Below are positions 1-64,000 of a DNA stretch of 64,000 nucleotides, piece after piece. Each line of letters begins with the position of its first letter. Position 1 is the stretch's first letter. The notes under the pieces are model-generated. The model was given only the letters and a program-made list of their open reading frames with translations, had not been told where the DNA came from and did no database searches. The stretch covers positions 62,001 through 126,000 of the forward strand of contig NZ_FODZ01000005.1 in the NCBI RefSeq assembly GCF_900110505.1, in the 5' to 3' direction. The DNA is from Luteibacter sp. UNC138MFCol5.1 (GTDB lineage: Bacteria > Pseudomonadota > Gammaproteobacteria > Xanthomonadales > Rhodanobacteraceae). Position numbers and translations under genes: made by a program.

Positions 1-276
1 GAGCGGCGCCAGCACGGGCTTCAGCACCAGGCCGAGCAGCGGGAACAGCACGAACGTGCTGGCGAGCACCGTGAGGTGGAGCCGCCAGTTCGTCATGCCG
101 GCCACCACCGCGGCGCGCGACAGCTTCGCGCCATGCAGGAAGAACAGCAGCGCGATCGCGAGGTCCGTGACGACTCCGAAGACGCTGGCGACCGCCCCTC
201 GGCACGGGAGAACGCTGGCGAGCAGCACCGTCGCGATCAGCGAAAGGGTGAATCCATCGGGCAGGAAGCGGCGCAT
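1..276 (-). CDS. Bile acid:sodium symporter family transporter, N-terminal part (cut by window edge)
   Basis: Only the first 92 residues lie in the window; the gene runs off the left end. The protein begins MRRFLPDGFTLSLIATVLL and shows three hydrophobic stretches (about residues 8-28, 33-50 and 65-88) separated by short basic loops such as HGAKLSR. This N-terminus matches the YfeH-like branch of the bile acid:sodium symporter (SBF/BASS) superfamily, inner-membrane carriers of ten or so helices that move organic anions with sodium; the real substrate is unknown. It is divergent from the LysR gene at 373, with 96 bp between them containing a LysR-type box, so the LysR protein is its likely regulator. 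Family assignment rests on a partial sequence. Confidence 0.7.
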   Translation of the reverse strand, partial: MRRFLPDGFTLSLIATVLLASVLPCRGAVASVFGVVTDLAIALLFFLHGAKLSRAAVVAGMTNWRLHLTVLASTFVLFPLLGLVLKPVLAPL

Positions 277-337
277 GGCGGCGTGTCGGTCGGCGCGGGA
301 GTGGAGACTATTGCAACGCCGGACGATCCATAAGGCA

Positions 338-354
338 AATCGTTTTATCTGATT
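338..354. promoter_or_regulatory. LysR-type T-N11-A box between divergent genes
   Basis: The interrupted inverted repeat AATC-N9-GATT lies midway between the transporter start (276) and the LysR start (373). It contains the T-N11-A core typical of LysR-family binding sites, and the surrounding stretch is AT-rich against a GC-rich background. It probably controls both divergent promoters, with autorepression of the regulator being the usual arrangement. This is a pattern match only. Confidence 0.45.
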
Positions 355-372
355 CGGTGATAGATTTACGGC

Positions 373-1263
373 ATGAATGTCTCGATGCGCCAGCTTCGCG
401 CCTTCCTCGCCGTGGCCGGCCATCGCCATTTCCGCCGGGCCGCGGACGCCCTGCATCTCACGCAGCCCGCGGTGAGCCGGCTCATCGCCGATCTCGAAGC
501 CGAACTCGACGTGCGGCTGTTCGACCGCAGCACGCGCGAGGTGGTGCCGACGGAAGCCGGTCGCTACCTCGAACAGGCCCTGTCGCGCGTGCTCGACGAG
601 CTGGACGGCGTGCTCGCGCACGCCCGGGCGCAGGCGGACCCGCTCCGGGGCCGGGTACGCATCGCGGCCGTGCCGACTCTTTCCGCCGCGCTCGTCCCGC
701 TGGGCATCGCGCGCTGCGCGAAGGACCATCCTTCGCTGGAGATCCTGCTGCGCGATCAGACGCAGGCGCAGGTGCTCGACGCGGTGCGGGGTGGCGAGGT
801 CGATTTCGGTCTCAGCGTCGAACCGGCCACCGCGGAGGAGTTCGACACGGAGACGATCCTTCGCGATCCTTTCCGCTTCGTCTGTCGCGAGGATCACCCG
901 CTGGCGTCGAGAAGCGCCGTGGCGTGGAAGGCGCTGGCGCACGAAGACCTCGTGCTGCTCGACCACGCCTCCGGCAGCCGCCGCCTGATCGACACCGCCT
1001 TCGCGTCGCGCGGCCTAGCGGTGAACGTGACCCTGGAGGTCGGCCATCCGCACACGGCGTTCCGCATGGTCGAGGCCGGGCTCGGCGTCACGGTCACGCC
1101 CGCGCTCTCGCTGGACGCGATGCGGCCGGGGCTGGTCGCGCTGCGCCTCAACCCCGAGGTGCATCGCGAGGTGACGCTCGTTCGCAGGCGGGCGCGTTCG
1201 CTGTCGCCACCCGCCCAGACGGCGTGGGACACCTTCCGGGACGCCGCGCTCACGCTGGCTTGA
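373..1263 (+). CDS. LysR-family transcriptional regulator
   Basis: A 296-residue protein of normal LysR length. Residues 5-64 form the winged helix-turn-helix, with the recognisable run RQLRAFLAVAGHRHFRRAAD and the recognition-helix signature LTQPAVSRLIADLE. The rest (about 90-296) is the periplasmic-binding-protein-like effector domain. The start at 373 or the second Met at 385 (MRQL) are both possible; no strong ribosome site separates them. It is divergent from the SBF-family transporter, and a T-N11-A box sits between them, which suggests that it senses the transported compound or a metabolite of it. The inducer cannot be read from the sequence. Confidence 0.9.
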   Translation: MNVSMRQLRAFLAVAGHRHFRRAADALHLTQPAVSRLIADLEAELDVRLFDRSTREVVPTEAGRYLEQALSRVLDELDGVLAHARAQADPLRGRVRIAAVPTLSAALVPLGIARCAKDHPSLEILLRDQTQAQVLDAVRGGEVDFGLSVEPATAEEFDTETILRDPFRFVCREDHPLASRSAVAWKALAHEDLVLLDHASGSRRLIDTAFASRGLAVNVTLEVGHPHTAFRMVEAGLGVTVTPALSLDAMRPGLVALRLNPEVHREVTLVRRRARSLSPPAQTAWDTFRDAALTLA

Positions 1264-1308
1264 GCGACCGCGCGGCATCGTCCGGTTTTGACCCGACGGA
1301 GGATCGCG

Positions 1309-2007
1309 ATGGCGTACCAGCTCTATTACTGGACGGGCCTGCAGGGACGCGGCGAGTTCGTCCGCCTGTGCCTCGAGGACGCCGCGGCGCCCTACGTCGA
1401 CGTGGCGCGCGAGCAAGGCGACGACGCCATCATGCCGTTCCTCGACGGCGAGCACGCGGGCGCCCTGCCCTTCGCGCCGCCGTTCCTGAAGTCCGGCCGG
1501 CTGGTGATCGCGCAGGTGGCGAACATCCTGCATTACCTCGGACCCAGGCACGGCCTCGTGCCCGAAGGCGAGGCGGCCGCGCTCTATGCGCACCAGCTGG
1601 AACTGACGATCACGGACTTCGTCGCGGAGGTGCACGACACGCACCATCCGGTATCGTCGTCCGAGTATTACGAGGACCAGCGCGACGAGGCGAAGCGGCG
1701 CGCGAAGGATTTCCGCGAGAACCGCGTGCCGAAGTTCCTGGGCTATTTCGAGAAGGCGATCGACCGCGGCGGCGGCCGCTTCCCGCTACGCCAGCATTCC
1801 TATGTCGACCTGTCGCTGTTCCAGGTGATGGCCGGCCTCGACTACGCGTTCCCGAAGGCGATGGCCAGGCAGAAGGTGCCGCTGCTGCGCGACCTCGCGA
1901 AGCGCGTCGCCGACCGGCCGAACATCGCCGCCTACCTCGCCTCGGAACGGCGGATCCCGTTCAACACGAACGGGATCTTCCGGCATTACCCGGAGCTCGA
2001 CGGGTAA
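1309..2007 (+). CDS. Glutathione S-transferase-like protein
   Basis: A 232-residue cytosolic protein. The N-terminal part (about 1-85) begins MAYQLYYWTGLQGRGEFVRL, the thioredoxin-fold glutathione-binding domain in which the early Tyr is the usual catalytic residue of sigma/alpha/mu-like enzymes, and the rest (about 90-232) is the all-helical domain. The ATG at 1309 is preferred over the in-frame TTG at 1288 because a GGAGGA ribosome site lies 5 nt upstream. It follows the LysR gene by 45 bp in the same direction and could be co-transcribed. It ends 6 bp before the convergent DUF2782 gene. The substrate is unknown. Confidence 0.85.
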   Translation: MAYQLYYWTGLQGRGEFVRLCLEDAAAPYVDVAREQGDDAIMPFLDGEHAGALPFAPPFLKSGRLVIAQVANILHYLGPRHGLVPEGEAAALYAHQLELTITDFVAEVHDTHHPVSSSEYYEDQRDEAKRRAKDFRENRVPKFLGYFEKAIDRGGGRFPLRQHSYVDLSLFQVMAGLDYAFPKAMARQKVPLLRDLAKRVADRPNIAAYLASERRIPFNTNGIFRHYPELDG

Positions 2008-2013
2008 CGCCAC

Positions 2014-2532
2014 TCAGTTGGAATCGACCGGCTTCGGCGCGTTGCCCCACTCGTAGACCTTGTACTCGGTGGGGCGGACACCGTTCTGCATGGTGCCCCG
2101 GAGCGTGCGATTGCCCGCGTCGTCGACGTCGTAGTACTGCGGGATGCCGTTCTTCGGGACGACGACCACCTGGTAGAGCTTGCCGTTCTGGCGGAACTCC
2201 TGAATCTTGTTCTCGCCCTCCTGCTTCTCCACGATCTCCGGCACGCCGTCCGAACCCAGGTCCGGCAGGTTGGCGGCGGAGACCTTCGAGCCCTGCGCGT
2301 CGGACGTGGCCGGCGTGGACTTGTACTGGTCGGCGTCCTGAGCCTGGTCGTAGGGCACGGGACGGGGGATCGGCTTCTGCCCCGAGCGGTCCGGCTCGCC
2401 CGGCTGATGGCCCGGATCGTTGAGCGCCGGCGGCGGCAGGGCCTTCAGCTTGGGATCCGTGGCGTTCTGGGCGGCGGCAGGGAGCGCCAGGGCCAGGGCA
2501 AGCGCGGCGACGAGAGCGTGCGAGCGGTTCAT
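2014..2532 (-). CDS. DUF2782 periplasmic protein
   Basis: A 172-residue exported protein. Residues 1-21 form a signal peptide (MNRSHALVAALALALALPAA with AQN at the predicted cleavage). A Pro/Asp-rich linker of about 80 residues follows, then a compact C-terminal domain with the run GVPEIVEKQEGENKIQEFR and a YYDVDDAG motif characteristic of DUF2782. In many proteobacteria DUF2782 genes sit beside polA, as here (polA is divergent, 94 bp away). The function is not known. The start at 2532 gives a clean signal peptide, so I reject longer upstream starts. Confidence 0.85.
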   Translation of the reverse strand: MNRSHALVAALALALALPAAAQNATDPKLKALPPPALNDPGHQPGEPDRSGQKPIPRPVPYDQAQDADQYKSTPATSDAQGSKVSAANLPDLGSDGVPEIVEKQEGENKIQEFRQNGKLYQVVVVPKNGIPQYYDVDDAGNRTLRGTMQNGVRPTEYKVYEWGNAPKPVDSN

Positions 2533-2626
2533 GGAGGGTCTCCGTACGGGGAGTCGAGGATAGCAATTCCCACGCCCGCGGCGGCGTGAACGGACGCCCC
2601 ACGCGGGGCCGTGAGAGAATCCGGGG

Positions 2627-5353
2627 ATGCCTACGCTCACGCTCATCGACGGGTCCTCGTACCTGTACCGCGCGTTCCACGCGCTGCCTCCCCTGACCAA
2701 CACCTTCGGCGAGCCCACGGGCGCGCTGTTCGGCATCGTCAACATGCTGCGCACGACGATGAAGGCCGGGTCCGACTACGTGGCCTTCGTCTGCGACGCG
2801 CCGGGCCGCACGTTCCGCGACGACCTCTACGCCGACTACAAGGCGAACCGGCCGTCCATGCCCGACGACCTGCGCGCGCAGATCGAACCGATGATGAAGA
2901 TCGTCGGCGCGCTGGGCTTCCCGATCCTCTGCGTGCCGGGCGTCGAAGCCGACGACGTGATCGGCACGCTGGCCGTGCAGGCCGCCGCGCAAGGCATCGA
3001 CACGATCATCTCCACCGGCGACAAGGACTTCGCCCAGCTCGTCGGCGCGCACATCGTGCTGATCAACACGATGTCGAACACGACGATGGACATCGACGGC
3101 GTGATCGATAAATTCGGCGTGCGCCCCGAGCAGATCGTCGACTACCTCACGCTGATGGGCGACAGCATCGACAACGTGCCCGGCGTGGAGAAATGCGGCC
3201 CGAAGACCGCGGCCAAGTGGCTCGGCGAGTACGGCACGCTCGATGCCCTGTTCGCGAACGCGGACAAGATCGGCGGCAAGATCGGCGAGAACCTGCGCGC
3301 CGCGATGCCGCGCCTGCCCCTCTCCCGCGAACTGGTCACGATCCGTACCGACGTGCCGCTCGAGCAGGGGCCGACCGACCTGGCGATGCGCGAGCGCGAC
3401 GTCGAGGCGCTGCGCGAGCTCTACGCCCGCTACGACTTCAAGGCGGCGTTGAAGGAACTGGAAGCCGGCGGCGATGCCGCCGCACCGGCTCCCGCCGCGG
3501 CAACCCCGGCGTCACCCGCCCCGGTGGTCGACGCCGCGCTTTCCGTGGACGGCGAGTACGAGCTCGTCGTCACCGAGGCCGCGCTCGCGACGTGGCTCGA
3601 GAAGCTCGAGACCGCGCCACTGATCGCCTTCGACACCGAAACGACGAGCATCGACGCGATGCGCGCCGACATCGTGGGCCTTTCGCTCGCGGTGGAGCCG
3701 GGCAAGGCGGCGTACGTGCCGCTCACGCACGATTACCCCGGCGCGCCGCAGCAGCTGTCGACGGAGCACGTGCTGGGCGCGCTGAAGCCGATCCTCGAGG
3801 ACGCCACGCGGCCCAAGGTCGGCCAGCACGGCAAGTACGACATCAACGTGCTGTCGCATTACGGCATCGCGCTGCGCGGCCTGGCGCACGACACGATGCT
3901 GGAGTCGTATGTCTACAACGCCACGGCGACGCGCCACGACATGGATTCCCTCGCCTCGCGCTACCTCGGGTACACCACCATCAAGTACGAGGAAGTGGCC
4001 GGCAAGGGGGCGAAGCAGATCCCGTTCTCGCACGTGGACTGCGACATCGCCTGCCGCTACGCCGCCGAGGATGCCGACATCACGCTGCGCCTGCACCAGG
4101 CGCTCTGGGCGAAGCTCGAAGCGGAGCCTTCGCTGCGCAGCGTGTACACGGACATCGAGATCCCGCTCGTGCCGGTGCTGGCGAAGATGGAGCGCACGGG
4201 CGTCCTGATCGACGCGGACAACCTGCGCATGCAGAGCCAGCAGCTCGGCAAGCGCATGGTCGAACTGCAACAGCAGGCATACGCGTCCGCAGGCCACGAG
4301 TTCAACCTCGACTCGCCGAAGCAGCTGCAGGCCGTGCTGTTCGACGAGCTCGGCCTGGCGGCGAAGATCAAGACGCCCACCGGCCAACCCTCGACCAACG
4401 AGGAAGCGCTGGAGGCGATCGCCGATGCGCACGAACTGCCGCGACTGATCCTCGAATACCGCGGTCTCGCCAAGCTGCGCTCCACGTACACCGACAAGCT
4501 CGCGGGCATCGTCAATCCGCGCACGGGCCGCGTGCACACGAGCTACCACCAGGGCGCCGTCGCGACGGGACGCATCAGCTCGTCCGACCCGAACCTGCAG
4601 AACATCCCCGTGCGTACCGAGGAAGGCCGGCGCATCCGCCAGGCGTTCGTCGCGCCCGACGGCTGGCGCATCGTCGCCGCCGACTACTCGCAGATCGAGC
4701 TGCGGATCATGGCCCACCTGTCGAACGACGAAGGCCTCGTGCGCGCGTTCCGCGAAGGCGGCGACGTGCACCGCGCCACGGCGGCGGAAGTCTTCGGCGT
4801 GACGCCCGACGAGGTCACGCCGAACCAGCGCCGCGCCGCGAAGGCGATCAACTTCGGCCTGATGTACGGCATGAGCGCGTTCGGCCTCGCGCGCCAGCTC
4901 GGCGTCGACCGCGGTGAGGCGTCCGATTACATGGGCCGCTACTTCTCGCGCTACCCGGGTGTGCGCGCCTTCATGGACGCCACCCGCGAACAGGCCCATC
5001 GCGATGGTTACGTCCAGACGCTGTTCGGCCGCCGGCTGTACCTGGAGAACCTGAAGTCGCGCAACCAGGCGCACCGCGCCGGCGCCGAGCGCGCGGCGAT
5101 CAACGCGCCGATGCAGGGCACGGCGGCGGACATCATCAAGCGCGCGATGATCGCGGTGGCGGCGTGGATCGAGCCGCGCGACGACGTGCGCCTGCTGATG
5201 CAGGTGCACGACGAACTCGTCTTCGAGGTGCGCGAGGACGCCGTGGACGAGGTCCGCGCCGGTATCGAGAAACACATGACCGGCGCCGCCAGCCTGAGCG
5301 TGCCGCTGCAGGTCGACATCGGCGTGGGAGCCAACTGGGACGAGGCGCACTGA
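2627..5353 (+). CDS. polA: DNA polymerase I
   Basis: 908 residues, the normal length for a full three-domain Pol I. The 5' nuclease domain spans about 1-290. The 3'-5' exonuclease domain (about 305-500) keeps its catalytic acids in FDTETTSID near residue 335 and YAAEDADITLRL, so proofreading should be active. The polymerase domain carries motif A (DYSQIELRIMAHLS, about 685), motif B (RRAAKAINFGLMYG, about 735-748) and motif C (QVHDELVFEV, about 858-867). It fills gaps in DNA repair and removes RNA primers. The ATG at 2627 is preceded by GAGAAT exactly 6 nt upstream and has no Shine-Dalgarno sequence, which suggests a leaderless transcript. An sRNA gene follows. Confidence 0.98.
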   Translation: MPTLTLIDGSSYLYRAFHALPPLTNTFGEPTGALFGIVNMLRTTMKAGSDYVAFVCDAPGRTFRDDLYADYKANRPSMPDDLRAQIEPMMKIVGALGFPILCVPGVEADDVIGTLAVQAAAQGIDTIISTGDKDFAQLVGAHIVLINTMSNTTMDIDGVIDKFGVRPEQIVDYLTLMGDSIDNVPGVEKCGPKTAAKWLGEYGTLDALFANADKIGGKIGENLRAAMPRLPLSRELVTIRTDVPLEQGPTDLAMRERDVEALRELYARYDFKAALKELEAGGDAAAPAPAAATPASPAPVVDAALSVDGEYELVVTEAALATWLEKLETAPLIAFDTETTSIDAMRADIVGLSLAVEPGKAAYVPLTHDYPGAPQQLSTEHVLGALKPILEDATRPKVGQHGKYDINVLSHYGIALRGLAHDTMLESYVYNATATRHDMDSLASRYLGYTTIKYEEVAGKGAKQIPFSHVDCDIACRYAAEDADITLRLHQALWAKLEAEPSLRSVYTDIEIPLVPVLAKMERTGVLIDADNLRMQSQQLGKRMVELQQQAYASAGHEFNLDSPKQLQAVLFDELGLAAKIKTPTGQPSTNEEALEAIADAHELPRLILEYRGLAKLRSTYTDKLAGIVNPRTGRVHTSYHQGAVATGRISSSDPNLQNIPVRTEEGRRIRQAFVAPDGWRIVAADYSQIELRIMAHLSNDEGLVRAFREGGDVHRATAAEVFGVTPDEVTPNQRRAAKAINFGLMYGMSAFGLARQLGVDRGEASDYMGRYFSRYPGVRAFMDATREQAHRDGYVQTLFGRRLYLENLKSRNQAHRAGAERAAINAPMQGTAADIIKRAMIAVAAWIEPRDDVRLLMQVHDELVFEVREDAVDEVRAGIEKHMTGAASLSVPLQVDIGVGANWDEAH

Positions 5354-5455
5354 GACCTTCCGGCGTTAAATTTCCCTAAGGCCAAGCCATTGCCGGGGCC
5401 GCAAGCGTCTGAAAGCATTACCGATGAACGCCAACTGACTTTTTTCGGCCTGGCG

Positions 5456-5486
5456 TTGCAACTTTCCGTGGGTCCGGCCCTCTAAA
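5456..5486 (+). promoter_or_regulatory. Candidate sigma-70 promoter of the polA-downstream sRNA
   Basis: A TTGCAA (-35, 5456-5461) and TCTAAA (-10, 5481-5486, or CTCTAA one base earlier) are separated by 18-19 bp. This would start transcription near 5493, just before the first stem-loop of the predicted sRNA. The spacer is slightly long, so the call is moderate. It lies about 100 bp after the polA stop codon, so the RNA would have its own promoter. Confidence 0.45.
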
Positions 5487-5492
5487 GCTTCG

Positions 5493-5620
5493 GACGCACG
5501 CAACGGCGTCCCATCGGTGGACTCCGCCTCCCTGGGGTCACCCTGCGGCCGGCACGATCTTCCCCTGGGTCATGTCGGTCACCGGCCCCGAGAGCTCCCC
5601 TGGCTCTCGGGGTTTTTTTT
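5493..5620 (+). ncRNA. Small RNA downstream of polA, probably sX13 family
   Basis: About 128 nt folding into a 5' hairpin and three stem-loops, each with a C-rich loop. SL1: 5516-5525 pairs with 5534-5542, loop 5526-5533 (GCCTCCCT). SL2: 5549-5559 pairs with 5569-5578, loop 5560-5568 holding CCCC. SL3: 5586-5595 pairs with 5603-5612, loop TCCCCTG, followed by eight T, an intrinsic terminator. From memory, sX13 of Xanthomonas lies directly after polA, is about 115 nt long and uses C-rich loops to bind G-rich translation-initiation regions without Hfq. Position, architecture and loops agree here. The family name is inference; the existence of a structured, terminated RNA is well supported. Confidence 0.7.
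5586..5620 (+). terminator. Intrinsic terminator of the sRNA
   Basis: A perfect 10-bp stem CCCCGAGAGC / GCTCTCGGGG with a 7-nt loop TCCCCTG is followed directly by eight T. It is both the third stem-loop of the sRNA and the strongest Rho-independent terminator in this part of the window; it may also stop polA read-through. Confidence 0.9.
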
Positions 5621-5685
5621 GCCCACACGATCCCTCGACATGGCCCCACGCATCCTCGGCGCCACATTCAACGGGAGGAATCCAC

Positions 5686-5904
5686 ATGCGTGCAGGTCTC
5701 ATCGTCGTCGGCGTCATCCTCATCGGCCTCGGTCTCTGGGTGACCCTGGGTAACGGCAGCTACAGCAAGACCGATACGGTGGCGTCCATCGGCCCCGCCA
5801 AGATCGAAGCCACCCATGACAAGGCCATTCCGCAGTGGGTCGGCATCGCCGGCATCGTGATCGGCGGCATCGTGGCGGTGGCGGGGATCGCGCGGAAGAA
5901 ATGA
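5686..5904 (+). CDS. Small two-helix membrane protein
   Basis: A 72-residue protein with two hydrophobic helices (about 3-22, AGLIVVGVILIGLGLWVTL, and 50-68, WVGIAGIVIGGIVAVAGI) joined by a polar loop with TDTVASIGPAKIEATHDK, and ending in RKK. This helix-loop-helix shape resembles DUF3185-type proteins, but I cannot assign the family firmly. The ATG at 5686 has a GGAGG ribosome site 7 nt upstream. It lies between the sRNA terminator and uvrD. Function unknown. Confidence 0.75.
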   Translation: MRAGLIVVGVILIGLGLWVTLGNGSYSKTDTVASIGPAKIEATHDKAIPQWVGIAGIVIGGIVAVAGIARKK

Positions 5905-6078
5905 TCGTCGGGGGGTTGGGGGATGGGAGTTGGGGGCGGCGCCTTGGTCGACTGAGGGGGCTGGCGTCGTGACGGATCATTCCGCCTCCAGGCACTCATC
6001 AGTGCGCCCCCATTTCCCACCTCCCATCTCCCAGGCCTGCGGCGCAGGCCGCCCGTGCCCCTCCGCTACAATGTCCCG

Positions 6079-8283
6079 ATGGACGTTTCCCACCTGCTCG
6101 ACTCCCTGAACGACGCCCAGCGCGAGGCCGTCAGCGCCCCGCCCGGCCACTACCTGATCCTCGCGGGCGCCGGCTCCGGCAAGACCCGCGTCCTCACCCA
6201 CCGCATCGGCTGGCTGACCCAGGTCGAACGGGTGCCGCCGTGGGCGATCCTCGCGGTGACGTTCACCAACAAGGCGGCCGGCGAGATGCGCGCGCGCCTG
6301 GACGGACTGATTCCGGGCGGCACGCAGGGGCTGACGGTCGGCACGTTCCACGGCATCGCGCACCGCCTGCTCCGCCGGCACTGGCGCGAGGCGGGTCTCG
6401 TCGAGGGCTTCCAGATCCTGGATTCCGACGACCAGCAGCGCCTCATCAAGCGCGTGATCGCGGGCATGGGCCTCGACGAGGCGCGCTTTCCGCCTCGTCA
6501 GGCGTCCTGGCAGATCAACAACTGGAAGGACGAGGGCAAGCGCCCCGACGCGATCGAGCACCGCGACCACCCGGTGACGCGCACCTTCGTGGAGATCTAC
6601 AAGGCGTACGAGCAGCAGTGCCAGCGCGCCGGCCTCGTCGATTTCGCCGAACTGCTGCTGCGCGCGCACGAGCTGTGGCTGAAGGATCCGCAGGTGCTGA
6701 AGCACTATCAGGATCGCTGGCGCTACCTGCTGATCGACGAGTTCCAGGACACCAACACGCTGCAGTACGCGTGGATCCGCGTGCTCGCGGGCAATACCGG
6801 CCAGGCCTTCGTGGTGGGCGACGACGATCAGGCGATCTACGGCTGGCGCGGCGCGAAGGTGGAGAACGTGCAGCAGTTCCTGCGCGACTTCCCTGGCGCG
6901 AAGACCATCCGCCTCGAGCAGAACTACCGTTCGACCTCGACGATCCTCAACGCCGCCAACGCGGTCATCGCGCGCAACGGCGGCCGTCTTGGCAAGCAGC
7001 TGTGGACGGACGGCGGCGAAGGCGAGCGCATCGCGTTGTATGCGGCCTACAACGAGCAGGACGAAGCACGCTTCGTCATCGAGCGCATCCGCGAATACAT
7101 CGCCGAGCACGGCAACGCGCGCGACTGCGCCATCCTGTACCGCTCCAACGCGCAGTCCCGCAACTTCGAAGAACAGCTGATCCAGCGCGACCTGCCTTAC
7201 CGCGTGTACGGCGGACTACGCTTCTTCGATCGCGCGGAGATCAAGGACGCGCTCGCGTACCTGCGCCTCGCGTCCAACCGCCACGACGACGCCGCCTTCG
7301 AGCGCGCCGTGAACACGCCGCCGCGCGGCATCGGCGATCGAACGCTCGACGAGCTGCGCCGCCGCGCGCGCGCCGACGGCAGTTCGATGTGGGAAGCGTC
7401 GCTGACCGAGGCCTCGATCGGTTCGCTGGCTGGGCGCGCGAAGAACGCCATCAAGGCCTTCATCGGTCTGATCGACAACCTGGCACGCACGTTCGCCGGT
7501 CGCGGCGATGCCGAGGCCGACGAGGAACCGACCGCGCTGGACCTGGCCGAGCAGATCGAGCACGCGATCGTCCACACCGGCCTGCGCGACTTCTACGAGA
7601 ACGACAAGCGCGGCAACGGCGAGGCGCGCGTCGAGAACCTGGACGAGCTGGTCAACGTCGCCAGCCGTTTCGAGATGACGCCGGAAGATGTCGACGCCGG
7701 TCTCAACGAGCTCTCCGCCTTCCTGTCGCATGCCGCGCTCGAAGCCGGCGAAGGCCAGGGCGAGGCCTGGGACGACTGCGTGCAGCTCATGACGCTGCAT
7801 TCGGCGAAGGGCCTCGAATTCCCCGTCGTGTTCCTCGTGGGCATGGAGGAAGGCCTGTTCCCCAGCCAGCGCTCCACCGAGGAGGAAAACCGGCTGGAGG
7901 AAGAGCGCCGCCTGGCCTATGTGGGCATCACGCGTGCCCGCGAGCGCCTCTACGTGTCGCATGCCGAGTCGCGCCGCATGCACGGCACCGAGATGCTCGC
8001 CCGACCGTCGCGATTCCTGGGCGAGATCCCGCCCGAACTCATCGACGAACTGCGCCCGCGCGTGCAGGTGTCGCGTCCGGCCTATGCGGACCGCTTCGCC
8101 GCGTCGTCGCTGGAGGAGCCCTCGCCCGTTCGTCTGGGCCAGCGCGTCAGGCACCCGACGTTCGGCGAGGGCACGATCGTCAGCGCGGAAGGCGCTGGCG
8201 CGCACATGCGCGTGCAGGTCAACTTCGAGGATGCCGGCAGCAAGTGGTTGGTTTACGCTTACGCGAACCTCACCGCGCTCTGA
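6079..8283 (+). CDS. uvrD: UvrD/PcrA-type DNA helicase
   Basis: 734 residues, a superfamily 1A 3'-5' helicase for nucleotide excision and mismatch repair. Visible motifs: Walker A AGAGSGKTRVL (about 30-40), motif II LLIDEFQDTN (about 217-226), motif III GDDDQAIYGWRG (about 247-258), motif IV LEQNYRS, motif V LHSAKGLEF (about 572-580) and motif VI YVGITRARERL (about 613-623). The C-terminal end, VRLGQRVRHPTFGEGTIV onward (about 680-734), is the Tudor-like domain that in UvrD/PcrA binds RNA polymerase, which separates it from Rep. I start at 6079 (MDVSHLL) rather than 6055, because TACAAT lies exactly 6 nt before 6079, suggesting a leaderless mRNA. Confidence 0.95.
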   Translation: MDVSHLLDSLNDAQREAVSAPPGHYLILAGAGSGKTRVLTHRIGWLTQVERVPPWAILAVTFTNKAAGEMRARLDGLIPGGTQGLTVGTFHGIAHRLLRRHWREAGLVEGFQILDSDDQQRLIKRVIAGMGLDEARFPPRQASWQINNWKDEGKRPDAIEHRDHPVTRTFVEIYKAYEQQCQRAGLVDFAELLLRAHELWLKDPQVLKHYQDRWRYLLIDEFQDTNTLQYAWIRVLAGNTGQAFVVGDDDQAIYGWRGAKVENVQQFLRDFPGAKTIRLEQNYRSTSTILNAANAVIARNGGRLGKQLWTDGGEGERIALYAAYNEQDEARFVIERIREYIAEHGNARDCAILYRSNAQSRNFEEQLIQRDLPYRVYGGLRFFDRAEIKDALAYLRLASNRHDDAAFERAVNTPPRGIGDRTLDELRRRARADGSSMWEASLTEASIGSLAGRAKNAIKAFIGLIDNLARTFAGRGDAEADEEPTALDLAEQIEHAIVHTGLRDFYENDKRGNGEARVENLDELVNVASRFEMTPEDVDAGLNELSAFLSHAALEAGEGQGEAWDDCVQLMTLHSAKGLEFPVVFLVGMEEGLFPSQRSTEEENRLEEERRLAYVGITRARERLYVSHAESRRMHGTEMLARPSRFLGEIPPELIDELRPRVQVSRPAYADRFAASSLEEPSPVRLGQRVRHPTFGEGTIVSAEGAGAHMRVQVNFEDAGSKWLVYAYANLTAL

Positions 8284-8322
8284 CGGGCGTCGCGCGGAAC
8301 GGAAGCTCGCCGCGTCGCCACG

Positions 8323-10170
8323 ATGGCGACGGCGCGTCCGGAGGATGCGGACGCAGAGGGGAAGGATCGCGTGATCGTCGGTATCGACCTGGGTAGCTCC
8401 CACAGCCTCGTCTGCGCATGGATCGACGGCGCGCCGCGCCTGATTCCGAACGGCGCGGGCGAGGTGCTCACGCCTTCGTGCGTGGGCGTCGGAGACGACG
8501 GACGCATCCTCGTCGGCAAGGCCGCCCTCGCGCGTCGCGAAACGCATCCCTGGGATACGGCGACACGATTCCGTCGACACCTCGGGCACCCGCACGCGGT
8601 GCGCCTCGGCACGCGCGATTACCGGCCCGAAGAGCTCGCGGCGCTGGTGCTGCGCACGCTGGTGCGGGACGCGGAGGCGTTTCTCGGAGAACCGGTCACC
8701 GAGGCGGTCGTCACCGTGCCGGCGTGCTTCTCCGGCGAACAGCGCGAGGCGACGCGTGCCGCCTGCGAACTGGCGGGCATCAAGGTCGAGCGGCTGCTCA
8801 GCGAGGCGACCGCCGCCGCGCTGGCGCACGCCGTGGACCTGGTCACCGACGAGGCGCGGTTCCTCGTGTTCCGTCTGGGCGCGGCGACCTTCGACGTGGC
8901 GGTGGCCCAGCTGACCGACGGCATGATCGGCGTGCGCGCCAGCGCGGGCGACGATTCGCTCGGCGGCGACGACTTCACCGCGCTGATCGCGACACAGGCG
9001 TTCGCCAATGGCCTGCCCGACGCGGCCGGCGAGAGCGTGGCGTTCATGCGCGACCTGCTCGCCCTCGCCGAAACGGCGAAGTGCGAGCTGACCCGCCGCG
9101 GCACGGCGCATCTCGAGGCGGCCTATGGCGAGACGAGCGTCAGCGTCGCGCTGGATGGCGACACGTTCGCCACGCTGACGCAGCCCTTGCTCAATCGTCT
9201 GTGGTACCCGATCGAACGCGCCATGCGCCTCGCGCGTATCCGCGCGGCGGACCTCGACCACGTGATCCTCGCCGGTGGTGCGACGCGGATGCCGGTCATC
9301 CGTGCGCTCGCGACGCAGATGTTCGCGCGGGAGCCGACGACGACGATCGATCCCATGCACATCGCCGCCATCGGCGCCGCGGTGCAGGCGGGGATCGCGA
9401 TGGGAGATCGCGCGCTACGCGGACTCGATGTCCTGGAGACCGGCAGCCGTGCCTCGCCGACGGTCGCTTCGTCGTCCACGGCAACCTCGGTAACCTCTGC
9501 TTCCGACCCGACACTGGACCTGGCGCTGGGCTTCGCCGCCGACGTCGGCAAGCAACCTGTCACCGCCGTGCAGGGACTGCTGGCGAACGCGCTCGCCGAG
9601 CTGCGCAAGCGCTACATCGATGCGCCCGGCCAGTTCGAAGAGCACCTGATCGACCTGCTCGTCGCCCAGCGCATCGGGCAACGCGTGGCGGTGTTCGAAG
9701 CGGCGGCCGACGCGTTCCACTGGCGGCTCGCGGATCACCTCGACGCACTTGGCTCACGAGGCGACTGGATTCGCCGCGTGCTCACCGAAGGCGACGACTG
9801 GCTCGCCCTCGACGAAAGGCGCCGGTTCGAATGGCTCGATCTCGCCGCGCTCGGGGAGGCGCGGCTCGATGCGCCGATCGTGCCGTGCTGGCCCGAGATG
9901 CGCGTCATGCGCGAGCGGTTTCCGACCTTGATCGGGCTCTTCGTGTCGACGGGCACGCTGGCGAATTGGAAGGCGGCGTTCGATGCGTTGCCGGCGTCGT
10001 CGCGTGATCGCCCGAAGCGAGTCGTACCCGGTGCGGAGTCACGCCTGTCGACCGCGGCCGCAGCTGCGGATCGCGATCGTCGACGCAAGGCATGGCGTGC
10101 CGCCGTGCTGATCGTCGTCGCGCTGGCGCTGTGCGCGTTCGCGCTCTGGCACGGGGCGCCTCGTCGGTGA
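8323..10170 (+). CDS. Membrane-anchored Hsp70-like ATPase without substrate-binding domain
   Basis: 615 residues. Residues 17-350 are an actin/Hsp70 nucleotide-binding domain: phosphate-1 GIDLGSSHSL (20-29), the connecting motif VTVPACFSGEQREA (131-144) and adenosine motif VILAGGATRMPV (314-325). The phosphate-2 motif is degenerate (RLGAATFD instead of DLGGGTFD, near 183-191), so ATPase activity may be weak. No Hsp70 substrate-binding domain follows; instead there are about 200 residues of helical-looking sequence and a single C-terminal membrane segment (about 592-611) with a basic tail. HscC-like proteins are the nearest relatives I recognise. It follows uvrD by 39 bp and may share its transcript. 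The predicted topology puts the ATPase in the cytosol. Confidence 0.8.
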   Translation: MATARPEDADAEGKDRVIVGIDLGSSHSLVCAWIDGAPRLIPNGAGEVLTPSCVGVGDDGRILVGKAALARRETHPWDTATRFRRHLGHPHAVRLGTRDYRPEELAALVLRTLVRDAEAFLGEPVTEAVVTVPACFSGEQREATRAACELAGIKVERLLSEATAAALAHAVDLVTDEARFLVFRLGAATFDVAVAQLTDGMIGVRASAGDDSLGGDDFTALIATQAFANGLPDAAGESVAFMRDLLALAETAKCELTRRGTAHLEAAYGETSVSVALDGDTFATLTQPLLNRLWYPIERAMRLARIRAADLDHVILAGGATRMPVIRALATQMFAREPTTTIDPMHIAAIGAAVQAGIAMGDRALRGLDVLETGSRASPTVASSSTATSVTSASDPTLDLALGFAADVGKQPVTAVQGLLANALAELRKRYIDAPGQFEEHLIDLLVAQRIGQRVAVFEAAADAFHWRLADHLDALGSRGDWIRRVLTEGDDWLALDERRRFEWLDLAALGEARLDAPIVPCWPEMRVMRERFPTLIGLFVSTGTLANWKAAFDALPASSRDRPKRVVPGAESRLSTAAAAADRDRRRKAWRAAVLIVVALALCAFALWHGAPRR

Positions 10171-10176
10171 CGCTCG

Positions 10177-10310
10177 TTCGCGCGTGAACGCGCTCCCACC
10201 CGAAGGGTCACACGATGCGGCGACCGGGCTAATGTCGGGTGGGAGCGCGCTCGCGCGCGAAGGGGCGCTTGCGTCGAGCACCCATTCGCGCGCCAGCGCG
10301 CTTCCCATAG
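10177..10310. repeat. Cluster of three REP-like palindromic elements (GC-rich family)
   Basis: Three copies of a roughly 29-bp palindrome lie in alternating orientation: 10177-10205 (forward, ending CGCTCCCACCCGAAG), 10235-10266 (inverted) and 10284-10310 (forward, diverged). A near-identical copy is at 47298-47326. The core CGCGCGCGAGCGCGC can fold on itself and neighbouring inverted copies can pair into a long hairpin, as in BIMEs. The cluster separates two convergent genes, a typical REP location. Confidence 0.75.
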
Positions 10311-10313
10311 GTG

Positions 10314-11570
10314 TCAGGGCGACAGCCGCGGCACGCCGTGCTGGTCGCGCTCTTCCACCGCGGTGACGCGCGTGTCGATGCGGCGGGCGCGAAGTTCCTC
10401 CGGCAGCGCTTCCGTGGCGTCGCCGCGGGCGAGCGCGAGGGCGTTGCGGTAACAACGCTGCGCCAGTTCCGGATGATTCTCGCCGACGTAGACGTCACCG
10501 AGCGCTTCCCAGGCGTCGGCGCTAGGCTCGATGGCCAGCGCGCGTTCGAGGTACGGCTTCGCCTTGCCCCACAGGCGCACCCGGACGCACATGCGGCCGA
10601 CGGCGGTCAGCAGCACGGCGTCGTTGGGATGGCTGTCGATCCAGCTTTCCGCGCGGCGCAGGCGCTGTTCGATGTCCTCCGCGCCCATGCCGCCGTACGT
10701 GGCGACCAGCGCGGGCGACCAGTCGCGACGCAGCGCGGTCTCGATCTCGTCCATCGCGGCCATCGTCTGGCCGAAACGCGCGGCCTGCCGCGCGTAGGCG
10801 TCGATCGCGGCGGGAAGGCGGCGCTGTCCCTTCGGAAGCTGCGACCACAGCGTCGCCAGCGACGCGCCATCCGAGGCACTGCCGACGTAAGCCGCGATCA
10901 CACGCGCTTCGAAGGCGGCATACGCGCGAGCACCGAGCTCGCCGCTCTTCTGCAACGGCTCCAGCGCCCGCATCGCGCTGCGCGCGTCGTGCGTGTCGAG
11001 CGACGCCTCGGCGTATTCGACCCAGCCCGCGGGCGTGAGACCGCCGGCGGCGGCCTCCGGCGCGAGCAGGGCGACGGCCTCGGACGCGCGGCCCGAACGA
11101 CGCAGCAGACGTGCGCGAAGGATGCGCGCGGCGCGCGGCGTTTCCTGCGCGGCCTCGTCCAGCGTTTCCAGCGCACGCGTGGTGTCGCCGTGCCGCTCCG
11201 CGGCTTCCGCGGCGGCGAGCAACGCCGGACCACGCAAGGAGGGATAACGCGCGGCGCGATGGAGGTCGCGTTCCGCCTCGCCGTGACGGCCTTCGATCAG
11301 CGACACGAGACCATCGGCGAGGCGACGGCGGCTCACCCGGCGATGCCGGCGCGTCATCGCGCCGAACGGCCAGCGGATGAGCGCCACGAGCGCGGTGATC
11401 ACGGCCCAGGCGAGCAGAAGCAGCACCACGGCGGTCACGACGGTCGTCTGCACGTTGGTGCCGCGCAGGTGCACGAGCACGTAGCCCGGATCCTCCGCGA
11501 CCCAGTGCCAGGCGAACGCCGCGACGACCGCGACGAGAATCAGTCCGACGACCCAGCGCCACGGCTTCAT
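10314..11570 (-). CDS. hemY: HemY-like TPR membrane protein
   Basis: 418 residues, normal for proteobacterial HemY. Two N-terminal membrane helices (about 7-25 and 44-65) are followed by a cytosolic region of tetratricopeptide-like helical repeats (for example ARYPSLRGPALLAAAEAAER and ALAIEPSADAWEALGDVY). This is not the protoporphyrinogen oxidase of the same name; it belongs to the HemY_N family linked to the hemCDXY cluster, and its biochemical role is unsettled. Its ATG overlaps the hemX stop codon by 4 bp, so the two are translationally coupled. Confidence 0.92.
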   Translation of the reverse strand: MKPWRWVVGLILVAVVAAFAWHWVAEDPGYVLVHLRGTNVQTTVVTAVVLLLLAWAVITALVALIRWPFGAMTRRHRRVSRRRLADGLVSLIEGRHGEAERDLHRAARYPSLRGPALLAAAEAAERHGDTTRALETLDEAAQETPRAARILRARLLRRSGRASEAVALLAPEAAAGGLTPAGWVEYAEASLDTHDARSAMRALEPLQKSGELGARAYAAFEARVIAAYVGSASDGASLATLWSQLPKGQRRLPAAIDAYARQAARFGQTMAAMDEIETALRRDWSPALVATYGGMGAEDIEQRLRRAESWIDSHPNDAVLLTAVGRMCVRVRLWGKAKPYLERALAIEPSADAWEALGDVYVGENHPELAQRCYRNALALARGDATEALPEELRARRIDTRVTAVEERDQHGVPRLSP

Positions 11571-12730
11571 GGCGTGGCCTCGTGCGGCGCGCTGGCGCTG
11601 GCGGCCGGCGCGGGCGCCGGGGCGGACGATGCCTTCGCCGGCCCGGAGGTCGGCGCGCCACCCTGGAGCGCGTGCACCGAGCGCAGGTTGCGCAGTTCGG
11701 CGAGCGCGGCGCCGAGCTTCGGTTCGGCACCCTTCGCCTGGCTGGCGAGCAGCGCGGCGATGCGGGCGCGCGCCGCCTGCACGGACGGAGCGGTGGTGTC
11801 GAAACGTGCGGCGAGCACGGCGTCGACGCGCTTCAGCGCCGCCTGGCGGCCGACGTCGTCGTACGCGAGCACGGCCGCTTCGGCGTGCGCCACGTCGAGC
11901 GCCGCGAGTTCGCGCGCGATGCGGTCGTCGGCGAGACCGATCGGCGTGCCGTCGTCGTGGCTCACGCGCACGATGCTGCCCAGTGCCGCACCCGCGCGCT
12001 GCCAGAAACCCTGCTCAGCGCCTTCGGCGGTCTTCGCGTCGTCGCTCTTCAACGGCAGCGTCGTCAGCTGGCCACGCAGGGCCGCGAGCGTCGCGAGATC
12101 GTTCGCGCGGGCGCGCGGCGCGATGGCGGAAAGCGCCTCGCGCTCCGCGGTGACGTTCTGGCGGACCGCCGCGAACGCCGCGTCGTTGACGGCGGCGAGC
12201 GTCTTGTCGGCGAGATCGTAGGCGGACAGCGCGCCGCTGGCGTCGCCGAACAGCGCGAAGCGCTCCTTCGCCATGCGCAGCAGCGATTCCGCTTCGTCGA
12301 GCAACATGGCGTCGTGGCCGCTGAGGCTGCGCTCGGACAGGTTCGCCACCGCGTCCTCGAGATTGCGCGTGCGCTCGGACATGCCGAGCATCTCTTCGCG
12401 CGCCGAACGGCTCACGGCATCCGCGTCGCCGAGGCGGCGGCGAAGGTTCGCGTTCTCCTCGCGCGTGGCGTCGACCGCGGCCTGCAACGTATCGACCTGT
12501 CCGCGCAGACCATTGGCCGCGCCGAGGTCCTGGCGCATCTGCCAGGAGGTCCAGGCGGTGTAGCCCGCGGCGCCGAGGGCGGCAAGCGAAAGCAGGATGG
12601 CGATCGCCAGCGCGCCACCGCCGCGCCGAGGCGCCGGATCGACGCGCCGTGGCGGCACGGTGGTACGGGCGGCGGCGGCCGGGGCCGGCGTCGCCGGAGC
12701 GGTATCGGTCGGGGGGGTCTCGGTCGTCAT
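11567..12730 (-). CDS. hemX: HemX-like membrane protein
   Basis: 387 residues. A Pro/Ala-rich cytosolic tail (1-38) precedes one membrane helix (about 40-60, ALAIAILLSLAALGAAGY), then a periplasmic coiled coil (about 70-130, with QVDTLQAAVDATREENANLR) and a helical domain. This is the HemX family (often mis-labelled uroporphyrinogen-III methyltransferase, but with no methyltransferase motifs). It lies between hemD (46 bp upstream) and hemY (overlapping), the usual order. The start at 12730 gives the standard short N-terminus; an upstream in-frame ATG at 12739 is possible. Confidence 0.9.
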   Translation of the reverse strand: MTTETPPTDTAPATPAPAAAARTTVPPRRVDPAPRRGGGALAIAILLSLAALGAAGYTAWTSWQMRQDLGAANGLRGQVDTLQAAVDATREENANLRRRLGDADAVSRSAREEMLGMSERTRNLEDAVANLSERSLSGHDAMLLDEAESLLRMAKERFALFGDASGALSAYDLADKTLAAVNDAAFAAVRQNVTAEREALSAIAPRARANDLATLAALRGQLTTLPLKSDDAKTAEGAEQGFWQRAGAALGSIVRVSHDDGTPIGLADDRIARELAALDVAHAEAAVLAYDDVGRQAALKRVDAVLAARFDTTAPSVQAARARIAALLASQAKGAEPKLGAALAELRNLRSVHALQGGAPTSGPAKASSAPAPAPAASASAPHEATP

Positions 12731-12776
12731 GGCGGGCATGCTAGCAGGCCATACGCCAACGCACGGAACACATCCC

Positions 12777-13556
12777 TCAACGGCGGGTGAACGAGACCCC
12801 TGCGGCGGCGGCGAGGAGGTCGGTGGGCAGCGCGGACCGGGCGACCGCGACGCGCTCGAACCCGGCCTCCAGCGCGATGCCACGCAGACGTTCGCTGCTC
12901 ACGACGGCCACGGCCTGGACCAGCCGTCGCCAGGCGGGCGCCACCAGCGCGCGATGCAGGTGATCGAGCGCCTCGGCACTGGAAAGCAGCACGGCGGAGC
13001 GGCGACCGAGTTTCAGGAGCGGATCGATATGGCGGCGGTCGATCCGTGGCGCGACGCGGTGATAGACGTGGATCTCCTCCAGGTCCGCGCCGCGCGCGGC
13101 CAGTCGCTCGCGAAGCAGGCCCCGCCCGCCGGGGGCGCCGATCAGCGACACGCGGCGTCCGGTGACGTTCGCCAGCTCCGGCAAGGCGAGGACGCCCTCG
13201 CTGTCCTGAGACGTTTCGGGGAACCGCACGTCGACCACGTCGGCCGTTTTCAGAGCGCGGGCCGTGCCGCGGCCGACCGCCACCACCGTGGCGCGCGTGG
13301 CCAGCGGCAGGACGTCGGCGGCGAAGCGCACGGCGGCGGGACTCGTGAAGATCAGCATGTCGCCTTCCAGCGCCTTGCGCAGCGCGGCGTCCACCGCCGT
13401 GGCATCCTCCGTCGCCCGCAGGGACAGGCCCGGCACGCTGACGGGAATGCCGCCAAGCTTGCGCACCCGCCGCGCCAGCGGGCCGGCGGTGCCCGCGGGG
13501 CGGGTAATGACCACGGTGACGTTGCGTAACGGTAGGGTCCGGCTCACGTAATGCAT
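12777..13556 (-). CDS. hemD: Uroporphyrinogen-III synthase
   Basis: 259 residues, normal length. The enzyme inverts ring D and closes hydroxymethylbilane to uroporphyrinogen III, the branch point to heme, siroheme and cobalamin. The N-terminal run NVTVVITRPAGTAGPLARRV and the later LIFTSPAAVRFAADVL are typical of the poorly conserved HemD family, which folds as two alpha/beta lobes. It is the first gene of hemD-hemX-hemY here; hemC, often just upstream, is not in the window and the next gene upstream is divergent and unrelated. Confidence 0.93.
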   Translation of the reverse strand: MHYVSRTLPLRNVTVVITRPAGTAGPLARRVRKLGGIPVSVPGLSLRATEDATAVDAALRKALEGDMLIFTSPAAVRFAADVLPLATRATVVAVGRGTARALKTADVVDVRFPETSQDSEGVLALPELANVTGRRVSLIGAPGGRGLLRERLAARGADLEEIHVYHRVAPRIDRRHIDPLLKLGRRSAVLLSSAEALDHLHRALVAPAWRRLVQAVAVVSSERLRGIALEAGFERVAVARSALPTDLLAAAAGVSFTRR

Positions 13557-13668
13557 CCTGCGATCGACGGCTCAGCATAGGAACGTGGGGACACCGTCAC
13601 CAATGCCGAAGGTTGGGTCGCCCATACGGATGCGAACGGGCCGCGCACGAACGTAGACTTGCCGGCTT

Positions 13669-14133
13669 ATGACCACGATCCAGACCCCTCTCGCCGACCT
13701 CGGACGGTTCATCCGCGACAGCATTCCGCTGGCCCGCGCCATGGACGTCGCGATCGAGGCCTTCGACGGCGAGCGGCTGACCATGACGGCGCCGCTCCAG
13801 CCGAACATCAACGACAAGGGCTGCGCCTTCGGCGGCAGCCTCGTCACGCTGATGACCCTCGCCTGCTGGGCGCTGGTGGAAGCCCGTCTGCGCGAGCGCG
13901 GCGCCGACTGCGACGTCTTCGTGGCCGACTCCACCGTCCGCTACCTCGACCCCGTGTGGGACGACCTGCGCGCCGAGGCCACGCTGGCGCCGGGCGCCGA
14001 CTGGGCCACGTTCTTCGCCACGCTCGACGCGCGCGGCCGTGCCCGGGCCGACTTCACCTGCGTGGTGCCGGGGGAGAACGGCAAGGCGCTGGCGAGCCTG
14101 GATGCGCGTTTCGTGGCCAAACGCCGGGCATAA
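13669..14133 (+). CDS. YiiD C-terminal-type hotdog thioesterase
   Basis: 154 residues forming a single hotdog-fold domain. The run KGCAFGGSLVTLMTLACWAL (about 57-76) aligns with the helix and catalytic region of the thioesterase domain found at the C-terminus of YiiD, and DSTVRYLDPVWDDLRAEA continues the fold. It probably hydrolyses an acyl-CoA or acyl-ACP, with unknown substrate. It is divergent from hemD. A TAGACT hexamer lies 9 nt before the start and there is no clear ribosome site. Confidence 0.8.
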   Translation: MTTIQTPLADLGRFIRDSIPLARAMDVAIEAFDGERLTMTAPLQPNINDKGCAFGGSLVTLMTLACWALVEARLRERGADCDVFVADSTVRYLDPVWDDLRAEATLAPGADWATFFATLDARGRARADFTCVVPGENGKALASLDARFVAKRRA

Positions 14134-14162
14134 TGCCGCCCGACGCCCCGATGGAATCCGCC

Positions 14163-14576
14163 ATGCGCCCGTACGCCCTGCCCGCTGTCGCCCTTGCCTT
14201 CCTCGCCCTCGCCGGCTGTGCCACGGACAAGCGCAACCAGGCGCTGAACAAGACGCTGATGAGCTACGCCTCGGCGATCCGCTGGGGCGACTTCACCAGC
14301 GCGCAGGCGTTCATCGACAAGGACTACCTGCAGGAACACCCGATCAGCTCGATCGAGCAGGGCCGCCTCCAGCAGCTGCGTGTCACGGGCTACGACGAAG
14401 GCGCGGGCCCCAAGCCCGACGGCGACGACGACGTGATCCAGGTCGTCCAGGTCAACGTGGTCAACATCAACACGCAGGCCGAGCGCAGCGTGATCGACCG
14501 CCAGCGCTGGCATTACGACCGCGAAAAGAACAAATGGACCCTGATGACCGGCCTGCCGGACTTCACGCCCCGCTAA
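14163..14576 (+). CDS. Small lipoprotein, function unknown
   Basis: 137 residues. A lipoprotein signal peptide (MRPYALPAVALAFLALAGC, lipobox LAGC with Cys19) is followed by a mature domain of about 118 residues with YASAIRWGDFTSAQAFIDKD and a terminal LMTGLPDFTPR. Position +2 is Ala, compatible with the outer membrane. An upstream in-frame ATG at 14151 is possible, but 14163 gives the better signal peptide. It lies 29 bp after the thioesterase gene and may be co-transcribed. The mature part looks like the NTF2-like small proteins often found as lipoproteins in Xanthomonadales; that is a guess. Confidence 0.82.
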   Translation: MRPYALPAVALAFLALAGCATDKRNQALNKTLMSYASAIRWGDFTSAQAFIDKDYLQEHPISSIEQGRLQQLRVTGYDEGAGPKPDGDDDVIQVVQVNVVNINTQAERSVIDRQRWHYDREKNKWTLMTGLPDFTPR

Positions 14577-14588
14577 AGCCGATATAAT
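14561..14588 (+). promoter_or_regulatory. Candidate promoter of the rhodanese-fold gene
   Basis: A perfect TATAAT (14583-14588) lies 38 bp before the ATG at 14626, inside a small palindrome GCCGATATAATCGGC. The best -35 is weak (CTTCAC at 14561-14566, 16-bp spacer). It overlaps the end of the lipoprotein gene. Confidence 0.45.
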
Positions 14589-14625
14589 CGGCCGTTTATC
14601 CCCTCCTGGGACGCGGAAAGACACG

Positions 14626-15072
14626 ATGAACGACGTTTTGCAGAAGCTGCCCGCTTTCGTGAGCAACCACACCGCGCTGGTCGCCCTGTTCGTGGTGATC
14701 CTGGTCGCGCTCGTCGCCACCGAAGTCGGCCGTCTGTTCCGCAAGTGGAAGACCCTGACGCCGGCCGGCCTGACGCAGCTGATCAATCGCGACACGCCAC
14801 TGATCGTCGACCTCTCGGCCAGCGCCGACTTCGAGAAGGCCCACATTCCGGGCGCGAAGAACGTCGCCATGAGCCAGTTCGATCCGGAAACGCAGAAGGA
14901 CCTGTCGAAAGCGAAGGAACTGCCGGTCGTGCTCGTCGACAAGGACGGCCGCGGCGTCGGCAAGGCGGCCAATCGCCTGATCAAGGCCGGTTTCCCTAAG
15001 GTCTTCGTGCTCGAAGGCGGCACCTACGCCTGGCAGACCGCGCAGCTGCCGGTGGTCAAGGGCAAGAAATAA
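14626..15072 (+). CDS. Membrane-anchored rhodanese-fold protein without catalytic cysteine
   Basis: 148 residues: one N-terminal membrane helix (about 16-33) and a rhodanese domain (about 45-140) with LIVDLSASADFEKAHIPGA, the standard DxR/HIPGA region. The position normally held by the active-site Cys is Asp (VVLVDKDGRG, D105), so sulfurtransferase activity is not expected and the domain may bind a partner instead. In Xanthomonas-like genomes a similar gene precedes grxC and secB, but those genes do not follow here. A TATAAT promoter lies upstream. Confidence 0.87.
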   Translation: MNDVLQKLPAFVSNHTALVALFVVILVALVATEVGRLFRKWKTLTPAGLTQLINRDTPLIVDLSASADFEKAHIPGAKNVAMSQFDPETQKDLSKAKELPVVLVDKDGRGVGKAANRLIKAGFPKVFVLEGGTYAWQTAQLPVVKGKK

Positions 15073-15141
15073 GGCCGCCACGCACACGGCCGGGAGACGC
15101 TTCGCGACAGACCCGCAAGCCTTTCGTGGTGCTCTCGCGGC

Positions 15142-15176
15142 ATCCATCGCGGACGGAGCCGCTCCTACGGCTATAG
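15142..15176. repeat. REP-like palindrome (GGAGCnGCTCC family)
   Basis: The stretch contains CATCGCGGACGGAGCCGCTC followed by CTACGGCTATAGCG. Its core GGAGCCGCTCC is palindromic and it resembles the GGAGCGGACC / GGTCCGCTCCTAC elements at 54435-54624. A diverged relative is near 17230-17256. It fills most of the gap between the rhodanese-fold gene and the next gene. Confidence 0.55.
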
Positions 15177-15268
15177 CGGGCGACGACGGTGGGATTCGAC
15201 GAATCCTGCGGACATCCACGGCGCCCCGCTCGACCTAGCCTGATCGCTCCCCCGAACTAGGAGCGACC

Positions 15269-16486
15269 ATGCAACCCACCTTGTTCCCGGGCGCCATCGC
15301 CATGGCGCTCTTCCCGTTGCTGGCGAATGCGCAGTCGACGGCTCCCCCCGTCGACGGTTGCGCACCCATGGACATCGGTCCGGCCTACGACGCCTCCCTG
15401 TCCACCGGCGCCACGCTCGGCTGCTTCCAGTTCGTGACGCCGGCCACGCCGGCGGCGTCCAAGGTCGACGTCAACCTCGCCGGCTTCCGGGCGGAGGAAC
15501 TGCACGATGTCAGCCTCGTGCGCGTCGATAGCGACGGCAGCACCCGCGCCGCGGCGACCGACGCGTCGATGGACGCCTACCGCATCCTGCAGGCGATAAG
15601 CGACGCCTCCACGCGCTGGCTGCTTCTCGTCGGGCGACCCAAAGGCGGCGAGGTCTCTCCATTCCAGATGCAGGTGACCCTCGCCACAGGCGCCGATCGC
15701 CATGAGCCGAACGATGCCTTCACGACGATGACGAAGCTGGAGGGCAACCAGCGCATCGAAGGCAACCTCGACAACGCTGGCGACGTCGACAACTTCCTCA
15801 TCACATTCCGCCCCGAGCAGAAGATGGCGAACCTCGAACTCGAAGCACCCCCGGGCGTCGTCGGCATCGTCGTCGACGGGGCGAAGAAGACCGGCGAGCT
15901 TCGTGGTGGCTCGGCGTTCCGGGTGAGCTCGTCCAGACCCGTCTTCGTGCAGATCAAAGGCGGCGCCAGCACCGTCGGTGCGCGGTACACGATCGCGCTG
16001 CGCGATCCCGGCGCGACAGCGGTCGTCACGATGGTTCGAAGCAGCGAAAACATCAGCCACCTCGCCCCGGCTCTGGACTCGACGATGCCGGGCGGGGCCA
16101 ACGTCGCGCGAGTCGCCGAGGTCGAAGCGCAGGTTTTCGAAGGCGACCGGGCAACGCCCGTCGGTGCGGGCTATGTCGTCAAATTCGAGGGTTATGACGT
16201 CGGCACGAACGGTCATTGGCTTCTGACGGAACTGACGGCTGTTACCGACGAACGCGGTATAGCGCGCACCACGCTCAACGTTGGTCCGTGCAAGGGCGGA
16301 GCCATCGGGCCGATCACGGTGCCTACGCGTGGAAACCCACCCGATTTCTGGGACATCGAATACAACCCGTCGGGCGCTGTGATCGCCTGGGTCGACGGTA
16401 GCGATACCTCCGATGCGACAAGACCTCTCAGGTTCGAACACATCTGCAAAGAGACTTTCAGGATGCATCGCCCATGGAAACCCTGA
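15269..16486 (+). CDS. Secreted protein with PPC-like domain
   Basis: 405 residues with a signal peptide (about 1-22, cleavage after LANA). Residues about 145-240 contain DRHEPNDAFTTMTKLEGNQR and GDVDNFLITF, the EPNDxxxxA plus DxDxFxF pattern of the bacterial pre-peptidase C-terminal (PPC) domain, here not attached to a peptidase. Residues about 270-390 look like an Ig-like beta domain (VDEVEAQVF-type strand, then TDERGIARTTLNVG). It is probably an envelope or secreted binding protein. The next gene overlaps it by 13 bp, so the two likely act together. A good ribosome site (CTAGGAGCGACC) precedes the start. Confidence 0.7.
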   Translation: MQPTLFPGAIAMALFPLLANAQSTAPPVDGCAPMDIGPAYDASLSTGATLGCFQFVTPATPAASKVDVNLAGFRAEELHDVSLVRVDSDGSTRAAATDASMDAYRILQAISDASTRWLLLVGRPKGGEVSPFQMQVTLATGADRHEPNDAFTTMTKLEGNQRIEGNLDNAGDVDNFLITFRPEQKMANLELEAPPGVVGIVVDGAKKTGELRGGSAFRVSSSRPVFVQIKGGASTVGARYTIALRDPGATAVVTMVRSSENISHLAPALDSTMPGGANVARVAEVEAQVFEGDRATPVGAGYVVKFEGYDVGTNGHWLLTELTAVTDERGIARTTLNVGPCKGGAIGPITVPTRGNPPDFWDIEYNPSGAVIAWVDGSDTSDATRPLRFEHICKETFRMHRPWKP

Positions 16487-17208
16487 CCATTCGCAGCTCG
16501 ATCGATTCCCGGGCGTCGCATGCAAGCACTGCCATTAGCGACGCGAAACCAGCCGTTGCCGATGATCAGCGCCTGCGACCACCACCGGAAGGGCCCTCCA
16601 TTCACGAACTGTCGGAGCGCCTGCTGGCCTCCATATCCCATTCTTTGGCCGAGCAGAAAGATCTCGGAAGACGCCTGGCGTCATTTACGGACGCGCTCGT
16701 CCCTTTCCTCGCATCGCTGACGCTGGAGCGACCGGGCGTGGTGGCCATGGATTTCGACCTGCATCTCGACGAGGGCCGTCTGAAAGCAACGGGTAAGGAC
16801 GTGCATCCCGACGATCTTGCGTGGCTTGAATTCCGCATCGCTCAGTTCCCACGTCTGGCGAAACTTGCCGGCGAATTCAATCAGGCGGTCAGCCGGACAT
16901 TCGGCGATGCGGAAAAAGACAAGTACTGGCGTCTGGAACCACCTCGCGGTTGGCAGGATTACCCCGCGGTTCCAGATCTGGACAAGACGGTGGACAGAGA
17001 TGTGGGCTTCATGTCGTTGCTGCGCCAGGTTCGCGACGACGGAATGCCGCAGACTTTCGACGGAATGCCGCCTCCGGAACGATTCGATGCCACATCGTCG
17101 AGGGTCCTCGCCATGATCATCACGCCGGAGACGTATAAGGTGACCCCGGGCGGATTCATATCGTTGAATCATCCGAAGCCGCTTTCGAAGGGAAGCTGGG
17201 TTGCATAG
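16474..17208 (+). CDS. Hypothetical protein coupled to the PPC protein
   Basis: 244 residues, no signal peptide or membrane helix. I do not recognise the family. Visible features: a polar N-terminus (1-45), a helix with SIHELSERLLASISHSLAEQ (about 42-61), and a C-terminal segment with RGWQDYPAVPDLDKTVDRD and an Asn/Pro-containing end. Its start lies inside the end of the upstream gene (13-bp overlap), which implies translational coupling. The base composition is visibly less GC-rich than its neighbours, with GAAT, TCATT and similar AT-containing codons, which suggests more recent acquisition. Start choice is supported only by the overlap. Confidence 0.65.
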   Translation: METLTIRSSIDSRASHASTAISDAKPAVADDQRLRPPPEGPSIHELSERLLASISHSLAEQKDLGRRLASFTDALVPFLASLTLERPGVVAMDFDLHLDEGRLKATGKDVHPDDLAWLEFRIAQFPRLAKLAGEFNQAVSRTFGDAEKDKYWRLEPPRGWQDYPAVPDLDKTVDRDVGFMSLLRQVRDDGMPQTFDGMPPPERFDATSSRVLAMIITPETYKVTPGGFISLNHPKPLSKGSWVA

Positions 17209-17273
17209 TCGCTACGCTTCCGCGAGCGCCATCGCGTCCAGGGCCGCTCCTGCAGGCGGAGCATGGCTGACAA

Positions 17274-18329
17274 TCAAAGCCCGTGGATGCCCGCGCGACC
17301 GCGGAGGATGGCATCCAGCACGTCGGGTGCGACGTCGAACGAGTCGAAGTACAGCCGGTCTTCCGGCAGGTTCGCGTCGATGAAGAGCTCGCGACCCGCC
17401 GCGATCATGGCCGGCGGGCCGCTCATGTACAGGTCGAACGCCGAGAGGTCCGGATGGTCCTCCAGCACGGCTTCGTGGACCAGGCCCTCGCGCAGGCCGC
17501 TGGCCTGCGCCTCCTCGGGATCGGAGAGCACGGGAATGAAGCGGATCGTCGGGACGTCGCGCGTCCAGCCGGTGGCGAGGTCGGCGAGGTAGAGATCGGC
17601 GACGCTGCGCGCGCCCCAGTAGACGTGCATCGGCCGACGCGTGCCCAGCGCGATGAAGTGCTCGACGATGGCCTTCACGGGCGCGAAGCCGGTGCCGCCC
17701 GCCACGAACAGCATCGGGCGTTCGGAATCCTCGCGCGGGACGAACGTGCCGAGGGGCGCCTCGATCGTCAGGCGATCGCCGACCTGGAGCGACTCGTACA
17801 CCCAGGACGTGAAGCCGCCGCCCGGTACGTGGCGGACGTGCAGTTCGATGCGTCCGTCCGGACGCGGACCGCTGGCGATGGAGAACGGGCGGTGACGGCC
17901 GTCCTCGAGGATCACGTCGAGGTACTGGCCGGGCAGCCAGTTCAGGCGGTCGCCGTCCAGCGGCTGCAACCAGACGCCGACGACATCCGGCGCCAGCGCG
18001 GCGCGCTCGACCACCTCCACCTCCAGACGGCGATGCGGTATGTCCTCCACCGAGGCGATCTCGCGCGCCTGGATGGCGATGTCGCCCTCCGGCACGGCCT
18101 GGCAGAGCAGGATCGCGTGATGCAGGCGCGCCGTCGCCGAGAGCGCGACGGGCGGATTCCGCGGGTAGCTGCACGCGCCCTCGACGAGGGTGGCCTTGCA
18201 GCTTCCGCACACGCCGCCCCGGCACGAATACGGGAGGGCGATTCCCGCGCGCTGGGCGGCTTCGAGCACGGTTTCGCCGTCGGCGGCGTCGAATCGCTTG
18301 CCGGACGATGTCAGGGTTACGGTGGGCAC
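17274..18329 (-). CDS. 2Fe-2S ferredoxin-NAD(P)H:flavin reductase fusion
   Basis: 351 residues. An N-terminal plant-type ferredoxin domain carries the four cluster ligands C36, C41, C44 and C76 (CRGGVCGSC motif); it is joined to an FAD-binding domain (RPFS motif, 147-150) and an NAD(P)H-binding domain (VAGGTGFAPVKAI, about 215-228). This is the electron-transfer component architecture of oxygenases and of CDP-6-deoxy-delta-3,4-glucoseen reductase, under which Xanthomonas relatives are often named; the partner here is unknown. GTG at 18329 starts the domain exactly (VPTVTL), with TACAAT 6 nt upstream on the coding strand and no Shine-Dalgarno, so I reject the longer frame. It is divergent from the hotdog thioesterase gene. 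Confidence 0.87.
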   Translation of the reverse strand: MPTVTLTSSGKRFDAADGETVLEAAQRAGIALPYSCRGGVCGSCKATLVEGACSYPRNPPVALSATARLHHAILLCQAVPEGDIAIQAREIASVEDIPHRRLEVEVVERAALAPDVVGVWLQPLDGDRLNWLPGQYLDVILEDGRHRPFSIASGPRPDGRIELHVRHVPGGGFTSWVYESLQVGDRLTIEAPLGTFVPREDSERPMLFVAGGTGFAPVKAIVEHFIALGTRRPMHVYWGARSVADLYLADLATGWTRDVPTIRFIPVLSDPEEAQASGLREGLVHEAVLEDHPDLSAFDLYMSGPPAMIAAGRELFIDANLPEDRLYFDSFDVAPDVLDAILRGRAGIHGL

Positions 18330-18378
18330 CCGCCCATTGTAGGACAATGACGGCTTGCCCCACAGGATCGCACCCCTC

Positions 18379-18834
18379 ATGACCTCCATCTGGAAACAAC
18401 CCCTCGACCTCGCCCGCATCAACGCGTGGAGCCGCGGCACGATGATGGAGACGCTGGACATCCGGTTCACCGCGTTCGGCGACGACTGGCTGCGCGGCAC
18501 GATGCCGGTCGATCACCGTACCCAGCAGCCCTTCGGCCTGCTCCACGGCGGCGCGTCCGTCGTGCTGGCCGAGACACTCGGCAGCTCGGCGGCCCTGCTC
18601 ACCCTCGACGTGGAAAAGGAGGTCGCCGTGGGCCTCGACATCAACGCCAACCACATCCGCGGCGTGCGCGGGGGCCTCGTCACCGGCACGGCGAAGGCGG
18701 TGCACCTCGGCCGGACGACGCAGGTCTGGGAGATCCGGATCGAGGAAGAACAGGGCAAGCTCGTCTGCCTGTCGCGCCTGACCATGGCGGTGATCCCGTC
18801 ACCGGGCGGCGCGCCCGGGAACCTGCGCGCGTGA
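18379..18834 (+). CDS. PaaI/MenI-family hotdog thioesterase
   Basis: 151 residues, a single hotdog domain. The motif GLLHGGASVVLAETLGSSAA (about 53-72) contains the HGG and catalytic Glu of the YdiI/MenI/EntH branch, which hydrolyses acyl-CoA thioesters such as 1,4-dihydroxy-2-naphthoyl-CoA or aberrant aryl-CoAs. The substrate here is open. The ATG at 18379 gives the usual MTSIWKQ-type start; the upstream TTG is unlikely. Its stop codon overlaps the GTG start of the SrkA gene (GTGA), so the two are coupled. Confidence 0.9.
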   Translation: MTSIWKQPLDLARINAWSRGTMMETLDIRFTAFGDDWLRGTMPVDHRTQQPFGLLHGGASVVLAETLGSSAALLTLDVEKEVAVGLDINANHIRGVRGGLVTGTAKAVHLGRTTQVWEIRIEEEQGKLVCLSRLTMAVIPSPGGAPGNLRA

Positions 18835-19775
18835 GCGAGGCGGCGCCCTACGAGGGCCTGTCCCCGGACGTGGTCCTGGCGGCGGTGGATGCCGGCGGTG
18901 CCTGGAGCGATGGCCGTCTGCTCGCGCTGAACAGTTACGAGAACCGCGTCTTCCAGGTCGGCCTGGAAGACGGCGGCTTCGTCGTGGCGAAGTTCTACCG
19001 GCCCGGCCGCTGGACCGATGCCGCGATCGAGGAGGAGCACGCGTTCGCGCGCGAGCTCGCGGAAGCCGAGCTGCCGATGGTGGCGCCGCTCGTGGTCGAG
19101 GGCCGTACGTTGCTGCGCGAGGCCGGCTATCGCTACGCGCTGTATCCGCGGCGCGGTGGCCGCGCCCCCTCCCTCGAGTCCACCGACCAGCTGGAATGGC
19201 TGGGGCGCCTGCTCGGCCGCATGCACGCGATCGGCGCGCGCGAACGCTTCACGGCGCGCACCACGCTGGACCGCGCCACGATGATCGAAGGACCGGTGCG
19301 GGCGGCGCTGGGCTCGGACCTCCTGCCCGCGCACCTGTTCGACGCCTATCGCGACGCGGCGCGCCGTGTTAACGACGCCGTGGCGGCCCGCTTCGATGCC
19401 GTCGGCCCCGTGCGCCGCATCCGCCTGCATGGCGACTGCCATCCGGGCAACGTGTTGTGGACCGACGCGGGCCCGCACTTCGTCGATCTGGACGACGCGC
19501 GCATGGGCCCCGCGGTGCAGGACCTGTGGATGCTCGCGTCCGACGACGCGATGCTGGACGCGCTGCTCGAAGGCTACGGGCAGTTCCGCGAACTCGACCG
19601 CGGCGAGCTCGCGCTGATTCCCGCGCTTCGCGCGATGCGTCAGGTGCATTACGCGGGATGGATCGCGGAGCGCTGGCACGATCCCGCGTTCCCGGCCGCG
19701 TTCCCCTTCGCGGCCGAGCCGCGCTGGTGGGAGCAGCACATCGCCGACCTGCACGAGCTGGCCGACGGTCTGTGA
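18831..19775 (+). CDS. srkA: Stress response kinase A (YihE family)
   Basis: 314 residues of the aminoglycoside-phosphotransferase/Ser-Thr kinase-like fold. Visible motifs: NSYENRVFQVG at the N-lobe, IRLHGDCHPGNVLW (catalytic loop HGDxHxxN) and FVDLDDARMGP (the metal-binding DxD region). In E. coli SrkA antagonises MazEF-linked cell death under Cpx stress. The start is the GTG that overlaps the upstream stop codon, which fits both length and coupling. In enterobacteria dsbA follows; here a small membrane protein gene does. Confidence 0.9.
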   Translation: MSEAAPYEGLSPDVVLAAVDAGGAWSDGRLLALNSYENRVFQVGLEDGGFVVAKFYRPGRWTDAAIEEEHAFARELAEAELPMVAPLVVEGRTLLREAGYRYALYPRRGGRAPSLESTDQLEWLGRLLGRMHAIGARERFTARTTLDRATMIEGPVRAALGSDLLPAHLFDAYRDAARRVNDAVAARFDAVGPVRRIRLHGDCHPGNVLWTDAGPHFVDLDDARMGPAVQDLWMLASDDAMLDALLEGYGQFRELDRGELALIPALRAMRQVHYAGWIAERWHDPAFPAAFPFAAEPRWWEQHIADLHELADGL

Positions 19776-19860
19776 ACCGGAACCGGCTCGTCCGCGCGCC
19801 AGCGGCCTTCCCACCGACGCGACACGCCATAATCGTCCCCCGCTCTGACCAGGACCTTCC

Positions 19861-20304
19861 ATGCATTCCTTCCTGACCCGCGTCATCGCCGTGTTCGAGA
19901 TCGCCGGCGGCCTGTTCGGCCTCGTCCACCAGTTCGACCGGTTGCTCGGCTCGCGTGTGGTCGGCATGGACGCGATCGTCGCGGTGCTCGGCGTGCTGCT
20001 GTTCGGCTTCATCCTCGTCGCCGGCGTGCTGCTGGCCAGCAACGACGGCCGCGGCACCTCGTTCTCGATCTGGGCGCAGTTCCTCCAGGCCCCGCTCCTC
20101 GCCACGCCCTTCTTCAGCTACGCGCTGTCCAGCGGCGCCTTCGCCAACCTGTCGATGACGCTGCAGCGCTCGCCGCGTCTCGGCTTCGACTGGTCCATCG
20201 CCGAGCACGGCTGGCTGCTGGCACTCGCCGGGCCTTCCGCGGCCCACATCGGCATCAACCTGCTGGCGCTGGGCTCCTGGCTCGTCCTGCGCTTCGGGCG
20301 TTGA
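19861..20304 (+). CDS. Integral membrane protein, function unknown
   Basis: 147 residues with about four hydrophobic helices (approximately 5-25, 37-60, 70-92 and 118-143). No catalytic motif or family is recognised. The mature sequence contains FGLVHQFDRLLGSRVVG between the first two helices. It lies 85 bp after srkA and 19 bp before the RlmI-like methyltransferase gene, in the same direction, and may belong to one transcription unit. An AGGACC ribosome site precedes the ATG. Confidence 0.75.
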   Translation: MHSFLTRVIAVFEIAGGLFGLVHQFDRLLGSRVVGMDAIVAVLGVLLFGFILVAGVLLASNDGRGTSFSIWAQFLQAPLLATPFFSYALSSGAFANLSMTLQRSPRLGFDWSIAEHGWLLALAGPSAAHIGINLLALGSWLVLRFGR

Positions 20305-20323
20305 GCCCCGGTATCATTCACCG

Positions 20324-21493
20324 ATGAACAGCCCCGCACTCCCCGTCATCCGCCTGAAGTCCGACCGCGTCCCCGGTCATCCCTGGGTCTGGTCCGCGCA
20401 GATCGTGAAGCCCGACGACCGCCTGCCGCCCGGCAGCGTCGTGGACGTGCACGACGCGAAGGGCCGCTTCGTCGGCCGCGGCTTCTGGAACGGCCACGCG
20501 CGCGTCGCGCTGCGGCTGCTGACGACCGACCCCGACGTCGCCATCGACGACGACTGGATCGCGCAGCGCATCGCGCGCGCCGTCGAACTGCGCCGCGAGC
20601 TGCTGCGCCTGGACGAGGTGAGCGACGCGTGGCGCGTCGTCCACAGCGAAGGCGACGGCCTCTCGGGCCTCGTCGTCGACCGCTACGCGGATCACCTGGT
20701 GGTGGAGTATTTCGCCGCCGGCATGTGGCGCTTCCGCGAGACGATCCACGCGACGCTGCAGCGTCATTTCCCCGGTGCTTCCCTGTACTGGTTCGCCGAG
20801 CAGCACGTGCAGCGCCAGGAATCCTTCGACGTGCGCTCCAACGACGCGCCGACGGCCGTCGACGTGCACGAGCACGGCCTGGCGTTCCACGCCGCGCCGG
20901 GCCTCGGCCACAAGACCGGGTTCTTCGCCGACCAGCGCGACAACCGCCGCCGCTTCGCCGAACTGGCGCGCGGCCGCCGCGTGCTCGACCTCTGCTGCAA
21001 CGCCGGCGGCTTCGCCGTGCACGCGATGAAGGCCGGCGCCCGCGAGGCCACCGGCGTCGACGCCGACGCGGCGATCCTCGAGGTCGCGCGCGAGAACGCC
21101 CGCATGAACGGCGTGGTCGCCACCTTCGAGCAGGGCGACGTCTTCGAATGGCTGCGCGCCGCGATCGCCCGCGGCGAGACGTGGGACGCGGTCGTGCTCG
21201 ATCCGCCCAAGCTCACGCGCGATCGCAACCAGGTGGTCAACGCGCTGAAGAAGTACTTCGCGATGAACCGGACGGCGCTCGACGTCCTGGCGCCGGGCGG
21301 CATCCTGCTGACGTGCTCGTGCACCGGGCTGGTCGGCGAGAGCGACTTCCTCGAGATGATCCGCCGCGTCGCGCTCAACGCCGGGCGCGACATCCAGGTG
21401 CTCGACGTCGCCGGTGCCGGCCCCGACCATCCGGTGGCGAGCAACGTGCCGGAGAACCGTTACCTCAAGGCGGTGTTCTGCCGCGTCGGCTGA
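20324..21493 (+). CDS. rlmI: RlmI-like 23S rRNA cytosine-C5 methyltransferase
   Basis: 389 residues, with an N-terminal PUA domain (about 1-75), the intermediate EEHEE domain, and a class I SAM-dependent methyltransferase domain (about 190-389). SAM motif I is DLCCNAGGFAVHAM (about 222-235), motif IV is VLDPPKLTRD (about 291-300) and a CSCTG motif (about 328-333) supplies the expected cysteines. In E. coli RlmI makes m5C1962 in 23S rRNA; the exact target here is by homology. TATCAT lies exactly 6 nt before the ATG and no ribosome site is present, so the mRNA may be leaderless. Confidence 0.88.
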   Translation: MNSPALPVIRLKSDRVPGHPWVWSAQIVKPDDRLPPGSVVDVHDAKGRFVGRGFWNGHARVALRLLTTDPDVAIDDDWIAQRIARAVELRRELLRLDEVSDAWRVVHSEGDGLSGLVVDRYADHLVVEYFAAGMWRFRETIHATLQRHFPGASLYWFAEQHVQRQESFDVRSNDAPTAVDVHEHGLAFHAAPGLGHKTGFFADQRDNRRRFAELARGRRVLDLCCNAGGFAVHAMKAGAREATGVDADAAILEVARENARMNGVVATFEQGDVFEWLRAAIARGETWDAVVLDPPKLTRDRNQVVNALKKYFAMNRTALDVLAPGGILLTCSCTGLVGESDFLEMIRRVALNAGRDIQVLDVAGAGPDHPVASNVPENRYLKAVFCRVG

Positions 21494-21541
21494 CGAGGCG
21501 TTCACCCGGCCTTGATCGGTCGCCGGGACATAGTCCCGGCC

Positions 21542-22624
21542 ATGTCCAGGAACCCACCGGCCAACGCCCTCGCGGCGGCGAGCGTCGAGAAGGCCCACGC
21601 GAAAGCGGCGGGCCTCGTCTATGTCTGCGACACCGATGAAGGCATCACGCGCTGCAAGCGCGGAAAGAGCTTCGCCTACATCGGGCCGGATGGCCGCAGG
21701 ATCACCGACGAGAACGTGATCGCGCGCATCCGCTCGCTGGCGATCCCCCCGGCGTATACGAACGTCTGGATCTGCCCCGACGAGCGCGGCCACCTGCAGG
21801 CGACCGGGCGCGACGCGCGGGCACGCAAGCAGTACCGTTATCACCCGCGCTGGCGCGACACGCGCTCGCAGGGCAAGTTCGAGCGCATCGTGGAGTTCGG
21901 CGAGGCCCTGCCCCGCCTTCGTCGCCGCCTGCGCAAGGATCTGGCGCTGCCCGGCCTGCCGCGCGAGAAGGTGCTCGCGCTGGTCGTCAGCCTGCTGGAA
22001 GAGACGATGATCCGCGTCGGCAACGACGCCTACGCGAAGCAGAACAACTCGTATGGCCTGACGACGCTGCGCTCGCGACACGTCGCCATGCGCAAGGGTC
22101 GCATCACGTTTCATTTCCGCGGCAAGAGCGGGCTGTGGCGCGACGTCGAACTCGACGACAAGCGACTCGTGAAAGCGGTGCGCCGCGTCCAGGAGCTGCC
22201 CGGGCAGCGGCTCTTCCAGTACATCGACGACGACGGCCACCCACAGCCCGTCGACTCGGGCATGGTCAACGACTACCTGCGCGAGGTGACCGGCGGCGAA
22301 TTCACCGCGAAGGACTTCCGCACCTGGGGCGGCACCGTGCACGCGATGGGCGTGCTCGGCACGACGGCGCTGCCCGACGAGGGGGGCGAGCGCGCGATCA
22401 AGGCGGCCCTCGCGCAGGCCGTCAAGCAGGTCGCCGCCGTGCTTGGCAACACTCCGGCGGTATGCCGCGCTTCGTACATCCACCCGGAGGTCTTCACCGG
22501 CTGGACCGAGGGCAAACTGCATCGCTGCGTGCCGCCGGCGGGTCTCCGCTATCCCCGAAAATTGGAAGCGTCCACCCTGGCTTTTCTGCGCCGACGGCTA
22601 CGTGCGTCGAAGCGCTCCCGTTGA
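21542..22624 (+). CDS. Bacterial type IB DNA topoisomerase
   Basis: 360 residues, a poxvirus-like single-subunit topoisomerase IB that relaxes supercoils through a 3'-phosphotyrosine. The N-terminal domain contains GKSFAYIGPDGRRITDENV. The catalytic domain has MIRVGNDAYAKQNNSYGLTT and TFHFRGKSGL, with active-site Arg/Lys, and the nucleophile is Tyr312 in ASYIHPEVF. I start at 21542 (MSRNPP); CATAGT lies 7 nt upstream inside a palindrome. It follows the rlmI-like gene by 48 bp. Such enzymes are scattered in bacteria and probably transferred from or to viruses. Confidence 0.93.
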   Translation: MSRNPPANALAAASVEKAHAKAAGLVYVCDTDEGITRCKRGKSFAYIGPDGRRITDENVIARIRSLAIPPAYTNVWICPDERGHLQATGRDARARKQYRYHPRWRDTRSQGKFERIVEFGEALPRLRRRLRKDLALPGLPREKVLALVVSLLEETMIRVGNDAYAKQNNSYGLTTLRSRHVAMRKGRITFHFRGKSGLWRDVELDDKRLVKAVRRVQELPGQRLFQYIDDDGHPQPVDSGMVNDYLREVTGGEFTAKDFRTWGGTVHAMGVLGTTALPDEGGERAIKAALAQAVKQVAAVLGNTPAVCRASYIHPEVFTGWTEGKLHRCVPPAGLRYPRKLEASTLAFLRRRLRASKRSR

Positions 22625-22689
22625 GACGAATGGATGGCTATAGTGCGCGCACGGGGAAGGGGTTCGATGAGTCAGGGGTCGTGGTGAAG

Positions 22690-23613
22690 ATGTCTCGATG
22701 GAAGCTCGTTCCCGTCCTGCTCGGCCTGCTGGCCGGCGCGGGCGTGCATGCCCAGGAAGCGGCGAACGCCGGCCCCGTCAGCCTGCCGGACATGCAGGAG
22801 CATCGTGGCGTGGTGGACGACACCTGGATCGTCGCGCCCCGCCGCCTCGCCGACGCGACGCTCGCCGCGGTGAAGAATTACGCCGACGAAGGCGATATCG
22901 CCGCGGGTGTATCGCTGCGTTATCACATCGACAACGCCGACTGGCTGATCGCCGACGTCTTCATCTACCCCGCCGGCGAAGGCGACAACGCGGCCATGCT
23001 CAAGCGCGCGGCGGAAGATTTCCGCGAATCGGTGGCGTTCGCCGAACGCCAGCAGATCTACCGCAACGTGTGGTGGGGCGACGAGAGCGCTTACACCGCC
23101 AACCTCGCCGGTGGCAGGAAGGCCGAAGGCCGGTTCCTGCCGATCGTCTTCGACGCCCAGCAGGACATGCTCACCTCGCGTGCGTACCTGTTCTACCGCA
23201 AGCTCTATTTCGTGAAGATCCGGCTGAGCACCGCGGTCGAGGCCGTCGACAGCCTGGCGGAGAACGCGGATCGTTTCGTCGCGAGCCTGCTCGATGGGGT
23301 CGACATCGTCAGCGTGGGCAATTGCGGACGGCGGATGGATATCCTCATGGCGACGCCCGGCCAGGCGCCGCCGGCCGACCTGAAGGACGGCGTGAGCGCC
23401 GATGGGTATCGCGTGCTGTTGCCCGCGAACCGCGCGGGCTCGACATCCACCCGTAGCCAGCTCGCCAAGGTGATGTCGCTGGCCGCCGCGCGGCAACAGG
23501 CCACGGGCTGCACGACGCTCGAATACAACCCGCCTCTCGAGAACGGAACGCGGGCTGTGCTGCACCTGAGCTTCCAGCCCGAGGACTGGGGCACGACGCC
23601 GCGCACGAAGTGA
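22690..23613 (+). CDS. Exported protein of unknown function
   Basis: 307 residues with a signal peptide (MSRWKLVPVLLGLLAGAGVHA, cleavage near residue 21). The mature part is rich in aromatic beta-like segments, for example DWLIADVFIYPAGEG, RNVWWGDESAY and AYLFYRKLYFVKIRLSTAV, plus two Cys (NCGRRMD and TGCTTLEY) that could form a disulfide. No family is recognised. In-frame GTG codons at 22681 and 22684 are better spaced from an AGGGG ribosome site than the ATG at 22690, so the true start may be a few codons upstream. A strong hairpin follows the stop codon. Confidence 0.75.
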   Translation: MSRWKLVPVLLGLLAGAGVHAQEAANAGPVSLPDMQEHRGVVDDTWIVAPRRLADATLAAVKNYADEGDIAAGVSLRYHIDNADWLIADVFIYPAGEGDNAAMLKRAAEDFRESVAFAERQQIYRNVWWGDESAYTANLAGGRKAEGRFLPIVFDAQQDMLTSRAYLFYRKLYFVKIRLSTAVEAVDSLAENADRFVASLLDGVDIVSVGNCGRRMDILMATPGQAPPADLKDGVSADGYRVLLPANRAGSTSTRSQLAKVMSLAAARQQATGCTTLEYNPPLENGTRAVLHLSFQPEDWGTTPRTK

Positions 23614-23627
23614 ATCCTCCAACGAAG

Positions 23628-23660
23628 AACGGCCGGGGCGCGTCCCACGCCCCGGCCGTT
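23628..23660 (+). terminator. Strong GC hairpin after the exported-protein gene
   Basis: A perfect 13-bp stem (AACGGCCGGGGCG / CGCCCCGGCCGTT) with a 7-nt loop CGTCCCA lies 14 bp after the stop codon at 23613. There is no T-run, so it may be a pause or stabilising 3' end or work with Rho, but its position fits a terminator. Confidence 0.55.
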
Positions 23661-23685
23661 GCCGTTCACCGGTTGGTACAGGGCT

Positions 23686-23720
23686 CAAATCCTTGAGCAA
23701 ACACGTCCAACCCGCGGCGA
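23686..23720. repeat. Copy A of an unexplained 34-35 bp repeat
   Basis: The element starts CAAATCCTT and ends GTCCAACCCGCGGCGA. A second copy at 27966-27999 shares CAAATCCTT exactly and GTCCAAnCCnnGGCGA, with a one-base length difference between the blocks. It lies in the gap between the exported-protein gene and pnuC. I do not recognise it. Confidence 0.5.
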
Positions 23721-23800
23721 CCAGTGAATTTTGCGTGGTCCGCCGCAGTTCGGATATGGAAGTTTTCTGAAAAATCGGTCGGATTTCACGGTGGCTTGAT

Positions 23801-24382
23801 CTAAGCCTGCACGGGCACGGACCGCTCCGCGCGCCACGCCCGCAATCCGATGGCGGCGAGGACGACGAAGCCCGCGTAGAGCACCGCCGTGACCGGCAGC
23901 GATTTGTAGAGGTACTCGCCGACGTAGATCACGTCCACCGCGATCCACAGCCACCACGCGGCGGCATGGCGTCGCGCCTGCCACCACTGCGCGACGAGAC
24001 TGAACGCGGTGAGCGCGGCGTCGAGCCAGGGCAGCGACGCATCGGTGTAACGGTGCATGGCATAACCGAGCGCGAGCGCCGCGGCCGTGCCGAGGGCGAG
24101 ATGGGCGATGGCCTCGCGTGGAGCGAGCGCCGCGACGCGGACGTGACCGCTGCCGTCGAGGTTGCGCGTCCATCGATGCCATCCATACAGGATGAGCACG
24201 GCGAAGATCGCCTGCAACAGCGTGTCCGAGTAAAGCCGCGCGTCAACGAAGATCCACGCGTACGCGACCACCGACACCAGGCCCACCGGCCAGCACCACG
24301 GACTGCGCCGCGCCGTCAGCCACACGCCCGCCGCGCTGACCAGCGCGGCGAACAGCTCGAACAGGGACAGCTCAAAGCTCAT
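23801..24382 (-). CDS. pnuT: PnuC-family permease, probably thiamine transporter PnuT
   Basis: 193 residues with about seven membrane helices, typical of PnuC-type vitamin facilitators. The run WCWPVGLVSVVAYAWIFVDA and later WWLWIAVDVIYVGEYLYKSL match the conserved W-rich helices of the family. PnuC members carry nicotinamide riboside; PnuT members carry thiamine. The sequence alone does not separate them, but the gene overlaps the end of the TonB-dependent receptor gene by 11 bp, and that unit is preceded by a TPP riboswitch, so thiamine is the likely cargo. It works as a facilitator that depends on intracellular phosphorylation to trap the vitamin, which fits the nearby kinase gene. Confidence 0.88.
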   Translation of the reverse strand: MSFELSLFELFAALVSAAGVWLTARRSPWCWPVGLVSVVAYAWIFVDARLYSDTLLQAIFAVLILYGWHRWTRNLDGSGHVRVAALAPREAIAHLALGTAAALALGYAMHRYTDASLPWLDAALTAFSLVAQWWQARRHAAAWWLWIAVDVIYVGEYLYKSLPVTAVLYAGFVVLAAIGLRAWRAERSVPVQA

Positions 24383-26564
24383 AGGTCACCGACAGGCGGG
24401 CCAGTCGCGGCATGCCCGGGAACAGATAGCTGTCGCCACCGGAACTGCCCGTGTCGCGCCAGTAGAACCGGTTGAACACGTTATCGACATTCAGGCGCCA
24501 CGTCAGCGCATGGCCGCCCACCTGCGTGGCGAACCGCAGCCCCGCGTCGAACACGTTGTACGCCGGCACGCGCGTGGCGCCGTCGGGTGTCGCCACGTTG
24601 CTGCCCGCGTAGCGCCAGCCGCCCAGGATGGCCAGGCCCGGCGCGAACGGCAGGCTGTAATCGGCGTACACGGCGCTGCGCCAGCGCGGTACGTTGACCA
24701 CCTGGTGGCCTTCGTACGTCGGCGCCCCCGTGTTCTCGGCGCGCGCGCGGATCGCGTTCAGGCTGGCGGTGAGGCGCAGGTTCTCCGTCAGCCGCCCCGC
24801 GAGGTTGAGCTCCACGCCCGTGTGCACCTCCCGGCCCTGCTGCACGAACGTGAAGCCTTCCGCCGTGTCGTCCGGACGCGCGAACTGGTACGCCTGACGG
24901 ATGCGATACACCGCCGCCTGCAGGTCGAGGCCCTCGCCGATGGCGTACTTCACGCCCGCCTCGACCTGACGCGAATGCAACGGCGCCAGCGTGGTGCCGC
25001 CATTCGACGTCCAGTACGGCGCCTCGCGGCCGAGGGACAGGCCCTCGCCGTAGCTCACGTACGTCGTCAACGGCGCGGTCGGCTGCCAGAGTACGGCGGC
25101 CTGCGGCAGCGACTGGCTGCTGCGCGTGTGGCGTTCGATCGCGCCGGTGTCGTCGTAGGCGCTTTCGTCGAGGCGGACGAAGCGCGTGCCGGCGAGCACC
25201 TGCCATTGCTCGCCCAGGTGGATCCGGTCGATCGCGAACAGCGTGCGCTGCCAGCTCGTCAGGCGGCGGACCGACGGACCCGGCTCGTTCGGCGATGGTG
25301 CGAACGACGGCACGACACGGTCATAGATGTTGGCGGTGCCGACGTAGTCGTACACGTAGGCGCGGCGATCGATGGTCCGGCGAAAGCTCGTGGCGCCGAC
25401 GTTGAGCTCGTGGTCGACGCTTCCCGTCGCGAAGCTGCCGGTGACGACGCCGCGCACTTCGTCGTTCTGCCGCGTGTCGTCGGGACTGCGGAAATCGTAG
25501 ACGTCGTAGTCGCCGTTGGGTGCGAAGAAGTAACCGGGCGTGGCGCCGGATGCACAGGATTCGGCGTAGAAGCACCCGTAGGCGAACGCGACGTTGTCGT
25601 CGATGACGGTGTGGCTGTGCCCCGCCGAGACCTGCGCGTTCCAGTTGTCGCTGAAGCGGTAGTTGAAGCGCAGCGACGTATTGCTGGAATGGATGCCCAC
25701 CGGCCGCTGCCACGACTGGTAGCCGAGCAGGCGCGTGCGGCTCGCATGGGCGGGCACCGTCGTGCCCCCGAGCAACTGGTAGCCGGACGCCGAGCGCTGT
25801 CCGCTCGTCTGGTAATCGGTGTCGAGCAGCAGGGTCGCCTTATCGGTGATCTTCCAGTCGGCCGCGATGGAGACGAAACTGCGCCGGCCATCGGCGTGTT
25901 CGATGTAGGAGTGCGTCTTCTCGTTCGCGGCATTGACGCGCAGGCCGAACGACGGCGAGAACCAGGCGCCCAGGTCGAGGGCCTCGTAGTTCGAGCCGTG
26001 CGAATCGGTTCCGATCGTCACGTTATGGACGTCCGCCGGACGCTTGCTGACGTAGTTGACGAGGCCACCGGGCTCGACCACGCCGGCCTCGAGTCCGCCC
26101 AGCCCCTTCAGCACCTCGACGCGCTCCTTGCCTTCGAGCGCGAGGAGCTGCTCCGCCGACATGATCATCCCGTTGAAACGGAACCCGGTCGCGAGGTCGA
26201 GCGGGAAACCGCGGATCGAAACGTCCTGGTAGTAACCCGCCGGCGCGTAGTTGTCGGTGATCGCGGCATCGCCACGCACCAGTTCGCTCAGCGTGCGGGG
26301 CTGGCGATCGTCGATCTGCGCGCGCGTGATGACCGTGATGGCCGCGGGCGTATCGTGCAGCGGCGCGCTGCCGAAGCTGCCGAACGTATCCAGCTGCGAG
26401 TCGGCGGCGCGGTAGCTGTCGGTGGTCGTCGCGTGGACGTCCACGGTGGGCAGCGTGCGCGCCTGCGGGGGCGCGTCGTCCGCGGCGTGCGCCGCGGCGG
26501 CGAACGCAAGGATGGCAAGGGCGAGCGGGGTACGGGCAAGGATCATCGTCGTCTTCGGGTCCAT
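24372..26564 (-). CDS. TonB-dependent outer-membrane receptor, probably for thiamine
   Basis: 730 residues. A signal peptide (about 1-27, ending AAAAHA) leads to a TonB-box-like segment (TLPTVDVHATTT), a plug domain (about 55-165, with LSELVRGDAAITDNYAPAG, ISIRGF-like VSIRGFPLD and VEVLKGLGGLEAG) and a 22-strand barrel ending LARLSVTYEL. The C-terminal residue is Leu rather than the usual Phe. By sequence it belongs to the siderophore-receptor branch, but the TPP riboswitch immediately upstream and the coupled pnuT gene argue for thiamine. I start at ATG 26564; ATG 26546 also gives a good signal peptide. The upstream in-frame ATG at 26603 lies inside a hairpin and is rejected. Confidence 0.88.
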   Translation of the reverse strand: MDPKTTMILARTPLALAILAFAAAAHAADDAPPQARTLPTVDVHATTTDSYRAADSQLDTFGSFGSAPLHDTPAAITVITRAQIDDRQPRTLSELVRGDAAITDNYAPAGYYQDVSIRGFPLDLATGFRFNGMIMSAEQLLALEGKERVEVLKGLGGLEAGVVEPGGLVNYVSKRPADVHNVTIGTDSHGSNYEALDLGAWFSPSFGLRVNAANEKTHSYIEHADGRRSFVSIAADWKITDKATLLLDTDYQTSGQRSASGYQLLGGTTVPAHASRTRLLGYQSWQRPVGIHSSNTSLRFNYRFSDNWNAQVSAGHSHTVIDDNVAFAYGCFYAESCASGATPGYFFAPNGDYDVYDFRSPDDTRQNDEVRGVVTGSFATGSVDHELNVGATSFRRTIDRRAYVYDYVGTANIYDRVVPSFAPSPNEPGPSVRRLTSWQRTLFAIDRIHLGEQWQVLAGTRFVRLDESAYDDTGAIERHTRSSQSLPQAAVLWQPTAPLTTYVSYGEGLSLGREAPYWTSNGGTTLAPLHSRQVEAGVKYAIGEGLDLQAAVYRIRQAYQFARPDDTAEGFTFVQQGREVHTGVELNLAGRLTENLRLTASLNAIRARAENTGAPTYEGHQVVNVPRWRSAVYADYSLPFAPGLAILGGWRYAGSNVATPDGATRVPAYNVFDAGLRFATQVGGHALTWRLNVDNVFNRFYWRDTGSSGGDSYLFPGMPRLARLSVTYEL

Positions 26565-26582
26565 GGACGAAGCGACGGCGAA

Positions 26583-26609
26583 CCACGGGCCCGGCCGGGC
26601 CATCCGTGG
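26583..26609 (-). promoter_or_regulatory. Hairpin between riboswitch and receptor start: candidate expression platform
   Basis: Two nested perfect 6-bp arms (26583-26588 with 26604-26609, and 26589-26594 with 26595-26600) form a very GC-rich hairpin, with a 3-nt bulge that is itself an ATG in frame with the receptor. It starts just after the 3' arm of the TPP aptamer and ends 19 nt before the receptor ATG. It has no T-run, so translational control or Rho is more likely than intrinsic termination. Confidence 0.5.
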
Positions 26610-26611
26610 AT

Positions 26612-26697
26612 CTGCAAGCTCCCTACGCCGGTACTAACCGGGTCAGGTTCCAAGGGACTCTCTCAGCCCGGCGATCGCCGGGCACCCCCGCTTCTAG
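26612..26697 (-). promoter_or_regulatory. TPP (THI-element) riboswitch
   Basis: On the minus strand the conserved THI elements appear in order: P1 5' arm AAGC (26690-26693), a GC-rich P3 hairpin (26668-26685), CTGAGA (26661-26666), ACCTGA (26643-26648), GGTTAGTACCGGC, GCGTAGGGA (26620-26628) and the P1 3' arm GCTT (26616-26619). This is a full thiamine pyrophosphate aptamer. It lies 48 nt before the TonB receptor start and should switch off receptor and pnuT when TPP is plentiful. It begins about 9 nt after the stop codon of the kinase gene, so the kinase transcript must run into it. Confidence 0.97.
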
Positions 26698-26702
26698 AAC
26701 CG

Positions 26703-27833
26703 TTATTGAACCACAATCCGGTCGAGGAACGTACGGCCGTGTCCGGTGGCGAACCAGCGCGCGTGGCCGAGCAGGAACGTGTGGTAGGCCACGTCCGCAT
26801 GGTCGCGGCGGCCGGTGATGCCCTCGAAGTATTCGACCTCGGAGAGGGCGAAGTCGATGTGCACCAGCGGCAGCAGATCGACGAGGAGCGCGAGGTCGCC
26901 CGCCGCGAGCGGCCGCACGGACCGGTAGCCGTCGACGATCGCGCGGGCGAGATCCGCTCGCCCGATGTCGCCGCGATCGACGTCGAGCCAGGCGATCGCG
27001 TTGCGCTCGATCGCGGTGGCGAGGTCGAACAGCGCGAACGTCTCCGCCGAGAGGCCGAGGTCGAGGACATCGGTGATCGAGGCGTCGTCGCCGGCGCCGC
27101 TCCAGCAGAGATTGGAGACGTGCCAGTCGCCATGGGTCCACAGGCGGGCCTGCATCGCGATGCCGCCGACGGCGCGTGCGTGCCATGGCGCTATCGCACC
27201 GGCGAGTTCGGTTTTCCAGTCGCGCCCCTGCAGGTAGCGCGCGAGCGCCGGGCGTGAAGGAAGCTGCGCGTCGATGGCACGAGCCGGTTCGGCCGCCGCG
27301 AGGATTTCCGCGCGCGCGACGAGAATGTGCGTCTCGCGCTGCGGTGCCTTGTAGTCGCGCGCGGCGTCATGCAGACGGGCGAGCATGGCGCCCGCCGCGC
27401 GCGCGTGGTGCTCGCCATCGATCGGCGACCAGGAATACGCGTCGCGGTAGACATCCAGGCCTCGCGCCGCCTCGTGCACTTCGTAGACCCAGTCGCCGGC
27501 GGAAAGCACGGACGTGGCGTCCCCTGCTCGCACGATGCGCGGTACGGGCATACCGCTTTCGCGCAGGTGCGTCGCGAAGCGATGTTCCTCGGCGAGCGTG
27601 TGTTCGTCCCGGACGGAACGATGGTGCCGCTTCACGAAGCAGCGCCCCCGCTCCGTCGTCACCAGGGCCGCCGCGGACAGGGGTCGCGGGCTGCGCCAGT
27701 CCAGCGAGCGAAGCGTGCCGAGCGACGGGAGCCGTTCGACGATCGCGGCGAGTTCGTCGCGACGCAGGGCCGGCCAGTCGGGCTCGAGCTGGTCGCCAGC
27801 GAGGCCGTGGGCGAGATGGGGGGCGTGAGTCAT
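26703..27833 (-). CDS. APH-fold phosphotransferase, possible thiamine kinase
   Basis: 376 residues of the aminoglycoside-phosphotransferase/choline kinase fold. The N-lobe holds RGRCFVKRHHRSVRDEHTLA (Lys for ATP), the catalytic loop is WTHGDWHVSNLCW (HGDxHxxN), and ITDVLDLGLS supplies the metal-binding Asp. The family includes ThiK-type thiamine kinases, homoserine and methylthioribose kinases. Its stop codon lies about 9 nt before the TPP riboswitch that leads into the thiamine receptor and permease genes, so I infer that it phosphorylates imported thiamine and traps it. TAAAAT lies exactly 6 nt before the ATG with no ribosome site: a leaderless start is likely. Confidence 0.8.
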   Translation of the reverse strand: MTHAPHLAHGLAGDQLEPDWPALRRDELAAIVERLPSLGTLRSLDWRSPRPLSAAALVTTERGRCFVKRHHRSVRDEHTLAEEHRFATHLRESGMPVPRIVRAGDATSVLSAGDWVYEVHEAARGLDVYRDAYSWSPIDGEHHARAAGAMLARLHDAARDYKAPQRETHILVARAEILAAAEPARAIDAQLPSRPALARYLQGRDWKTELAGAIAPWHARAVGGIAMQARLWTHGDWHVSNLCWSGAGDDASITDVLDLGLSAETFALFDLATAIERNAIAWLDVDRGDIGRADLARAIVDGYRSVRPLAAGDLALLVDLLPLVHIDFALSEVEYFEGITGRRDHADVAYHTFLLGHARWFATGHGRTFLDRIVVQ

Positions 27834-27965
27834 CCCGGGATTTTAGTGCGGGACGCGGTCCCGTACGGCCCGGTCGGGCGCCCTGGCGGCAGTCCCGGAC
27901 CGGCGGCAAGGGGGTCGGGAGGCTCGCGCAGCCGACGCTCAAGAACAAACGGGGCCCTTAATCGG

Positions 27966-27999
27966 CAAATCCTTCAAAAACGTGTCCAATCCATGGCGA
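27966..27999. repeat. Copy B of an unexplained 34-35 bp repeat
   Basis: It matches copy A at 23686-23720 in the blocks CAAATCCTT and GTCCAAnCCnnGGCGA, in the same orientation. The two copies bracket the thiamine cassette (23801-27833). It lies about 140 bp before the MASE1 gene. Confidence 0.5.
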
Positions 28000-28139
28000 A
28001 CGGGCCGATATACCTTCAGACTACCCACACGGGAGCGGGTGTGTGACAGGGGTCCGCGTGGCTCCGGCCAGCCGACGAAACGCGCCAGACAGGCGAACGA
28101 TCAATCATGTAAGGACGAGATCGACCTAGGGGGACTACC

Positions 28140-29090
28140 GTGGGCGGAATGAACAGGGACGCGTTGGTGTGGGGTCGATACGTAGCCGTCGCGGGCGCCT
28201 ACGCGGCCTGTTACGAGCTGACCCGCAATTTTTCGTTCTCGCACTGGATGCTCACCGCCGGGCTGCGCATGGCGTGCCTGCTGCTCGTTCCCCGCAGGTT
28301 CTGGCCGGCCCTCGCCGTCGGCGAAGCGCTGCCCATCGCCGAAATGGCCTTCGTGCACATGTCCGACTACGGCGTGGCCTGGGCCGTGGCCAACACCGTT
28401 CCTCCGATCGTCTTCTGCATGCCCATCGTCGCCTGGCTGCAATCGCGCCTGCCGATCATCCGCGTCGGTGGCGAGGTGAACATCGGCATGATCGTCCTGG
28501 CGACGCTGCTGTGCGCGGTGATGAACGCGGCCGAGAACTCGGTCGTGCTGAGCCTCATCCGCATGGACGATGGCTCACCCGCACCCACTGTGACGGCGCA
28601 GATCTTCCTCGCGTGGTTCCTCGGCCTGTACCTCGGCGCGCTCACCCTGACGCCGAGCATCCTCGCCTTGCGTGAACGTCTCGCCGCGCAACCGAAGCGG
28701 ACCCTCACGTGGGACGCCATCCGTCATAGCGCGCTGGCCCGCGACCTGCTCCTCATCGCGGTGCCATCGCTGGCGTTGCTGATGGGTATCGCCTCGCAGA
28801 CCGAAGGCACGACCCTGCAGGTCACCCGCATGGCGATGGCATTACCCGTCGTCGCCCTCACGCTGCGTCATGGCTGGCATGGCACATCGCTCGGCGGTCT
28901 TTTCGCGAGCGTCGCGATGGCATCCACCTCGTTCAGCCTGCTGGATCCCGCGATGATCCAGGCGCAGACGGTGATCGCCTTCGTGCTTTCGACATCGCTG
29001 CTGTTCGGCGTGCGTGTCGCACGTCGCCAGGCGGCCGCAAGACAAGTCCTGCTCGCGCAGGACCTGTCCTCGGGTTTTCATCGCCACTGA
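28140..29090 (+). CDS. Stand-alone MASE1 membrane sensor domain protein
   Basis: 316 residues, about eight membrane helices. The sequence (for example AVGEALPIAEMAFVHMSDYG and LYLGALTLTPSILALRERL) matches the MASE1 sensor domain that usually precedes a histidine kinase, GGDEF or EAL domain. Here the protein ends 30 residues after the last helix (RRQAAARQVLLAQDL) with no output domain, so it is either a stand-alone sensor partner or a truncated one. No kinase frame continues downstream. I choose GTG at 28140 because AGGGGGA lies 5 nt upstream; the ATG at 28149 is too far. Confidence 0.82.
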   Translation: MGGMNRDALVWGRYVAVAGAYAACYELTRNFSFSHWMLTAGLRMACLLLVPRRFWPALAVGEALPIAEMAFVHMSDYGVAWAVANTVPPIVFCMPIVAWLQSRLPIIRVGGEVNIGMIVLATLLCAVMNAAENSVVLSLIRMDDGSPAPTVTAQIFLAWFLGLYLGALTLTPSILALRERLAAQPKRTLTWDAIRHSALARDLLLIAVPSLALLMGIASQTEGTTLQVTRMAMALPVVALTLRHGWHGTSLGGLFASVAMASTSFSLLDPAMIQAQTVIAFVLSTSLLFGVRVARRQAAARQVLLAQDLSSGFHRH

Positions 29091-29141
29091 TGTCCTTTGC
29101 AGTGCGCGTGCCGTCGGCACGCGGACATGCCCGCGCGATCG

Positions 29142-29585
29142 TTACCGACTCGTGCACTCCACGGGGTTCTTGCACTCCACGGCGACCGCCATCATGCGCA
29201 TCGATCCATCGGACTGCGGCGCCACCGCGATCTGCGTCGCGGCATCCTGGTAGACGACCGTGTATGCGGTGCTCGCCGGTGCAGGCAGCCGATCGTCGGC
29301 CGTGGCGAGGTTGGACGCGTCGGTACCGATCGGCAGCCCGGTGATGTCACCGGTGACGGTGCGCATGAAGGCGCCGCGAACCGTGCCGTTCGCGTCGTTG
29401 ACCTGGAAGTACGTGATGTTGCCCTTCTTGAACTTGTAGACGTGGTAACCGGAGTTCGCACTGATGTCGGTCGTGTTGGGCCAGGACTGGCCGAGGCCGG
29501 TCACGGCGGTCTGTGCGTGGGCGGCGCCGATGCCGAGGGAGAGCGTGACGAGCGAGGCGAGCAAGAGGCGGTTGTGCGTGCGCAT
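29142..29585 (-). CDS. Small periplasmic or secreted protein
   Basis: 147 residues with a clean signal peptide (about 1-24, ending GAAHA). The mature domain of about 120 residues contains SGYHVYKFKKGNITYFQVND and GSMRMMAVAVECKNPVECTS, with two Cys near the C-terminus that may pair. No family is recognised. The ATG at 29585 has an AGGAG ribosome site. It is convergent with the MASE1 gene, with 51 bp between them. Confidence 0.78.
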   Translation of the reverse strand: MRTHNRLLLASLVTLSLGIGAAHAQTAVTGLGQSWPNTTDISANSGYHVYKFKKGNITYFQVNDANGTVRGAFMRTVTGDITGLPIGTDASNLATADDRLPAPASTAYTVVYQDAATQIAVAPQSDGSMRMMAVAVECKNPVECTSR

Positions 29586-30182
29586 GATGGATACTCCTGT
29601 GTGATGGAAGTACGGCCCCGATGTCTTACTGCCCCGGGTTCCGTGTGTCGCCCATGGCGAACCCATGGCCGATACCGCCACTTTCCCGCATCGACCGCGG
29701 TCGCTTGGGGGCACCTGCCGAATCCGCGCATAGCTTGGACGGCTGTGTTGCGAGTCGGCCCCCTCCGGGTCCAGGCGCGCCCTTCCCTGCTTTCCGATGG
29801 ATATCGATCAGCGTCGAATAAACTGGCCTTTTTGCGGCACGCACGCCGACGCGGCACGCGTCCGCCTGCCGGAATGGTCTGGAATGATCGTTTTCATCGA
29901 CACCCGGCGCCGGTCGTCGCCCAGGCGCTTGCCTGGCTACCGACCACGCCGCTCGCTCCCGCCACCCTCACCCGGATAAGCATGGGTCCGCCCCTCGGTG
30001 CGTGTCGTGATTCGACTGAAAAGCATCGCGCCGGTAACTGAGGCGCGCAGGCAGTCTGCCGGATAACCCGGACAGCGACCAGCACCGGTCCCATGAACGT
30101 CCCTTGCAGACGTTCGTCGTGCGGCGTCGCGAAAGCGGTCGCGACCCGCGCCGTTCCCGACGCTCCGCGAAACGCGCAAACA
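29586..30182. other. About 600 bp without a recognised gene
   Basis: Both strands hold only short open frames with no signal peptide, ribosome site or recognisable motif. The promoter of the small secreted protein gene should be at its left end. Composition is GC-rich but with scattered AT-rich patches (for example CGAATAAACTGGCC near 29815). It could be the decayed remains of a gene; I cannot show it. Confidence 0.4.
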
Positions 30183-30209
30183 AAAAGGCCCCGATTTCTC
30201 GGGGCCTTT
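30183..30209. terminator. Bidirectional terminator before tRNA-Gln
   Basis: A stem AAAGGCCCCGA / TCGGGGCCTTT with loop TTTC is flanked by A-rich sequence on one side and T-rich on the other. It lies 8 bp beyond the 3' end of the minus-strand tRNA gene and probably ends the rplM-rpsI-tRNA transcript. Confidence 0.85.
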
Positions 30210-30216
30210 CTGCGTT

Positions 30217-30290
30217 TGGCTGGGAGACTAGGATTCGAACCTAGATAAACGGAGTCAGAGTCCGTTGTCCTACCGTTAGACGATCTCCCA
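30217..30290 (-). tRNA. tRNA-Gln (anticodon CUG)
   Basis: The minus strand reads TGGGAGATCGTCTAACGGTA onward and folds into a cloverleaf of 74 nt with encoded CCA. Acceptor stem TGGGAGA / TCTCCCA, discriminator G, D-arm with GTC/GAC, anticodon stem ACGGA / TCCGT with loop CTCTGAC (anticodon CTG), and T-arm CTAGG-TTCGAAT-CCTAG. The U1-A72 pair and discriminator G are typical glutamine identity elements. It lies 66 bp after the rpsI stop codon on the same strand. Confidence 0.97.
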
Positions 30291-30356
30291 ATAAACCGGG
30301 ATTCGATGCGCTCTGACCTTGATGCACCGAATTGAAGCGCGAATTCTACTAGAAAA

Positions 30357-30749
30357 TTAGCGCTTGGAGAACTGCGTTGCGCGACGTGCCTTGTGGAGAC
30401 CGACCTTCTTACGCTCGACTTCACGGGCGTCGCGGGTCATGAAACCAGCCTTGCGCAGCGGCGACTTCAGGGCTTCGTCGTATTCGACGAGAGCGCGGGC
30501 GATGCCGAGGCGGATCGCGCCGGCCTGACCCGTGATGCCGCCACCGGCGACCGTCACCATGATGTCGAACTTCTCGGTGTTCTCGGTCAACTCGAGCGGC
30601 TGACGGACGATCATACGCGAGGTTTCACGACCGAAGAACTGGTCGAGCGGCTTGCCGTTGACGACGATGCCACCGGTGCCCTTGCGGATGAAGACGCGGG
30701 CGGCGGAGGTCTTGCGGCGGCCGGTACCGTAATTCTGCTGGGTAGCCAT
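30357..30749 (-). CDS. rpsI: 30S ribosomal protein S9
   Basis: 130 residues, normal length. It starts [20 protein letters not shown] and ends in the basic tail [11 protein letters not shown], whose last Arg reaches the P-site tRNA in the ribosome. It follows rplM by 9 bp in the standard rplM-rpsI operon. Confidence 0.99.
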
Positions 30750-30758
30750 GTCGATTCC

Positions 30759-31187
30759 TTAGATTTCCAGCGCCTGCGGCTGCTGTGCGGTATGCGGGTG
30801 CTCGGCGCCGCCGTACACCTTGAGCTTGCGGTACATGGCGCGACCCAGCGGGTTCTTCGGCAGCATGCCCTTGACGGCGATCTCGATCACGCGCTCCGGG
30901 TGCGTGGCGAGGAGGTCCTTCAGACTCGTGGTCTTCAGGTTACCGACGTAGCCGGTGAAGCGGTGGTACATCTTGTCGTCCAGCTTCGCACCGGTGACCG
31001 CCACCTTCTCGGCGTTGATCACGACGATGTAATCGCCGGTATCGACGTGCGGGGTGAACTCGGGCTTGTGCTTGCCGCGGAGACGGCGCGCGACCTCGGT
31101 CGACAGGCGACCCAGGGTCTTGTTCGTGGCGTCGATCACGAACCAATCGCGCTTGACGCTCTCCGGCTTGGCGCTGAACGTTTTCAT
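30759..31187 (-). CDS. rplM: 50S ribosomal protein L13
   Basis: 142 residues, normal length, starting [20 protein letters not shown] and containing the [11 protein letters not shown] and [11 protein letters not shown] motifs. The ATG at 31187 matches family length; a longer frame upstream is not used. It heads the rplM-rpsI operon. In E. coli L13 represses its own mRNA through the leader, and a hairpin is present in the leader here. Confidence 0.99.
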
Positions 31188-31206
31188 TTCGAAAATACCT
31201 GGTTTG

Positions 31207-31221
31207 CCGCCAAAGAGGCGG
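31207..31221 (-). promoter_or_regulatory. rplM leader hairpin (possible L13 autoregulatory site)
   Basis: The minus-strand leader contains CCGCC-TCTTT-GGCGG, a perfect 5-bp hairpin 19 nt before the rplM ATG, within a leader of about 60 nt that follows the promoter at 31253-31282. In gammaproteobacteria L13 binds its own leader; I infer that this is the site. Confidence 0.45.
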
Positions 31222-31252
31222 AACACGGAATCGGTGAAAGCAAAGGCGCGAG

Positions 31253-31282
31253 AGAATAGCGGACTTTTCCCTCATCGCGCAA
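31253..31282 (-). promoter_or_regulatory. Promoter of rplM-rpsI
   Basis: On the minus strand TTGCGC (31277-31282) and TATTCT (31253-31258) are spaced by 18 bp, the clearest sigma-70-like pair in this region. Transcription would start near 31246, giving a leader of about 60 nt. Confidence 0.6.
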
Positions 31283-31454
31283 GCCCACGTCGATAGTGAG
31301 CTTTGGGCCGACAATCATAGCACGGGTTGACGGCATGATCACAACCCTTCCCGGTGCATGGGATGCCCTGCGCGACAAGCGGCCGCAGTGCCTTCACTCG
31401 GGATCGGACGGCGGGCATTGTACCGTGTGTCGTCCCCGCACGCCTGGAGTTTCC

Positions 31455-32096
31455 ATGTCCGCACGCATCCTGAGCCCCCTCGACCGCCTGCTCGCCGGCC
31501 TGGAGCGCGCCATGGAGGCCGTGGCCGGCTCGCCCGAGCCCTCGCGCCGATCGCCGGGAGACGCGATCGCGGATGCGCCGCTGGACGACGCCGAGCGCCG
31601 GCACGCGGCCGGCCTCATGCGCATCAACCATGTCGGCGAGGTATGCGCGCAGGCGCTCTACGTGGGCCAGGCCGCCCTCGCCCGCACGGACGAGACGCGC
31701 CAGCACCTCATGCACGCGGCGCAGGAAGAGACCGACCACCTGGCCTGGTGCGCCGAACGCCTGAAGCAGCTCGACAGCCGGCCCAGCCTGCTCAACCCCC
31801 TCTGGTACGCGGGCAGCTACGCGATCGGCGTGGCCGCGGCCGCGGTGGGCGATCCGATCAGCCTGGGCTTCGTGGTGGAAACCGAGCGCCAGGTGGAGGC
31901 CCATCTGGCGGAGCACCTGGAACGCCTGCCCGCGCAGGACGAACGCTCGCGGGCGATCCTGCGCCAGATGCAGGCGGACGAGATCCGCCACGCCGACGCG
32001 GCGCAGGCCCGCGGCGGCGTCGACCTGCCGTGGCCGCTGCCGCGACTGATGCACGCCGCGTCCGCCGTCATGAAGACCGTGGCCTACCGCATCTAA
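31455..32096 (+). CDS. coq7: Coq7-type di-iron demethoxyubiquinone hydroxylase
   Basis: 213 residues, a ferritin-like carboxylate-bridged di-iron monooxygenase that adds the C6 hydroxyl in ubiquinone synthesis. Iron ligands appear in the two ExxH repeats and matching Glu residues: [32 protein letters not shown] and [10 protein letters not shown]. It replaces or supplements UbiF, as in Xanthomonas and Pseudomonas. The ATG at 31455 matches family length. It is divergent from rplM. Its last four bases overlap the convergent extensin-like gene. Confidence 0.96.
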
Positions 32097-32779
32097 CGAC
32101 AGAGGCCGAAGCCGCGCCCCTGCAAGTGGAAGTGGGTGCGGTGCGCGGCGTTGTAATCCGGACCGAGGAAGGCGCCGAAGTAGCGGCAGCCGTCCGTCTG
32201 CAATCCATGCAGGAAGGCGGCCTCGCCGGGCGCGGCCCAACCCCGCTCCACGGTGATGCGCCGTCCATCGGCCAGGCGCCAGCCGGTGACGTCGATCGCG
32301 TCGGCGACGGCGTGGCGGCTCAGGGGCGCCTGATCGCGGTGGTAGACGTTGCGGCACGCATACGAGCCCACGTGCTCGACGCGCCGCACCGGTGCGCCGA
32401 ACGCCTGCTCCGCCGAGGGCTGCAGCAGGTGGCGGTGGAAGAGCACGAGCGACGCCGCCAGCGGGCAGGTCACGGTGACGGGCGACGCGAACGTGGCGGG
32501 GCCGATCGCCGAGAGACGCACGGCGTCCGTCCAGCCGCAGCCACTGACTTCGTGTCGATCCGGAACGGGGACGAAAGCCGCCCCACCCTCTCGGATTGCC
32601 GCGCGACACATCGCCGGATCGTCGTCGAGCCGCGCCAGCTTGAAACGCAGGAAGGCATCCGGCGTCGCGCGCAGGTCCAGCGGCGCCCAGGGGTTGTAGC
32701 GGTCGGGCGGCCGCCAGCCGCTGGTCCAGACCAGCGCGCAGAGGGACAGCAGCAGGACGAGGAGCAGCAGCGCGCGCAT
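32093..32779 (-). CDS. Extensin-like (Extensin_2) family protein
   Basis: 228 residues. One N-terminal membrane or uncleaved signal segment (about 2-20) is followed by the domain of the bacterial 'extensin-like' family: [12 protein letters not shown] (about 80-91), [39 protein letters not shown] and [12 protein letters not shown]. The conserved His and Asp residues resemble the metal-binding site of DD-peptidases of the VanY/MepA fold, so a role in peptidoglycan is plausible but unproven. Four conserved Cys could form disulfides in the periplasm. Confidence 0.87.
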
Positions 32780-32831
32780 GGGACGACGCTAGCGGGGCGG
32801 GCGTGAAGGCCCGGACCATGACGCCGGGTGT

Positions 32832-32860
32832 AAAAAAAACCCCGCTTCCGCGGGGTTTTT
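32832..32860. terminator. Bidirectional terminator between speD and the extensin-like gene region
   Basis: Stem CCCCGC / GCGGGG with loop TTCC, preceded by eight A and followed by five T. It lies 2 bp after the speD stop codon on the minus strand and terminates that transcript; on the plus strand it is also well formed. Confidence 0.9.
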
Positions 32861-32862
32861 CG

Positions 32863-33648
32863 TTACATCAGGTTGCGACCATGGAAGAGTTCTTCGATCT
32901 CCCGGCGGAGCAACGACTCGATGCGCTGGCGCTCCTTGAACGAGAGGTCGTCGGCCTGGGCCTCGAACAGGTAGGTGTCGAGGTCGAAGTCCTTGATGTG
33001 CATCTTCGTGTGGAAGATGTTTTCCTGGTACACGTTCACGTCGAACATCTCGTACTTCTGGCGGATGTGCTTCGCCAGGTAGTCCTGCACCGAGTTGATC
33101 TTGTGGTCGATGAAGTGCTTCTTGCCCTTCACGTCGCGCGTGAAGCCGCGCACGCGGTAGTCGGCGATGACGATGTCCGACTCGAAGCTGTCGATCAGGT
33201 AGTTCAGGGCCTTCAGCGGCGAGATCACGCCGCAGGTGGCGACGTCGATGTCGGCGCGGAACGTGGCGATGCCGTTGTGCGGATGCGTTTCCGGGTACGT
33301 ATGGACGGTGATGTGGCTCTTGTCCATGTGCGCCACGACGGCGCCCGAGATCGTGTCGCGGCCGAGCTTCTCGACCACCGGCTCCTCGGAAATGAGGATG
33401 GTGACCGACGCGCCCTGCGGGTCGTAGTCCTGGCGCGCGATGTTCAGAATGTTGGCGCCGATGATCTCGGCCACATCCGTGAGGATCTGGGTCAGGCGAT
33501 CGGCGTCGTACTGCTCGTCGATGTACTCGATGTAGTTCTGCCGCTGCTGTTCGGAAACGGCATAGCAGATATCGTAGATGTTGAAGCTCAGTGCCTTCGT
33601 CAGGTTGTTGAAACCCTGCAGGCGAAGGCGGGGAAGCGGTTTGACCAC
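32863..33648 (-). CDS. speD: S-adenosylmethionine decarboxylase proenzyme, E. coli type
   Basis: 261 residues, close to E. coli SpeD (264). The chain self-cleaves before Ser111 in [12 protein letters not shown] to give the pyruvoyl cofactor, and makes the aminopropyl donor for spermidine. Other conserved runs are [20 protein letters not shown] and [15 protein letters not shown] use GTG at 33648 with GGAGAG 6-7 nt upstream, because the family's N-terminus ([11 protein letters not shown]) lies just after it; the frame open further upstream is not coding. Divergent from clp, 332 bp apart. No speE in the window. Confidence 0.97.
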
Positions 33649-33980
33649 AGCGACTCTCCGAGGCCGGGGGATCGGCCAGCAGCAGACGCGGGTTAGCAGC
33701 AAGGGTCCCCGCAAAATGAAAAGCACCGGACGGCGAAGTGTGCCCGGCGCTTGTGTACGGCGTGAGACAGGGGGTCCGGACGCCGAGGGGGTGAAATTAT
33801 GGGGCAAGTTGGCGAGGATTTGAACACGCCGTCCACAGTCTCTCGAAATGGGTGGATTTCACGGGCCCTTTGTCTGCAATAATCGGCCGGGGACATGGCG
33901 AGTCGGCGACGCCTGACGGAAAACCGTCGGCCGACCGCTGGACGGGGGCGCCATGCCATTGAGACTCATCGGAATCAGCT
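33649..33980. promoter_or_regulatory. Divergent speD-clp regulatory region
   Basis: 332 bp without a gene. Near the clp side, TTTCAC followed 16-17 bp later by AATAAT/TAATCG (about 33858-33886) is a plausible -35/-10 pair. The speD ribosome site is at the left end. I see no clear Clp-binding palindrome (TGTGA-N6-TCACA). Confidence 0.4.
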
Positions 33981-34676
33981 GTGGCTCAACTTAAATATCT
34001 GTTGCAACAGGCGTTCGAACGGTCGCAGGCTCCTTCGAGCTTCGCGCCGGACCCGGCTGCCATGGGCCGTTTCCTCGACGCCTGCCACCGTCGTCGCTAT
34101 CCGGGGAAGACCGCGATCATCCGGCCGGGCGATCCCGCCAACACGCTCTACTACGTGGTCGAGGGCTCGCTCGCCGTCTGCACCGAGGACGAGGAAGGCC
34201 GTGAGCTGATCCTCGCCTACATCAACCGGGGCCAGTTCATCGGCGAAATGGGCCTGTTCGTCGAGCAGGCGCAGCGCGAATCGCTCGTCCGGACCCGCAC
34301 GGCCGTCGAGATGGCGGAAATCAGCTACGAGCGGCTGTTCCAGCTGCTCGAGGGTCCGCTGGCGGCCGAATGCCCGAAGCTCCTGTTCGCCATCGGCTCG
34401 CAGCTGACCCACCGCCTGCTTCGCACGTCCCGCCAGGTCAGCCGCATGGCGTTCATGGACGTGACCAACCGCGTCTCGCGGACCCTGCTCGACCTCTGCC
34501 AGGAGCCGGACGCCATGACGCACCCGGACGGCACGCAGATCCGCATCTCCCGCCAGGAAGTCAGCCGGATCGTCGGATGCTCGCGCGAGATGGTGGGCCG
34601 CGTGCTCAAGCAGCTCGAGGAAGAGCGCATGATCGACGTCTCGGGCAAGACGATCGTGGTGCGCGGCACCCGCTGA
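33981..34676 (+). CDS. clp: Clp, CRP/FNR-family global regulator
   Basis: 231 residues, same length and order as Xanthomonas Clp. The cyclic-nucleotide-binding domain spans about 20-140 (RRRYPGKTAIIRPGDPANTL, GQFIGEMGLFVEQAQRESLV), followed by the dimer helix and winged helix-turn-helix (RISRQEVSRIVGCSREMVGR, about 185-204), and it ends VVRGTR. In Xanthomonas Clp binds DNA without ligand and is inhibited by c-di-GMP; residues of the E. coli cAMP pocket are only partly kept, which fits. It regulates extracellular enzymes, polysaccharide and motility there. Start GTG/GCT context: the GTG at 33981 gives MAQLKYLL. Confidence 0.95.
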   Translation: MAQLKYLLQQAFERSQAPSSFAPDPAAMGRFLDACHRRRYPGKTAIIRPGDPANTLYYVVEGSLAVCTEDEEGRELILAYINRGQFIGEMGLFVEQAQRESLVRTRTAVEMAEISYERLFQLLEGPLAAECPKLLFAIGSQLTHRLLRTSRQVSRMAFMDVTNRVSRTLLDLCQEPDAMTHPDGTQIRISRQEVSRIVGCSREMVGRVLKQLEEERMIDVSGKTIVVRGTR

Positions 34677-34693
34677 GGGCGCCCCGCGCCGGC

Positions 34694-35644
34694 TCAGTCG
34701 CCCCGGTAGACCATGTAGACGTCCGCCCTCGCGTAATGCGAACCGGGGCGGATGCCCGGCTGCCGCTCGAAACCGGCGCGCTCGTACATGGCCAGGGCGC
34801 GCTCGAGCCGGCTGTTCGACTCGAGGAACAGCTCCCGGCCCTCGCGGCGGCGGAACGTGGCGATCGCCTCGTCGAGCAGCTTCCGGCCCGCCCCGAGGCC
34901 GCGATAGTTCTCGTCGACGCCCATCTTCGACAGCTCGTAGACCCCGTCACCCTCGTGCATGAGGGCGCAGGTTCCGACGACCTCGCCGGCGTAGAGGGCG
35001 AACAGGATCGCGCCGCCCGGCGCGATGATCATCCCTTCCGGATCGGCGAACAGGGCGCGATCGACGTCCTCGACCCGGAACTGGCGCTCGAGCCATTGCT
35101 GGTTGAGGCGCCGGAAGTGCTCGCGCAGCGCCGGCTGGTACGGCACGACCTCGACCACTGCCTGCGACAGCACCGCCCGCTGGTCCAAGATCGCGGCCAC
35201 GAGCGGCCGTTCCGCCAGCGCCTGCTCGCAGCCGTCGATCTCATCCAGCAACGCCGCGCCGCGCGGACCGAGCGACTCGGCCATGCCGCGACGGATCGCG
35301 AGCCAGACCGGCCCGAGATCGCCCAGCGCGCGTTCGCCGGCGGCGGTCAGCACCAGCACGCTGCGCCGCCCGTCGTGCGGGTCGCGCTGGCGCGTGACCA
35401 TGCCGGCCTCCACGAGGCGATCGGCGAGCTGGCTCACGGCGGAGTGCGTCTGGCCGATCGCCAGCGCCATGTCGGTCACGGTGGTCGGACCCACGTCGCG
35501 CAGGTAGCGGAGCACGGGGAACCAGCGCGACTCGATGCCGGCCCCGCTAGCCCTGTAGACCTCGTCCACGGCCTGGTAGAAATGATCGCTCAGGGCCTTG
35601 AGACGACTGCCGAGCGCCAGTTCGCGCAGGGAAGAGAGGTACAT
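34694..35644 (-). CDS. MarR-GNAT fusion protein
   Basis: 316 residues. The N-terminal half (about 1-145) is a MarR-type winged helix-turn-helix (TVTDMALAIGQTHSAVSQLA as helix-turn-helix, DPHDGRRSVLVLTAAGERAL as wing). The C-terminal half (about 165-316) is a GNAT acetyltransferase with the acetyl-CoA loop MGVDENYRGLGAGRKLLDEA. Fusions of this type are widespread but none has a well-established substrate. It is convergent with clp (17 bp apart). Confidence 0.9.
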   Translation of the reverse strand: MYLSSLRELALGSRLKALSDHFYQAVDEVYRASGAGIESRWFPVLRYLRDVGPTTVTDMALAIGQTHSAVSQLADRLVEAGMVTRQRDPHDGRRSVLVLTAAGERALGDLGPVWLAIRRGMAESLGPRGAALLDEIDGCEQALAERPLVAAILDQRAVLSQAVVEVVPYQPALREHFRRLNQQWLERQFRVEDVDRALFADPEGMIIAPGGAILFALYAGEVVGTCALMHEGDGVYELSKMGVDENYRGLGAGRKLLDEAIATFRRREGRELFLESNSRLERALAMYERAGFERQPGIRPGSHYARADVYMVYRGD

Positions 35645-35784
35645 CGGCGATCCAGGGGACGGGGGACGTGAACGATCAGGCTAGGACGGCGCGATGCCGC
35701 ACGCAAGCGACGAACGTCACCTTCATCGGGCGAACGCAGCGCCGTCGTATATGGTGGAGGCGGATTCCCGGGATGAGATGACAC

Positions 35785-36531
35785 ATGGACTGGACGCAAT
35801 TCCTGACCTTCGTCGGCGTGGGGCTGCTCGCGCAGCTCGTCGACGGCGCGCTGGGCATGGCCTACGGCATCGTTTCCAATTCGGTGCTGCTCGCCCTCGG
35901 CCTGCCGCCCGCGGTGGCCAGCGCCACCGTGCATACCGCCGAGGTCTTCACCACCGGCGTCTCCGGCGGCGCGCACGCGTTCTTCGGCAACGTCGACTGG
36001 AAGGCGTTCCGGCGACTGGCCATCCCCGGCGTGATCGGCGGCATCGTCGGTGCGTGGTTCCTCGCCAGCGTGCCGGGCGAGGCGTTGAAGCCCTACGTCT
36101 ACGCCTATCTGCTCATCCTGGGCATCGTGGTGCTCGTTCGCGCCGCGGGGCGCGTGGTGTCGCACCATCGGGTGAAGCACAAGGGCTTGCTGGGGTTCTT
36201 CGCCGGACTCCTCGACGCCATCGGCGGGGGCGGCTGGGGACCGATCGCGACGTCCACCCTGCTCGCCCGCGGCGGCGCCGTGCGACAGACGATCGGCACC
36301 GTCAACGCGGCGGAGTTCGTGGTGACCGTCGCGATCTCGACCACGCTCGTCGCGCACATGGGCATCCAGCACTGGCCCATCGTGCTCGGCCTGCTGACGG
36401 GTGGCGTGATCGCCGCGCCCTTCGCGGCGTGGCTGGTGAAGCACCTGCCGCCGCGCTACGTGATGACGGCCGTGGGGCTGCTGATCGTCGGCATCAGCGT
36501 GTACCAGCTGGGAAATCTGCTGCTGCGCTAG
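35785..36531 (+). CDS. TauE/SafE-family permease
   Basis: 248 residues with about eight membrane helices. The family's repeated motif appears as GVGLLAQLVDGALGMAYG (first repeat) and GFFAGLLDAIGGGGWGPIA (second repeat). Members export sulfite, sulfoacetate or related organic anions. No sulfur genes adjoin it, so the substrate is open. Its stop overlaps the convergent HAD gene by 4 bp. Confidence 0.9.
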   Translation: MDWTQFLTFVGVGLLAQLVDGALGMAYGIVSNSVLLALGLPPAVASATVHTAEVFTTGVSGGAHAFFGNVDWKAFRRLAIPGVIGGIVGAWFLASVPGEALKPYVYAYLLILGIVVLVRAAGRVVSHHRVKHKGLLGFFAGLLDAIGGGGWGPIATSTLLARGGAVRQTIGTVNAAEFVVTVAISTTLVAHMGIQHWPIVLGLLTGGVIAAPFAAWLVKHLPPRYVMTAVGLLIVGISVYQLGNLLLR

Positions 36532-37235
36532 TACCAGTGCAGGACTTCGAGCTTGTCGCCCAGGACCCGGGCCGCTTTCTTCGCCGTCTTCGGCGTCGGA
36601 TTGACGAGCCGCGCCGCGTCCGCGGCCTTCAGCATGGGGATGTCGGACAGCGAGTCGCCGTACGCGATCGCCCAGGGCCGCGCGATGCCCGCCTGGTCGA
36701 GCGTGCGCACCTTCACGCCGTCGACGTTGTGGCGCACGAAGCGCACGCCGAACAGGCCGCCGCGCGTCTGCGACCCCGCCAGTTCGTAGCCGGCGAGGTT
36801 CACCTCGTCGAGGATCGCCTCCACCAGATGCCCGTCGTTCCCGGTGACGATGATCACGCGATCGCCGGCGTCCGCGTGACGACGGAGCGCCGCCACGGCG
36901 TCACGGCAGAACACGCCCGGCCGGCGCGCGTACGCCCGGCCGAACGCCGCGACGAGGCGCCGGTAGGCGGCCTCGCGGCGGCCGAACGTGACGACGCGGA
37001 GGAACACGCGGCCCAGCATCCGCGTGCCGGCCGCGCTTCGTTTCAGCAAGGGGACGAAAGGAACGAGCGGAAACGCCAGCAGCAGGCGCCAGCGCCCCAT
37101 GCCCGCGAGCCGCTCGCGAAAGAAGAGCTCGAGGGTCTGGTGTCGCACGATCACGCCATCGAAATCGAACAACACGACGCGTCGCGTGTCCGCGGCGGTG
37201 TCGTCGACGACCGCCGTGCCGTTCCCCTGATCCAT
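36528..37235 (-). CDS. HAD-superfamily phosphatase (SerB-like, HAD-IB)
   Basis: 235 residues. HAD motif I VVLFDFDGVIVRH (catalytic Asp pair), motif II VIIVTGNDG, motif III Lys in GVKVRTL, and motif IV AYGDSLSDIPML. A long helical cap between motifs I and II (about 35-115) marks the IB subclass, which includes phosphoserine and lipid-phosphate phosphatases. It lies 7 bp downstream of trpC on the same strand and is likely the last gene of the trpGDC transcript, though nothing ties it to tryptophan. Confidence 0.85.
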   Translation of the reverse strand: MDQGNGTAVVDDTAADTRRVVLFDFDGVIVRHQTLELFFRERLAGMGRWRLLLAFPLVPFVPLLKRSAAGTRMLGRVFLRVVTFGRREAAYRRLVAAFGRAYARRPGVFCRDAVAALRRHADAGDRVIIVTGNDGHLVEAILDEVNLAGYELAGSQTRGGLFGVRFVRHNVDGVKVRTLDQAGIARPWAIAYGDSLSDIPMLKAADAARLVNPTPKTAKKAARVLGDKLEVLHWY

Positions 37236-37242
37236 CTCGCGT

Positions 37243-38097
37243 TTACCGATGCTTGTGAGGCGTATGCGACTGCGGCGGCGCGCCGAAGAGCTTCTGCAGT
37301 TCCGAACCCGGGTCGGCCGCGCGCATGAACGCCTCGCCGACGAGGAAGGTATGGATGCCGGCCTCGCGCAGCTTGCGCACGTCTTCCGGCGTGTGGATGC
37401 CGGATTCCGCGACGATGGCGGTTTCCGAACCCACGCGGTCCTTCAGCTTCAGCGACGTGCCGAGCGAGGTCTCGAACGTGCGCAGGTTGCGGTTGTTCAC
37501 GCCGATGAGCGGCGCGGGCAGACCGAGCGCGATCTCGAGTTCGTCCTCGTTGTGCACTTCCACGAGCACGTCCAGGTCGAGCTCCGCCGCCAGCATCGAG
37601 AGTTCGAGCAGCTCGTCCTCGCGGTAGATGACATCGTCACCATCCTTGTCCGCGAAGGCCGCGACGATGAGCAGGATGCAGTCGGCGCCGATCACGCGCG
37701 CCTCGTACACCTGGTACTCGTCGATGATGAAGTCCTTGCGCAGGATCGGCAGCGAGCACGCGTCGCGCGCCTGCTTCACGAAATCCTCGTGCCCCTGGAA
37801 GAAATCGGCATCGGTCAGCACGGACAGGCAGGTGGCGCCGCCGGCCTCGTAGCTGCGGGCGATGGCCGCCGGATCGAAGTCGGCGCGGATCAGGCCCTTG
37901 CTGGGGCTGGCCTTCTTGATCTCGGCGATGACGGCGGGGTGGCCGTCGTGCAGGCGCGCATCGATCGCCGCGACGAAGCCCCGTGTTTCGGGCAGGTCGG
38001 CGACGAGCGCGGCCATATCGTCCAGCGTGCGCCTGCGGCCGCGCTCGGCGATCTCTTCGCGCTTGCGGTCGAGGATGCGGTGGAGGATGTCGGGCAT
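37243..38097 (-). CDS. trpC: Indole-3-glycerol phosphate synthase
   Basis: 284 residues, a monofunctional TIM-barrel enzyme converting CdRP to indole-3-glycerol phosphate. Key motifs: AEIKKASPSKG (catalytic Lys and phosphate binding), LSVLTDADFFQG, LRKDFIIDEYQVYEARVIGA (second catalytic Lys), LVEVHNEDELE and IGVNNRNLRTFE. trpF is not fused, as expected for Xanthomonadales. It is third in trpG-trpD-trpC, 50 bp after trpD. Confidence 0.98.
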   Translation of the reverse strand: MPDILHRILDRKREEIAERGRRRTLDDMAALVADLPETRGFVAAIDARLHDGHPAVIAEIKKASPSKGLIRADFDPAAIARSYEAGGATCLSVLTDADFFQGHEDFVKQARDACSLPILRKDFIIDEYQVYEARVIGADCILLIVAAFADKDGDDVIYREDELLELSMLAAELDLDVLVEVHNEDELEIALGLPAPLIGVNNRNLRTFETSLGTSLKLKDRVGSETAIVAESGIHTPEDVRKLREAGIHTFLVGEAFMRAADPGSELQKLFGAPPQSHTPHKHR

Positions 38098-38147
38098 CGG
38101 AAAGGCTTCCTTGGGTAAGGCCGGGGTATGGGGACACCCCGACGATA

Positions 38148-39179
38148 TCAGGCGCCGAGCCGCTGCGTCGCGGCTACGAACGCTTCCATTTTTGCACGAG
38201 CCGCGCCGCTTGCAATGGTGGCGCGGGCGAGGTCGATGCCCGCCTGTATCGTCGACGTGACATCCGCGGTGTACAGCGCCGCGCCGGCATTGAGGCAGAC
38301 GATGTCGTGCGGCACGCCGGGCACGCCCGAAATCGCGTCCAGCAGCATCGCTTTCGATTCCGCCGGATCCTCCACGCGGAGGTTGCGGCTCGACGCCATC
38401 GCTAGCCCGAAGTCTTCCGGCTCGATCTCGTATTCGTGGACGGCGCCGTCGCGCAGCTCGCCAACCAGCGTCGCCGCGCCGAGGGAAATTTCGTCCATGC
38501 CGTCGCGGCCCCAGACCACCATGGCGTGCCGGGCGCCGAGCGCCTGCAGCACGCGGACCTGGATGCCGACGAGATCGGGATGGAACACGCCCATCAGGAT
38601 GTTCGGCGCCCCCGCGGGATTCGTCAGCGGGCCCAGGATGTTGAAGATGGTGCGCACGCCCATCTCGCGGCGCACGGGCGCCACGACCTTCATCGCCGGA
38701 TGGTGGTTCGGCGCGAACATGAAGCCGATATCGGTCTCCGCCATGCAGACGGCCACCTGGGCCGGGAGCAGGTCGATCCGGGCACCCAGCGACTCCAGGA
38801 CATCCGCGCTGCCGGATTTGGACGAGGCGCTGCGGCCGCCGTGCTTCGCGACGCGCGCGCCAGCCGCCGCCGCGACGAACATCGACGCGGTCGAGATGTT
38901 GAACGACGACGCGCCGTCGCCACCGGTGCCGACGATGTCCAGGAAATGCGGGTGCGGGCCGGCGTCGACCTTCGCGGAGAGATCGCGCATCACGCGCGCC
39001 GCGCCGGTGATCTCGCCCACGGTTTCCTTCTTCACGCGCAGGCCCGTGAGGATCGCGGCCGTCATGAGCGGACTGACGTCGCCGCGCATGATCTGGTGCA
39101 TCAGCTCGATCATCTCGTCGTGGAAGATCTCGCGATGCTCGATCGTGCGCTGGAGCGCCTCGGAGGGAGTCATGGGCAT
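38148..39179 (-). CDS. trpD: Anthranilate phosphoribosyltransferase
   Basis: 343 residues, normal length. It joins anthranilate to PRPP. Motifs: [19 protein letters not shown] (PRPP diphosphate binding), [20 protein letters not shown] (the KHGNR-like loop), and GPLTNPAGA. Second gene of trpGDC, 14 bp after trpG. Confidence 0.98.
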
Positions 39180-39193
39180 GGAACGGGAAATCC

Positions 39194-39790
39194 TTACGCG
39201 GCGAGCGGCAGCGGCATGCCGAGGAAGTTGCGCAGCAGGTCGTGGCCGTGCTGCGTGAGGATCGACTCGGGGTGGAACTGCACGCCTTCGATGTCGAGCG
39301 TGCGATGGCGCAGGCCCATGATCTCGTCGATCGAGCCGTCCTCGCGCTCCGTCCAGGCGGTCACCTCGAGGCAGTCCGGCACCGAGTCCTTCTCCACCAC
39401 CAGCGAGTGGTAGCGCGTCGCCTCGAACGGATCCGGCAGGCCGGCGAACACGCCCTGCCCCAGGTGCCGGACCGGCGAGGTCTTGCCATGCATGATCTCG
39501 CGCGCGCGGATCACCTTGCCGCCGAACACCTGGCCGATGGCCTGGTGGCCCAGGCAGACCCCGAAGATCGGCAGCTCCCCGGCCATCTCGCGCAGGATGT
39601 CGATCGACACGCCCGAGTCGTCCGGCGTGCCCGGCCCCGGCGAGATCATGATCCGCGAAGGCTTCAGCGCCCGGATGTCGGCGACCGTCAGGGCGTCGTT
39701 CCGCACCACCTTGACCTCCTGCCCCAGCTCGCCGAGGTACTGGACGAGGTTGAAGGTGAAGGAGTCGTAGTTGTCGATCATCAGCAGCAT
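39194..39790 (-). CDS. trpG: Anthranilate synthase component II (glutamine amidotransferase)
   Basis: 198 residues, a class I glutamine amidotransferase with catalytic triad Cys ([11 protein letters not shown]), His and Glu (VQFHPESIL). It supplies ammonia to TrpE and in many gammaproteobacteria also to PabB. trpE is not in the window. The upstream 213 bp show no run of Trp codons or attenuator. Confidence 0.97.
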
Positions 39791-40003
39791 AGCGGACCTA
39801 ACCGATTGTTTTCATTGCCACGTGACAGGGGGTATCTGTAAAGGTACCCCGATAAGTACCCCCATGCTTCGCTGGACCGCGCGTCAGGAGGGTGGTCGGC
39901 CATTGTACGGCACATGCTTCATACCGCCTGCGCCAGCGAGTCGCGACCCGGATGTCCGTGGCGGCCATGTCTTTCGCCCGTCTCGTCGCCTTCCCGGACA
40001 TGA

Positions 40004-40894
40004 TCACGGTCGTAGCGCAGTCCGGGCCGCTTCGCGCATCGCGCGGCCAATGTGCTCCAGCGTGTCCGAGCGCACCGCCGCGTACTGCCAGTACAACGAC
40101 ACGTCCAGCCATCGCCCTGGGTCGAGATTGACCACATGTCCTGCTTCGACCGCCGGGGCGATCAACGACTCCGGGGCCAGACACCAGCCGAGTCCCAGCG
40201 CGGCGGCTTCGACGAATCCCGTGGCGGTCGGCAGGTAGTGCGTGGGTGGAGACAAACGCGCGCGGGTGATGCGTCGCATGAAGCGCCACTGCAGGTCGTC
40301 CTTGCGGTTGAACACGATGAGGGGGGCTGTCGCCAGGGCTTCCGCGTTCAACCCGTCCGGGAAGTTCCTTTTCGAGAATGCCGGCGATGCGATCGCGTGA
40401 TAACGCATCGTGCCGAGCGGATGGACGTTGCATCCCTGGATGGCCCGGGCCTCTGCCGTGACGGCGCCCAACACGGTCCCGTCTCGAAGCATCTGGAGGG
40501 TGTGATCCTGATCGTCCACCCGGACATCGAACAGGTAGCCGAAGCGTCGATGCAGCTCGGCCAGTCCGCCCAGGAACCACGTCTGCAGGGAGTCATCGTT
40601 CACCGCGATCGCGACGGACCGCGGCCCCGACTCTCGGGCCGGCGCGAAATCCGCCAGCGCCTCGGCCTCGAGCGCCTGCATCGGCCTCACCCGCCGCAGC
40701 AAGTGCTCGCCGGCAGGCGTCGGGCGAGACGGAATCTGGCGCAGGATCAGCACCTGGCCTAGCCGATCTTCAAGCGCCTTGACCCGCTGCGAGACGGCAG
40801 ATGAGGTCACCGACAGACGCTGCGCCGCAGCCTCGAAACTACCTTCGTCAAGCACAGCCACGAATGCGGCAAGTTGCGGATGCAGCAGATCCAT
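40004..40894 (-). CDS. ArgP/LysG-type LysR regulator
   Basis: 296 residues. The N-terminal helix-turn-helix (about 1-60: QLAAFVAVLDEGSFEAAAQR, VTSSAVSQRVKALEDRLG) and effector domain are those of the ArgP/IciA/LysG branch of the LysR family. It is divergent from a LysE/ArgO exporter gene, the classic pairing in which the regulator activates the exporter when basic amino acids accumulate. Two matching operator-like sites lie between the start codons. Confidence 0.92.
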   Translation of the reverse strand: MDLLHPQLAAFVAVLDEGSFEAAAQRLSVTSSAVSQRVKALEDRLGQVLILRQIPSRPTPAGEHLLRRVRPMQALEAEALADFAPARESGPRSVAIAVNDDSLQTWFLGGLAELHRRFGYLFDVRVDDQDHTLQMLRDGTVLGAVTAEARAIQGCNVHPLGTMRYHAIASPAFSKRNFPDGLNAEALATAPLIVFNRKDDLQWRFMRRITRARLSPPTHYLPTATGFVEAAALGLGWCLAPESLIAPAVEAGHVVNLDPGRWLDVSLYWQYAAVRSDTLEHIGRAMREAARTALRP

Positions 40895-40909
40895 CGACGA
40901 CGCCTCTGC

Positions 40910-40951
40910 TTAGAACTTCTAAACACTCTACAGAATTATTAGTTTTCCTAA
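40910..40951. promoter_or_regulatory. Paired operator-like sites between the LysG-type regulator and the exporter gene
   Basis: TTAGAACTTCTAA (40910-40922) is a perfect 13-bp palindrome around its central base. TTAGTTTTCCTAA (40939-40951) has the same ends (TTAG...CTAA) and length, with centres 29 bp apart, close to three helical turns. The region is AT-rich against its surroundings. It fits a LysR-type activator that binds two sites. Confidence 0.65.
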
Positions 40952-40999
40952 CCGACGGGGACGATGCAATCTGACGCGCCGTCCCTTCGAGTGCGTTCC

Positions 41000-41614
41000 A
41001 TGTCCATTGCTGCGGCCGTTGCCGGCTTCTTCGCGAGTGCCGGCCTCATCATCGCCATCGGCTCGCAGAACGCCTTCGTCCTCAGGCAGGGCCTGCTGCA
41101 ACGACACATCGGCCTCGTCGTGTGCACTTGCGCGTTTGGAGACATCCTCCTGATCGTGAGCGGCACGGCGGGCGTCGGGGTGCTCGTCCGCGAGTGGCCG
41201 GCCCTCCTCCAGGCGCTGCGCTTCGGCGGTGCAGCGTTTCTGGCGATCTACGGGTGGATGGCGGCCCGCCGGGCCTGGCATGGAAGCGGGGCTCTGGCGC
41301 CGGGCTCCGCCGGAGAAAAGAGCTGGCGTCGGGTGCTGCTGGCGTGCCTGGCCTTCACGTTCCTCAATCCGCACGTGTATCTGGACACCATGGTCCTCCT
41401 GGGGAGTCTCTCGACCCAGTATCCCGGCGCATCGCGGTGGGCGTTCGCTGGTGGCGCATGCCTCGCGAGCGTGACGTGGTTTTCGGCGCTGGGTTACGGT
41501 TCCCGCCTGCTGGTGCCGGTGTTTCGCAGCGCTTCGGCGTGGCGCCTGCTCGACGGCTTCGTAGCGGTCTTCATGATTTCCTTGTCCCTTGCTCTTCTGA
41601 TGCGCCCACTCTGA
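41000..41614 (+). CDS. LysE/ArgO-family amino acid exporter
   Basis: 204 residues with about six membrane helices. The start MSIAAAVAGFFASAGLIIAI and the motif GSQNAFVLRQGL, together with TFLNPHVYLDT, are hallmarks of LysE/ArgO (export of lysine, arginine or analogues such as canavanine). I prefer the ATG at 41000 over 40964, because the first helix begins directly after it. Regulated, by analogy, by the divergent ArgP/LysG-type protein. Confidence 0.92.
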   Translation: MSIAAAVAGFFASAGLIIAIGSQNAFVLRQGLLQRHIGLVVCTCAFGDILLIVSGTAGVGVLVREWPALLQALRFGGAAFLAIYGWMAARRAWHGSGALAPGSAGEKSWRRVLLACLAFTFLNPHVYLDTMVLLGSLSTQYPGASRWAFAGGACLASVTWFSALGYGSRLLVPVFRSASAWRLLDGFVAVFMISLSLALLMRPL

Positions 41615-41650
41615 GCGGCTGCACTAGCGACGACATGTCGCCACGCACCG

Positions 41651-43219
41651 CTAAGCACCGGGCTCCGGTGCGACATCCTTGGTGTAATACGCCACCGATT
41701 CCGTCTCCGGCATCGATACCGTCAGGCCGCGCACCTTGCCGAAGGCGTCACGGCGGAACTCGAAGCGGAAGACGTAGATGCCGGACTGCACGAACTGCGC
41801 GGGGCCAAGGGCCTGCAGCACGACGGGCTTTTCCTGTCCAGGCAACGTGAGCGAGACCGCGTCGCCCTTCACCGTCACGTCCAGCGACGCATGCTCGAAG
41901 CTGTCGGCGAGCGCGCGGCGCACGTCGATCGGTACCGACGCGTCGAGGCGGTACGTGCCGGCGAAGTCCGGCGCGGGTGGCACGCGTGGCTTGATCGTCA
42001 TCACCGGCGGTCGCGCGCCCAGCCCGGTCGCGTCGTCGAGCGCGTTGCGCACCTCGGCGATCAGCGCGAGGCCGTTCGCGCCGTTGGTGAGGATGACGTA
42101 GCCGTCGCCGGTCTCCGGGTATCCCTGCATGAGGGCGAGATAACTTTCGTTCGCTCCGAGATGGAAGAAGTAGCGACCACGCCCTTCGCCGCCCAGGCGG
42201 GGGCCGAGACCGAACGGGCCGGGCGAGACTTCCGTCAGCATGTCGGTCGCCAGCGGTTGGGGGAGAAACGAGTCGGTGCCACGGTAGCTGCCGATGATCG
42301 CGGCGACGAATCGCCCCAGGTCGTTCGCGCTCGTCCACAGGCCGGAGGCGCCGGCCTCCGCGAAACTCTCCCATCCGCGCGGGAGCGCCGTCGGCGCGCC
42401 GCTGGCGTCATGGGCTTTGGCGATGTTGCCGCGTGTGGCGGAGAGCGGACTCTCGTAGGTGCTTCGACGCATGCCCAGCGGCGTCAGCACGAGATCCCGA
42501 GCGACGTCGCCGAGAGGGCGACCGGTCGCGTCCTCGATCGCCATCTGCTCGACGGTGACACCGCCACCCGAATAGTCGTCGACGCTGCCAGGGGCGGCCT
42601 TGAATCGCACCGCTTCACCCTTGGCGGGACGCTGACCGTCGAGCACCTGCACGAGCGTCGGCAGGGGATCGGCCGGCTGGTAATCCGCGAAGCCGTGCAC
42701 GCCCAGTCCCGAGGTGTGCGACATGAGCATGCGCAGACTGACCTCCGGATGCGGCACGGCGGGCGATGCGGGAAGCTTCCAGCGTTTCAGGTAGGCGTCG
42801 ACATCGCGATCGAGGTCGAGCGTGCCCTGCGCGGCGAGCCGAAGGGTCGTCGTGGCGGTGACGACCTTGCTGATCGAGCCGACCGAGAACAGCGTGTCGG
42901 CGTCCACGCGGTCGCTCGTACCTGCCTGTTTCACCCCGTAACCGCGAACCTGCGCCACACGACCGTTCTTCAGCACGGCCACCGCGACGCCAGGCACCTT
43001 ATGGAACCGCATGCGTTCTTCGATCGACCAGCGCGGGATATGTTCGCCGGGCGCGACGACCGTCGGTCGAAGGCCATGGTCGAGCGCGGCGAGCGGCCCG
43101 TCGGTCGCGGTCACGCCGGCCGCGGCGAGACTCAGCCCGACGAAGGCGAGACAAGGCCACGATCGCCGCGAGCGGCGGGCGGGGGAAACGGAACTGCCCA
43201 GGAAAGCCTGCACGTCCAT
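41651..43219 (-). CDS. Serine beta-lactamase-like hydrolase (class C fold)
   Basis: 522 residues. A twin-Arg-free N-terminus with a hydrophobic stretch (about 22-38) suggests export. The SxxK nucleophile is S115-I-S-K118 in FSVGSISKVV; the second motif is Tyr in DDYSGGGV; the third appears as HLGAN in place of KTG. C-terminal of about residue 410 is an additional beta-rich domain. Members include esterases, D-aminopeptidases and peptidoglycan hydrolases as well as true beta-lactamases, so resistance should not be assumed. A GTG at 43261 is an alternative start. Confidence 0.85.
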   Translation of the reverse strand: MDVQAFLGSSVSPARRSRRSWPCLAFVGLSLAAAGVTATDGPLAALDHGLRPTVVAPGEHIPRWSIEERMRFHKVPGVAVAVLKNGRVAQVRGYGVKQAGTSDRVDADTLFSVGSISKVVTATTTLRLAAQGTLDLDRDVDAYLKRWKLPASPAVPHPEVSLRMLMSHTSGLGVHGFADYQPADPLPTLVQVLDGQRPAKGEAVRFKAAPGSVDDYSGGGVTVEQMAIEDATGRPLGDVARDLVLTPLGMRRSTYESPLSATRGNIAKAHDASGAPTALPRGWESFAEAGASGLWTSANDLGRFVAAIIGSYRGTDSFLPQPLATDMLTEVSPGPFGLGPRLGGEGRGRYFFHLGANESYLALMQGYPETGDGYVILTNGANGLALIAEVRNALDDATGLGARPPVMTIKPRVPPAPDFAGTYRLDASVPIDVRRALADSFEHASLDVTVKGDAVSLTLPGQEKPVVLQALGPAQFVQSGIYVFRFEFRRDAFGKVRGLTVSMPETESVAYYTKDVAPEPGA

Positions 43220-43331
43220 ACCGAATGCCTCGCCGGTGGAGCCCGCAGTATCCGGGCGCACGATGCGGCACCGATGTGCTGGAAGTCATGGCCCGGCACC
43301 GTCGCGCCACCTCTTGCCGGAAACGCCGTAG

Positions 43332-44312
43332 CTAACGCCGGCCGGCTCCGGCTAACCGAGAATCGACAGGCCGTCCTTCCGCCGAACTGCCCGACTTTTG
43401 AGATGGCTCGAGCAGGCCTATGGTTTCGAACGCGTCCGCCACTTGCTCAGGACCAACGGTCGCCCCCCAGCCGACCAAGGTCTGGACCAACTGTCCACGC
43501 CGGAAGAAGAAAAACGACGGGGTCGAAGCTAAGTCGATCCCCGGCCACGACGCGTTGTCGAAGGCAATATGGGCCTTGAAGGCGGGGAAATCCTGTTTCC
43601 ACTGCCTGATCACATCGATGTCGGTTTCGGCATCGCCGAGCAACCACACCACGCGCGGCCCCCCTAGTACCCCTGCGAGCCGCGGATCCAGCGAAAGCGC
43701 CTTCGCTGCCCTGTCCGCGATGTGGCAACCAATGACGACGACAACATAGGATCCATCGTCAGGGAGTTCGATCGCTCGATGCCTGAGCTTCCCCCCACGT
43801 CCCAAGGTATATCCCGAACGCCCCTCGAACACGCGCCGTCCTTGCTGCATGAAACCACTGTACCGACGGAAGACGGATGGATCGACAAGGGTCTCCATGC
43901 GCCTGGCATCATCGAACCGCCGGCGCGCCACCAGTGCCTCGAGATATTTTTCCAGTTCCAGCTCCCGCCGGGTCCCCCGCCGACCAAGCTCCTCGACGAC
44001 CGCGCGCATCCCGTCCAGGTAGTCGGCGCGCCGGGCATAGTCGGCAACCGACGAGAGTCGCGATGCCGCGTCCAGCACGAGAAACAAATCACGCAATTCG
44101 GCTTCAGGAAGCGCAGGCAGATTCCTCAGCTCGCGAGCAAGCCTTCGTTGGTACAGCTCCGCGAACAGCAGCGCTCTGTCCGAGGGCTCGTCACTCTGGC
44201 TCCGTATGATGGCCAGATCGCTCCAAACCCCTCTCGAATGGTCAGGTGGAAATACGTCCGCTGACGTCGACAAAAGAAAGGCCATGCTCAGGTGAAGTAA
44301 CATTCGAACCAT
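43332..44312 (-). CDS. Exported protein with thioredoxin-like C-terminal domain
   Basis: 326 residues. Signal peptide about 1-18 (MLLHLSMAFLLSTSA). The middle is helical. The C-terminal part (about 185-300) looks thioredoxin-like: SYVVVVIGCHIADRAAKAL carries a single Cys where a CxxC would lie, and STPSFFFFRRGQLVQTLVGW matches the cis-Pro and following strand. With only one Cys it is unlikely to be an oxidoreductase of the usual type. Composition is less GC-rich than most of the window. The next gene upstream, on the same strand, also encodes a small secreted unknown. Confidence 0.68.
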   Translation of the reverse strand: MVRMLLHLSMAFLLSTSADVFPPDHSRGVWSDLAIIRSQSDEPSDRALLFAELYQRRLARELRNLPALPEAELRDLFLVLDAASRLSSVADYARRADYLDGMRAVVEELGRRGTRRELELEKYLEALVARRRFDDARRMETLVDPSVFRRYSGFMQQGRRVFEGRSGYTLGRGGKLRHRAIELPDDGSYVVVVIGCHIADRAAKALSLDPRLAGVLGGPRVVWLLGDAETDIDVIRQWKQDFPAFKAHIAFDNASWPGIDLASTPSFFFFRRGQLVQTLVGWGATVGPEQVADAFETIGLLEPSQKSGSSAEGRPVDSRLAGAGRR

Positions 44313-44422
44313 CCGCCGGTTGATTGACGAAGGTCCGACTCCCGTTTCAGTAAACGTGAGAGACGGACCATGTCAGAGGCTGCGAGCCGAGCGCCGGCGC
44401 TCCAGGTCACCGCGACCGCAAT

Positions 44423-44935
44423 TCATCGTGGATCCTGGCCTTCGACGCCACAGCCTGCCGGACAACGACTTCCTGTGTTTGGCACGCATCGAGTCGGCCG
44501 ATGCGGCGAAATAACGCACATCCTATGCAAGTTATCTCTCGGTCGCTGCGAGTATCGCTTGAGGATGTTCTCGACCTCTGCGTCTTCGAAACCCACTGAA
44601 CGACGTATATCGGCCGTATCTGCCTGCACTCCGAAGAGCGTAAGAATCCTATAAATGCTCGTCGAGGGTAGGCCTTCGAGTTCGAGGAACGAATATGACG
44701 CGAGACCTGCGTCGGTAAAAAGAAGAGATTCAACGAAAGACTTTCGCTTCGAAGGCTCTAACGCGAGGAGAGGCGATGTTGGGTCGGAGCTCAAGTGAGC
44801 ATGGAGTTGGTCTTTCGAACGAATGGCCGCTGTCATAACGTTCACTCGCTCCTCCGCCCTGCTTAAGAGATCGGACGCGACTGCCCCCGACGCAAACGCA
44901 ATGGCAAACATGCCGATTATGATCCGGTAGTTCAT
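44423..44935 (-). CDS. Hypothetical exported protein, low-GC
   Basis: 170 residues with a signal peptide (about 1-20, ending GAVAS). The mature part has a helical run (EERVNVMTAAIRSKDQLHAH, LALEPSKRKSFVESLLFTDA) and a Cys/Pro-rich end (PTRCVPNTGSRCPAGCG). I do not recognise it. It is the most AT-rich coding sequence in the window, which points to acquired DNA. It lies 110 bp upstream of the thioredoxin-like gene on the same strand. Confidence 0.6.
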   Translation of the reverse strand: MNYRIIIGMFAIAFASGAVASDLLSRAEERVNVMTAAIRSKDQLHAHLSSDPTSPLLALEPSKRKSFVESLLFTDAGLASYSFLELEGLPSTSIYRILTLFGVQADTADIRRSVGFEDAEVENILKRYSQRPRDNLHRMCVISPHRPTRCVPNTGSRCPAGCGVEGQDPR

Positions 44936-45147
44936 GAAGTCCCCTGATTGTCTTGAACGCTGCTAAAGGAGGTGCTCATCCAGCCCGCGTATACTGGCTT
45001 TCCATGAGCACAACATCTGCCGGGAGAGGGCGCCGGGGCAGGTCGGATTTCACCGATTCCCGCTCACTACCTACTGGCTTGTCTTCGTGGAACTCCGGCC
45101 GTTCATCGAGCCTGTCGCTACGGTGAGACCTAATCGAGTATTCCTCC

Positions 45148-45843
45148 ATGCGCAATCTCGACTTCAGTTCCTGGCAGGGCCTGCTCACCACCTTCATCGG
45201 GCTGGCCGTGGTGACGTTGATCGGCGTCGGCATCCGTCTGATCGCACAGCAGACGGTGCAGCAGCGGCGGGAGCGTGAAAACCGGCAGATCAACGAGCGG
45301 CTACGCACGCTGATCGCGGCCTACAAGACGCTAGGCGGCTCGTTCACCGGCGATCTCAGCGTCGATCCGACGCACCTGCGCGACATCCTGCAACGCGCGG
45401 CGAGCGCGGACGCCACCGACGCACCCACGACGGATCCGGGCGGCCGCAGCGAGCGGGCACGCCGCGTGCGCGACGCCGTCGAAGCGGCGCTCTCGGACAT
45501 CATCCTGCTGGGCACCGAGGAACAGGTGGAACTCGCGGCGCGCGCGGCGAACGACCTCGCCGCCGGGCGGCCCATCCATACCGATGCGCTCGTCGTGTCG
45601 TTGCGCGATTTCGTCCGGAAGGTGCTCGATCTCGAGCCCGTACCGACACACCTCGCGATTCCGAAACAGGGGCCGGCACGTGTCGTCGCCAGTACGCGTG
45701 GCAAGGCCGACGGCGGCGGCAAGGGAGAAGGCGGTGGTGGCAGAAGTGGCGGTGGTGGTGGCGCGGGGCTCGGAGGCGCCGCTGGCGCGGGCCTCGGCCT
45801 CGGCGGTGGCCTGGCGCTGGACGACGAGCATCGCGCCCACTGA
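45148..45843 (+). CDS. Single-pass membrane protein with Gly-rich tail
   Basis: 231 residues. A membrane helix at about 11-31 (GLLTTFIGLAVVTLIGVGIR) is followed by a charged coiled-coil-like segment (QQRRERENRQINERLRTLIA), a helical domain (about 85-165, with VEAALSDIILLGTEEQVELA) and a long Gly/Ala/Ser-rich tail (about 192-224). The tail resembles flexible low-complexity regions. No function known; similar hypothetical proteins occur in Burkholderia and Xanthomonads. Confidence 0.72.
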   Translation: MRNLDFSSWQGLLTTFIGLAVVTLIGVGIRLIAQQTVQQRRERENRQINERLRTLIAAYKTLGGSFTGDLSVDPTHLRDILQRAASADATDAPTTDPGGRSERARRVRDAVEAALSDIILLGTEEQVELAARAANDLAAGRPIHTDALVVSLRDFVRKVLDLEPVPTHLAIPKQGPARVVASTRGKADGGGKGEGGGGRSGGGGGAGLGGAAGAGLGLGGGLALDDEHRAH

Positions 45844-45910
45844 ACCAGCGCCTTGCCCAGGGACGACTCAACGGCGATGCTTGGCATTCCCCTTCCCCGC
45901 GAGCAGACCC

Positions 45911-46294
45911 ATGGCCTCACTCGGTGCCGTCACCTACCTCGTGCGCGAGTACGACGAAGCCATCCGCTTCTTCGTCGACGCGCTGGGATTCGAATTGTTC
46001 GAGGACACGCCGCAGGGCGACGGCAAACGCTGGGTGACGGTCGGACCGCGCGGTTCCACGACGCGCCTGCTGCTGGGCCGCGCGGTGAACGACGAGCAGC
46101 GTGCCTGCGTGGGCCGGCAGGGCGGCGGCCGGGTATTCCTGTTCCTGCACACGGACGACTTCGCCGGCGATCATGCGCGCATGCTCGCGCATGGCGTGCA
46201 CTTCCGCGAAGCGCCGCGCAGCGAGGCGTACGGCACCGTCGCGGTCTTCGACGATCTTTACGGCAACGGCTGGGATCTCATCCAGCCGGCCTGA
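45911..46294 (+). CDS. VOC-superfamily (glyoxalase-like) protein
   Basis: 127 residues, two beta-alpha-beta-beta-beta modules. It starts MASLGAVTYLVREYDEAIRF and ends DLYGNGWDLIQPA, with the terminal DxxGNxWDL motif found in glyoxalase/bleomycin-resistance family members. Metal ligands cannot be confirmed. It lies 13 bp before the dehydrogenase gene, so the two may form an operon. Confidence 0.9.
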   Translation: MASLGAVTYLVREYDEAIRFFVDALGFELFEDTPQGDGKRWVTVGPRGSTTRLLLGRAVNDEQRACVGRQGGGRVFLFLHTDDFAGDHARMLAHGVHFREAPRSEAYGTVAVFDDLYGNGWDLIQPA

Positions 46295-46307
46295 CCGGGA
46301 CGCCCTC

Positions 46308-47264
46308 ATGAACGACGCGACGAAGCGCATCGCGATACTCGACGATTATCAGGGCGTCGCCCTGACGAGCGCCGACTGGTCCCCACTACGAGGCCGTGCC
46401 GACGTCACGGTCTTCCGCGACCACCTCGCCGATCGCGAAGCGCTGGCACGGCGGCTCGCGCCGTTCGACGCCATCTGCGTGATGCGCGAGCGCACGCCGG
46501 TGGACGCGGCGCTCCTCGCGGCCCTGCCGCGCCTGCGGCTCATCGCCTCGACCGGCGGAAGCAACGCCTCGATCGACGAGGAGGCCGCGGCGGCGCGTGG
46601 CGTCGAAGTCGTCCACACGCATTACTCCTCCACGCCCACGATCGAGTTCACCTGGGCGGCCATCCTCGGCCTGGTGCGCGGCATCGCGACCGAGGCGGCC
46701 TCCGTCCGCGCGGGAGGATGGCAGGTGGGTCTCGGCACCGAACTCCGCGGCAAGACGCTCGGTATCGTCGGCCTCGGCAGGATCGGTTCCCGCGTCGCGC
46801 GCATCGCCCAGGCCTTCGACATGCACGTGATCGCGTGGAGTCAGAACCTCACGGACGACGATGCGGCGGCGGCCGGCGCCACACGCGTGCCGAAGGATGC
46901 GCTCTTCGCGCGATCGGACGTGCTCACGATCCATACGCGGCTGAGCGACCGCACCCGCGGCCTCGTCGGTGCCGACCAGCTTGCGGCAATGAAGCCATCC
47001 GCGTTCCTGGTCAACAGTTCGCGCGGCCCCATCGTGGACGAGGCGGCGTTGATCGACGCCCTTCGCGAACGGCGGATCGCCGGCGCGGCCATCGACGTGT
47101 TCGCGGAGGAGCCGCTGCCGCCCGACCATCCGTTCCGTACGTTGCCGAACGTGCTGGCGACGCCGCACATCGGTTACGTCACGGAAGAGATGTACCGGAC
47201 GTTCCATGGCGACACGGTGGCGAATCTGGTGGCGTGGCTCGATCGGGTGGCGGCGGTGCGGTGA
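46308..47264 (+). CDS. D-2-hydroxyacid dehydrogenase family protein
   Basis: 318 residues. NAD-binding motif GIVGLGRIGSRVARIA, catalytic Arg in VNSSRGPIVDEAALIDAL, Glu in AIDVFAEEPLP and His in ATPHIGYVTEEM are all present. It belongs to the branch of 2-hydroxyacid/phosphoglycerate dehydrogenase-like enzymes (no ACT domain), reducing or oxidising a 2-keto/2-hydroxy acid. Substrate unknown. Confidence 0.93.
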   Translation: MNDATKRIAILDDYQGVALTSADWSPLRGRADVTVFRDHLADREALARRLAPFDAICVMRERTPVDAALLAALPRLRLIASTGGSNASIDEEAAAARGVEVVHTHYSSTPTIEFTWAAILGLVRGIATEAASVRAGGWQVGLGTELRGKTLGIVGLGRIGSRVARIAQAFDMHVIAWSQNLTDDDAAAAGATRVPKDALFARSDVLTIHTRLSDRTRGLVGADQLAAMKPSAFLVNSSRGPIVDEAALIDALRERRIAGAAIDVFAEEPLPPDHPFRTLPNVLATPHIGYVTEEMYRTFHGDTVANLVAWLDRVAAVR

Positions 47265-47297
47265 TGCTCGCGGCGACGGGTGCTGTCGCGAGCGCCT

Positions 47298-47326
47298 TTC
47301 GCGCGCGAGCGCGCTCCCACCCGAAG
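47298..47326. repeat. REP-like palindrome, same family as 10177-10310
   Basis: The 29 bp TTCGCGCGCGAGCGCGCTCC followed by CACCCGAAG match the copy at 10177-10205 with two changes, and with the central palindrome intact. It lies in the 87 bp between two convergent genes. Confidence 0.7.
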
Positions 47327-47351
47327 CCAGGTGAGTGCAGACGGATCGGCG

Positions 47352-48173
47352 TCAGAACGATGCGACCTTGTCGTGGTCGTTGTCGCCACTGTGCTTCGGC
47401 TTGATCGTCATCAGTTCCAGCGGCTTTCCGTCGGGAAGGCGTACTTTCCAGGCGCGCTGCAGCTCGGCCAGTGCGTCGAGGCGCGGACAGATCGTCGCGG
47501 TGCGTGATTCGAGCGCCCTGGATCGCTTGTTCATCTCGCGATTGAGCGATTTGTCCAGCGAGTCCGCGCGGGCCTGGAGCGCGGCGACCTTCGACGTGTC
47601 GCCGGAAAGCGCGGCCGTCACCGCGCTGGACGTCACCGAACCGACGAGCTCGCCGACGCCGTCGGACACCGATCCCGCGACCGTCTCGGCCATGCGGTTC
47701 GACGACCAGTGCCCGGCGCCGATGCCCTCGTCGATGGACCGCAACGAATCCGCCTGCTTGCGCTTGAGCTTCTCGAGGATCTCCGCACGCTGGTCGCCTT
47801 CCGCGAAGGTGAGCGTGACGCTCGTCATCGCCTCGTAGCTCATCGACACGCCTTCGCGGGCGATCGCGGCCACCTCGGGCACGAGCTTCCGCACGCCGTC
47901 CTCGTAACGGCGCAACGCCACGGCGTCGGCATCGGACACCGTCACCGGTTTGCCGTCGACGCGAAGGGTCCCGTCGTGGAGGAACACCTTCGCGGGGCTG
48001 CCGTCCGTCCGGTGGAACGACAGGCCGGCAGCGGTGACGTCCACGTCGAAGGGCGTCGAATAGTCGTACCGGCAGGTGTCCGTGCTGAAACTGGCGCCGC
48101 CCGCCGCGCTGGCGGACGCGGACGCGAATGCCGCGGTGGTGGCGATGGCGATGGCGATCAGCGGATGACGCAT
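47352..48173 (-). CDS. DUF2884-family periplasmic protein (YggN-like), paralogue 1
   Basis: 273 residues with a signal peptide (about 1-23, ending ASASA). The mature part matches DUF2884: an N-terminal segment (CRYDYSTPFDVDV, FLHDGTLRVDGKPVTVSDAD) followed by helical sequence with many charged residues and a C-terminal Cys (ICPRLDAL). A paralogue, similar in length and order, is at 52442-53197. The two flank a two-component locus. Function unknown. Confidence 0.82.
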   Translation of the reverse strand: MRHPLIAIAIATTAAFASASASAAGGASFSTDTCRYDYSTPFDVDVTAAGLSFHRTDGSPAKVFLHDGTLRVDGKPVTVSDADAVALRRYEDGVRKLVPEVAAIAREGVSMSYEAMTSVTLTFAEGDQRAEILEKLKRKQADSLRSIDEGIGAGHWSSNRMAETVAGSVSDGVGELVGSVTSSAVTAALSGDTSKVAALQARADSLDKSLNREMNKRSRALESRTATICPRLDALAELQRAWKVRLPDGKPLELMTIKPKHSGDNDHDKVASF

Positions 48174-48291
48174 GGTCCTTCTCCCCGGGGACGAATAGGC
48201 GCAACGTCGGATGCGCCCGACACGGGGATGGTTTAAACCCCGACGGCCCGTCCGCGCGCGGGTCGTTCGTCACCGGTGACTTCCGGCAGGG

Positions 48292-48930
48292 TCAGGAGGC
48301 CAGGCCTCGCTCGCGCGCGTATTCGGACAGGCGACTGTCGTGATCGATGCCGAGCTTGCGCATCGCGTCGCGCTTCTGCCGGCTGACGGTCTTGACGCTG
48401 CGGCTGAGCCGCTCGGCGATCTGCGAAATCGACATGCCGCTGACGTAGAGCCGCACGACCTCGATCTCCCGGGCCGACAACCGCGCCACCTCGGAGGTGT
48501 CGTGCACGCCCGCGGCGTCGAACTGGCGTCGTATCGTGTCGCTGAGGAATGCGCGACCCGCCGCCGCCTGGCGCACGGCGACGGCGACCTCCTTCAGCGG
48601 TGCGCGCTTGTCGCACAGGCCGAGCGCGCCGCGCGACCGCATCGTGTGGAGCACGGCCGCGTTGTTCACCATCGTCAGGACGACGATGGGCAGGCGCGGA
48701 TAGCGACGACGCACCAGATCGATCAGCGCGAGGCCGTCGCCGTGGCGGCCGCCGGGCATCGAGAAATCGGTGACCACGACATCGCACGGATGCGTCGCCA
48801 GCAGATCGACCAGCTGATCTCCATTGGCTGCCTCGCCGACCACGTCGATATCGCCCGTGCCTTCGAGCGCCGCGCGGGTACCCATCAGGACCACAGGGTG
48901 ATCGTCGGCGATGATCGTGCGCAGAACCAT
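48292..48930 (-). CDS. NarL/FixJ-family response regulator (RcsB-like)
   Basis: 212 residues. Receiver domain: acidic pocket D9-D10 (IIADDHPVVL), phospho-acceptor D55 in VVVTDFSMPGG, Lys in LCDKRAPL. LuxR-type helix-turn-helix: LSAREIEVVRLYVSGMSISQ and SRSVKTVSRQKRDAMRKLGI. The start at 48930 begins the receiver fold; the frame upstream is not coding. Divergent from the hybrid kinase gene (107 bp), which is its probable partner, as in EvgAS, BvgAS and RcsBC. Confidence 0.93.
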   Translation of the reverse strand: MVLRTIIADDHPVVLMGTRAALEGTGDIDVVGEAANGDQLVDLLATHPCDVVVTDFSMPGGRHGDGLALIDLVRRRYPRLPIVVLTMVNNAAVLHTMRSRGALGLCDKRAPLKEVAVAVRQAAAGRAFLSDTIRRQFDAAGVHDTSEVARLSAREIEVVRLYVSGMSISQIAERLSRSVKTVSRQKRDAMRKLGIDHDSRLSEYARERGLAS

Positions 48931-49037
48931 GCGTTTCCTCGCAGGCGGAAAGGTGCACCCGCCCTCCGTGAGATGTGTTACTCGTCGTACCATCGTGGAG
49001 ATTACAGGAAACCCCTGTGCGTGGTCGAAGGAACGCC

Positions 49038-51617
49038 ATGACGCTATTGAGAAAACTGCCCATTTTGTGGCTCGCCGCGACCTGCGTGAACGCTTACGCG
49101 GCGCCCCTTTCTACCGGCAATGAGGCGCGGGCGATTCATGCCGATCCGGTGCGCGCGTGTGAGAACATCGGACCTCCGGAGCGACGCGAGGCCGACACGC
49201 TCGCGTCCGCGAACGCCATGGAGCGAGACGCTCGGGGACGACAGGAGTCGCCGGGCTGCGACGCGCCAGACCAGCGCGCTCCGCTGAGCGACGACGATCG
49301 CGCATGGCTCGCCAGCCTTCCGCCGTTGCGCGTCGGCATGGATCCGACGGCAGCGCCGATCTCGTTCAACGGCAAGGACGGCATTCCCACCGGACTCGCG
49401 CTCGATTACCTCGCCGACGCGCTGACATCGCTCGGCCTGCGCCATGTCGTCGTGCGCACGAGCGACTGGTCCGACACGGTCGCCCGCGCCACCGCGGGCG
49501 ATATCGACTTGCTCGCTTCGGCCTCGCGCTACAACGACGCGCTCGGTCGCCGCTTCGTGTTTACCGCGCCGTATACGGAGTTTCCCATCGTCGTCGTGAC
49601 GCGGGCCGATGCGGCCCCGATCGCGGGTTCGACGGATCTCGCCGGTCGGCGCGTCGTGGCGAACCTGTCGCAGGGGGCGATCGCCCGGGCGGTCGGTGCG
49701 CTTCCGGACGTCATCGCCGCCGACGTGCACTCCGTGGCGGAGGGTCTCGATGCGGTCGAGGCGGGTCGCGCGGACGCTTACATGGGGGACATCGCCACCG
49801 CCGAGTACGTCATGCGCCGCGACCATGCGGCGCGGCTCAAGCTCGCGGCGGCGACCGACGAACGCGCCGAACTCTCCATCGCCGTCGACCGACGCCTCGC
49901 CCGCCTCGTCCCCTTGCTCGACCGCGCGCTCGCCGCGGTGCCGGAACGCCGTGCCCACTCCCTGCGCAACACCTGGCTCCGCTCGGTCTATACCTGGGGC
50001 GGGTCGTGGCGCGACGTCGCGCGAAAAGCGGGCCCGTTCGGCCTCGCGCTGCTCGCGGTGCTCGGATGTCTCGCTCACGCCCATGTCCGGCTGCGCAGAG
50101 AGACGCGACGCCGGCTCGAACACGCCGAACACCTCGCGGAAGCGAAACGGGCCGCCGAGGTGGCGGCGGAAGCGAAGAGCCAGTTCCTCGCCGTGATGAG
50201 CCATGAGATCCGCACGCCGATGCACGGCATGATCGGCATGCTCGAGCTGCTCGGGGACACGCCGCTGGAACACGGGCAGCGCCGCCTGCTCGATACCGCG
50301 TCGAACTCCGCGGAGAGCCTGCTGCGCATCCTCGACGACGTGCTGGACTTCTCCCGGATCGAGGCCGGCAAGCTGAGCATCGAACGCGCGCCGCTCGACC
50401 TGCGCGACGTGGTCACCGCCGTCGCCGACCTGTTCAGGGCGCGTGCTCATGAGAAGGGTCTCACGCTCGATGTGGCGATCGATGCCGCGCTCGCCCCGTT
50501 GCTCATGGGCGACGCGACCCGGCTGCGCCAGGTGCTGCTCAACCTCGTGAGCAACGCCGTCAAGTTCACCGCGTCCGGCGGCATCGACGTCCGTGTCGAC
50601 GTCGTCGACACGGAGGAGGGGCGCCAGCACCTGCGCATCCTCGTGCGGGATACCGGCATCGGCGTCGCGGCGGAGCATGTCGAACGGCTCTTCGCGCCCT
50701 TCAGCCAGGCCGAAACGTCGACCACGCGCCGCTTCGGAGGCAGCGGACTAGGACTCGCGATATGCCGACGCCTGATGGAATTGCTCGGCGGACGCATCGA
50801 AATGACGAGCGACGAGGGCATCGGAACCTGCGTGACACTCGATATCGCTCTCGACATCGTGGCGGGAAGCTTCGCCAACGAGAACCGCACACACGCACCC
50901 CGGCATGCCGGACGGCCGCTCGATGTGCTCGTGGCCGAGGACAACCCGATCAATCGCGAACTCGTCGCCGTGCAGCTCGAACGCCTCGGCCATCGCTGTC
51001 ACGTCGTCCACGACGGCGGGGAAGCGCTCGACCTGCTCGCGACGCGCGAGGTCGACATCCTGCTCACCGACCTGCACATGCCGGTGATGGACGGCTATGC
51101 GTTGACGCGGACCTTGCGCGAGCGCGGCGCATCGCTTCGCATCGCGGCCATGACCGCCAACGCCATGCCGGGAGAACGGGAGCGCTGCCTCGCGCTGGGC
51201 ATGGACGACTTCGTCACCAAGCCGGTCCGCCTCGCGGAGTTGGACGCCCTGCTCGGCCGTGCGTCCGCCGCCTCCCTGCCGATGCCATGGGATGACGACG
51301 CGTGGGTCGGCACGTATGGCGATCTCGCGTTGCTCCCGGCCATGGTCGAGCGGTTCATCGCCTCCACGCGCAACGACCTGGAGGCCCTGGACCGGGTCGT
51401 CGATACCACCGATGCCGCGGCGTGGGTGCACCGCGTCCTCGGCGGCATGCGCATGTTCGGCGACTCGCCCGAGTGCATGCAGGCGGAAGCGCTGCTGACG
51501 TTACTGCGCGGCGACCCTGTGGCCGGCCTCGAGGCACTGCCCGCGATACGCGCGGCGCTCGAGCGCTTCATCGTCCGGCTGGAACGTATCGCAGCGTCTT
51601 CTGTCGTCGAGGAATGA
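49038..51617 (+). CDS. BvgS/EvgS-like hybrid sensor histidine kinase
   Basis: 859 residues. Signal peptide about 1-22, a periplasmic SBP_bac_3 (Venus-flytrap) domain (about 85-300), one membrane helix (about 335-355), a short coiled coil, HisKA with phosphorylated H389 in [15 protein letters not shown], HATPase_c ([22 protein letters not shown]), a receiver with D678 in [12 protein letters not shown], and a C-terminal Hpt-like segment with H798 in [14 protein letters not shown]. This is the complete four-step phosphorelay layout. An AAGGAA ribosome site precedes ATG 49038. Likely partner: the divergent RcsB-like regulator. The ligand is unknown. Confidence 0.94.
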
Positions 51618-51646
51618 GAAACGTCTGAAAAATCCGGCCTTCATTT

Positions 51647-51660
51647 TCAGACTAGTCTGA
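51647..51660. promoter_or_regulatory. Perfect 14-bp palindrome, candidate operator
   Basis: TCAGACTAGTCTGA lies 30 bp after the hybrid kinase stop codon and 69 bp before the small GTG-start gene, in a region whose only other sequence is spacer. A further TCTGA half-site is at 51634-51638. It could bind the local response regulator or another dimeric factor. Confidence 0.45.
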
Positions 51661-51728
51661 TATGCGGTGCCGGCGCGTTCCGCCATCCTGTCAGCGAAAT
51701 CCTAAGCCGACTGCAGAGGAAGGCCGAC

Positions 51729-51944
51729 GTGACAGAGATCATCGATTACCACATCGCCGATACGAGCGACGGCTGGGGCATCTTTCGCGAGGGCATGCAG
51801 ATCGCCGTGCGGAAGGATCCCGCCGATGCCATCGCATTCGCGAACTTCTTCGCGGATCGCGAGACGCTGGCGACGCGGCAGCCGGTCATGGTGTCGGCGG
51901 ACAGCTGCCTGCATCGCATGCTGGGTCTGCTCCGCGCCGCCTAA
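51729..51944 (+). CDS. Small hypothetical protein
   Basis: 71 residues from a GTG start with a good ribosome site (GAGGAAGG, 6-7 nt upstream). Sequence: MTEIIDYHIADTSDGWGIFR at the N-terminus and a C-terminal region with a single Cys. No signal peptide, membrane helix or known family. It overlaps the end of the convergent four-helix gene by 4 bp. The ribosome site and the palindrome upstream argue that it is real. Confidence 0.55.
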   Translation: MTEIIDYHIADTSDGWGIFREGMQIAVRKDPADAIAFANFFADRETLATRQPVMVSADSCLHRMLGLLRAA

Positions 51945-52375
51945 CGTCCGGCGGCGCCGCCCAGATTGGTCATGTCCAGGTGCAGCAGGCGCAAACGCGC
52001 GATGTGGCGTCCGACCAGGGCGCGATCGCCCGATGTCGCTTCGAGTTTCAGGAAAGCATCGAGCAGGCGCCGCTCCATCTGCTCGAGGGTGCGGATGTAG
52101 GTCACGTCGGGATCGTGCGAAAGCTTCACCGACGCCTCCATCATCGTCCGGCGCACGCCGCTCATGGGGCCACCCGCGGTGGCCGGGCGGGCGCCGGTGG
52201 CCGTCACCTGCGACTGCAGGTCGCCGGCGATCGCGGTCAATGCATCGGCTGATTCTTCGAGGATGGCCTTGAGGCCGGGTTCGCGGACGCCGCGCGCGGC
52301 TTGCCGGTAGAGGTCGCGGTCCGCAATCACTCGCCTGATCAGGCCATTTACCACTCGGGTCGAAGTGCGTTCCAT
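51941..52375 (-). CDS. Helical protein, possibly PA2169-family four-helix bundle
   Basis: 144 residues, almost entirely helical. Regions VNGLIRRVIADRDLYRQAAR, ILEESADALTAIAGDLQSQV and ERRLLDAFLKLEATSGDRAL are spaced as in the ferritin-like PA2169/DUF2383 proteins often induced by stress, but the conserved core motif is not clear. Convergent with the small hypothetical gene. Family assignment tentative. Confidence 0.55.
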   Translation of the reverse strand: MERTSTRVVNGLIRRVIADRDLYRQAARGVREPGLKAILEESADALTAIAGDLQSQVTATGARPATAGGPMSGVRRTMMEASVKLSHDPDVTYIRTLEQMERRLLDAFLKLEATSGDRALVGRHIARLRLLHLDMTNLGGAAGR

Positions 52376-52441
52376 GGGCCAGACCTTAGACCCACGGCAC
52401 TTAGCCGGTCCTAAACGTCAGGGATTCCGGTCAGCGGGCGG

Positions 52442-53197
52442 TCATTCACCGAGTTCGAGTAACTGCAACGGCCGACCCGACGCATCTTTCAGGCCCGACT
52501 GCAGGTCCACCAGTTCCTGGATCGACGGGCACAGCGCCTGGATACGAGGCTTCAGCGCCGCCTGCAGCCTGGCGACCACGCGAGCCTGACCGCCCGTCGA
52601 TACCGAGGCCACGCGATCGCGCAAGGCGGCCGCGCCTTGCAGGTCGCCGCTCATGGCCAGCTGCATCGCCTCGCTGCCCACGTCCTGGGTCAGCACGGGG
52701 CCGACGTCCGCGACGATCTCCTGCGCGTAGGCGCGCATCGCGTCCTCCTGCCAGTCGCGGGTGCTCTGACTCGCGGCGATGCGGCGCTTGATGTCAGCCA
52801 CGCGCGTGTCGAGCACGCGGTCGAGCTCGCCGCTGGCCACCGCGTTCGGAGCGGCCGTCGCCGCCTCGTCGCGCACGGCGCGGGCGGCGAGATCGACCCC
52901 GTCGTTCGCGATCGCCTTCGCCCTGGGAACCAGGGCGCGGACGCGGCTTTCGAACATGCCCACGCGATCCTGCTCGTCCGGACGTAACGTCACCGCACGG
53001 CCGTCGGTGCGCAGGGCGCCGTCGTGCATCGACACGCTGCGGGGCGCGCCGTCGGCGCGGTCGAAGAGCAGGGCCTCGGGCTTCACGGTCAGGTCGTAGG
53101 TGCTCGCCACACGGCACGTCGTGGCGAGATCCTGGGCGGAAGCGGCGCACGTGGCGCCGATCGCGATGGCGAAGGTCAGCAGGCGGCGTGCGTTCAT
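52442..53197 (-). CDS. DUF2884-family periplasmic protein, paralogue 2
   Basis: 251 residues with a signal peptide (about 1-21, ending AASA). The run CRVASTYDLTVKPEALLFD, then VSMHDGALRTDGRAVTLRPD, and a C-terminal ALCPSIQELVDLQSGLKDASG match paralogue 1 at 47352-48173 segment by segment (Cys, HDG, LR-DG, a late Cys followed by LxxLQ and a 'DGRPLxL'-like end). Function unknown. The two paralogues bracket the kinase-regulator locus. Confidence 0.8.
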   Translation of the reverse strand: MNARRLLTFAIAIGATCAASAQDLATTCRVASTYDLTVKPEALLFDRADGAPRSVSMHDGALRTDGRAVTLRPDEQDRVGMFESRVRALVPRAKAIANDGVDLAARAVRDEAATAAPNAVASGELDRVLDTRVADIKRRIAASQSTRDWQEDAMRAYAQEIVADVGPVLTQDVGSEAMQLAMSGDLQGAAALRDRVASVSTGGQARVVARLQAALKPRIQALCPSIQELVDLQSGLKDASGRPLQLLELGE

Positions 53198-53258
53198 GGA
53201 TGCCCTTCCGGAAAACCCTTCGATAGCGGCCGGCGCGCGAATAGGGGCTGAACCGCGC

Positions 53259-53801
53259 TCAGAGGGAAGGTGCCGCGAACTGCTGACGGACGCGGAGGGT
53301 GCCGAGCACCCATGCGAGCCAGGCGAGCACCGGTATCGAGACGAGTTTCAGCACGACGCCGGCAAGCAGGATCGTCCGGCGGCGCGTCCACTCGGCCAGG
53401 TCGTCCGCCGAAAGCCCCGCCTGGGCCAGCACCGCGCCGACCTGCTTCCACTGGCCGAACTCGATCCAGGCCGTCCAGGCGAACCAGACGGCGAGCACGA
53501 GCGCGATCACGCGCAGGACGGAACGGCTCCAGGCGCGCCAGCGCAGCGCCGACAGCGTGACGGCGATCGTGACGAACGCGGCGAGCGCATAAGCCAGCGA
53601 CCACATCAGCCGCACGCGCGGGTCGGGCACGCCGGCCGCCAGCGCCTCGGTGCTCACCGCCCCGATGGCGCCGGCGCTGACCACGGCCGCGAACGCATGG
53701 ATCACGAAGCCGACCGCGGCGAGCAGCATCATGATCCATACGACGATGCGCCAGAGCGCGAAGGGCCGCGTACGCTTCGGCCCCCAGATGGCGACGGGCA
53801 C
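53259..53801 (-). CDS. Multi-pass membrane protein, function unknown
   Basis: 180 residues from GTG 53801, two bases after the peroxiredoxin stop codon, so translation is coupled. Four or five hydrophobic helices (about 15-40, 62-84, 90-112, 145-166). No family recognised. Starts VPVAIWGPKRTRPFALWRIV. The alternative is that the frame extends further upstream, but that would overlap the peroxiredoxin gene. Confidence 0.72.
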   Translation of the reverse strand: MPVAIWGPKRTRPFALWRIVVWIMMLLAAVGFVIHAFAAVVSAGAIGAVSTEALAAGVPDPRVRLMWSLAYALAAFVTIAVTLSALRWRAWSRSVLRVIALVLAVWFAWTAWIEFGQWKQVGAVLAQAGLSADDLAEWTRRRTILLAGVVLKLVSIPVLAWLAWVLGTLRVRQQFAAPSL

Positions 53802-53803
53802 GA

Positions 53804-54331
53804 TCAGGCACCCGCCTTCTTGAGGGCCGCGATGTCGGCGAGCACCTGGCCGGAGTTCTTTTCCGGATCGACGTCCTTGTAGACCTTGACGATCTTGCCG
53901 CTGGGGTCGATCAGGAACGTCTCGCGACGGGCGTACTTCTTGCCGGTCGGGGTCGTGGTCAGCACGTCGTACTTCACAGCGACCGCGCTGTCGGCGTCGG
54001 AGAGCAGCGGGAACGGCACGTGGTACTTCTCGGCGAATTCGGCGTGCGACTTCACGTCGTCGAGGCTGACGCCGAGGACCACCGCGCCGGCCTTGTGCAG
54101 CTTGGCGGTGTCGTCGCGGTAGGTGCAGACCTCCGTCGTGCAGCCGGCCGTGAAATCCTTCGGGTAGAAGTAGAGGACGAGCCACTTGCCCTGGTGGGTT
54201 TCGAGCGTATGCCAGTCGCCCTTCTGGTCCTGGAGGCGGAAATCGGGGGCCTTGTCGCCCACGGCGGGGCCGGCGGCCCAGGCCGAGACGGTGACGAGGG
54301 ACAACGCGATGAGGCTGAGGAGGCGACGCAT
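53804..54331 (-). CDS. Periplasmic thioredoxin-dependent peroxiredoxin (Bcp/PrxQ type)
   Basis: 175 residues with a signal peptide (about 1-20, ending AWAA), unlike the cytosolic Bcp. The peroxidatic Cys64 is in FTAGCTTEVC, with a resolving Cys69 five residues later, as in alpha2 PrxQ enzymes. It reduces peroxides in the envelope using a thioredoxin-like donor. Operon with the membrane protein gene downstream. Confidence 0.92.
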   Translation of the reverse strand: MRRLLSLIALSLVTVSAWAAGPAVGDKAPDFRLQDQKGDWHTLETHQGKWLVLYFYPKDFTAGCTTEVCTYRDDTAKLHKAGAVVLGVSLDDVKSHAEFAEKYHVPFPLLSDADSAVAVKYDVLTTTPTGKKYARRETFLIDPSGKIVKVYKDVDPEKNSGQVLADIAALKKAGA

Positions 54332-54397
54332 GGGGAACCTCTGGACGAGTGGAATCGCGTGAGTGTACTCGCCGTGGCGACGATGGGATGGCGCGCA

Positions 54398-54422
54398 CGA
54401 AAAAGCGCCCCTGGGGGCGCTT
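54398..54422 (-). terminator. Intrinsic terminator on the minus strand
   Basis: On the minus strand the stem AAGCGCCCC / GGGGCGCTT is followed by TTTTT. It lies downstream of the exported-protein gene (54627-55079) and its REP-like repeats, and would terminate that transcript before the peroxiredoxin gene. Confidence 0.7.
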
Positions 54423-54434
54423 CGGTGATCGGTT

Positions 54435-54624
54435 GGAGCGGACCCGGCCGCGATCGTCGAGACACTAAAAGCTATCGCGGCCAGGTCCGCTCCTACACGT
54501 AAGGCGCCTTTGGCGGGTTGGCGCGGCCTGAAAGCAATCGTTCAGTGGCGCGATGTCGGTCCTTGAATGCTTCGCTAAAGCTATCGCGGCCAGGTCCGCT
54601 CCTACACGTAAGGCGCCTTTGGCG
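54435..54624. repeat. REP-like inverted repeat and two perfect 48-bp direct repeats
   Basis: Two identical 48-bp copies (54468-54515 and 54577-54624) are 109 bp apart; each starts AAAGCTATCGCGGCCAGGTC and ends GCGCCTTTGGCG. The first copy also pairs with an inverted partner at 54435-54453 (GGAGCGGACCCGGCCGCGAT against ATCGCGGCCAGGTCCGCTCC), which gives a long hairpin. The second copy reaches to 2 bp before the stop codon of the next gene. Related shorter palindromes occur at 15142-15176. Confidence 0.88.
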
Positions 54625-54626
54625 CC

Positions 54627-55079
54627 TTACTTGAGACGCTCGATCTCGAACTTGCTCAGGTCGACGCCGAGGTTGAAGCCGCGGCCCGTGCCGGTGACGG
54701 CCAGGGACACTTCGCCCTTGGTCATCGCGGCGCTCTCGGCCGACTTCACGATACCGGCGTTGGCGCCGCCGCTCGCGTATTCGCCGTAGATCTCGCTGAT
54801 GCCCTTGACGTTGGTGAACTCGCCCTTGCCGCCTTCGATGCTGAACTTGCCGGCGGTGAGGCCGCCGCCACGCACGTGGATGATCACGTCCGCGCTCTGC
54901 CCGTTATCGCAGCGGACATGGCCGCGGCCGTCGGCCTTCTTGTAGATGGCGGCCCAGCCCGTGGTGCTGAACGTCATGTGGCACTTGGTCGCGGCCTCGG
55001 CGGCAGCCGACGGCTGGGCGGCGAAGACGCCCGCGGCGGCCAGGACGACGGCGGCGATACCCGTGATGCGCTTGATCAT
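54627..55079 (-). CDS. Small exported protein of unknown function
   Basis: 150 residues. Signal peptide about 1-27 (ending PSAAA). The mature domain of about 120 residues contains CHMTFSTTGWAAIYKKADGR, RCDNGQSADVIIHVRGGGLT and GVDLSKFEIERLK, a beta-rich pattern found in hypothetical proteins of Xanthomonads. Two Cys may pair. ATG 55079 has an AGGGAG ribosome site 8 nt upstream. Its stop codon abuts the direct repeat. Confidence 0.75.
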   Translation of the reverse strand: MIKRITGIAAVVLAAAGVFAAQPSAAAEAATKCHMTFSTTGWAAIYKKADGRGHVRCDNGQSADVIIHVRGGGLTAGKFSIEGGKGEFTNVKGISEIYGEYASGGANAGIVKSAESAAMTKGEVSLAVTGTGRGFNLGVDLSKFEIERLK

Positions 55080-55297
55080 GTGTGGTTCTCCCTGCTTTTG
55101 AGGTGACGACGAATGGCGCGGCATGGTGGCTCGCAACCACTTACGGGGCGGATTCTCCGCTCACGAATGTGAAGAAACACGGAGCGTCGCGAGGGCCGTT
55201 CAGCGAACGAGAGGGTTTGTCGGACGGTTCGTGAAGCGCCCTCGCCGACACTTCGGGCTCGGCCTAAGATCGACCCAACCCCCAGGAGGCCATCCCC

Positions 55298-55711
55298 ATG
55301 CCCAAGAACATCCTCGTCGGCTACGACGGTTCCGCGACCGCCCGCCGGGCCTATGGTTTCGCCCTCGAACTGGCGGCCTGCGCCGGGGCGAAGGTCCACG
55401 TGATCCGGGTCGAACAGCTGGAGAACGGGGCGGACGTCTCCGCCCTGCTCATGACCGACAACAGCGACGATCGGCTGCGCGCGCTGCGGGACGAGGTCGC
55501 CGGCCTCGCGCAGGGTGGCGGGGTGCCGGTCGACGTCGAGCTGCTCCAGGGGAGCCCCGGGGATGCCCTGCTCTCCTATGTCGCCCGGCACGGCGTGGAT
55601 CACATCGTGATCGGCCACAGCGAACGGGGCGCCCTGGCCCGCTGGCTGGTCGGTTCGACCTCGACGGACGTGCTCGCGAAAGCCCATGTGCCGGTCACCG
55701 TGGTGCGCTGA
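55298..55711 (+). CDS. Universal stress protein (UspA family)
   Basis: 137 residues, a single Usp domain. It starts MPKNILVGYDGSATARRAYG and carries the ATP-binding-type motif G-x2-G-x9-GS in VIGHSERGALARWLVGS. Such proteins help survive starvation and oxidative stress by unknown chemistry. An AGGAGG ribosome site precedes the start. Confidence 0.93.
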   Translation: MPKNILVGYDGSATARRAYGFALELAACAGAKVHVIRVEQLENGADVSALLMTDNSDDRLRALRDEVAGLAQGGGVPVDVELLQGSPGDALLSYVARHGVDHIVIGHSERGALARWLVGSTSTDVLAKAHVPVTVVR

Positions 55712-55783
55712 CGGCCCGCCTTTGTCACAATCCGGTCATTGCCCGAAGGGGGCGCACGACCAAGTGATCGAGGAACACCCGCA

Positions 55784-56605
55784 GTGAGCTATGCCGCCAC
55801 CTTGCCATGGACGCTCGAAAAACTGGACCTCTCGCGCATCGAGATCGAGAAGGTCAGGGCCAACGAAGACCTTTTCCTGCTGCTCTGCAGCTCGTCGTTC
55901 GTCGAGAGCGGGTCCGATCTCTACACGCACAACCTCGTCGACCATTTCGCCGGCGACGACGAACTGCAGGGCTGGCTCCGCGATCATTGGGAGCACGAGG
56001 AACTCCAGCACGGCCGCGCCCTCGCGGCCTACGTGAAGCACGTCTGGCCCGAGTTCGACTGGGATACCGGCTTCCGCAACTTCTTCGCGCATTACGGCTC
56101 GGTGTGCACCGCCGAGGAGCTGGAGCCCAACCGCGGCCTCGAGCTCGCGGCGCGCTGCGTCGTGGAGACGGGCACCGCGAGCCTCTATCGCGCGCTCAAC
56201 GACGTCACCGACGAACCCGTGCTGCGCGAGCTGACCAACCTCATCAAGAGCGACGAGGTGCGTCATTACAAGCATTTCTACCAGCACTTCCGCGTCTATC
56301 GCACGCGCGACCGCATCGGCCGCCTGAGCACCTTCCGCACGCTGCTCAAGCGCCTGCGCGAGATCAAGAACGAGGACAGCGACATCGCGCTGCGCCACGT
56401 GTTCAACGTGCGCTATCCGGAAAAGGCGCACGACGACGCGGAGTTCCGCCGGATCACGGCGCGCGCGGAAGGCCTGCTCAAGCGGCACATCCCCGCGGAG
56501 ATGACCGTGAAGATGCTGCTGCGTCCGCTGGATCTTCCGCCGAAGCTCAACGCGATGCTCGAGTGGCCGCTGACGCGGATCACCGAGAAGCTGTTCCTGC
56601 ACTGA
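55784..56605 (+). CDS. Ferritin-like di-iron protein
   Basis: 273 residues, mostly helical. Two ExxH motifs place iron ligands: HEELQHG (E73xxH76) and SDEVRHYKHF (about 170-180), with matching Glu residues in ETGTASLYRA. This is the pattern of ferritin-like oxygenases or fatty-acid desaturase-like proteins. Length and C-terminal extension do not match a named enzyme that I know. GTG at 55784 with GAGGA 11 nt upstream starts the fold. The function is open; a di-iron centre is likely. Confidence 0.8.
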   Translation: MSYAATLPWTLEKLDLSRIEIEKVRANEDLFLLLCSSSFVESGSDLYTHNLVDHFAGDDELQGWLRDHWEHEELQHGRALAAYVKHVWPEFDWDTGFRNFFAHYGSVCTAEELEPNRGLELAARCVVETGTASLYRALNDVTDEPVLRELTNLIKSDEVRHYKHFYQHFRVYRTRDRIGRLSTFRTLLKRLREIKNEDSDIALRHVFNVRYPEKAHDDAEFRRITARAEGLLKRHIPAEMTVKMLLRPLDLPPKLNAMLEWPLTRITEKLFLH

Positions 56606-56641
56606 TCGTCGTACCGGCCCTCGCCGGTGCGACGGTGCGGG

Positions 56642-57349
56642 TCATTTCTTCTTCGGCAGCGCCGTCCACTTGTCCGGATCGAACCCGCCGGTCTCGAACG
56701 TCAGCGTGGTTTCGCCGCGGCTGATGGTGACCACGTCGATGGTCAGGCGTTTCGTTTTCGCCAGGTCCTTCAGGAACTGGGCGTCGTTGCGGAACAGCAG
56801 CGCCGGTTCGCCGGTCGGCGGCCGGAACGCCTTGATCGTCTTCGTCTTGCCGTCGAACGTCGCCTTCAGCGAGCAGTCGCCCTTGCAGACGAAGCCCTTC
56901 CCGCTCGTGGCATAGAGGAACACGCTCTGCCCCCAGGCGGTGTGGCGGCGCAGGATCAGCCGTACCGTCTGGTCGCCGGTGGGCCGGCTCGACTGGATCG
57001 TCGCCGTGCTCTGCGTGCCGCCCTGCATGGGCGAGGTCTGGTAGAGCCACAGCGCCGCCAGGCGATTCTTCTCGCTCGTGGCCTTGTAGTTGGCTTCGAG
57101 CCCGTCGAGCGTCTTCTTCACCTCGGTCGCCGCCGGCGTGTCCGGATACTTGTCGACGATCTCGTGGCCGAGCTGCACCGCCGGGCCGTCGTTGTGCAGT
57201 TTGACGAGCTGCTGGTAAGTCTCGAGCTTCTTCGCCGCTTCCTCGGCCTGGTTGTTCGCGGCGGGCGCCTGCGCGGCCTGCTGGTCCTGCGGCGACGAAC
57301 AGGCGGTGGCGAGCGCGGCGCTGGCGAGAAGGATGGCGATACGGCGCAT
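56642..57349 (-). CDS. Lipoprotein of unknown function
   Basis: 235 residues. Lipoprotein signal MRRIAILLASAALATACSSP with lipobox ATAC. Residues 20-100 are helical (QAEEAAKKLETYQQLVKLHN, TEVKKTLDGLEANYKATSEK), followed by a beta-rich domain with CKGDCSLKATFDGKTKTIKA, whose two Cys are close together. Not recognised. It is convergent with the ferritin-like gene. Confidence 0.78.
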   Translation of the reverse strand: MRRIAILLASAALATACSSPQDQQAAQAPAANNQAEEAAKKLETYQQLVKLHNDGPAVQLGHEIVDKYPDTPAATEVKKTLDGLEANYKATSEKNRLAALWLYQTSPMQGGTQSTATIQSSRPTGDQTVRLILRRHTAWGQSVFLYATSGKGFVCKGDCSLKATFDGKTKTIKAFRPPTGEPALLFRNDAQFLKDLAKTKRLTIDVVTISRGETTLTFETGGFDPDKWTALPKKK

Positions 57350-57460
57350 GATCTTGCGAACCCCCGGCAGGAAAGGACCTAGCTTCGCCGATAGGGCCGC
57401 GCCGATCAATTTCGCGCGGCGGCCGGGAGTAAAATCGGGGATCGCCTCAAAGGAACGCCC

Positions 57461-58720
57461 ATGCCGCCATCTTCCCCCGGAGCGGTGTCGCTGCTTCGCT
57501 ATCGCGCCTTCGTGCAGTTCTGGTTCGCGAAGAACGCCTCCAGCTTCGGCTTCCAGATGATGTCGGTCGCGGTCGGCTGGCAGGTCTACGAGATCACCCA
57601 CCGTGCCCTCGACCTCGGCCTCATCGGCCTCGCCCAGTTCATTCCCTCGGTGCTCCTCGCCCTCCCCGCCGGTCACGTCGCCGACCAGTTCGATCGCCGC
57701 CGCATCGTCACGGTCTGCCAGGCCGTCGAATGGATCGCCATCGCCCTGCTCGCCGGCTTCAGCCTGTCGGGGCACCTGAACGAAGCCGGCATCCTGGGGC
57801 TGGTCTTCGTCGTGAGCACCGCCAAGGCCTTCGAGTTTCCGGCGCTGCAATCGATGCTGCCCGCGCTCGTGCCGGCGACGGTGCTGCCGCGTGCGATGGC
57901 CGCGAACGCCGCGGCCGGCCAGGCCGCGATGATCGCCGGACCGGCCCTCGGCGGCCTGCTCTACGTCGCCGGCGCCGCGACGGTCTACGGCGTATCCGCC
58001 CTGCTCTACCTGGTCGCGCTGGCGCTGATGACGCGACTGGCGTACGACCACCTGCCGCCGCGCCGCGAACCGGCGACGCTGAAAACCCTCTTCGCGGGCG
58101 TGCATTTCATCCGCCATCGGCCGGCGGTCTTCGGCGTCATCTCGCTCGACCTCTTCGCGGTGCTGCTGGGCGGCGCCACGGCGCTGCTGCCGATCTTCGC
58201 GAAGGACATCCTCCACACGGGCCCCTGGGGGCTCGGCGTGCTCCGGGCCGCTCCCGCCGTGGGCGCCCTCCTCATGTCGCTCTGGCTGACACGCCATTCG
58301 CTGGAACGCCGGGTCGGCCCGATCATGTTCGCCTCGGTGGCCGGATTCGGCGTGGCCACGCTGGTCTTCGCCCTGTCCACCACCCTGTGGCTTTCGGTGA
58401 CGGCCCTGTTCGCCCTCGGCGCGTTCGACATGGTCAGCATGGTCATCCGCGGCGCGCTCGTCCAGCTGGAAACCCCGGACGACATGCGCGGCCGCGTCAG
58501 CGCGGTCAACGCGATCTTCGTGAACACCTCCAACCAGCTGGGCGAGTTCGAATCCGGCCTGCTGGCCGCCGCCCTGGGCGCGGTCAACGCGACCCTGATC
58601 GGCGGCATCGGCACCCTGGTCGTGGTGGGCCTCTGGATGTGGTGGTTTCCCTCGCTGCGCCGCCGGCAAGGCCTGGTATCCGACCCGGAGCCGGTCGAAG
58701 GCGCCACCGGCACCATCTGA
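57461..58720 (+). CDS. MFS transporter (MFS_3/EntS-like)
   Basis: 419 residues, 12 predicted helices. Early motif VAVGWQVYEITHRALDLGLI and the loop GHVADQFDRRRIV (motif A between helices 2 and 3) mark the major facilitator superfamily, in the branch that includes EntS and other drug/siderophore exporters. The substrate is unknown. No siderophore genes adjoin it. Confidence 0.92.
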   Translation: MPPSSPGAVSLLRYRAFVQFWFAKNASSFGFQMMSVAVGWQVYEITHRALDLGLIGLAQFIPSVLLALPAGHVADQFDRRRIVTVCQAVEWIAIALLAGFSLSGHLNEAGILGLVFVVSTAKAFEFPALQSMLPALVPATVLPRAMAANAAAGQAAMIAGPALGGLLYVAGAATVYGVSALLYLVALALMTRLAYDHLPPRREPATLKTLFAGVHFIRHRPAVFGVISLDLFAVLLGGATALLPIFAKDILHTGPWGLGVLRAAPAVGALLMSLWLTRHSLERRVGPIMFASVAGFGVATLVFALSTTLWLSVTALFALGAFDMVSMVIRGALVQLETPDDMRGRVSAVNAIFVNTSNQLGEFESGLLAAALGAVNATLIGGIGTLVVVGLWMWWFPSLRRRQGLVSDPEPVEGATGTI

Positions 58721-58782
58721 CACGGACGAAAAAACGTGCTATTGGTTGGCCGTCTATACCTCCAAAAGGGGACGGTATCACC

Positions 58783-60087
58783 ATGAAGCGCCTGCTCGTC
58801 GCCATTCTCGTTCTCACCGCCGCGCCCGCGTTCGCGGCGCATACGTCGCCCGCCAGCCTCGACGCCGCGCTCGCCCAGGGCAAGCGCGAGAACAAGCCGG
58901 TCCTCGTCGATTTCCAGGCGGTGTGGTGTTACTCGTGCTACTTCATGGCGAGCCACGTGCTCAACGGCAAGGAGTGGGACGACCTCAACAGCAAGGTCGT
59001 GTTCTACGAGGCGGATGCCGACAAGCCGGCCGACAAGGCCTGGATGACGAAGTGGAACGTCCACTTCCTGCCCACCTATGTCGCCATCGGCCCCGACGGC
59101 GAAGAGCTCGGCCGCATCCTCGCGGAGCGTCCGCGCGACACGTTCTACAAGGAGGTGGCCGGCATCCTGTCCGGCGACGCGCGCCTGTCGAAGCTGAAGG
59201 CGGATGCGGCGAAGGGCTCGATGGCGGCGGTCGCCGACGTGCTCGATACCTACCAGCTGCACTATGCCGGCAAGGAGGGCATGGCCTGGTTCGCCACCCT
59301 GCCGCCGATGGTGCGGAACGTGTCCGACAAGGACAAGCGCGTGGCGTTGGCGAAGCAACGCCTCCTGCTGCTGCAGGCGAAGGACGCGAAGGACGACAAG
59401 GGCATCGTCGATGCCGCGACGAAGGTGCTGGCCGGCGACATCGGCTGCGAGCGTCCCTACGTGCTCGACGACCTCGTCGGCGCCAGCAAGTCGCAGCCGG
59501 ACGCCGATCGCAAGACACTGCTCGCGCCGCAGAAGGCACCGTACGAATCGTTCCTGTCCACCCAGGTCTTCACCGCCGCGCCCGCGTGCGCCGATCAGCG
59601 GAGCGCGGTACTCACCGCCGCTGACCTCGACGCGGCCCTCGGCGATACCGCCGGGGAGCAGGCGGTCCTGCGCAAGGCCATCGATCTCAGCCGCGAGAAG
59701 CTCCACGGCGATCTCCGCAGCGACCGCAACCTCGCCGACAACCTTCGGGTCTACCTCGTCCGCGCGAAGGCCGGCGATGAACTCGACACGCTGGAGAAGC
59801 AGCTGATCGCCGCCTGGCCCGACGACTACGTCTACAACTATCGCTACGGCAGGCGCCTGGTCGAAAGCGGCAAGGCGGCCGAAGCCCTTCCCTATCTCGA
59901 TGCGGCCGCGAAGAAAGCCTACGGTGCGAACCGCATCGTCGTCGCGACCTACCAGGTGAAGGCGCTGCGTGCCACGAATCGCGACGCGGAGGCGAAGAAG
60001 GTGGTCGCCGCCACCACGGCCGCCGAAGGCAAGGCGTTTCCGGATCAGGTGAAGAAACTGCAGGCATCGTTGACGTCGGCCGGCTGA
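58783..60087 (+). CDS. Periplasmic thioredoxin-fold protein with TPR-like C-terminal region
   Basis: 434 residues. Signal peptide about 1-19 (ending AFAA). Residues 25-145 form a thioredoxin domain with active-site W48-C49-Y50-S51-C52, a CxxC, and the cis-Pro region NVHFLPTYVAIGPDG; this resembles the DsbD C-terminal domain and thioredoxin-like periplasmic reductants. Residues about 170-434 are helical, with tetratricopeptide-like repeats (for example GRRLVESGKAAEALPYLDAA). ATG 58783 begins the signal peptide. Confidence 0.88.
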   Translation: MKRLLVAILVLTAAPAFAAHTSPASLDAALAQGKRENKPVLVDFQAVWCYSCYFMASHVLNGKEWDDLNSKVVFYEADADKPADKAWMTKWNVHFLPTYVAIGPDGEELGRILAERPRDTFYKEVAGILSGDARLSKLKADAAKGSMAAVADVLDTYQLHYAGKEGMAWFATLPPMVRNVSDKDKRVALAKQRLLLLQAKDAKDDKGIVDAATKVLAGDIGCERPYVLDDLVGASKSQPDADRKTLLAPQKAPYESFLSTQVFTAAPACADQRSAVLTAADLDAALGDTAGEQAVLRKAIDLSREKLHGDLRSDRNLADNLRVYLVRAKAGDELDTLEKQLIAAWPDDYVYNYRYGRRLVESGKAAEALPYLDAAAKKAYGANRIVVATYQVKALRATNRDAEAKKVVAATTAAEGKAFPDQVKKLQASLTSAG

Positions 60088-60131
60088 CCGCACCTGTTAC
60101 GCTGCCGGCTCCCTCATGAGAGAGCCGGCAC

Positions 60132-60803
60132 ATGATCGTCGTCCACCACCTCAACAACTCGCGATCGCAGCGCGTGCTCTGGCTGCTGGAAGAACTCGGC
60201 CTCCCCTACGAGATCGTCCGCTACGAGCGCGACCCGAAGACGATGCTTGCGCCGAAGGCGCTGCGCGACGTCCATCCGCTCGGCAAGTCGCCAGTCGTCG
60301 TGGACGGGGACGTGACGGTGGCCGAGTCCGGCGCGATCGTGGAATACCTGGTCGACCGCTACGGCGAAGGGCGGCTCAGGCCCGCGGCCGGGACGCCGGA
60401 AGCGCTTCGCTACCGCTATTTCCTGCATTATGCGGAAGGCTCGGCGATGCCCCAGCTCCTGCTGAAGCTCGTCTTCACCCGCATGGAGACCGCGCCGGTG
60501 CCGTTCTTCGCCAAGCCGATCGCGCGCATGCTCGCGCGCGGGGCGCAGAAGACCTTCGTCGACCCCCAGCTGAAGCTGCACCTGGATTATCTGGAATCGC
60601 AGCTCGCCGACGCGGACTACTTCGCGGGAGACACCCTGACCGCGGCGGACATCCAGATGAGCTTCCCGCTGGAGGCCGCCGCGAGCCGTGCCGGGCTGGA
60701 CGCCTCGCGGCCGCGCCTGAAGGCGTTCCTCGCGCGGATCCATGCGCGTCCCGCCTATCGCGCGGCGCTGGAGCGCGGCGGCGAGTACGCACTCGCACGC
60801 TGA
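60132..60803 (+). CDS. Glutathione S-transferase
   Basis: 223 residues. Starts MIVVHHLNNSRSQRVLWLLE (Ser-type catalytic position) with GKSPVVVDGDVTVAESGAIV, the glutathione-binding cis-Pro and ESGAI motif, and an all-helical C-terminal domain. Similar to fungal Ure2/GstB-like bacterial GSTs. A hairpin CCGGC...GCCGG overlaps the start region (GCCGGCTCCCTC...GAGAGAGCCGGC). Confidence 0.92.
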   Translation: MIVVHHLNNSRSQRVLWLLEELGLPYEIVRYERDPKTMLAPKALRDVHPLGKSPVVVDGDVTVAESGAIVEYLVDRYGEGRLRPAAGTPEALRYRYFLHYAEGSAMPQLLLKLVFTRMETAPVPFFAKPIARMLARGAQKTFVDPQLKLHLDYLESQLADADYFAGDTLTAADIQMSFPLEAAASRAGLDASRPRLKAFLARIHARPAYRAALERGGEYALAR

Positions 60804-60901
60804 ATGCCTGTTCAATCCGGCTTCCCACGTTTACATCGTACTCACGGCAGCGAACGCAAAGTCGGGACCCGTCAGTAACGAGCTTCACAGGGAGCCTTCC
60901 G

Positions 60902-61225
60902 ATGAGCAGAAATCGCGAATTCGCACGTCAGGTGGAGAGCGCCGTCAACGGCGTTTCCGGCCGCGTCCGTCATTACGCCGACGAGGCCACGGGTGTCGGC
61001 AGCGACCTGCTGGAACGCAGCCGGCGCGTCACCAACAAGCTCGCCAGCCGCGGAAACGGCAAGCGCGTCCGTTACCTCGCCGAGGACTTCGCCGACGAGG
61101 CGACGTACCAGTACCGCAAGCTGCGCAAGCAGGTGCGCCGCAATCCGGGTGTGACCATCGGCATCGCCGCCGCGGCGATCGGGACGTTCCTGCTGATCCG
61201 CCACGCGCTGCGCGACGACGATTGA
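60902..61225 (+). CDS. DUF883-like membrane-anchored protein (ElaB/YqjD type)
   Basis: 107 residues. A charged helical region (DEATGVGSDLLERSRRVTNK and EDFADEATYQYRKLRKQVRR) and one C-terminal membrane helix (about 84-101, NPGVTIGIAAAAIGTFLLI) followed by RHALRDDD. This is the shape of ElaB/YqjD proteins that tether ribosomes to the membrane in stationary phase; the match is approximate. An AGGGAGCC ribosome site precedes ATG 60902. An intrinsic terminator follows. Confidence 0.75.
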   Translation: MSRNREFARQVESAVNGVSGRVRHYADEATGVGSDLLERSRRVTNKLASRGNGKRVRYLAEDFADEATYQYRKLRKQVRRNPGVTIGIAAAAIGTFLLIRHALRDDD

Positions 61226-61246
61226 AGCCTCCTGCAGGGCAGGGCG

Positions 61247-61274
61247 AAGCCGGGAGCGATCCCGGCTTTTTTTT
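61247..61274 (+). terminator. Intrinsic terminator after the DUF883-like gene
   Basis: Stem AGCCGGGA / TCCCGGCT with loop GCGA followed by eight T, 22 bp after the stop codon at 61225. Confidence 0.9.
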
Positions 61275-61292
61275 GGCCTCGCGAAACGCGCG

Positions 61293-61625
61293 TCAGGGAA
61301 CGGGGTGCTGCTCGACCACCTTGTCGACGTGCCATGTCACGCGGGACGCGTCCGCAGGCGCGTCGCTGGCGTGCACCTCGGTGATCTTCAGCAGGTACTC
61401 GTTGCCCTGCTTCCATTCGAACCCTTCCACGGGCGCGTAATTGAGCTGCCAGGGCTGCGTCGGCTCCTCGCGGTACTGCAGGCATTCCGTCTTCATCACA
61501 CCGTTCGTGCACGGCGCCTTGGTCGATGCGATGTAGAGCAGCCGCGAGCGCGAGCCATGCTCGACGGGACCGGTGGCACAGGCGGTGATGGCGAGAACGG
61601 CGATGGCCGGAAGTGCGATGCGCAT
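61293..61625 (-). CDS. DUF4377 lipoprotein
   Basis: 110 residues. Lipoprotein signal MRIALPAIAVLAITACATGP (lipobox ITAC, Cys16). The mature domain matches DUF4377: LYIASTKAPCTNGVMKTECL, YREEPTQPWQLNYAPVEGFE and QGNEYLLKITEV. Outer-membrane lipoproteins of this type are found beside META/HslJ domains elsewhere; the role is unknown. ATG 61625 matches the lipobox. Confidence 0.88.
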   Translation of the reverse strand: MRIALPAIAVLAITACATGPVEHGSRSRLLYIASTKAPCTNGVMKTECLQYREEPTQPWQLNYAPVEGFEWKQGNEYLLKITEVHASDAPADASRVTWHVDKVVEQHPVP

Positions 61626-61692
61626 GACGGAGCGACCCTTGAATCGTTGTGGCACAGGTAATAGCAGCCGCAGTATGGACGAGGCGTGATGC

Positions 61693-61728
61693 GAAAACGA
61701 CGAAGGCCGGATCGCTCCGGCCTTCGTC
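61693..61728 (-). terminator. Terminator of aceE
   Basis: A 13-bp stem (61699-61711 with 61716-61728), loop TCGC, followed on the minus strand by TTTTCGC. It lies 20 bp after the aceE stop codon on the minus strand, so aceE ends its transcript here rather than continuing into aceF. Confidence 0.85.
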
Positions 61729-61748
61729 GCGTCAGCATTCGATGGCGG

Positions 61749-64000
61749 TCAGACCGTCATCGGGTTCGGCTTGTCCATGTCGAGCTTGTATTCCTTGATG
61801 GCGCGGCTGACGTCCTTGGCGTTGACCTTGCCTTCCTTCGCGAGGGCGGCGAGCGCGGCCTGGGCGATCCAGTAGCGGTCGACCTCGAAGTGGGAACGCA
61901 GGTTGGCGCGGGTATCGCTACGACCGTAGCCGTCCGTGCCGAGCACCGTGTAGCGCATGCCGTCCGGCATGAACGCACGGATCTGGTCGGCGAACTCGCG
62001 GACGTAATCGGTGGCGGCGATCGCCGGACCCTGGCGATCGGCCAGCAGGCCGGTGACGTACGGCACGCGCTGCGGGCTTTCCGGATGCAGACGGTTCCAG
62101 CGCTCGGCGTCGAAGCCTTCGCGACGCACTTCCGAGAAGCTCGGCACCGACCAGATGTCGGACGTGACGCCGAAGTCCTTCTCGAGCAGCTCCGCCGCGG
62201 CGATGACTTCGCGCAGGATGGTGCCCGAGCCCATCAGCTGCACGCGCGGCTCGTTCTTCTTCGCCTTGCCGCCGTCCTTGAACAGGTACATGCCCTTGAC
62301 GATGCCTTCCTCGCTGCCCTTCGGCAGGTCGGGGTGGGCATAGTTCTCGTTCATGACGGTGATGTAGTAGTAGACGTCTTCCTGCTCCTGCATCATGCGG
62401 CGCGTGCCGTCCTGCAGGATCACCGCCAGCTCGTACGAGAACGTGGGGTCGTACGACACGACGTTCGGGATCGCGCCGGAGAGCAGGTGCGAATGGCCGT
62501 CCTCGTGCTGCAGGCCTTCGCCGTTGAGCGTGGTGCGGCCCGAGGTGCCACCGATGAGGAAGCCGCGCGCGCGCATGTCGCCCGCCGCCCAGCACAGATC
62601 GCCGATGCGCTGGAAGCCGAACATCGAGTAGTAGATGAAGAACGGCAGCATCGGCGTGTTGCTGACGCTGTAGCTCGTCGCCGCCGCGAGCCAGGCGCTC
62701 ATGCCGCCGGCTTCGCTGATGCCTTCCTGCAGCACCTGGCCCTTCTGGTCCTCGCGGTAGTACAGCAGCTGGTCGGCATCCTGCGGACGGTACTTCTGGC
62801 CGAACGGCGCGTAGATGCCGATCTGGCGGAACATGCCCTCCATGCCGAACGTGCGCGCTTCGTCGGCGACGATCGGCACGATGCGCGGACCGAGCTCCTT
62901 GTCTCGGAGCATGAGGTTCATGCCGCGAACGAGCGCCATTGTGGTCGAGATCTCGCGATCGCCGGAGCCCTTGGTGATCTGCTCGAAGGCGTCGAGCGAC
63001 GGCGCCTTGAACGACTGGTCGGCCTTGCGGCGACGCTGCGGCAGCGAACCGCCGAGCGCGCGACGGCGCTCGAGCATGTACTGCACTTCCTCCGAGTCCT
63101 TGCCCGGATGGTAGAACGGCACGTCCGCGAGCTTGTCGTCGGGCACGGGGATGTTGAAGCGGTCGCGGAACGCGCGGATCGCCTCGTCGTCCATCTTCTT
63201 GGTGTTGTGCGCCGGGTTCTGCGACTCGCCGGCGGCGCCCATGCCGTAACCCTTCACCGTCTTGGCGAGGATCACGGTCGGCATGCCCGTGGTGTTCACG
63301 GCCGCATGGTACGCCGCGTACACCTTGTGCGGATCGTGGCCGCCACGGTTGAGGCGCCAGATGTCGTCGTCGGACATGTTGGCGACGAGCGCGGCGGTCT
63401 CCGGGTACTTGCCGAAGAACTTCTCACGCGTGTACGCGCCGCCGAAGGCCTTGCACGCCTGGTACTCGCCGTCGACCGTTTCCATCATCAGCTGGCGCAG
63501 CTTGCCCGAGGTGTCGCGCGCCAGGAGCGGATCCCAGTAGCTGCCCCAGACGACCTTGATCGCGTTCCAGCCCGCGCCGCGGAAGACGCCTTCCAGCTCC
63601 TGGATGATCTTGCCATTGCCGCGAACCGGACCATCGAGGCGCTGGAGGTTGCAGTTGATGACGAAGATCAGGTTGTCGAGGCCCTCGCGGCCGGCGAGCG
63701 CGATCGCGCCCAGCGATTCCGGCTCGTCCGACTCGCCGTCGCCCATGAAGCACCAGATCTTGCGATCGGTCTTCGGCATCAGGCCACGGTGCTCGAGGTA
63801 CTTCCAGAACTGCGCCTGGTAGATCGCCTGGATGGGACCGAGGCCCATCGAGACGGTCGGCGCCTGCCAGTAGTCCGGCATCAGGTACGGGTGCGGATAC
63901 GACGACAGGCCACGACCCTTGCCGGCCACTTCCATGCGGAAGAGGTCCAGCTGGTCTTCGCTCAGGCGGCCTTCCAGGAACGAGCGCGCGTACACGCCCG
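61749..64000 (-). CDS. aceE: Pyruvate dehydrogenase E1 component, C-terminal part (cut by window edge)
   Basis: About 750 residues of a homodimeric E1 (full length near 890); the start lies beyond the right end of the window. The GTG at 63995 is internal, because the family shows SPGVYARAFLEGR at this point. Thiamine-diphosphate site: GDGESDEPESLGAIALAGRE and NLQRLDGPVRGNGK. Other runs: RQIGIYAPFGQKYRPQDADQ and GTSGRTTLNGEGLQHEDGHS. It decarboxylates pyruvate using TPP and feeds acetyl-CoA synthesis; TPP dependence connects it functionally, but not by position, with the thiamine cassette in this window. Confidence 0.98.
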   Translation of the reverse strand, partial: GVYARSFLEGRLSEDQLDLFRMEVAGKGRGLSSYPHPYLMPDYWQAPTVSMGLGPIQAIYQAQFWKYLEHRGLMPKTDRKIWCFMGDGESDEPESLGAIALAGREGLDNLIFVINCNLQRLDGPVRGNGKIIQELEGVFRGAGWNAIKVVWGSYWDPLLARDTSGKLRQLMMETVDGEYQACKAFGGAYTREKFFGKYPETAALVANMSDDDIWRLNRGGHDPHKVYAAYHAAVNTTGMPTVILAKTVKGYGMGAAGESQNPAHNTKKMDDEAIRAFRDRFNIPVPDDKLADVPFYHPGKDSEEVQYMLERRRALGGSLPQRRRKADQSFKAPSLDAFEQITKGSGDREISTTMALVRGMNLMLRDKELGPRIVPIVADEARTFGMEGMFRQIGIYAPFGQKYRPQDADQLLYYREDQKGQVLQEGISEAGGMSAWLAAATSYSVSNTPMLPFFIYYSMFGFQRIGDLCWAAGDMRARGFLIGGTSGRTTLNGEGLQHEDGHSHLLSGAIPNVVSYDPTFSYELAVILQDGTRRMMQEQEDVYYYITVMNENYAHPDLPKGSEEGIVKGMYLFKDGGKAKKNEPRVQLMGSGTILREVIAAAELLEKDFGVTSDIWSVPSFSEVRREGFDAERWNRLHPESPQRVPYVTGLLADRQGPAIAATDYVREFADQIRAFMPDGMRYTVLGTDGYGRSDTRANLRSHFEVDRYWIAQAALAALAKEGKVNAKDVSRAIKEYKLDMDKPNPMTV

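What the first reader, a model, noticed from the sequence alone, without database searches (positions are those of the whole stretch)
26583..27833. TPP riboswitch placed inside an apparent operon, 9 nt after a kinase stop codon
The APH-fold kinase gene ends at 26703 and the P1 arm of the TPP aptamer begins at 26693. There is no room for a separate promoter unless it lies within the kinase gene. Either the kinase mRNA has a riboswitch as its 3' end, so that TPP would change receptor and permease expression but not kinase expression, or a promoter is hidden in the kinase coding region. The kinase itself is a natural partner, because it can trap imported thiamine. I know of receptor-PnuT-kinase groups in other bacteria, but not this internal arrangement with an APH-fold enzyme.
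Basis: partly seen in the sequence, partly recalled or inferred. Interest (0 to 1): 0.72.

Follow-up and report, generated by a model that had tools for sequence, protein, structure and literature searches.

The report
Vitamin B1 uptake switch beside kinase
A bacterial RNA switch that senses vitamin B1 and probably controls two vitamin-uptake genes sits right behind a probable vitamin B1 kinase gene, and appears to have its own start signal that shares a letter with the kinase's stop codon, so it is a compact but largely ordinary arrangement.

Summary
A TPP aptamer (RF00059, 69.1 bits) lies on the minus strand, its P1 beginning 9 nt past an APH-fold kinase's stop codon, before a TonB receptor gene and a PnuT-type permease gene. 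Comparison largely resolves the missing promoter. A promoter-like hexamer TnnAAT with TG just before it ends 7-12 nt before P1 in 82 of 84 non-redundant aptamers, whether the kinase stop is adjacent or about 300 nt away, and in the set's 5 thiC aptamers, which have no kinase upstream. In the window it is TGGTTCAAT (26713-26705); its last T is the first base of the kinase stop TAA. Kinase-TPP-receptor-permease order holds in 77 of 80 named loci. Kinase and this permease type co-occur in 26 of 26 genomes; neither appeared in the other 125. The host has ThiL but no match to the ThiK or thiamine pyrophosphokinase models. Alternative pairings suggest translational control of the receptor. The kinase has its own promoter-like box and no riboswitch found before it. 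No transcript data were available; read-through is not excluded.

The parts
26703..27833 (-). APH-fold kinase, 376 aa, probable thiamine kinase; catalytic HGDWHVSN loop and VLD.G motif
   Evidence: PF01636 74.9 bits; AlphaFold model pLDDT 90.5, best VIA-align match homoserine kinase 2ppq Z 26.8; found with the PnuT-type permease in 26 of 26 genomes. Substrate inferred.
27840..27845 (-). promoter-like -10 box TAAAAT of the kinase, 6 nt before its ATG (leaderless mRNA inferred)
   Evidence: TAnA(A/C)T exactly 6 nt before ATG in 9 of the 11 closest loci, by eye; position; wider motif control
26705..26713 (-). extended -10-like element TGGTTCAAT (hexamer 26710-26705) of the riboswitch transcript; its last T is the first base of the kinase stop
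   Evidence: TnnAAT 7-12 nt before P1 with TG 1-3 nt upstream in 82 of 84 non-redundant aptamers; the hexamer in 0-1 of 84 at control offsets
26703..26705 (-). kinase stop codon TAA, sharing one base with the -10-like hexamer
26603..26699 (-). TPP riboswitch aptamer (RF00059 match); P1 5' strand GAAGC from 26694
26583..26609 (-). hairpin of variable sequence between aptamer and switching strand (CCACGG...CCGTGG)
   Evidence: predicted fold of the window; a hairpin at the same place in relatives only by eye
26566..26579 (-). switching strand GCCGTCGCTTCGTC: can pair with P1 5' strand GAAGCG or with the receptor start region
   Evidence: CGCTTC present in 79 of 79 receptor riboswitches of the set; GAAGCA with TGCTTC in thiC loci L012 and L022
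26544..26556 (-). receptor translation start region GAAGACGACG-ATG (start 26546), sequestered in the proposed OFF fold
24372..26546 (-). TonB-dependent receptor, probable thiamine receptor (start re-set from 26603)
   Evidence: TIGR01783 397.6 bits; start by comparison
23801..24382 (-). PnuC/PnuT-family permease, probable thiamine permease, overlapping the receptor gene end by 11 nt
   Evidence: PF04973 177.1 bits; homologue in the same place in 77 of 80 named loci

Best explanation
This is a TPP-riboswitch-controlled thiamine uptake unit (receptor, then PnuT-type permease) placed directly behind a separately promoted APH-fold kinase. Its transcript starts at an extended -10-like element, TGGTTCAAT, at the kinase stop codon, a few bases before the aptamer (element conserved: shown; start site: inferred). 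When TPP is scarce, the P1 5' strand GAAGCG pairs with the downstream CGCTTC and leaves the receptor start free. When TPP binds, P1 forms, the released CGTCGCTTCGTC strand pairs with GAAGACGACG before the receptor ATG, and translation falls (alternative pairings: shown as complementarity and forced folds; switching: inferred). The kinase, transcribed from its own box near 27840, is not under this riboswitch and traps imported thiamine as thiamine monophosphate for ThiL (inferred). The kinase gene abuts the riboswitch because its ORF reads into the promoter element and uses the element's own TAA/TAG as stop, as in several Luteibacter relatives.
For: Aptamer. Hexamer TnnAAT with TG 1-3 nt before it, 7-12 nt before P1, in 77 of 79 aptamers behind a kinase and 5 of 5 thiC aptamers (thiC identity), while the stop-to-P1 distance runs from -2 to above 300; the hexamer alone at control offsets gives 0-1 of 84. 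With TG at exactly one base before the hexamer the count is 68 of 84, and 0 of 84 at every control offset. Nine of 9 thiC loci with the AAGC-type P1 show it by eye (L012 and L022 are near-duplicates). ORF runs into the element in 8 of 76 loci. Pairings: CGCTTC in 79 of 79 receptor riboswitches, a matching A-T change in thiC loci L012 and L022; in thiC loci L007 and L012 the free minimum fold already contains the P1-strand pairing. The window's P1-forced fold (-68.9 kcal/mol) contains the start-sequestering hairpin, and the anti-forced fold (-70.2) lies close to it. On average 8.4 of 13 core bases pair downstream, against 5.6 with shuffled tails. Kinase-permease co-occurrence in 26 of 26 genomes, neither in the other 125. 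ThiL present (354.9 bits), TPK and ThiK models without a match.
Against: No transcript data. The element has no -35 partner, fails the strict sigma-70 scan (0 hits), and rarely has A at position 2 of the hexamer (2 of 82). TGNTNNAAT alone is at chance level in the window (6 found, 6.31 expected). Two of 84 aptamers (L044, L127) miss the hexamer, and 14 of the 82 have TG at another spacing only. The thiC aptamer of the host itself (L001) has another P1 and no such element at that place. The unforced fold of the 175-nt window leader (-79.8) is a third state: it has the sequestering hairpin without P1. GAAGCG and CGCTTC do not vary among the receptor loci tabulated, so they show no covariation there. 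Two of 9 thiC loci (L010, L031) lack the antiswitch partner and two (L016, L025) keep 5 of 6 bases. Three genomes keep kinase, receptor and permease without a TPP match. No intrinsic terminator was found after the kinase, so one long mRNA is possible. The kinase profile aligns with ThiK over 16 columns only.
Confidence: 0.8

Rival explanations
1. One operon: kinase, riboswitch, receptor and permease are one mRNA from the kinase promoter; the riboswitch acts only on the genes behind it.
For: 8 nt gap in the window; no intrinsic terminator-like site in 26400-28200, and only 1 of 27 longer gaps in relatives has one (L076); in L054, L056 and L057 kinase and receptor lie close with no riboswitch and no such element seen.
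Against: The conserved element sits before the aptamer at a near-fixed distance whatever the distance to the kinase, and also before thiC aptamers without the kinase.
Confidence: 0.12
2. The riboswitch works as the 3' end of the kinase mRNA and changes kinase mRNA stability or termination with TPP.
For: Geometry in the window only.
Against: No terminator-like site in or near the aptamer; gap length varies up to about 300 nt in relatives; the pairings seen point to the receptor start.
Confidence: 0.05
3. The conserved element is a binding site for a regulator, or part of the RNA, and not a -10 box.
For: Weak second position of the hexamer, extra conserved TTC upstream, no -35.
Against: Distance to the aptamer of 7-12 nt fits a -10 box followed at once by the RNA start; variants include TATAAT and TACAAT, one locus each.
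Confidence: 0.12
4. The kinase acts on another substrate (homoserine, an amino alcohol, a sugar) and is linked for another reason.
For: Best structural match is homoserine kinase 2ppq (Z 26.8); weak NCBIfam homoserine kinase score (39.6 bits).
Against: 39.6 bits against a cut-off of 271; strict linkage to the permease and close linkage to the TPP switch.
Confidence: 0.2

Closest known systems
OMthi-pnuT-tnr3 units of Bacteroidetes (PMC5613172, passages seen)
   Same: TPP riboswitch, TonB-dependent thiamine receptor, PnuT, and a gene that phosphorylates thiamine, side by side in most genomes of that study
   Different: there the phosphorylating enzyme (tnr3) belongs to a riboswitch-controlled operon; here an APH-fold kinase lies upstream of the riboswitch with its own promoter-like box
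Translational TPP riboswitches of gammaproteobacteria such as E. coli thiM (recalled)
   Same: aptamer near the start of the mRNA, P1 strand in alternative pairing, start region sequestered
   Different: sequence of the platform; I saw no clear Shine-Dalgarno in the window; not tested with TPP
ThiK thiamine kinase of E. coli (TIGR02721)
   Same: kinase with an HxDxHxxN loop, proposed substrate
   Different: the window kinase has no TIGR02721 match at E 0.01; profile comparison aligns 16 columns only

Membership tests
TPP riboswitch (RF00059) | covariance-model score above gathering cut-off | tested here: met
   69.1 against 54.3 bits
TPP riboswitch (RF00059) | binds TPP and changes expression | not testable with these tools
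   needs in-line probing or a reporter
Translational-type riboswitch | alternative pairing that frees or hides the start region | tested here: inconclusive
   complementarity and forced folds fit, but the free fold of the window leader is a third state
Transcription-terminating riboswitch | intrinsic terminator in the expression platform | tested here: not met
   0 terminator-like sites in 26400-28200
sigma-70 promoter | -35 and -10 hexamers at 16-18 nt, A at position 2 of the -10 | tested here: not met
   0 found; extended -10-like element only
ThiK (TIGR02721 / NF007620) | score above the curated cut-off | tested here: not met
   neither model among the window kinase's matches at E 0.01; no TIGR02721 match in the genome
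Homoserine kinase (NF003558) | score above 271 bits | tested here: not met
   39.6 bits
APH family (PF01636) | Pfam cut-off, catalytic HxD....N loop and second D | tested here: met
   74.9 against 23.2 bits; H234, D236, N241, D258 invariant in 40 sequences; fold matches to APH and choline kinases
Thiamine kinase (activity) | phosphorylates thiamine | not testable with these tools
   needs an assay

The most novel reading that the evidence does not exclude
Read-through kinase mRNAs carry the TPP aptamer in their 3' untranslated end, so that TPP also tunes the kinase (stability or RNA processing) in bacteria, while a second set of transcripts starts at the stop-codon promoter.
Probability: 0.06. 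Interest if true: 0.65.

Novelty: new variant of a known kind. Interest (0 to 1): 0.3.

Why it matters
It largely resolves an apparent riboswitch-in-operon puzzle, gives a concrete promoter-in-stop-codon example that one 5'-end map can test, and points to a distinct APH-fold family as the probable missing thiamine kinase of Luteibacter, Rhodanobacter, Stenotrophomonas and relatives. Nothing here departs from known mechanisms.

Tried and rejected
A second TPP aptamer before the kinase: none found. Intrinsic terminator between kinase and aptamer: none in the window, 1 of 27 longer gaps (L076). Canonical sigma-70 promoter in 26400-28200: none. Sequence relatives of the kinase in the PDB: phmmer none at E 0.1; profile search one weak hit, homoserine kinase 2ppq, E 0.0012. 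ThiK aligned over 16 columns only; no ThiK entry appears in the 50 rows shown of each fold list, which does not exclude it.

Literature, by listings only and only as far as shown: PnuT/thiamin/TonB/riboswitch, 20 of 36 shown; Xanthomonas and TPP riboswitch, 20 of 44; thiamine kinase with PnuT, 2 of 2; six-term search, 1 of 1; dRNA-seq with Xanthomonas, 12 of 87; Stenotrophomonas with TPP riboswitch, 10 of 10; riboswitch with stop-codon overlap, 0. In these rows I saw no paper on this arrangement. Passages seen: PMC5613172, PMC9870897 (about an alga's riboswitch, not relevant), PMC10409787 ([quoted passage not shown] The 2002 comparative study of thiamin genes in procaryotes that I recall is not held, so a prior description there cannot be excluded.

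Rows dropped and built-in bias: the 84-aptamer set needs xAAGC(G/A)GGGG as P1. Of 119 receptor-linked TPP hits none was lost by this, but thiC/thiM-type loci L001, L003 and L013 fall out for another P1 and do not show the element in the printed sequence, L004 shows no such P1, and L016, L024 and L031 were missed by the first pattern and looked at by eye later. Forty-two of 126 records were removed as near-duplicates. The invariant T and AAT columns are so by selection. One search selects on a core holding TCGCTTCG, and P1 on AAGC, so its invariance is partly by selection, though all 79 receptor loci hold the core. In one search, 7 of 84 rows were dropped (5 thiC loci without the core pattern; L074 and L116 without a start found), and for the window the script took the upstream ATG (26564), so its own row scored 0. 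The stop-to-P1 figure of 1284 is L116, whose ORF has an early in-frame stop. In some searches the genomes without a match are only partly listed; I take the two samples of 151 as the same from their shared handles and matching counts. One named record (L129) bears a Bacillus subtilis title, which I take for a mislabelled or mixed assembly.

Full report
What is there. On the minus strand the order is kinase (27833-26703), TPP aptamer (26699-26603), TonB-dependent receptor, and PnuC/PnuT-type permease (24382-23801). The aptamer scores 69.1 bits against a gathering score of 54.3. GAAGC of P1 starts at 26694, 9 nt past the last base of the kinase stop at 26703. The closest named relatives are Luteibacter loci (kinase 64-71% and receptor 83-90% identical in L058-L066), so the genome is most probably a Luteibacter (inference).

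How general it is. Of 122 places that encode a relative, the best 80 were kept. Of these 80, 78 have a TPP aptamer behind the kinase, all 78 of these have the receptor, and 77 have all four parts in this order on one strand. L069 and L106 are cut by contig ends; L098 has no TPP match in the 556 nt left on its contig. No named locus has a second TPP aptamer by the pattern used. In 151 genomes of the order, 26 have the kinase. The same 26 have a permease of this type (176.9 bits or more), on the same contig and strand, about 2.3-2.9 kb away by the printed places; the next best permease in any genome scores 123.1 bits. Among these 26, 23 have the aptamer; L054, L056 and L057 have none, also at a permissive threshold.

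Where transcription of the switch probably starts. Before the aptamer lies a conserved element, most often CGTGNTTCAATA. Among 84 non-redundant aptamers with the AAGC-type P1, 82 have TnnAAT ending 7-12 nt before P1, each with TG one to three bases before it: 77 of 79 behind a kinase and 5 of 5 before thiC. The hexamer test shifted by 20 to 100 nt upstream or 60 nt downstream gives 0 or 1 of 84. With TG at exactly one base the count is 68 of 84, and 0 of 84 at every shift. The kinase stop, in contrast, lies from 2 nt inside P1 to above 300 nt before it. By eye, 9 of 9 thiC loci with this P1 type have the element; that they are thiC was checked by model. No kinase match lies in the roughly 1.5 kb before them. 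The element is therefore tied to the aptamer, not to the kinase. It looks like an extended -10 box, and one locus (L093) has TATAAT. Against a plain sigma-70 box: no -35, A at position 2 in 2 of 82, no hit in the strict scan, and chance-level frequency of the bare motif in the window. The host's own thiC aptamer (L001) has another P1 and lacks the element.

Why it touches the kinase. In 8 of 76 loci the kinase ORF runs into the element. In six of them, the window included, the last codons are (G/C/T)TT-CAA-TAR: the element itself supplies the kinase's last residues and its stop codon. In sister species a TGA stops the kinase just before the element. The simplest history is loss of that TGA, with the element's own TAA/TAG serving as the new stop (inference). 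In the window, T26705 is both the last base of TTCAAT and the first base of TAA.

The kinase's own start. TAAAAT (27845-27840) ends 6 nt before the kinase ATG. A TAnA(A/C)T box at exactly that place is seen in 9 of the 11 closest loci (window, L058-L066, L068; not in L058 and L059), by eye. In the wider set, (T/G)ATAAT occurs within 60 nt upstream of the ATG in 34 of 76, against 0 of 76 at 60-120 nt; a broader motif gives 55 against 3. A leaderless kinase mRNA is inferred for the window.

How the switch probably works. The P1 5' strand GAAGCG is complementary to CGCTTC in the downstream strand in all 77 receptor riboswitches tabulated. Because this never varies there, and the patterns select for part of it, it is not evidence by itself. 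In thiC loci of the family the six-base match is kept in 5 of 9, among them GAAGCA with TGCTTC in two near-identical loci (L012, L022); two keep 5 bases and two keep none. In L007 and L012 the free minimum fold already contains this pairing. The same downstream strand is complementary to the region before the receptor ATG: GAAGACGACG in the window, GACGAAG or GACGAAT in others. On average 8.4 of 13 core bases pair downstream, against 5.6 with shuffled tails, and 59 of 77 loci have 7 or more. In the window the two forced states differ by 1.3 kcal/mol without ligand, and the P1-forced state contains the sequestering hairpin. The unforced minimum of that 175-nt piece is a third fold, with the sequestering hairpin but without P1, so the energies show only that both states are possible. 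No terminator-like site was found. The receptor start is best placed at 26546.

What the kinase does. It has the APH/choline-kinase fold (model pLDDT 90.5; best match homoserine kinase 2ppq, Z 26.8, rmsd 3.8, 304 aligned) and invariant catalytic residues in 40 sequences. It does not reach the ThiK or homoserine-kinase models, and aligns with E. coli ThiK over 16 columns only. The genome has ThiL, no thiamine pyrophosphokinase match and no ThiK match, so thiamine salvage lacks a known kinase unless this protein supplies it. Linkage makes thiamine kinase the best guess (about 0.75); it is not shown.

Relation to known systems. Bacteroidetes carry OMthi, pnuT and tnr3 under TPP riboswitches, in most genomes of that study as one operon (PMC5613172, passages). 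Here the same functions appear with another kinase, placed outside the switch. That is a variant of a known kind.

Verdict. Observation confirmed; the promoter question is answered, by comparison only, in favour of a conserved promoter-like element at the kinase stop; the rest is ordinary thiamine biology. Interest 0.3.

Noticed in passing
L054, L056, L057: Three genomes keep kinase and receptor side by side (permease near) but have no TPP match, an apparent natural loss of the switch.
   Followed up: partly
window 28140-29090 +: A 316-aa MASE1-domain protein with no output domain found (PF05231), divergent from the kinase.
   Followed up: no
window 27840-27845 -: Promoter-like TAAAAT 6 nt before the kinase ATG suggests a leaderless kinase mRNA.
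   Followed up: partly
L001 (own genome, contig C7): The genome's second TPP aptamer, before thiC, has a different P1 and lacks the TG-N-TnnAAT element at that place.
   Followed up: partly
window 26603-26546 -: The longest receptor ORF starts inside the aptamer match; annotation from its first ATG would be 19 codons too long.
   Followed up: yes
L090: In this Rhodanobacter assembly the kinase ORF overlaps the element in another frame and its TGA lies at the first bases of P1.
   Followed up: partly
L129: A record titled Bacillus subtilis carries the Stenotrophomonas-like locus; probably a mislabelled or mixed assembly.
   Followed up: no
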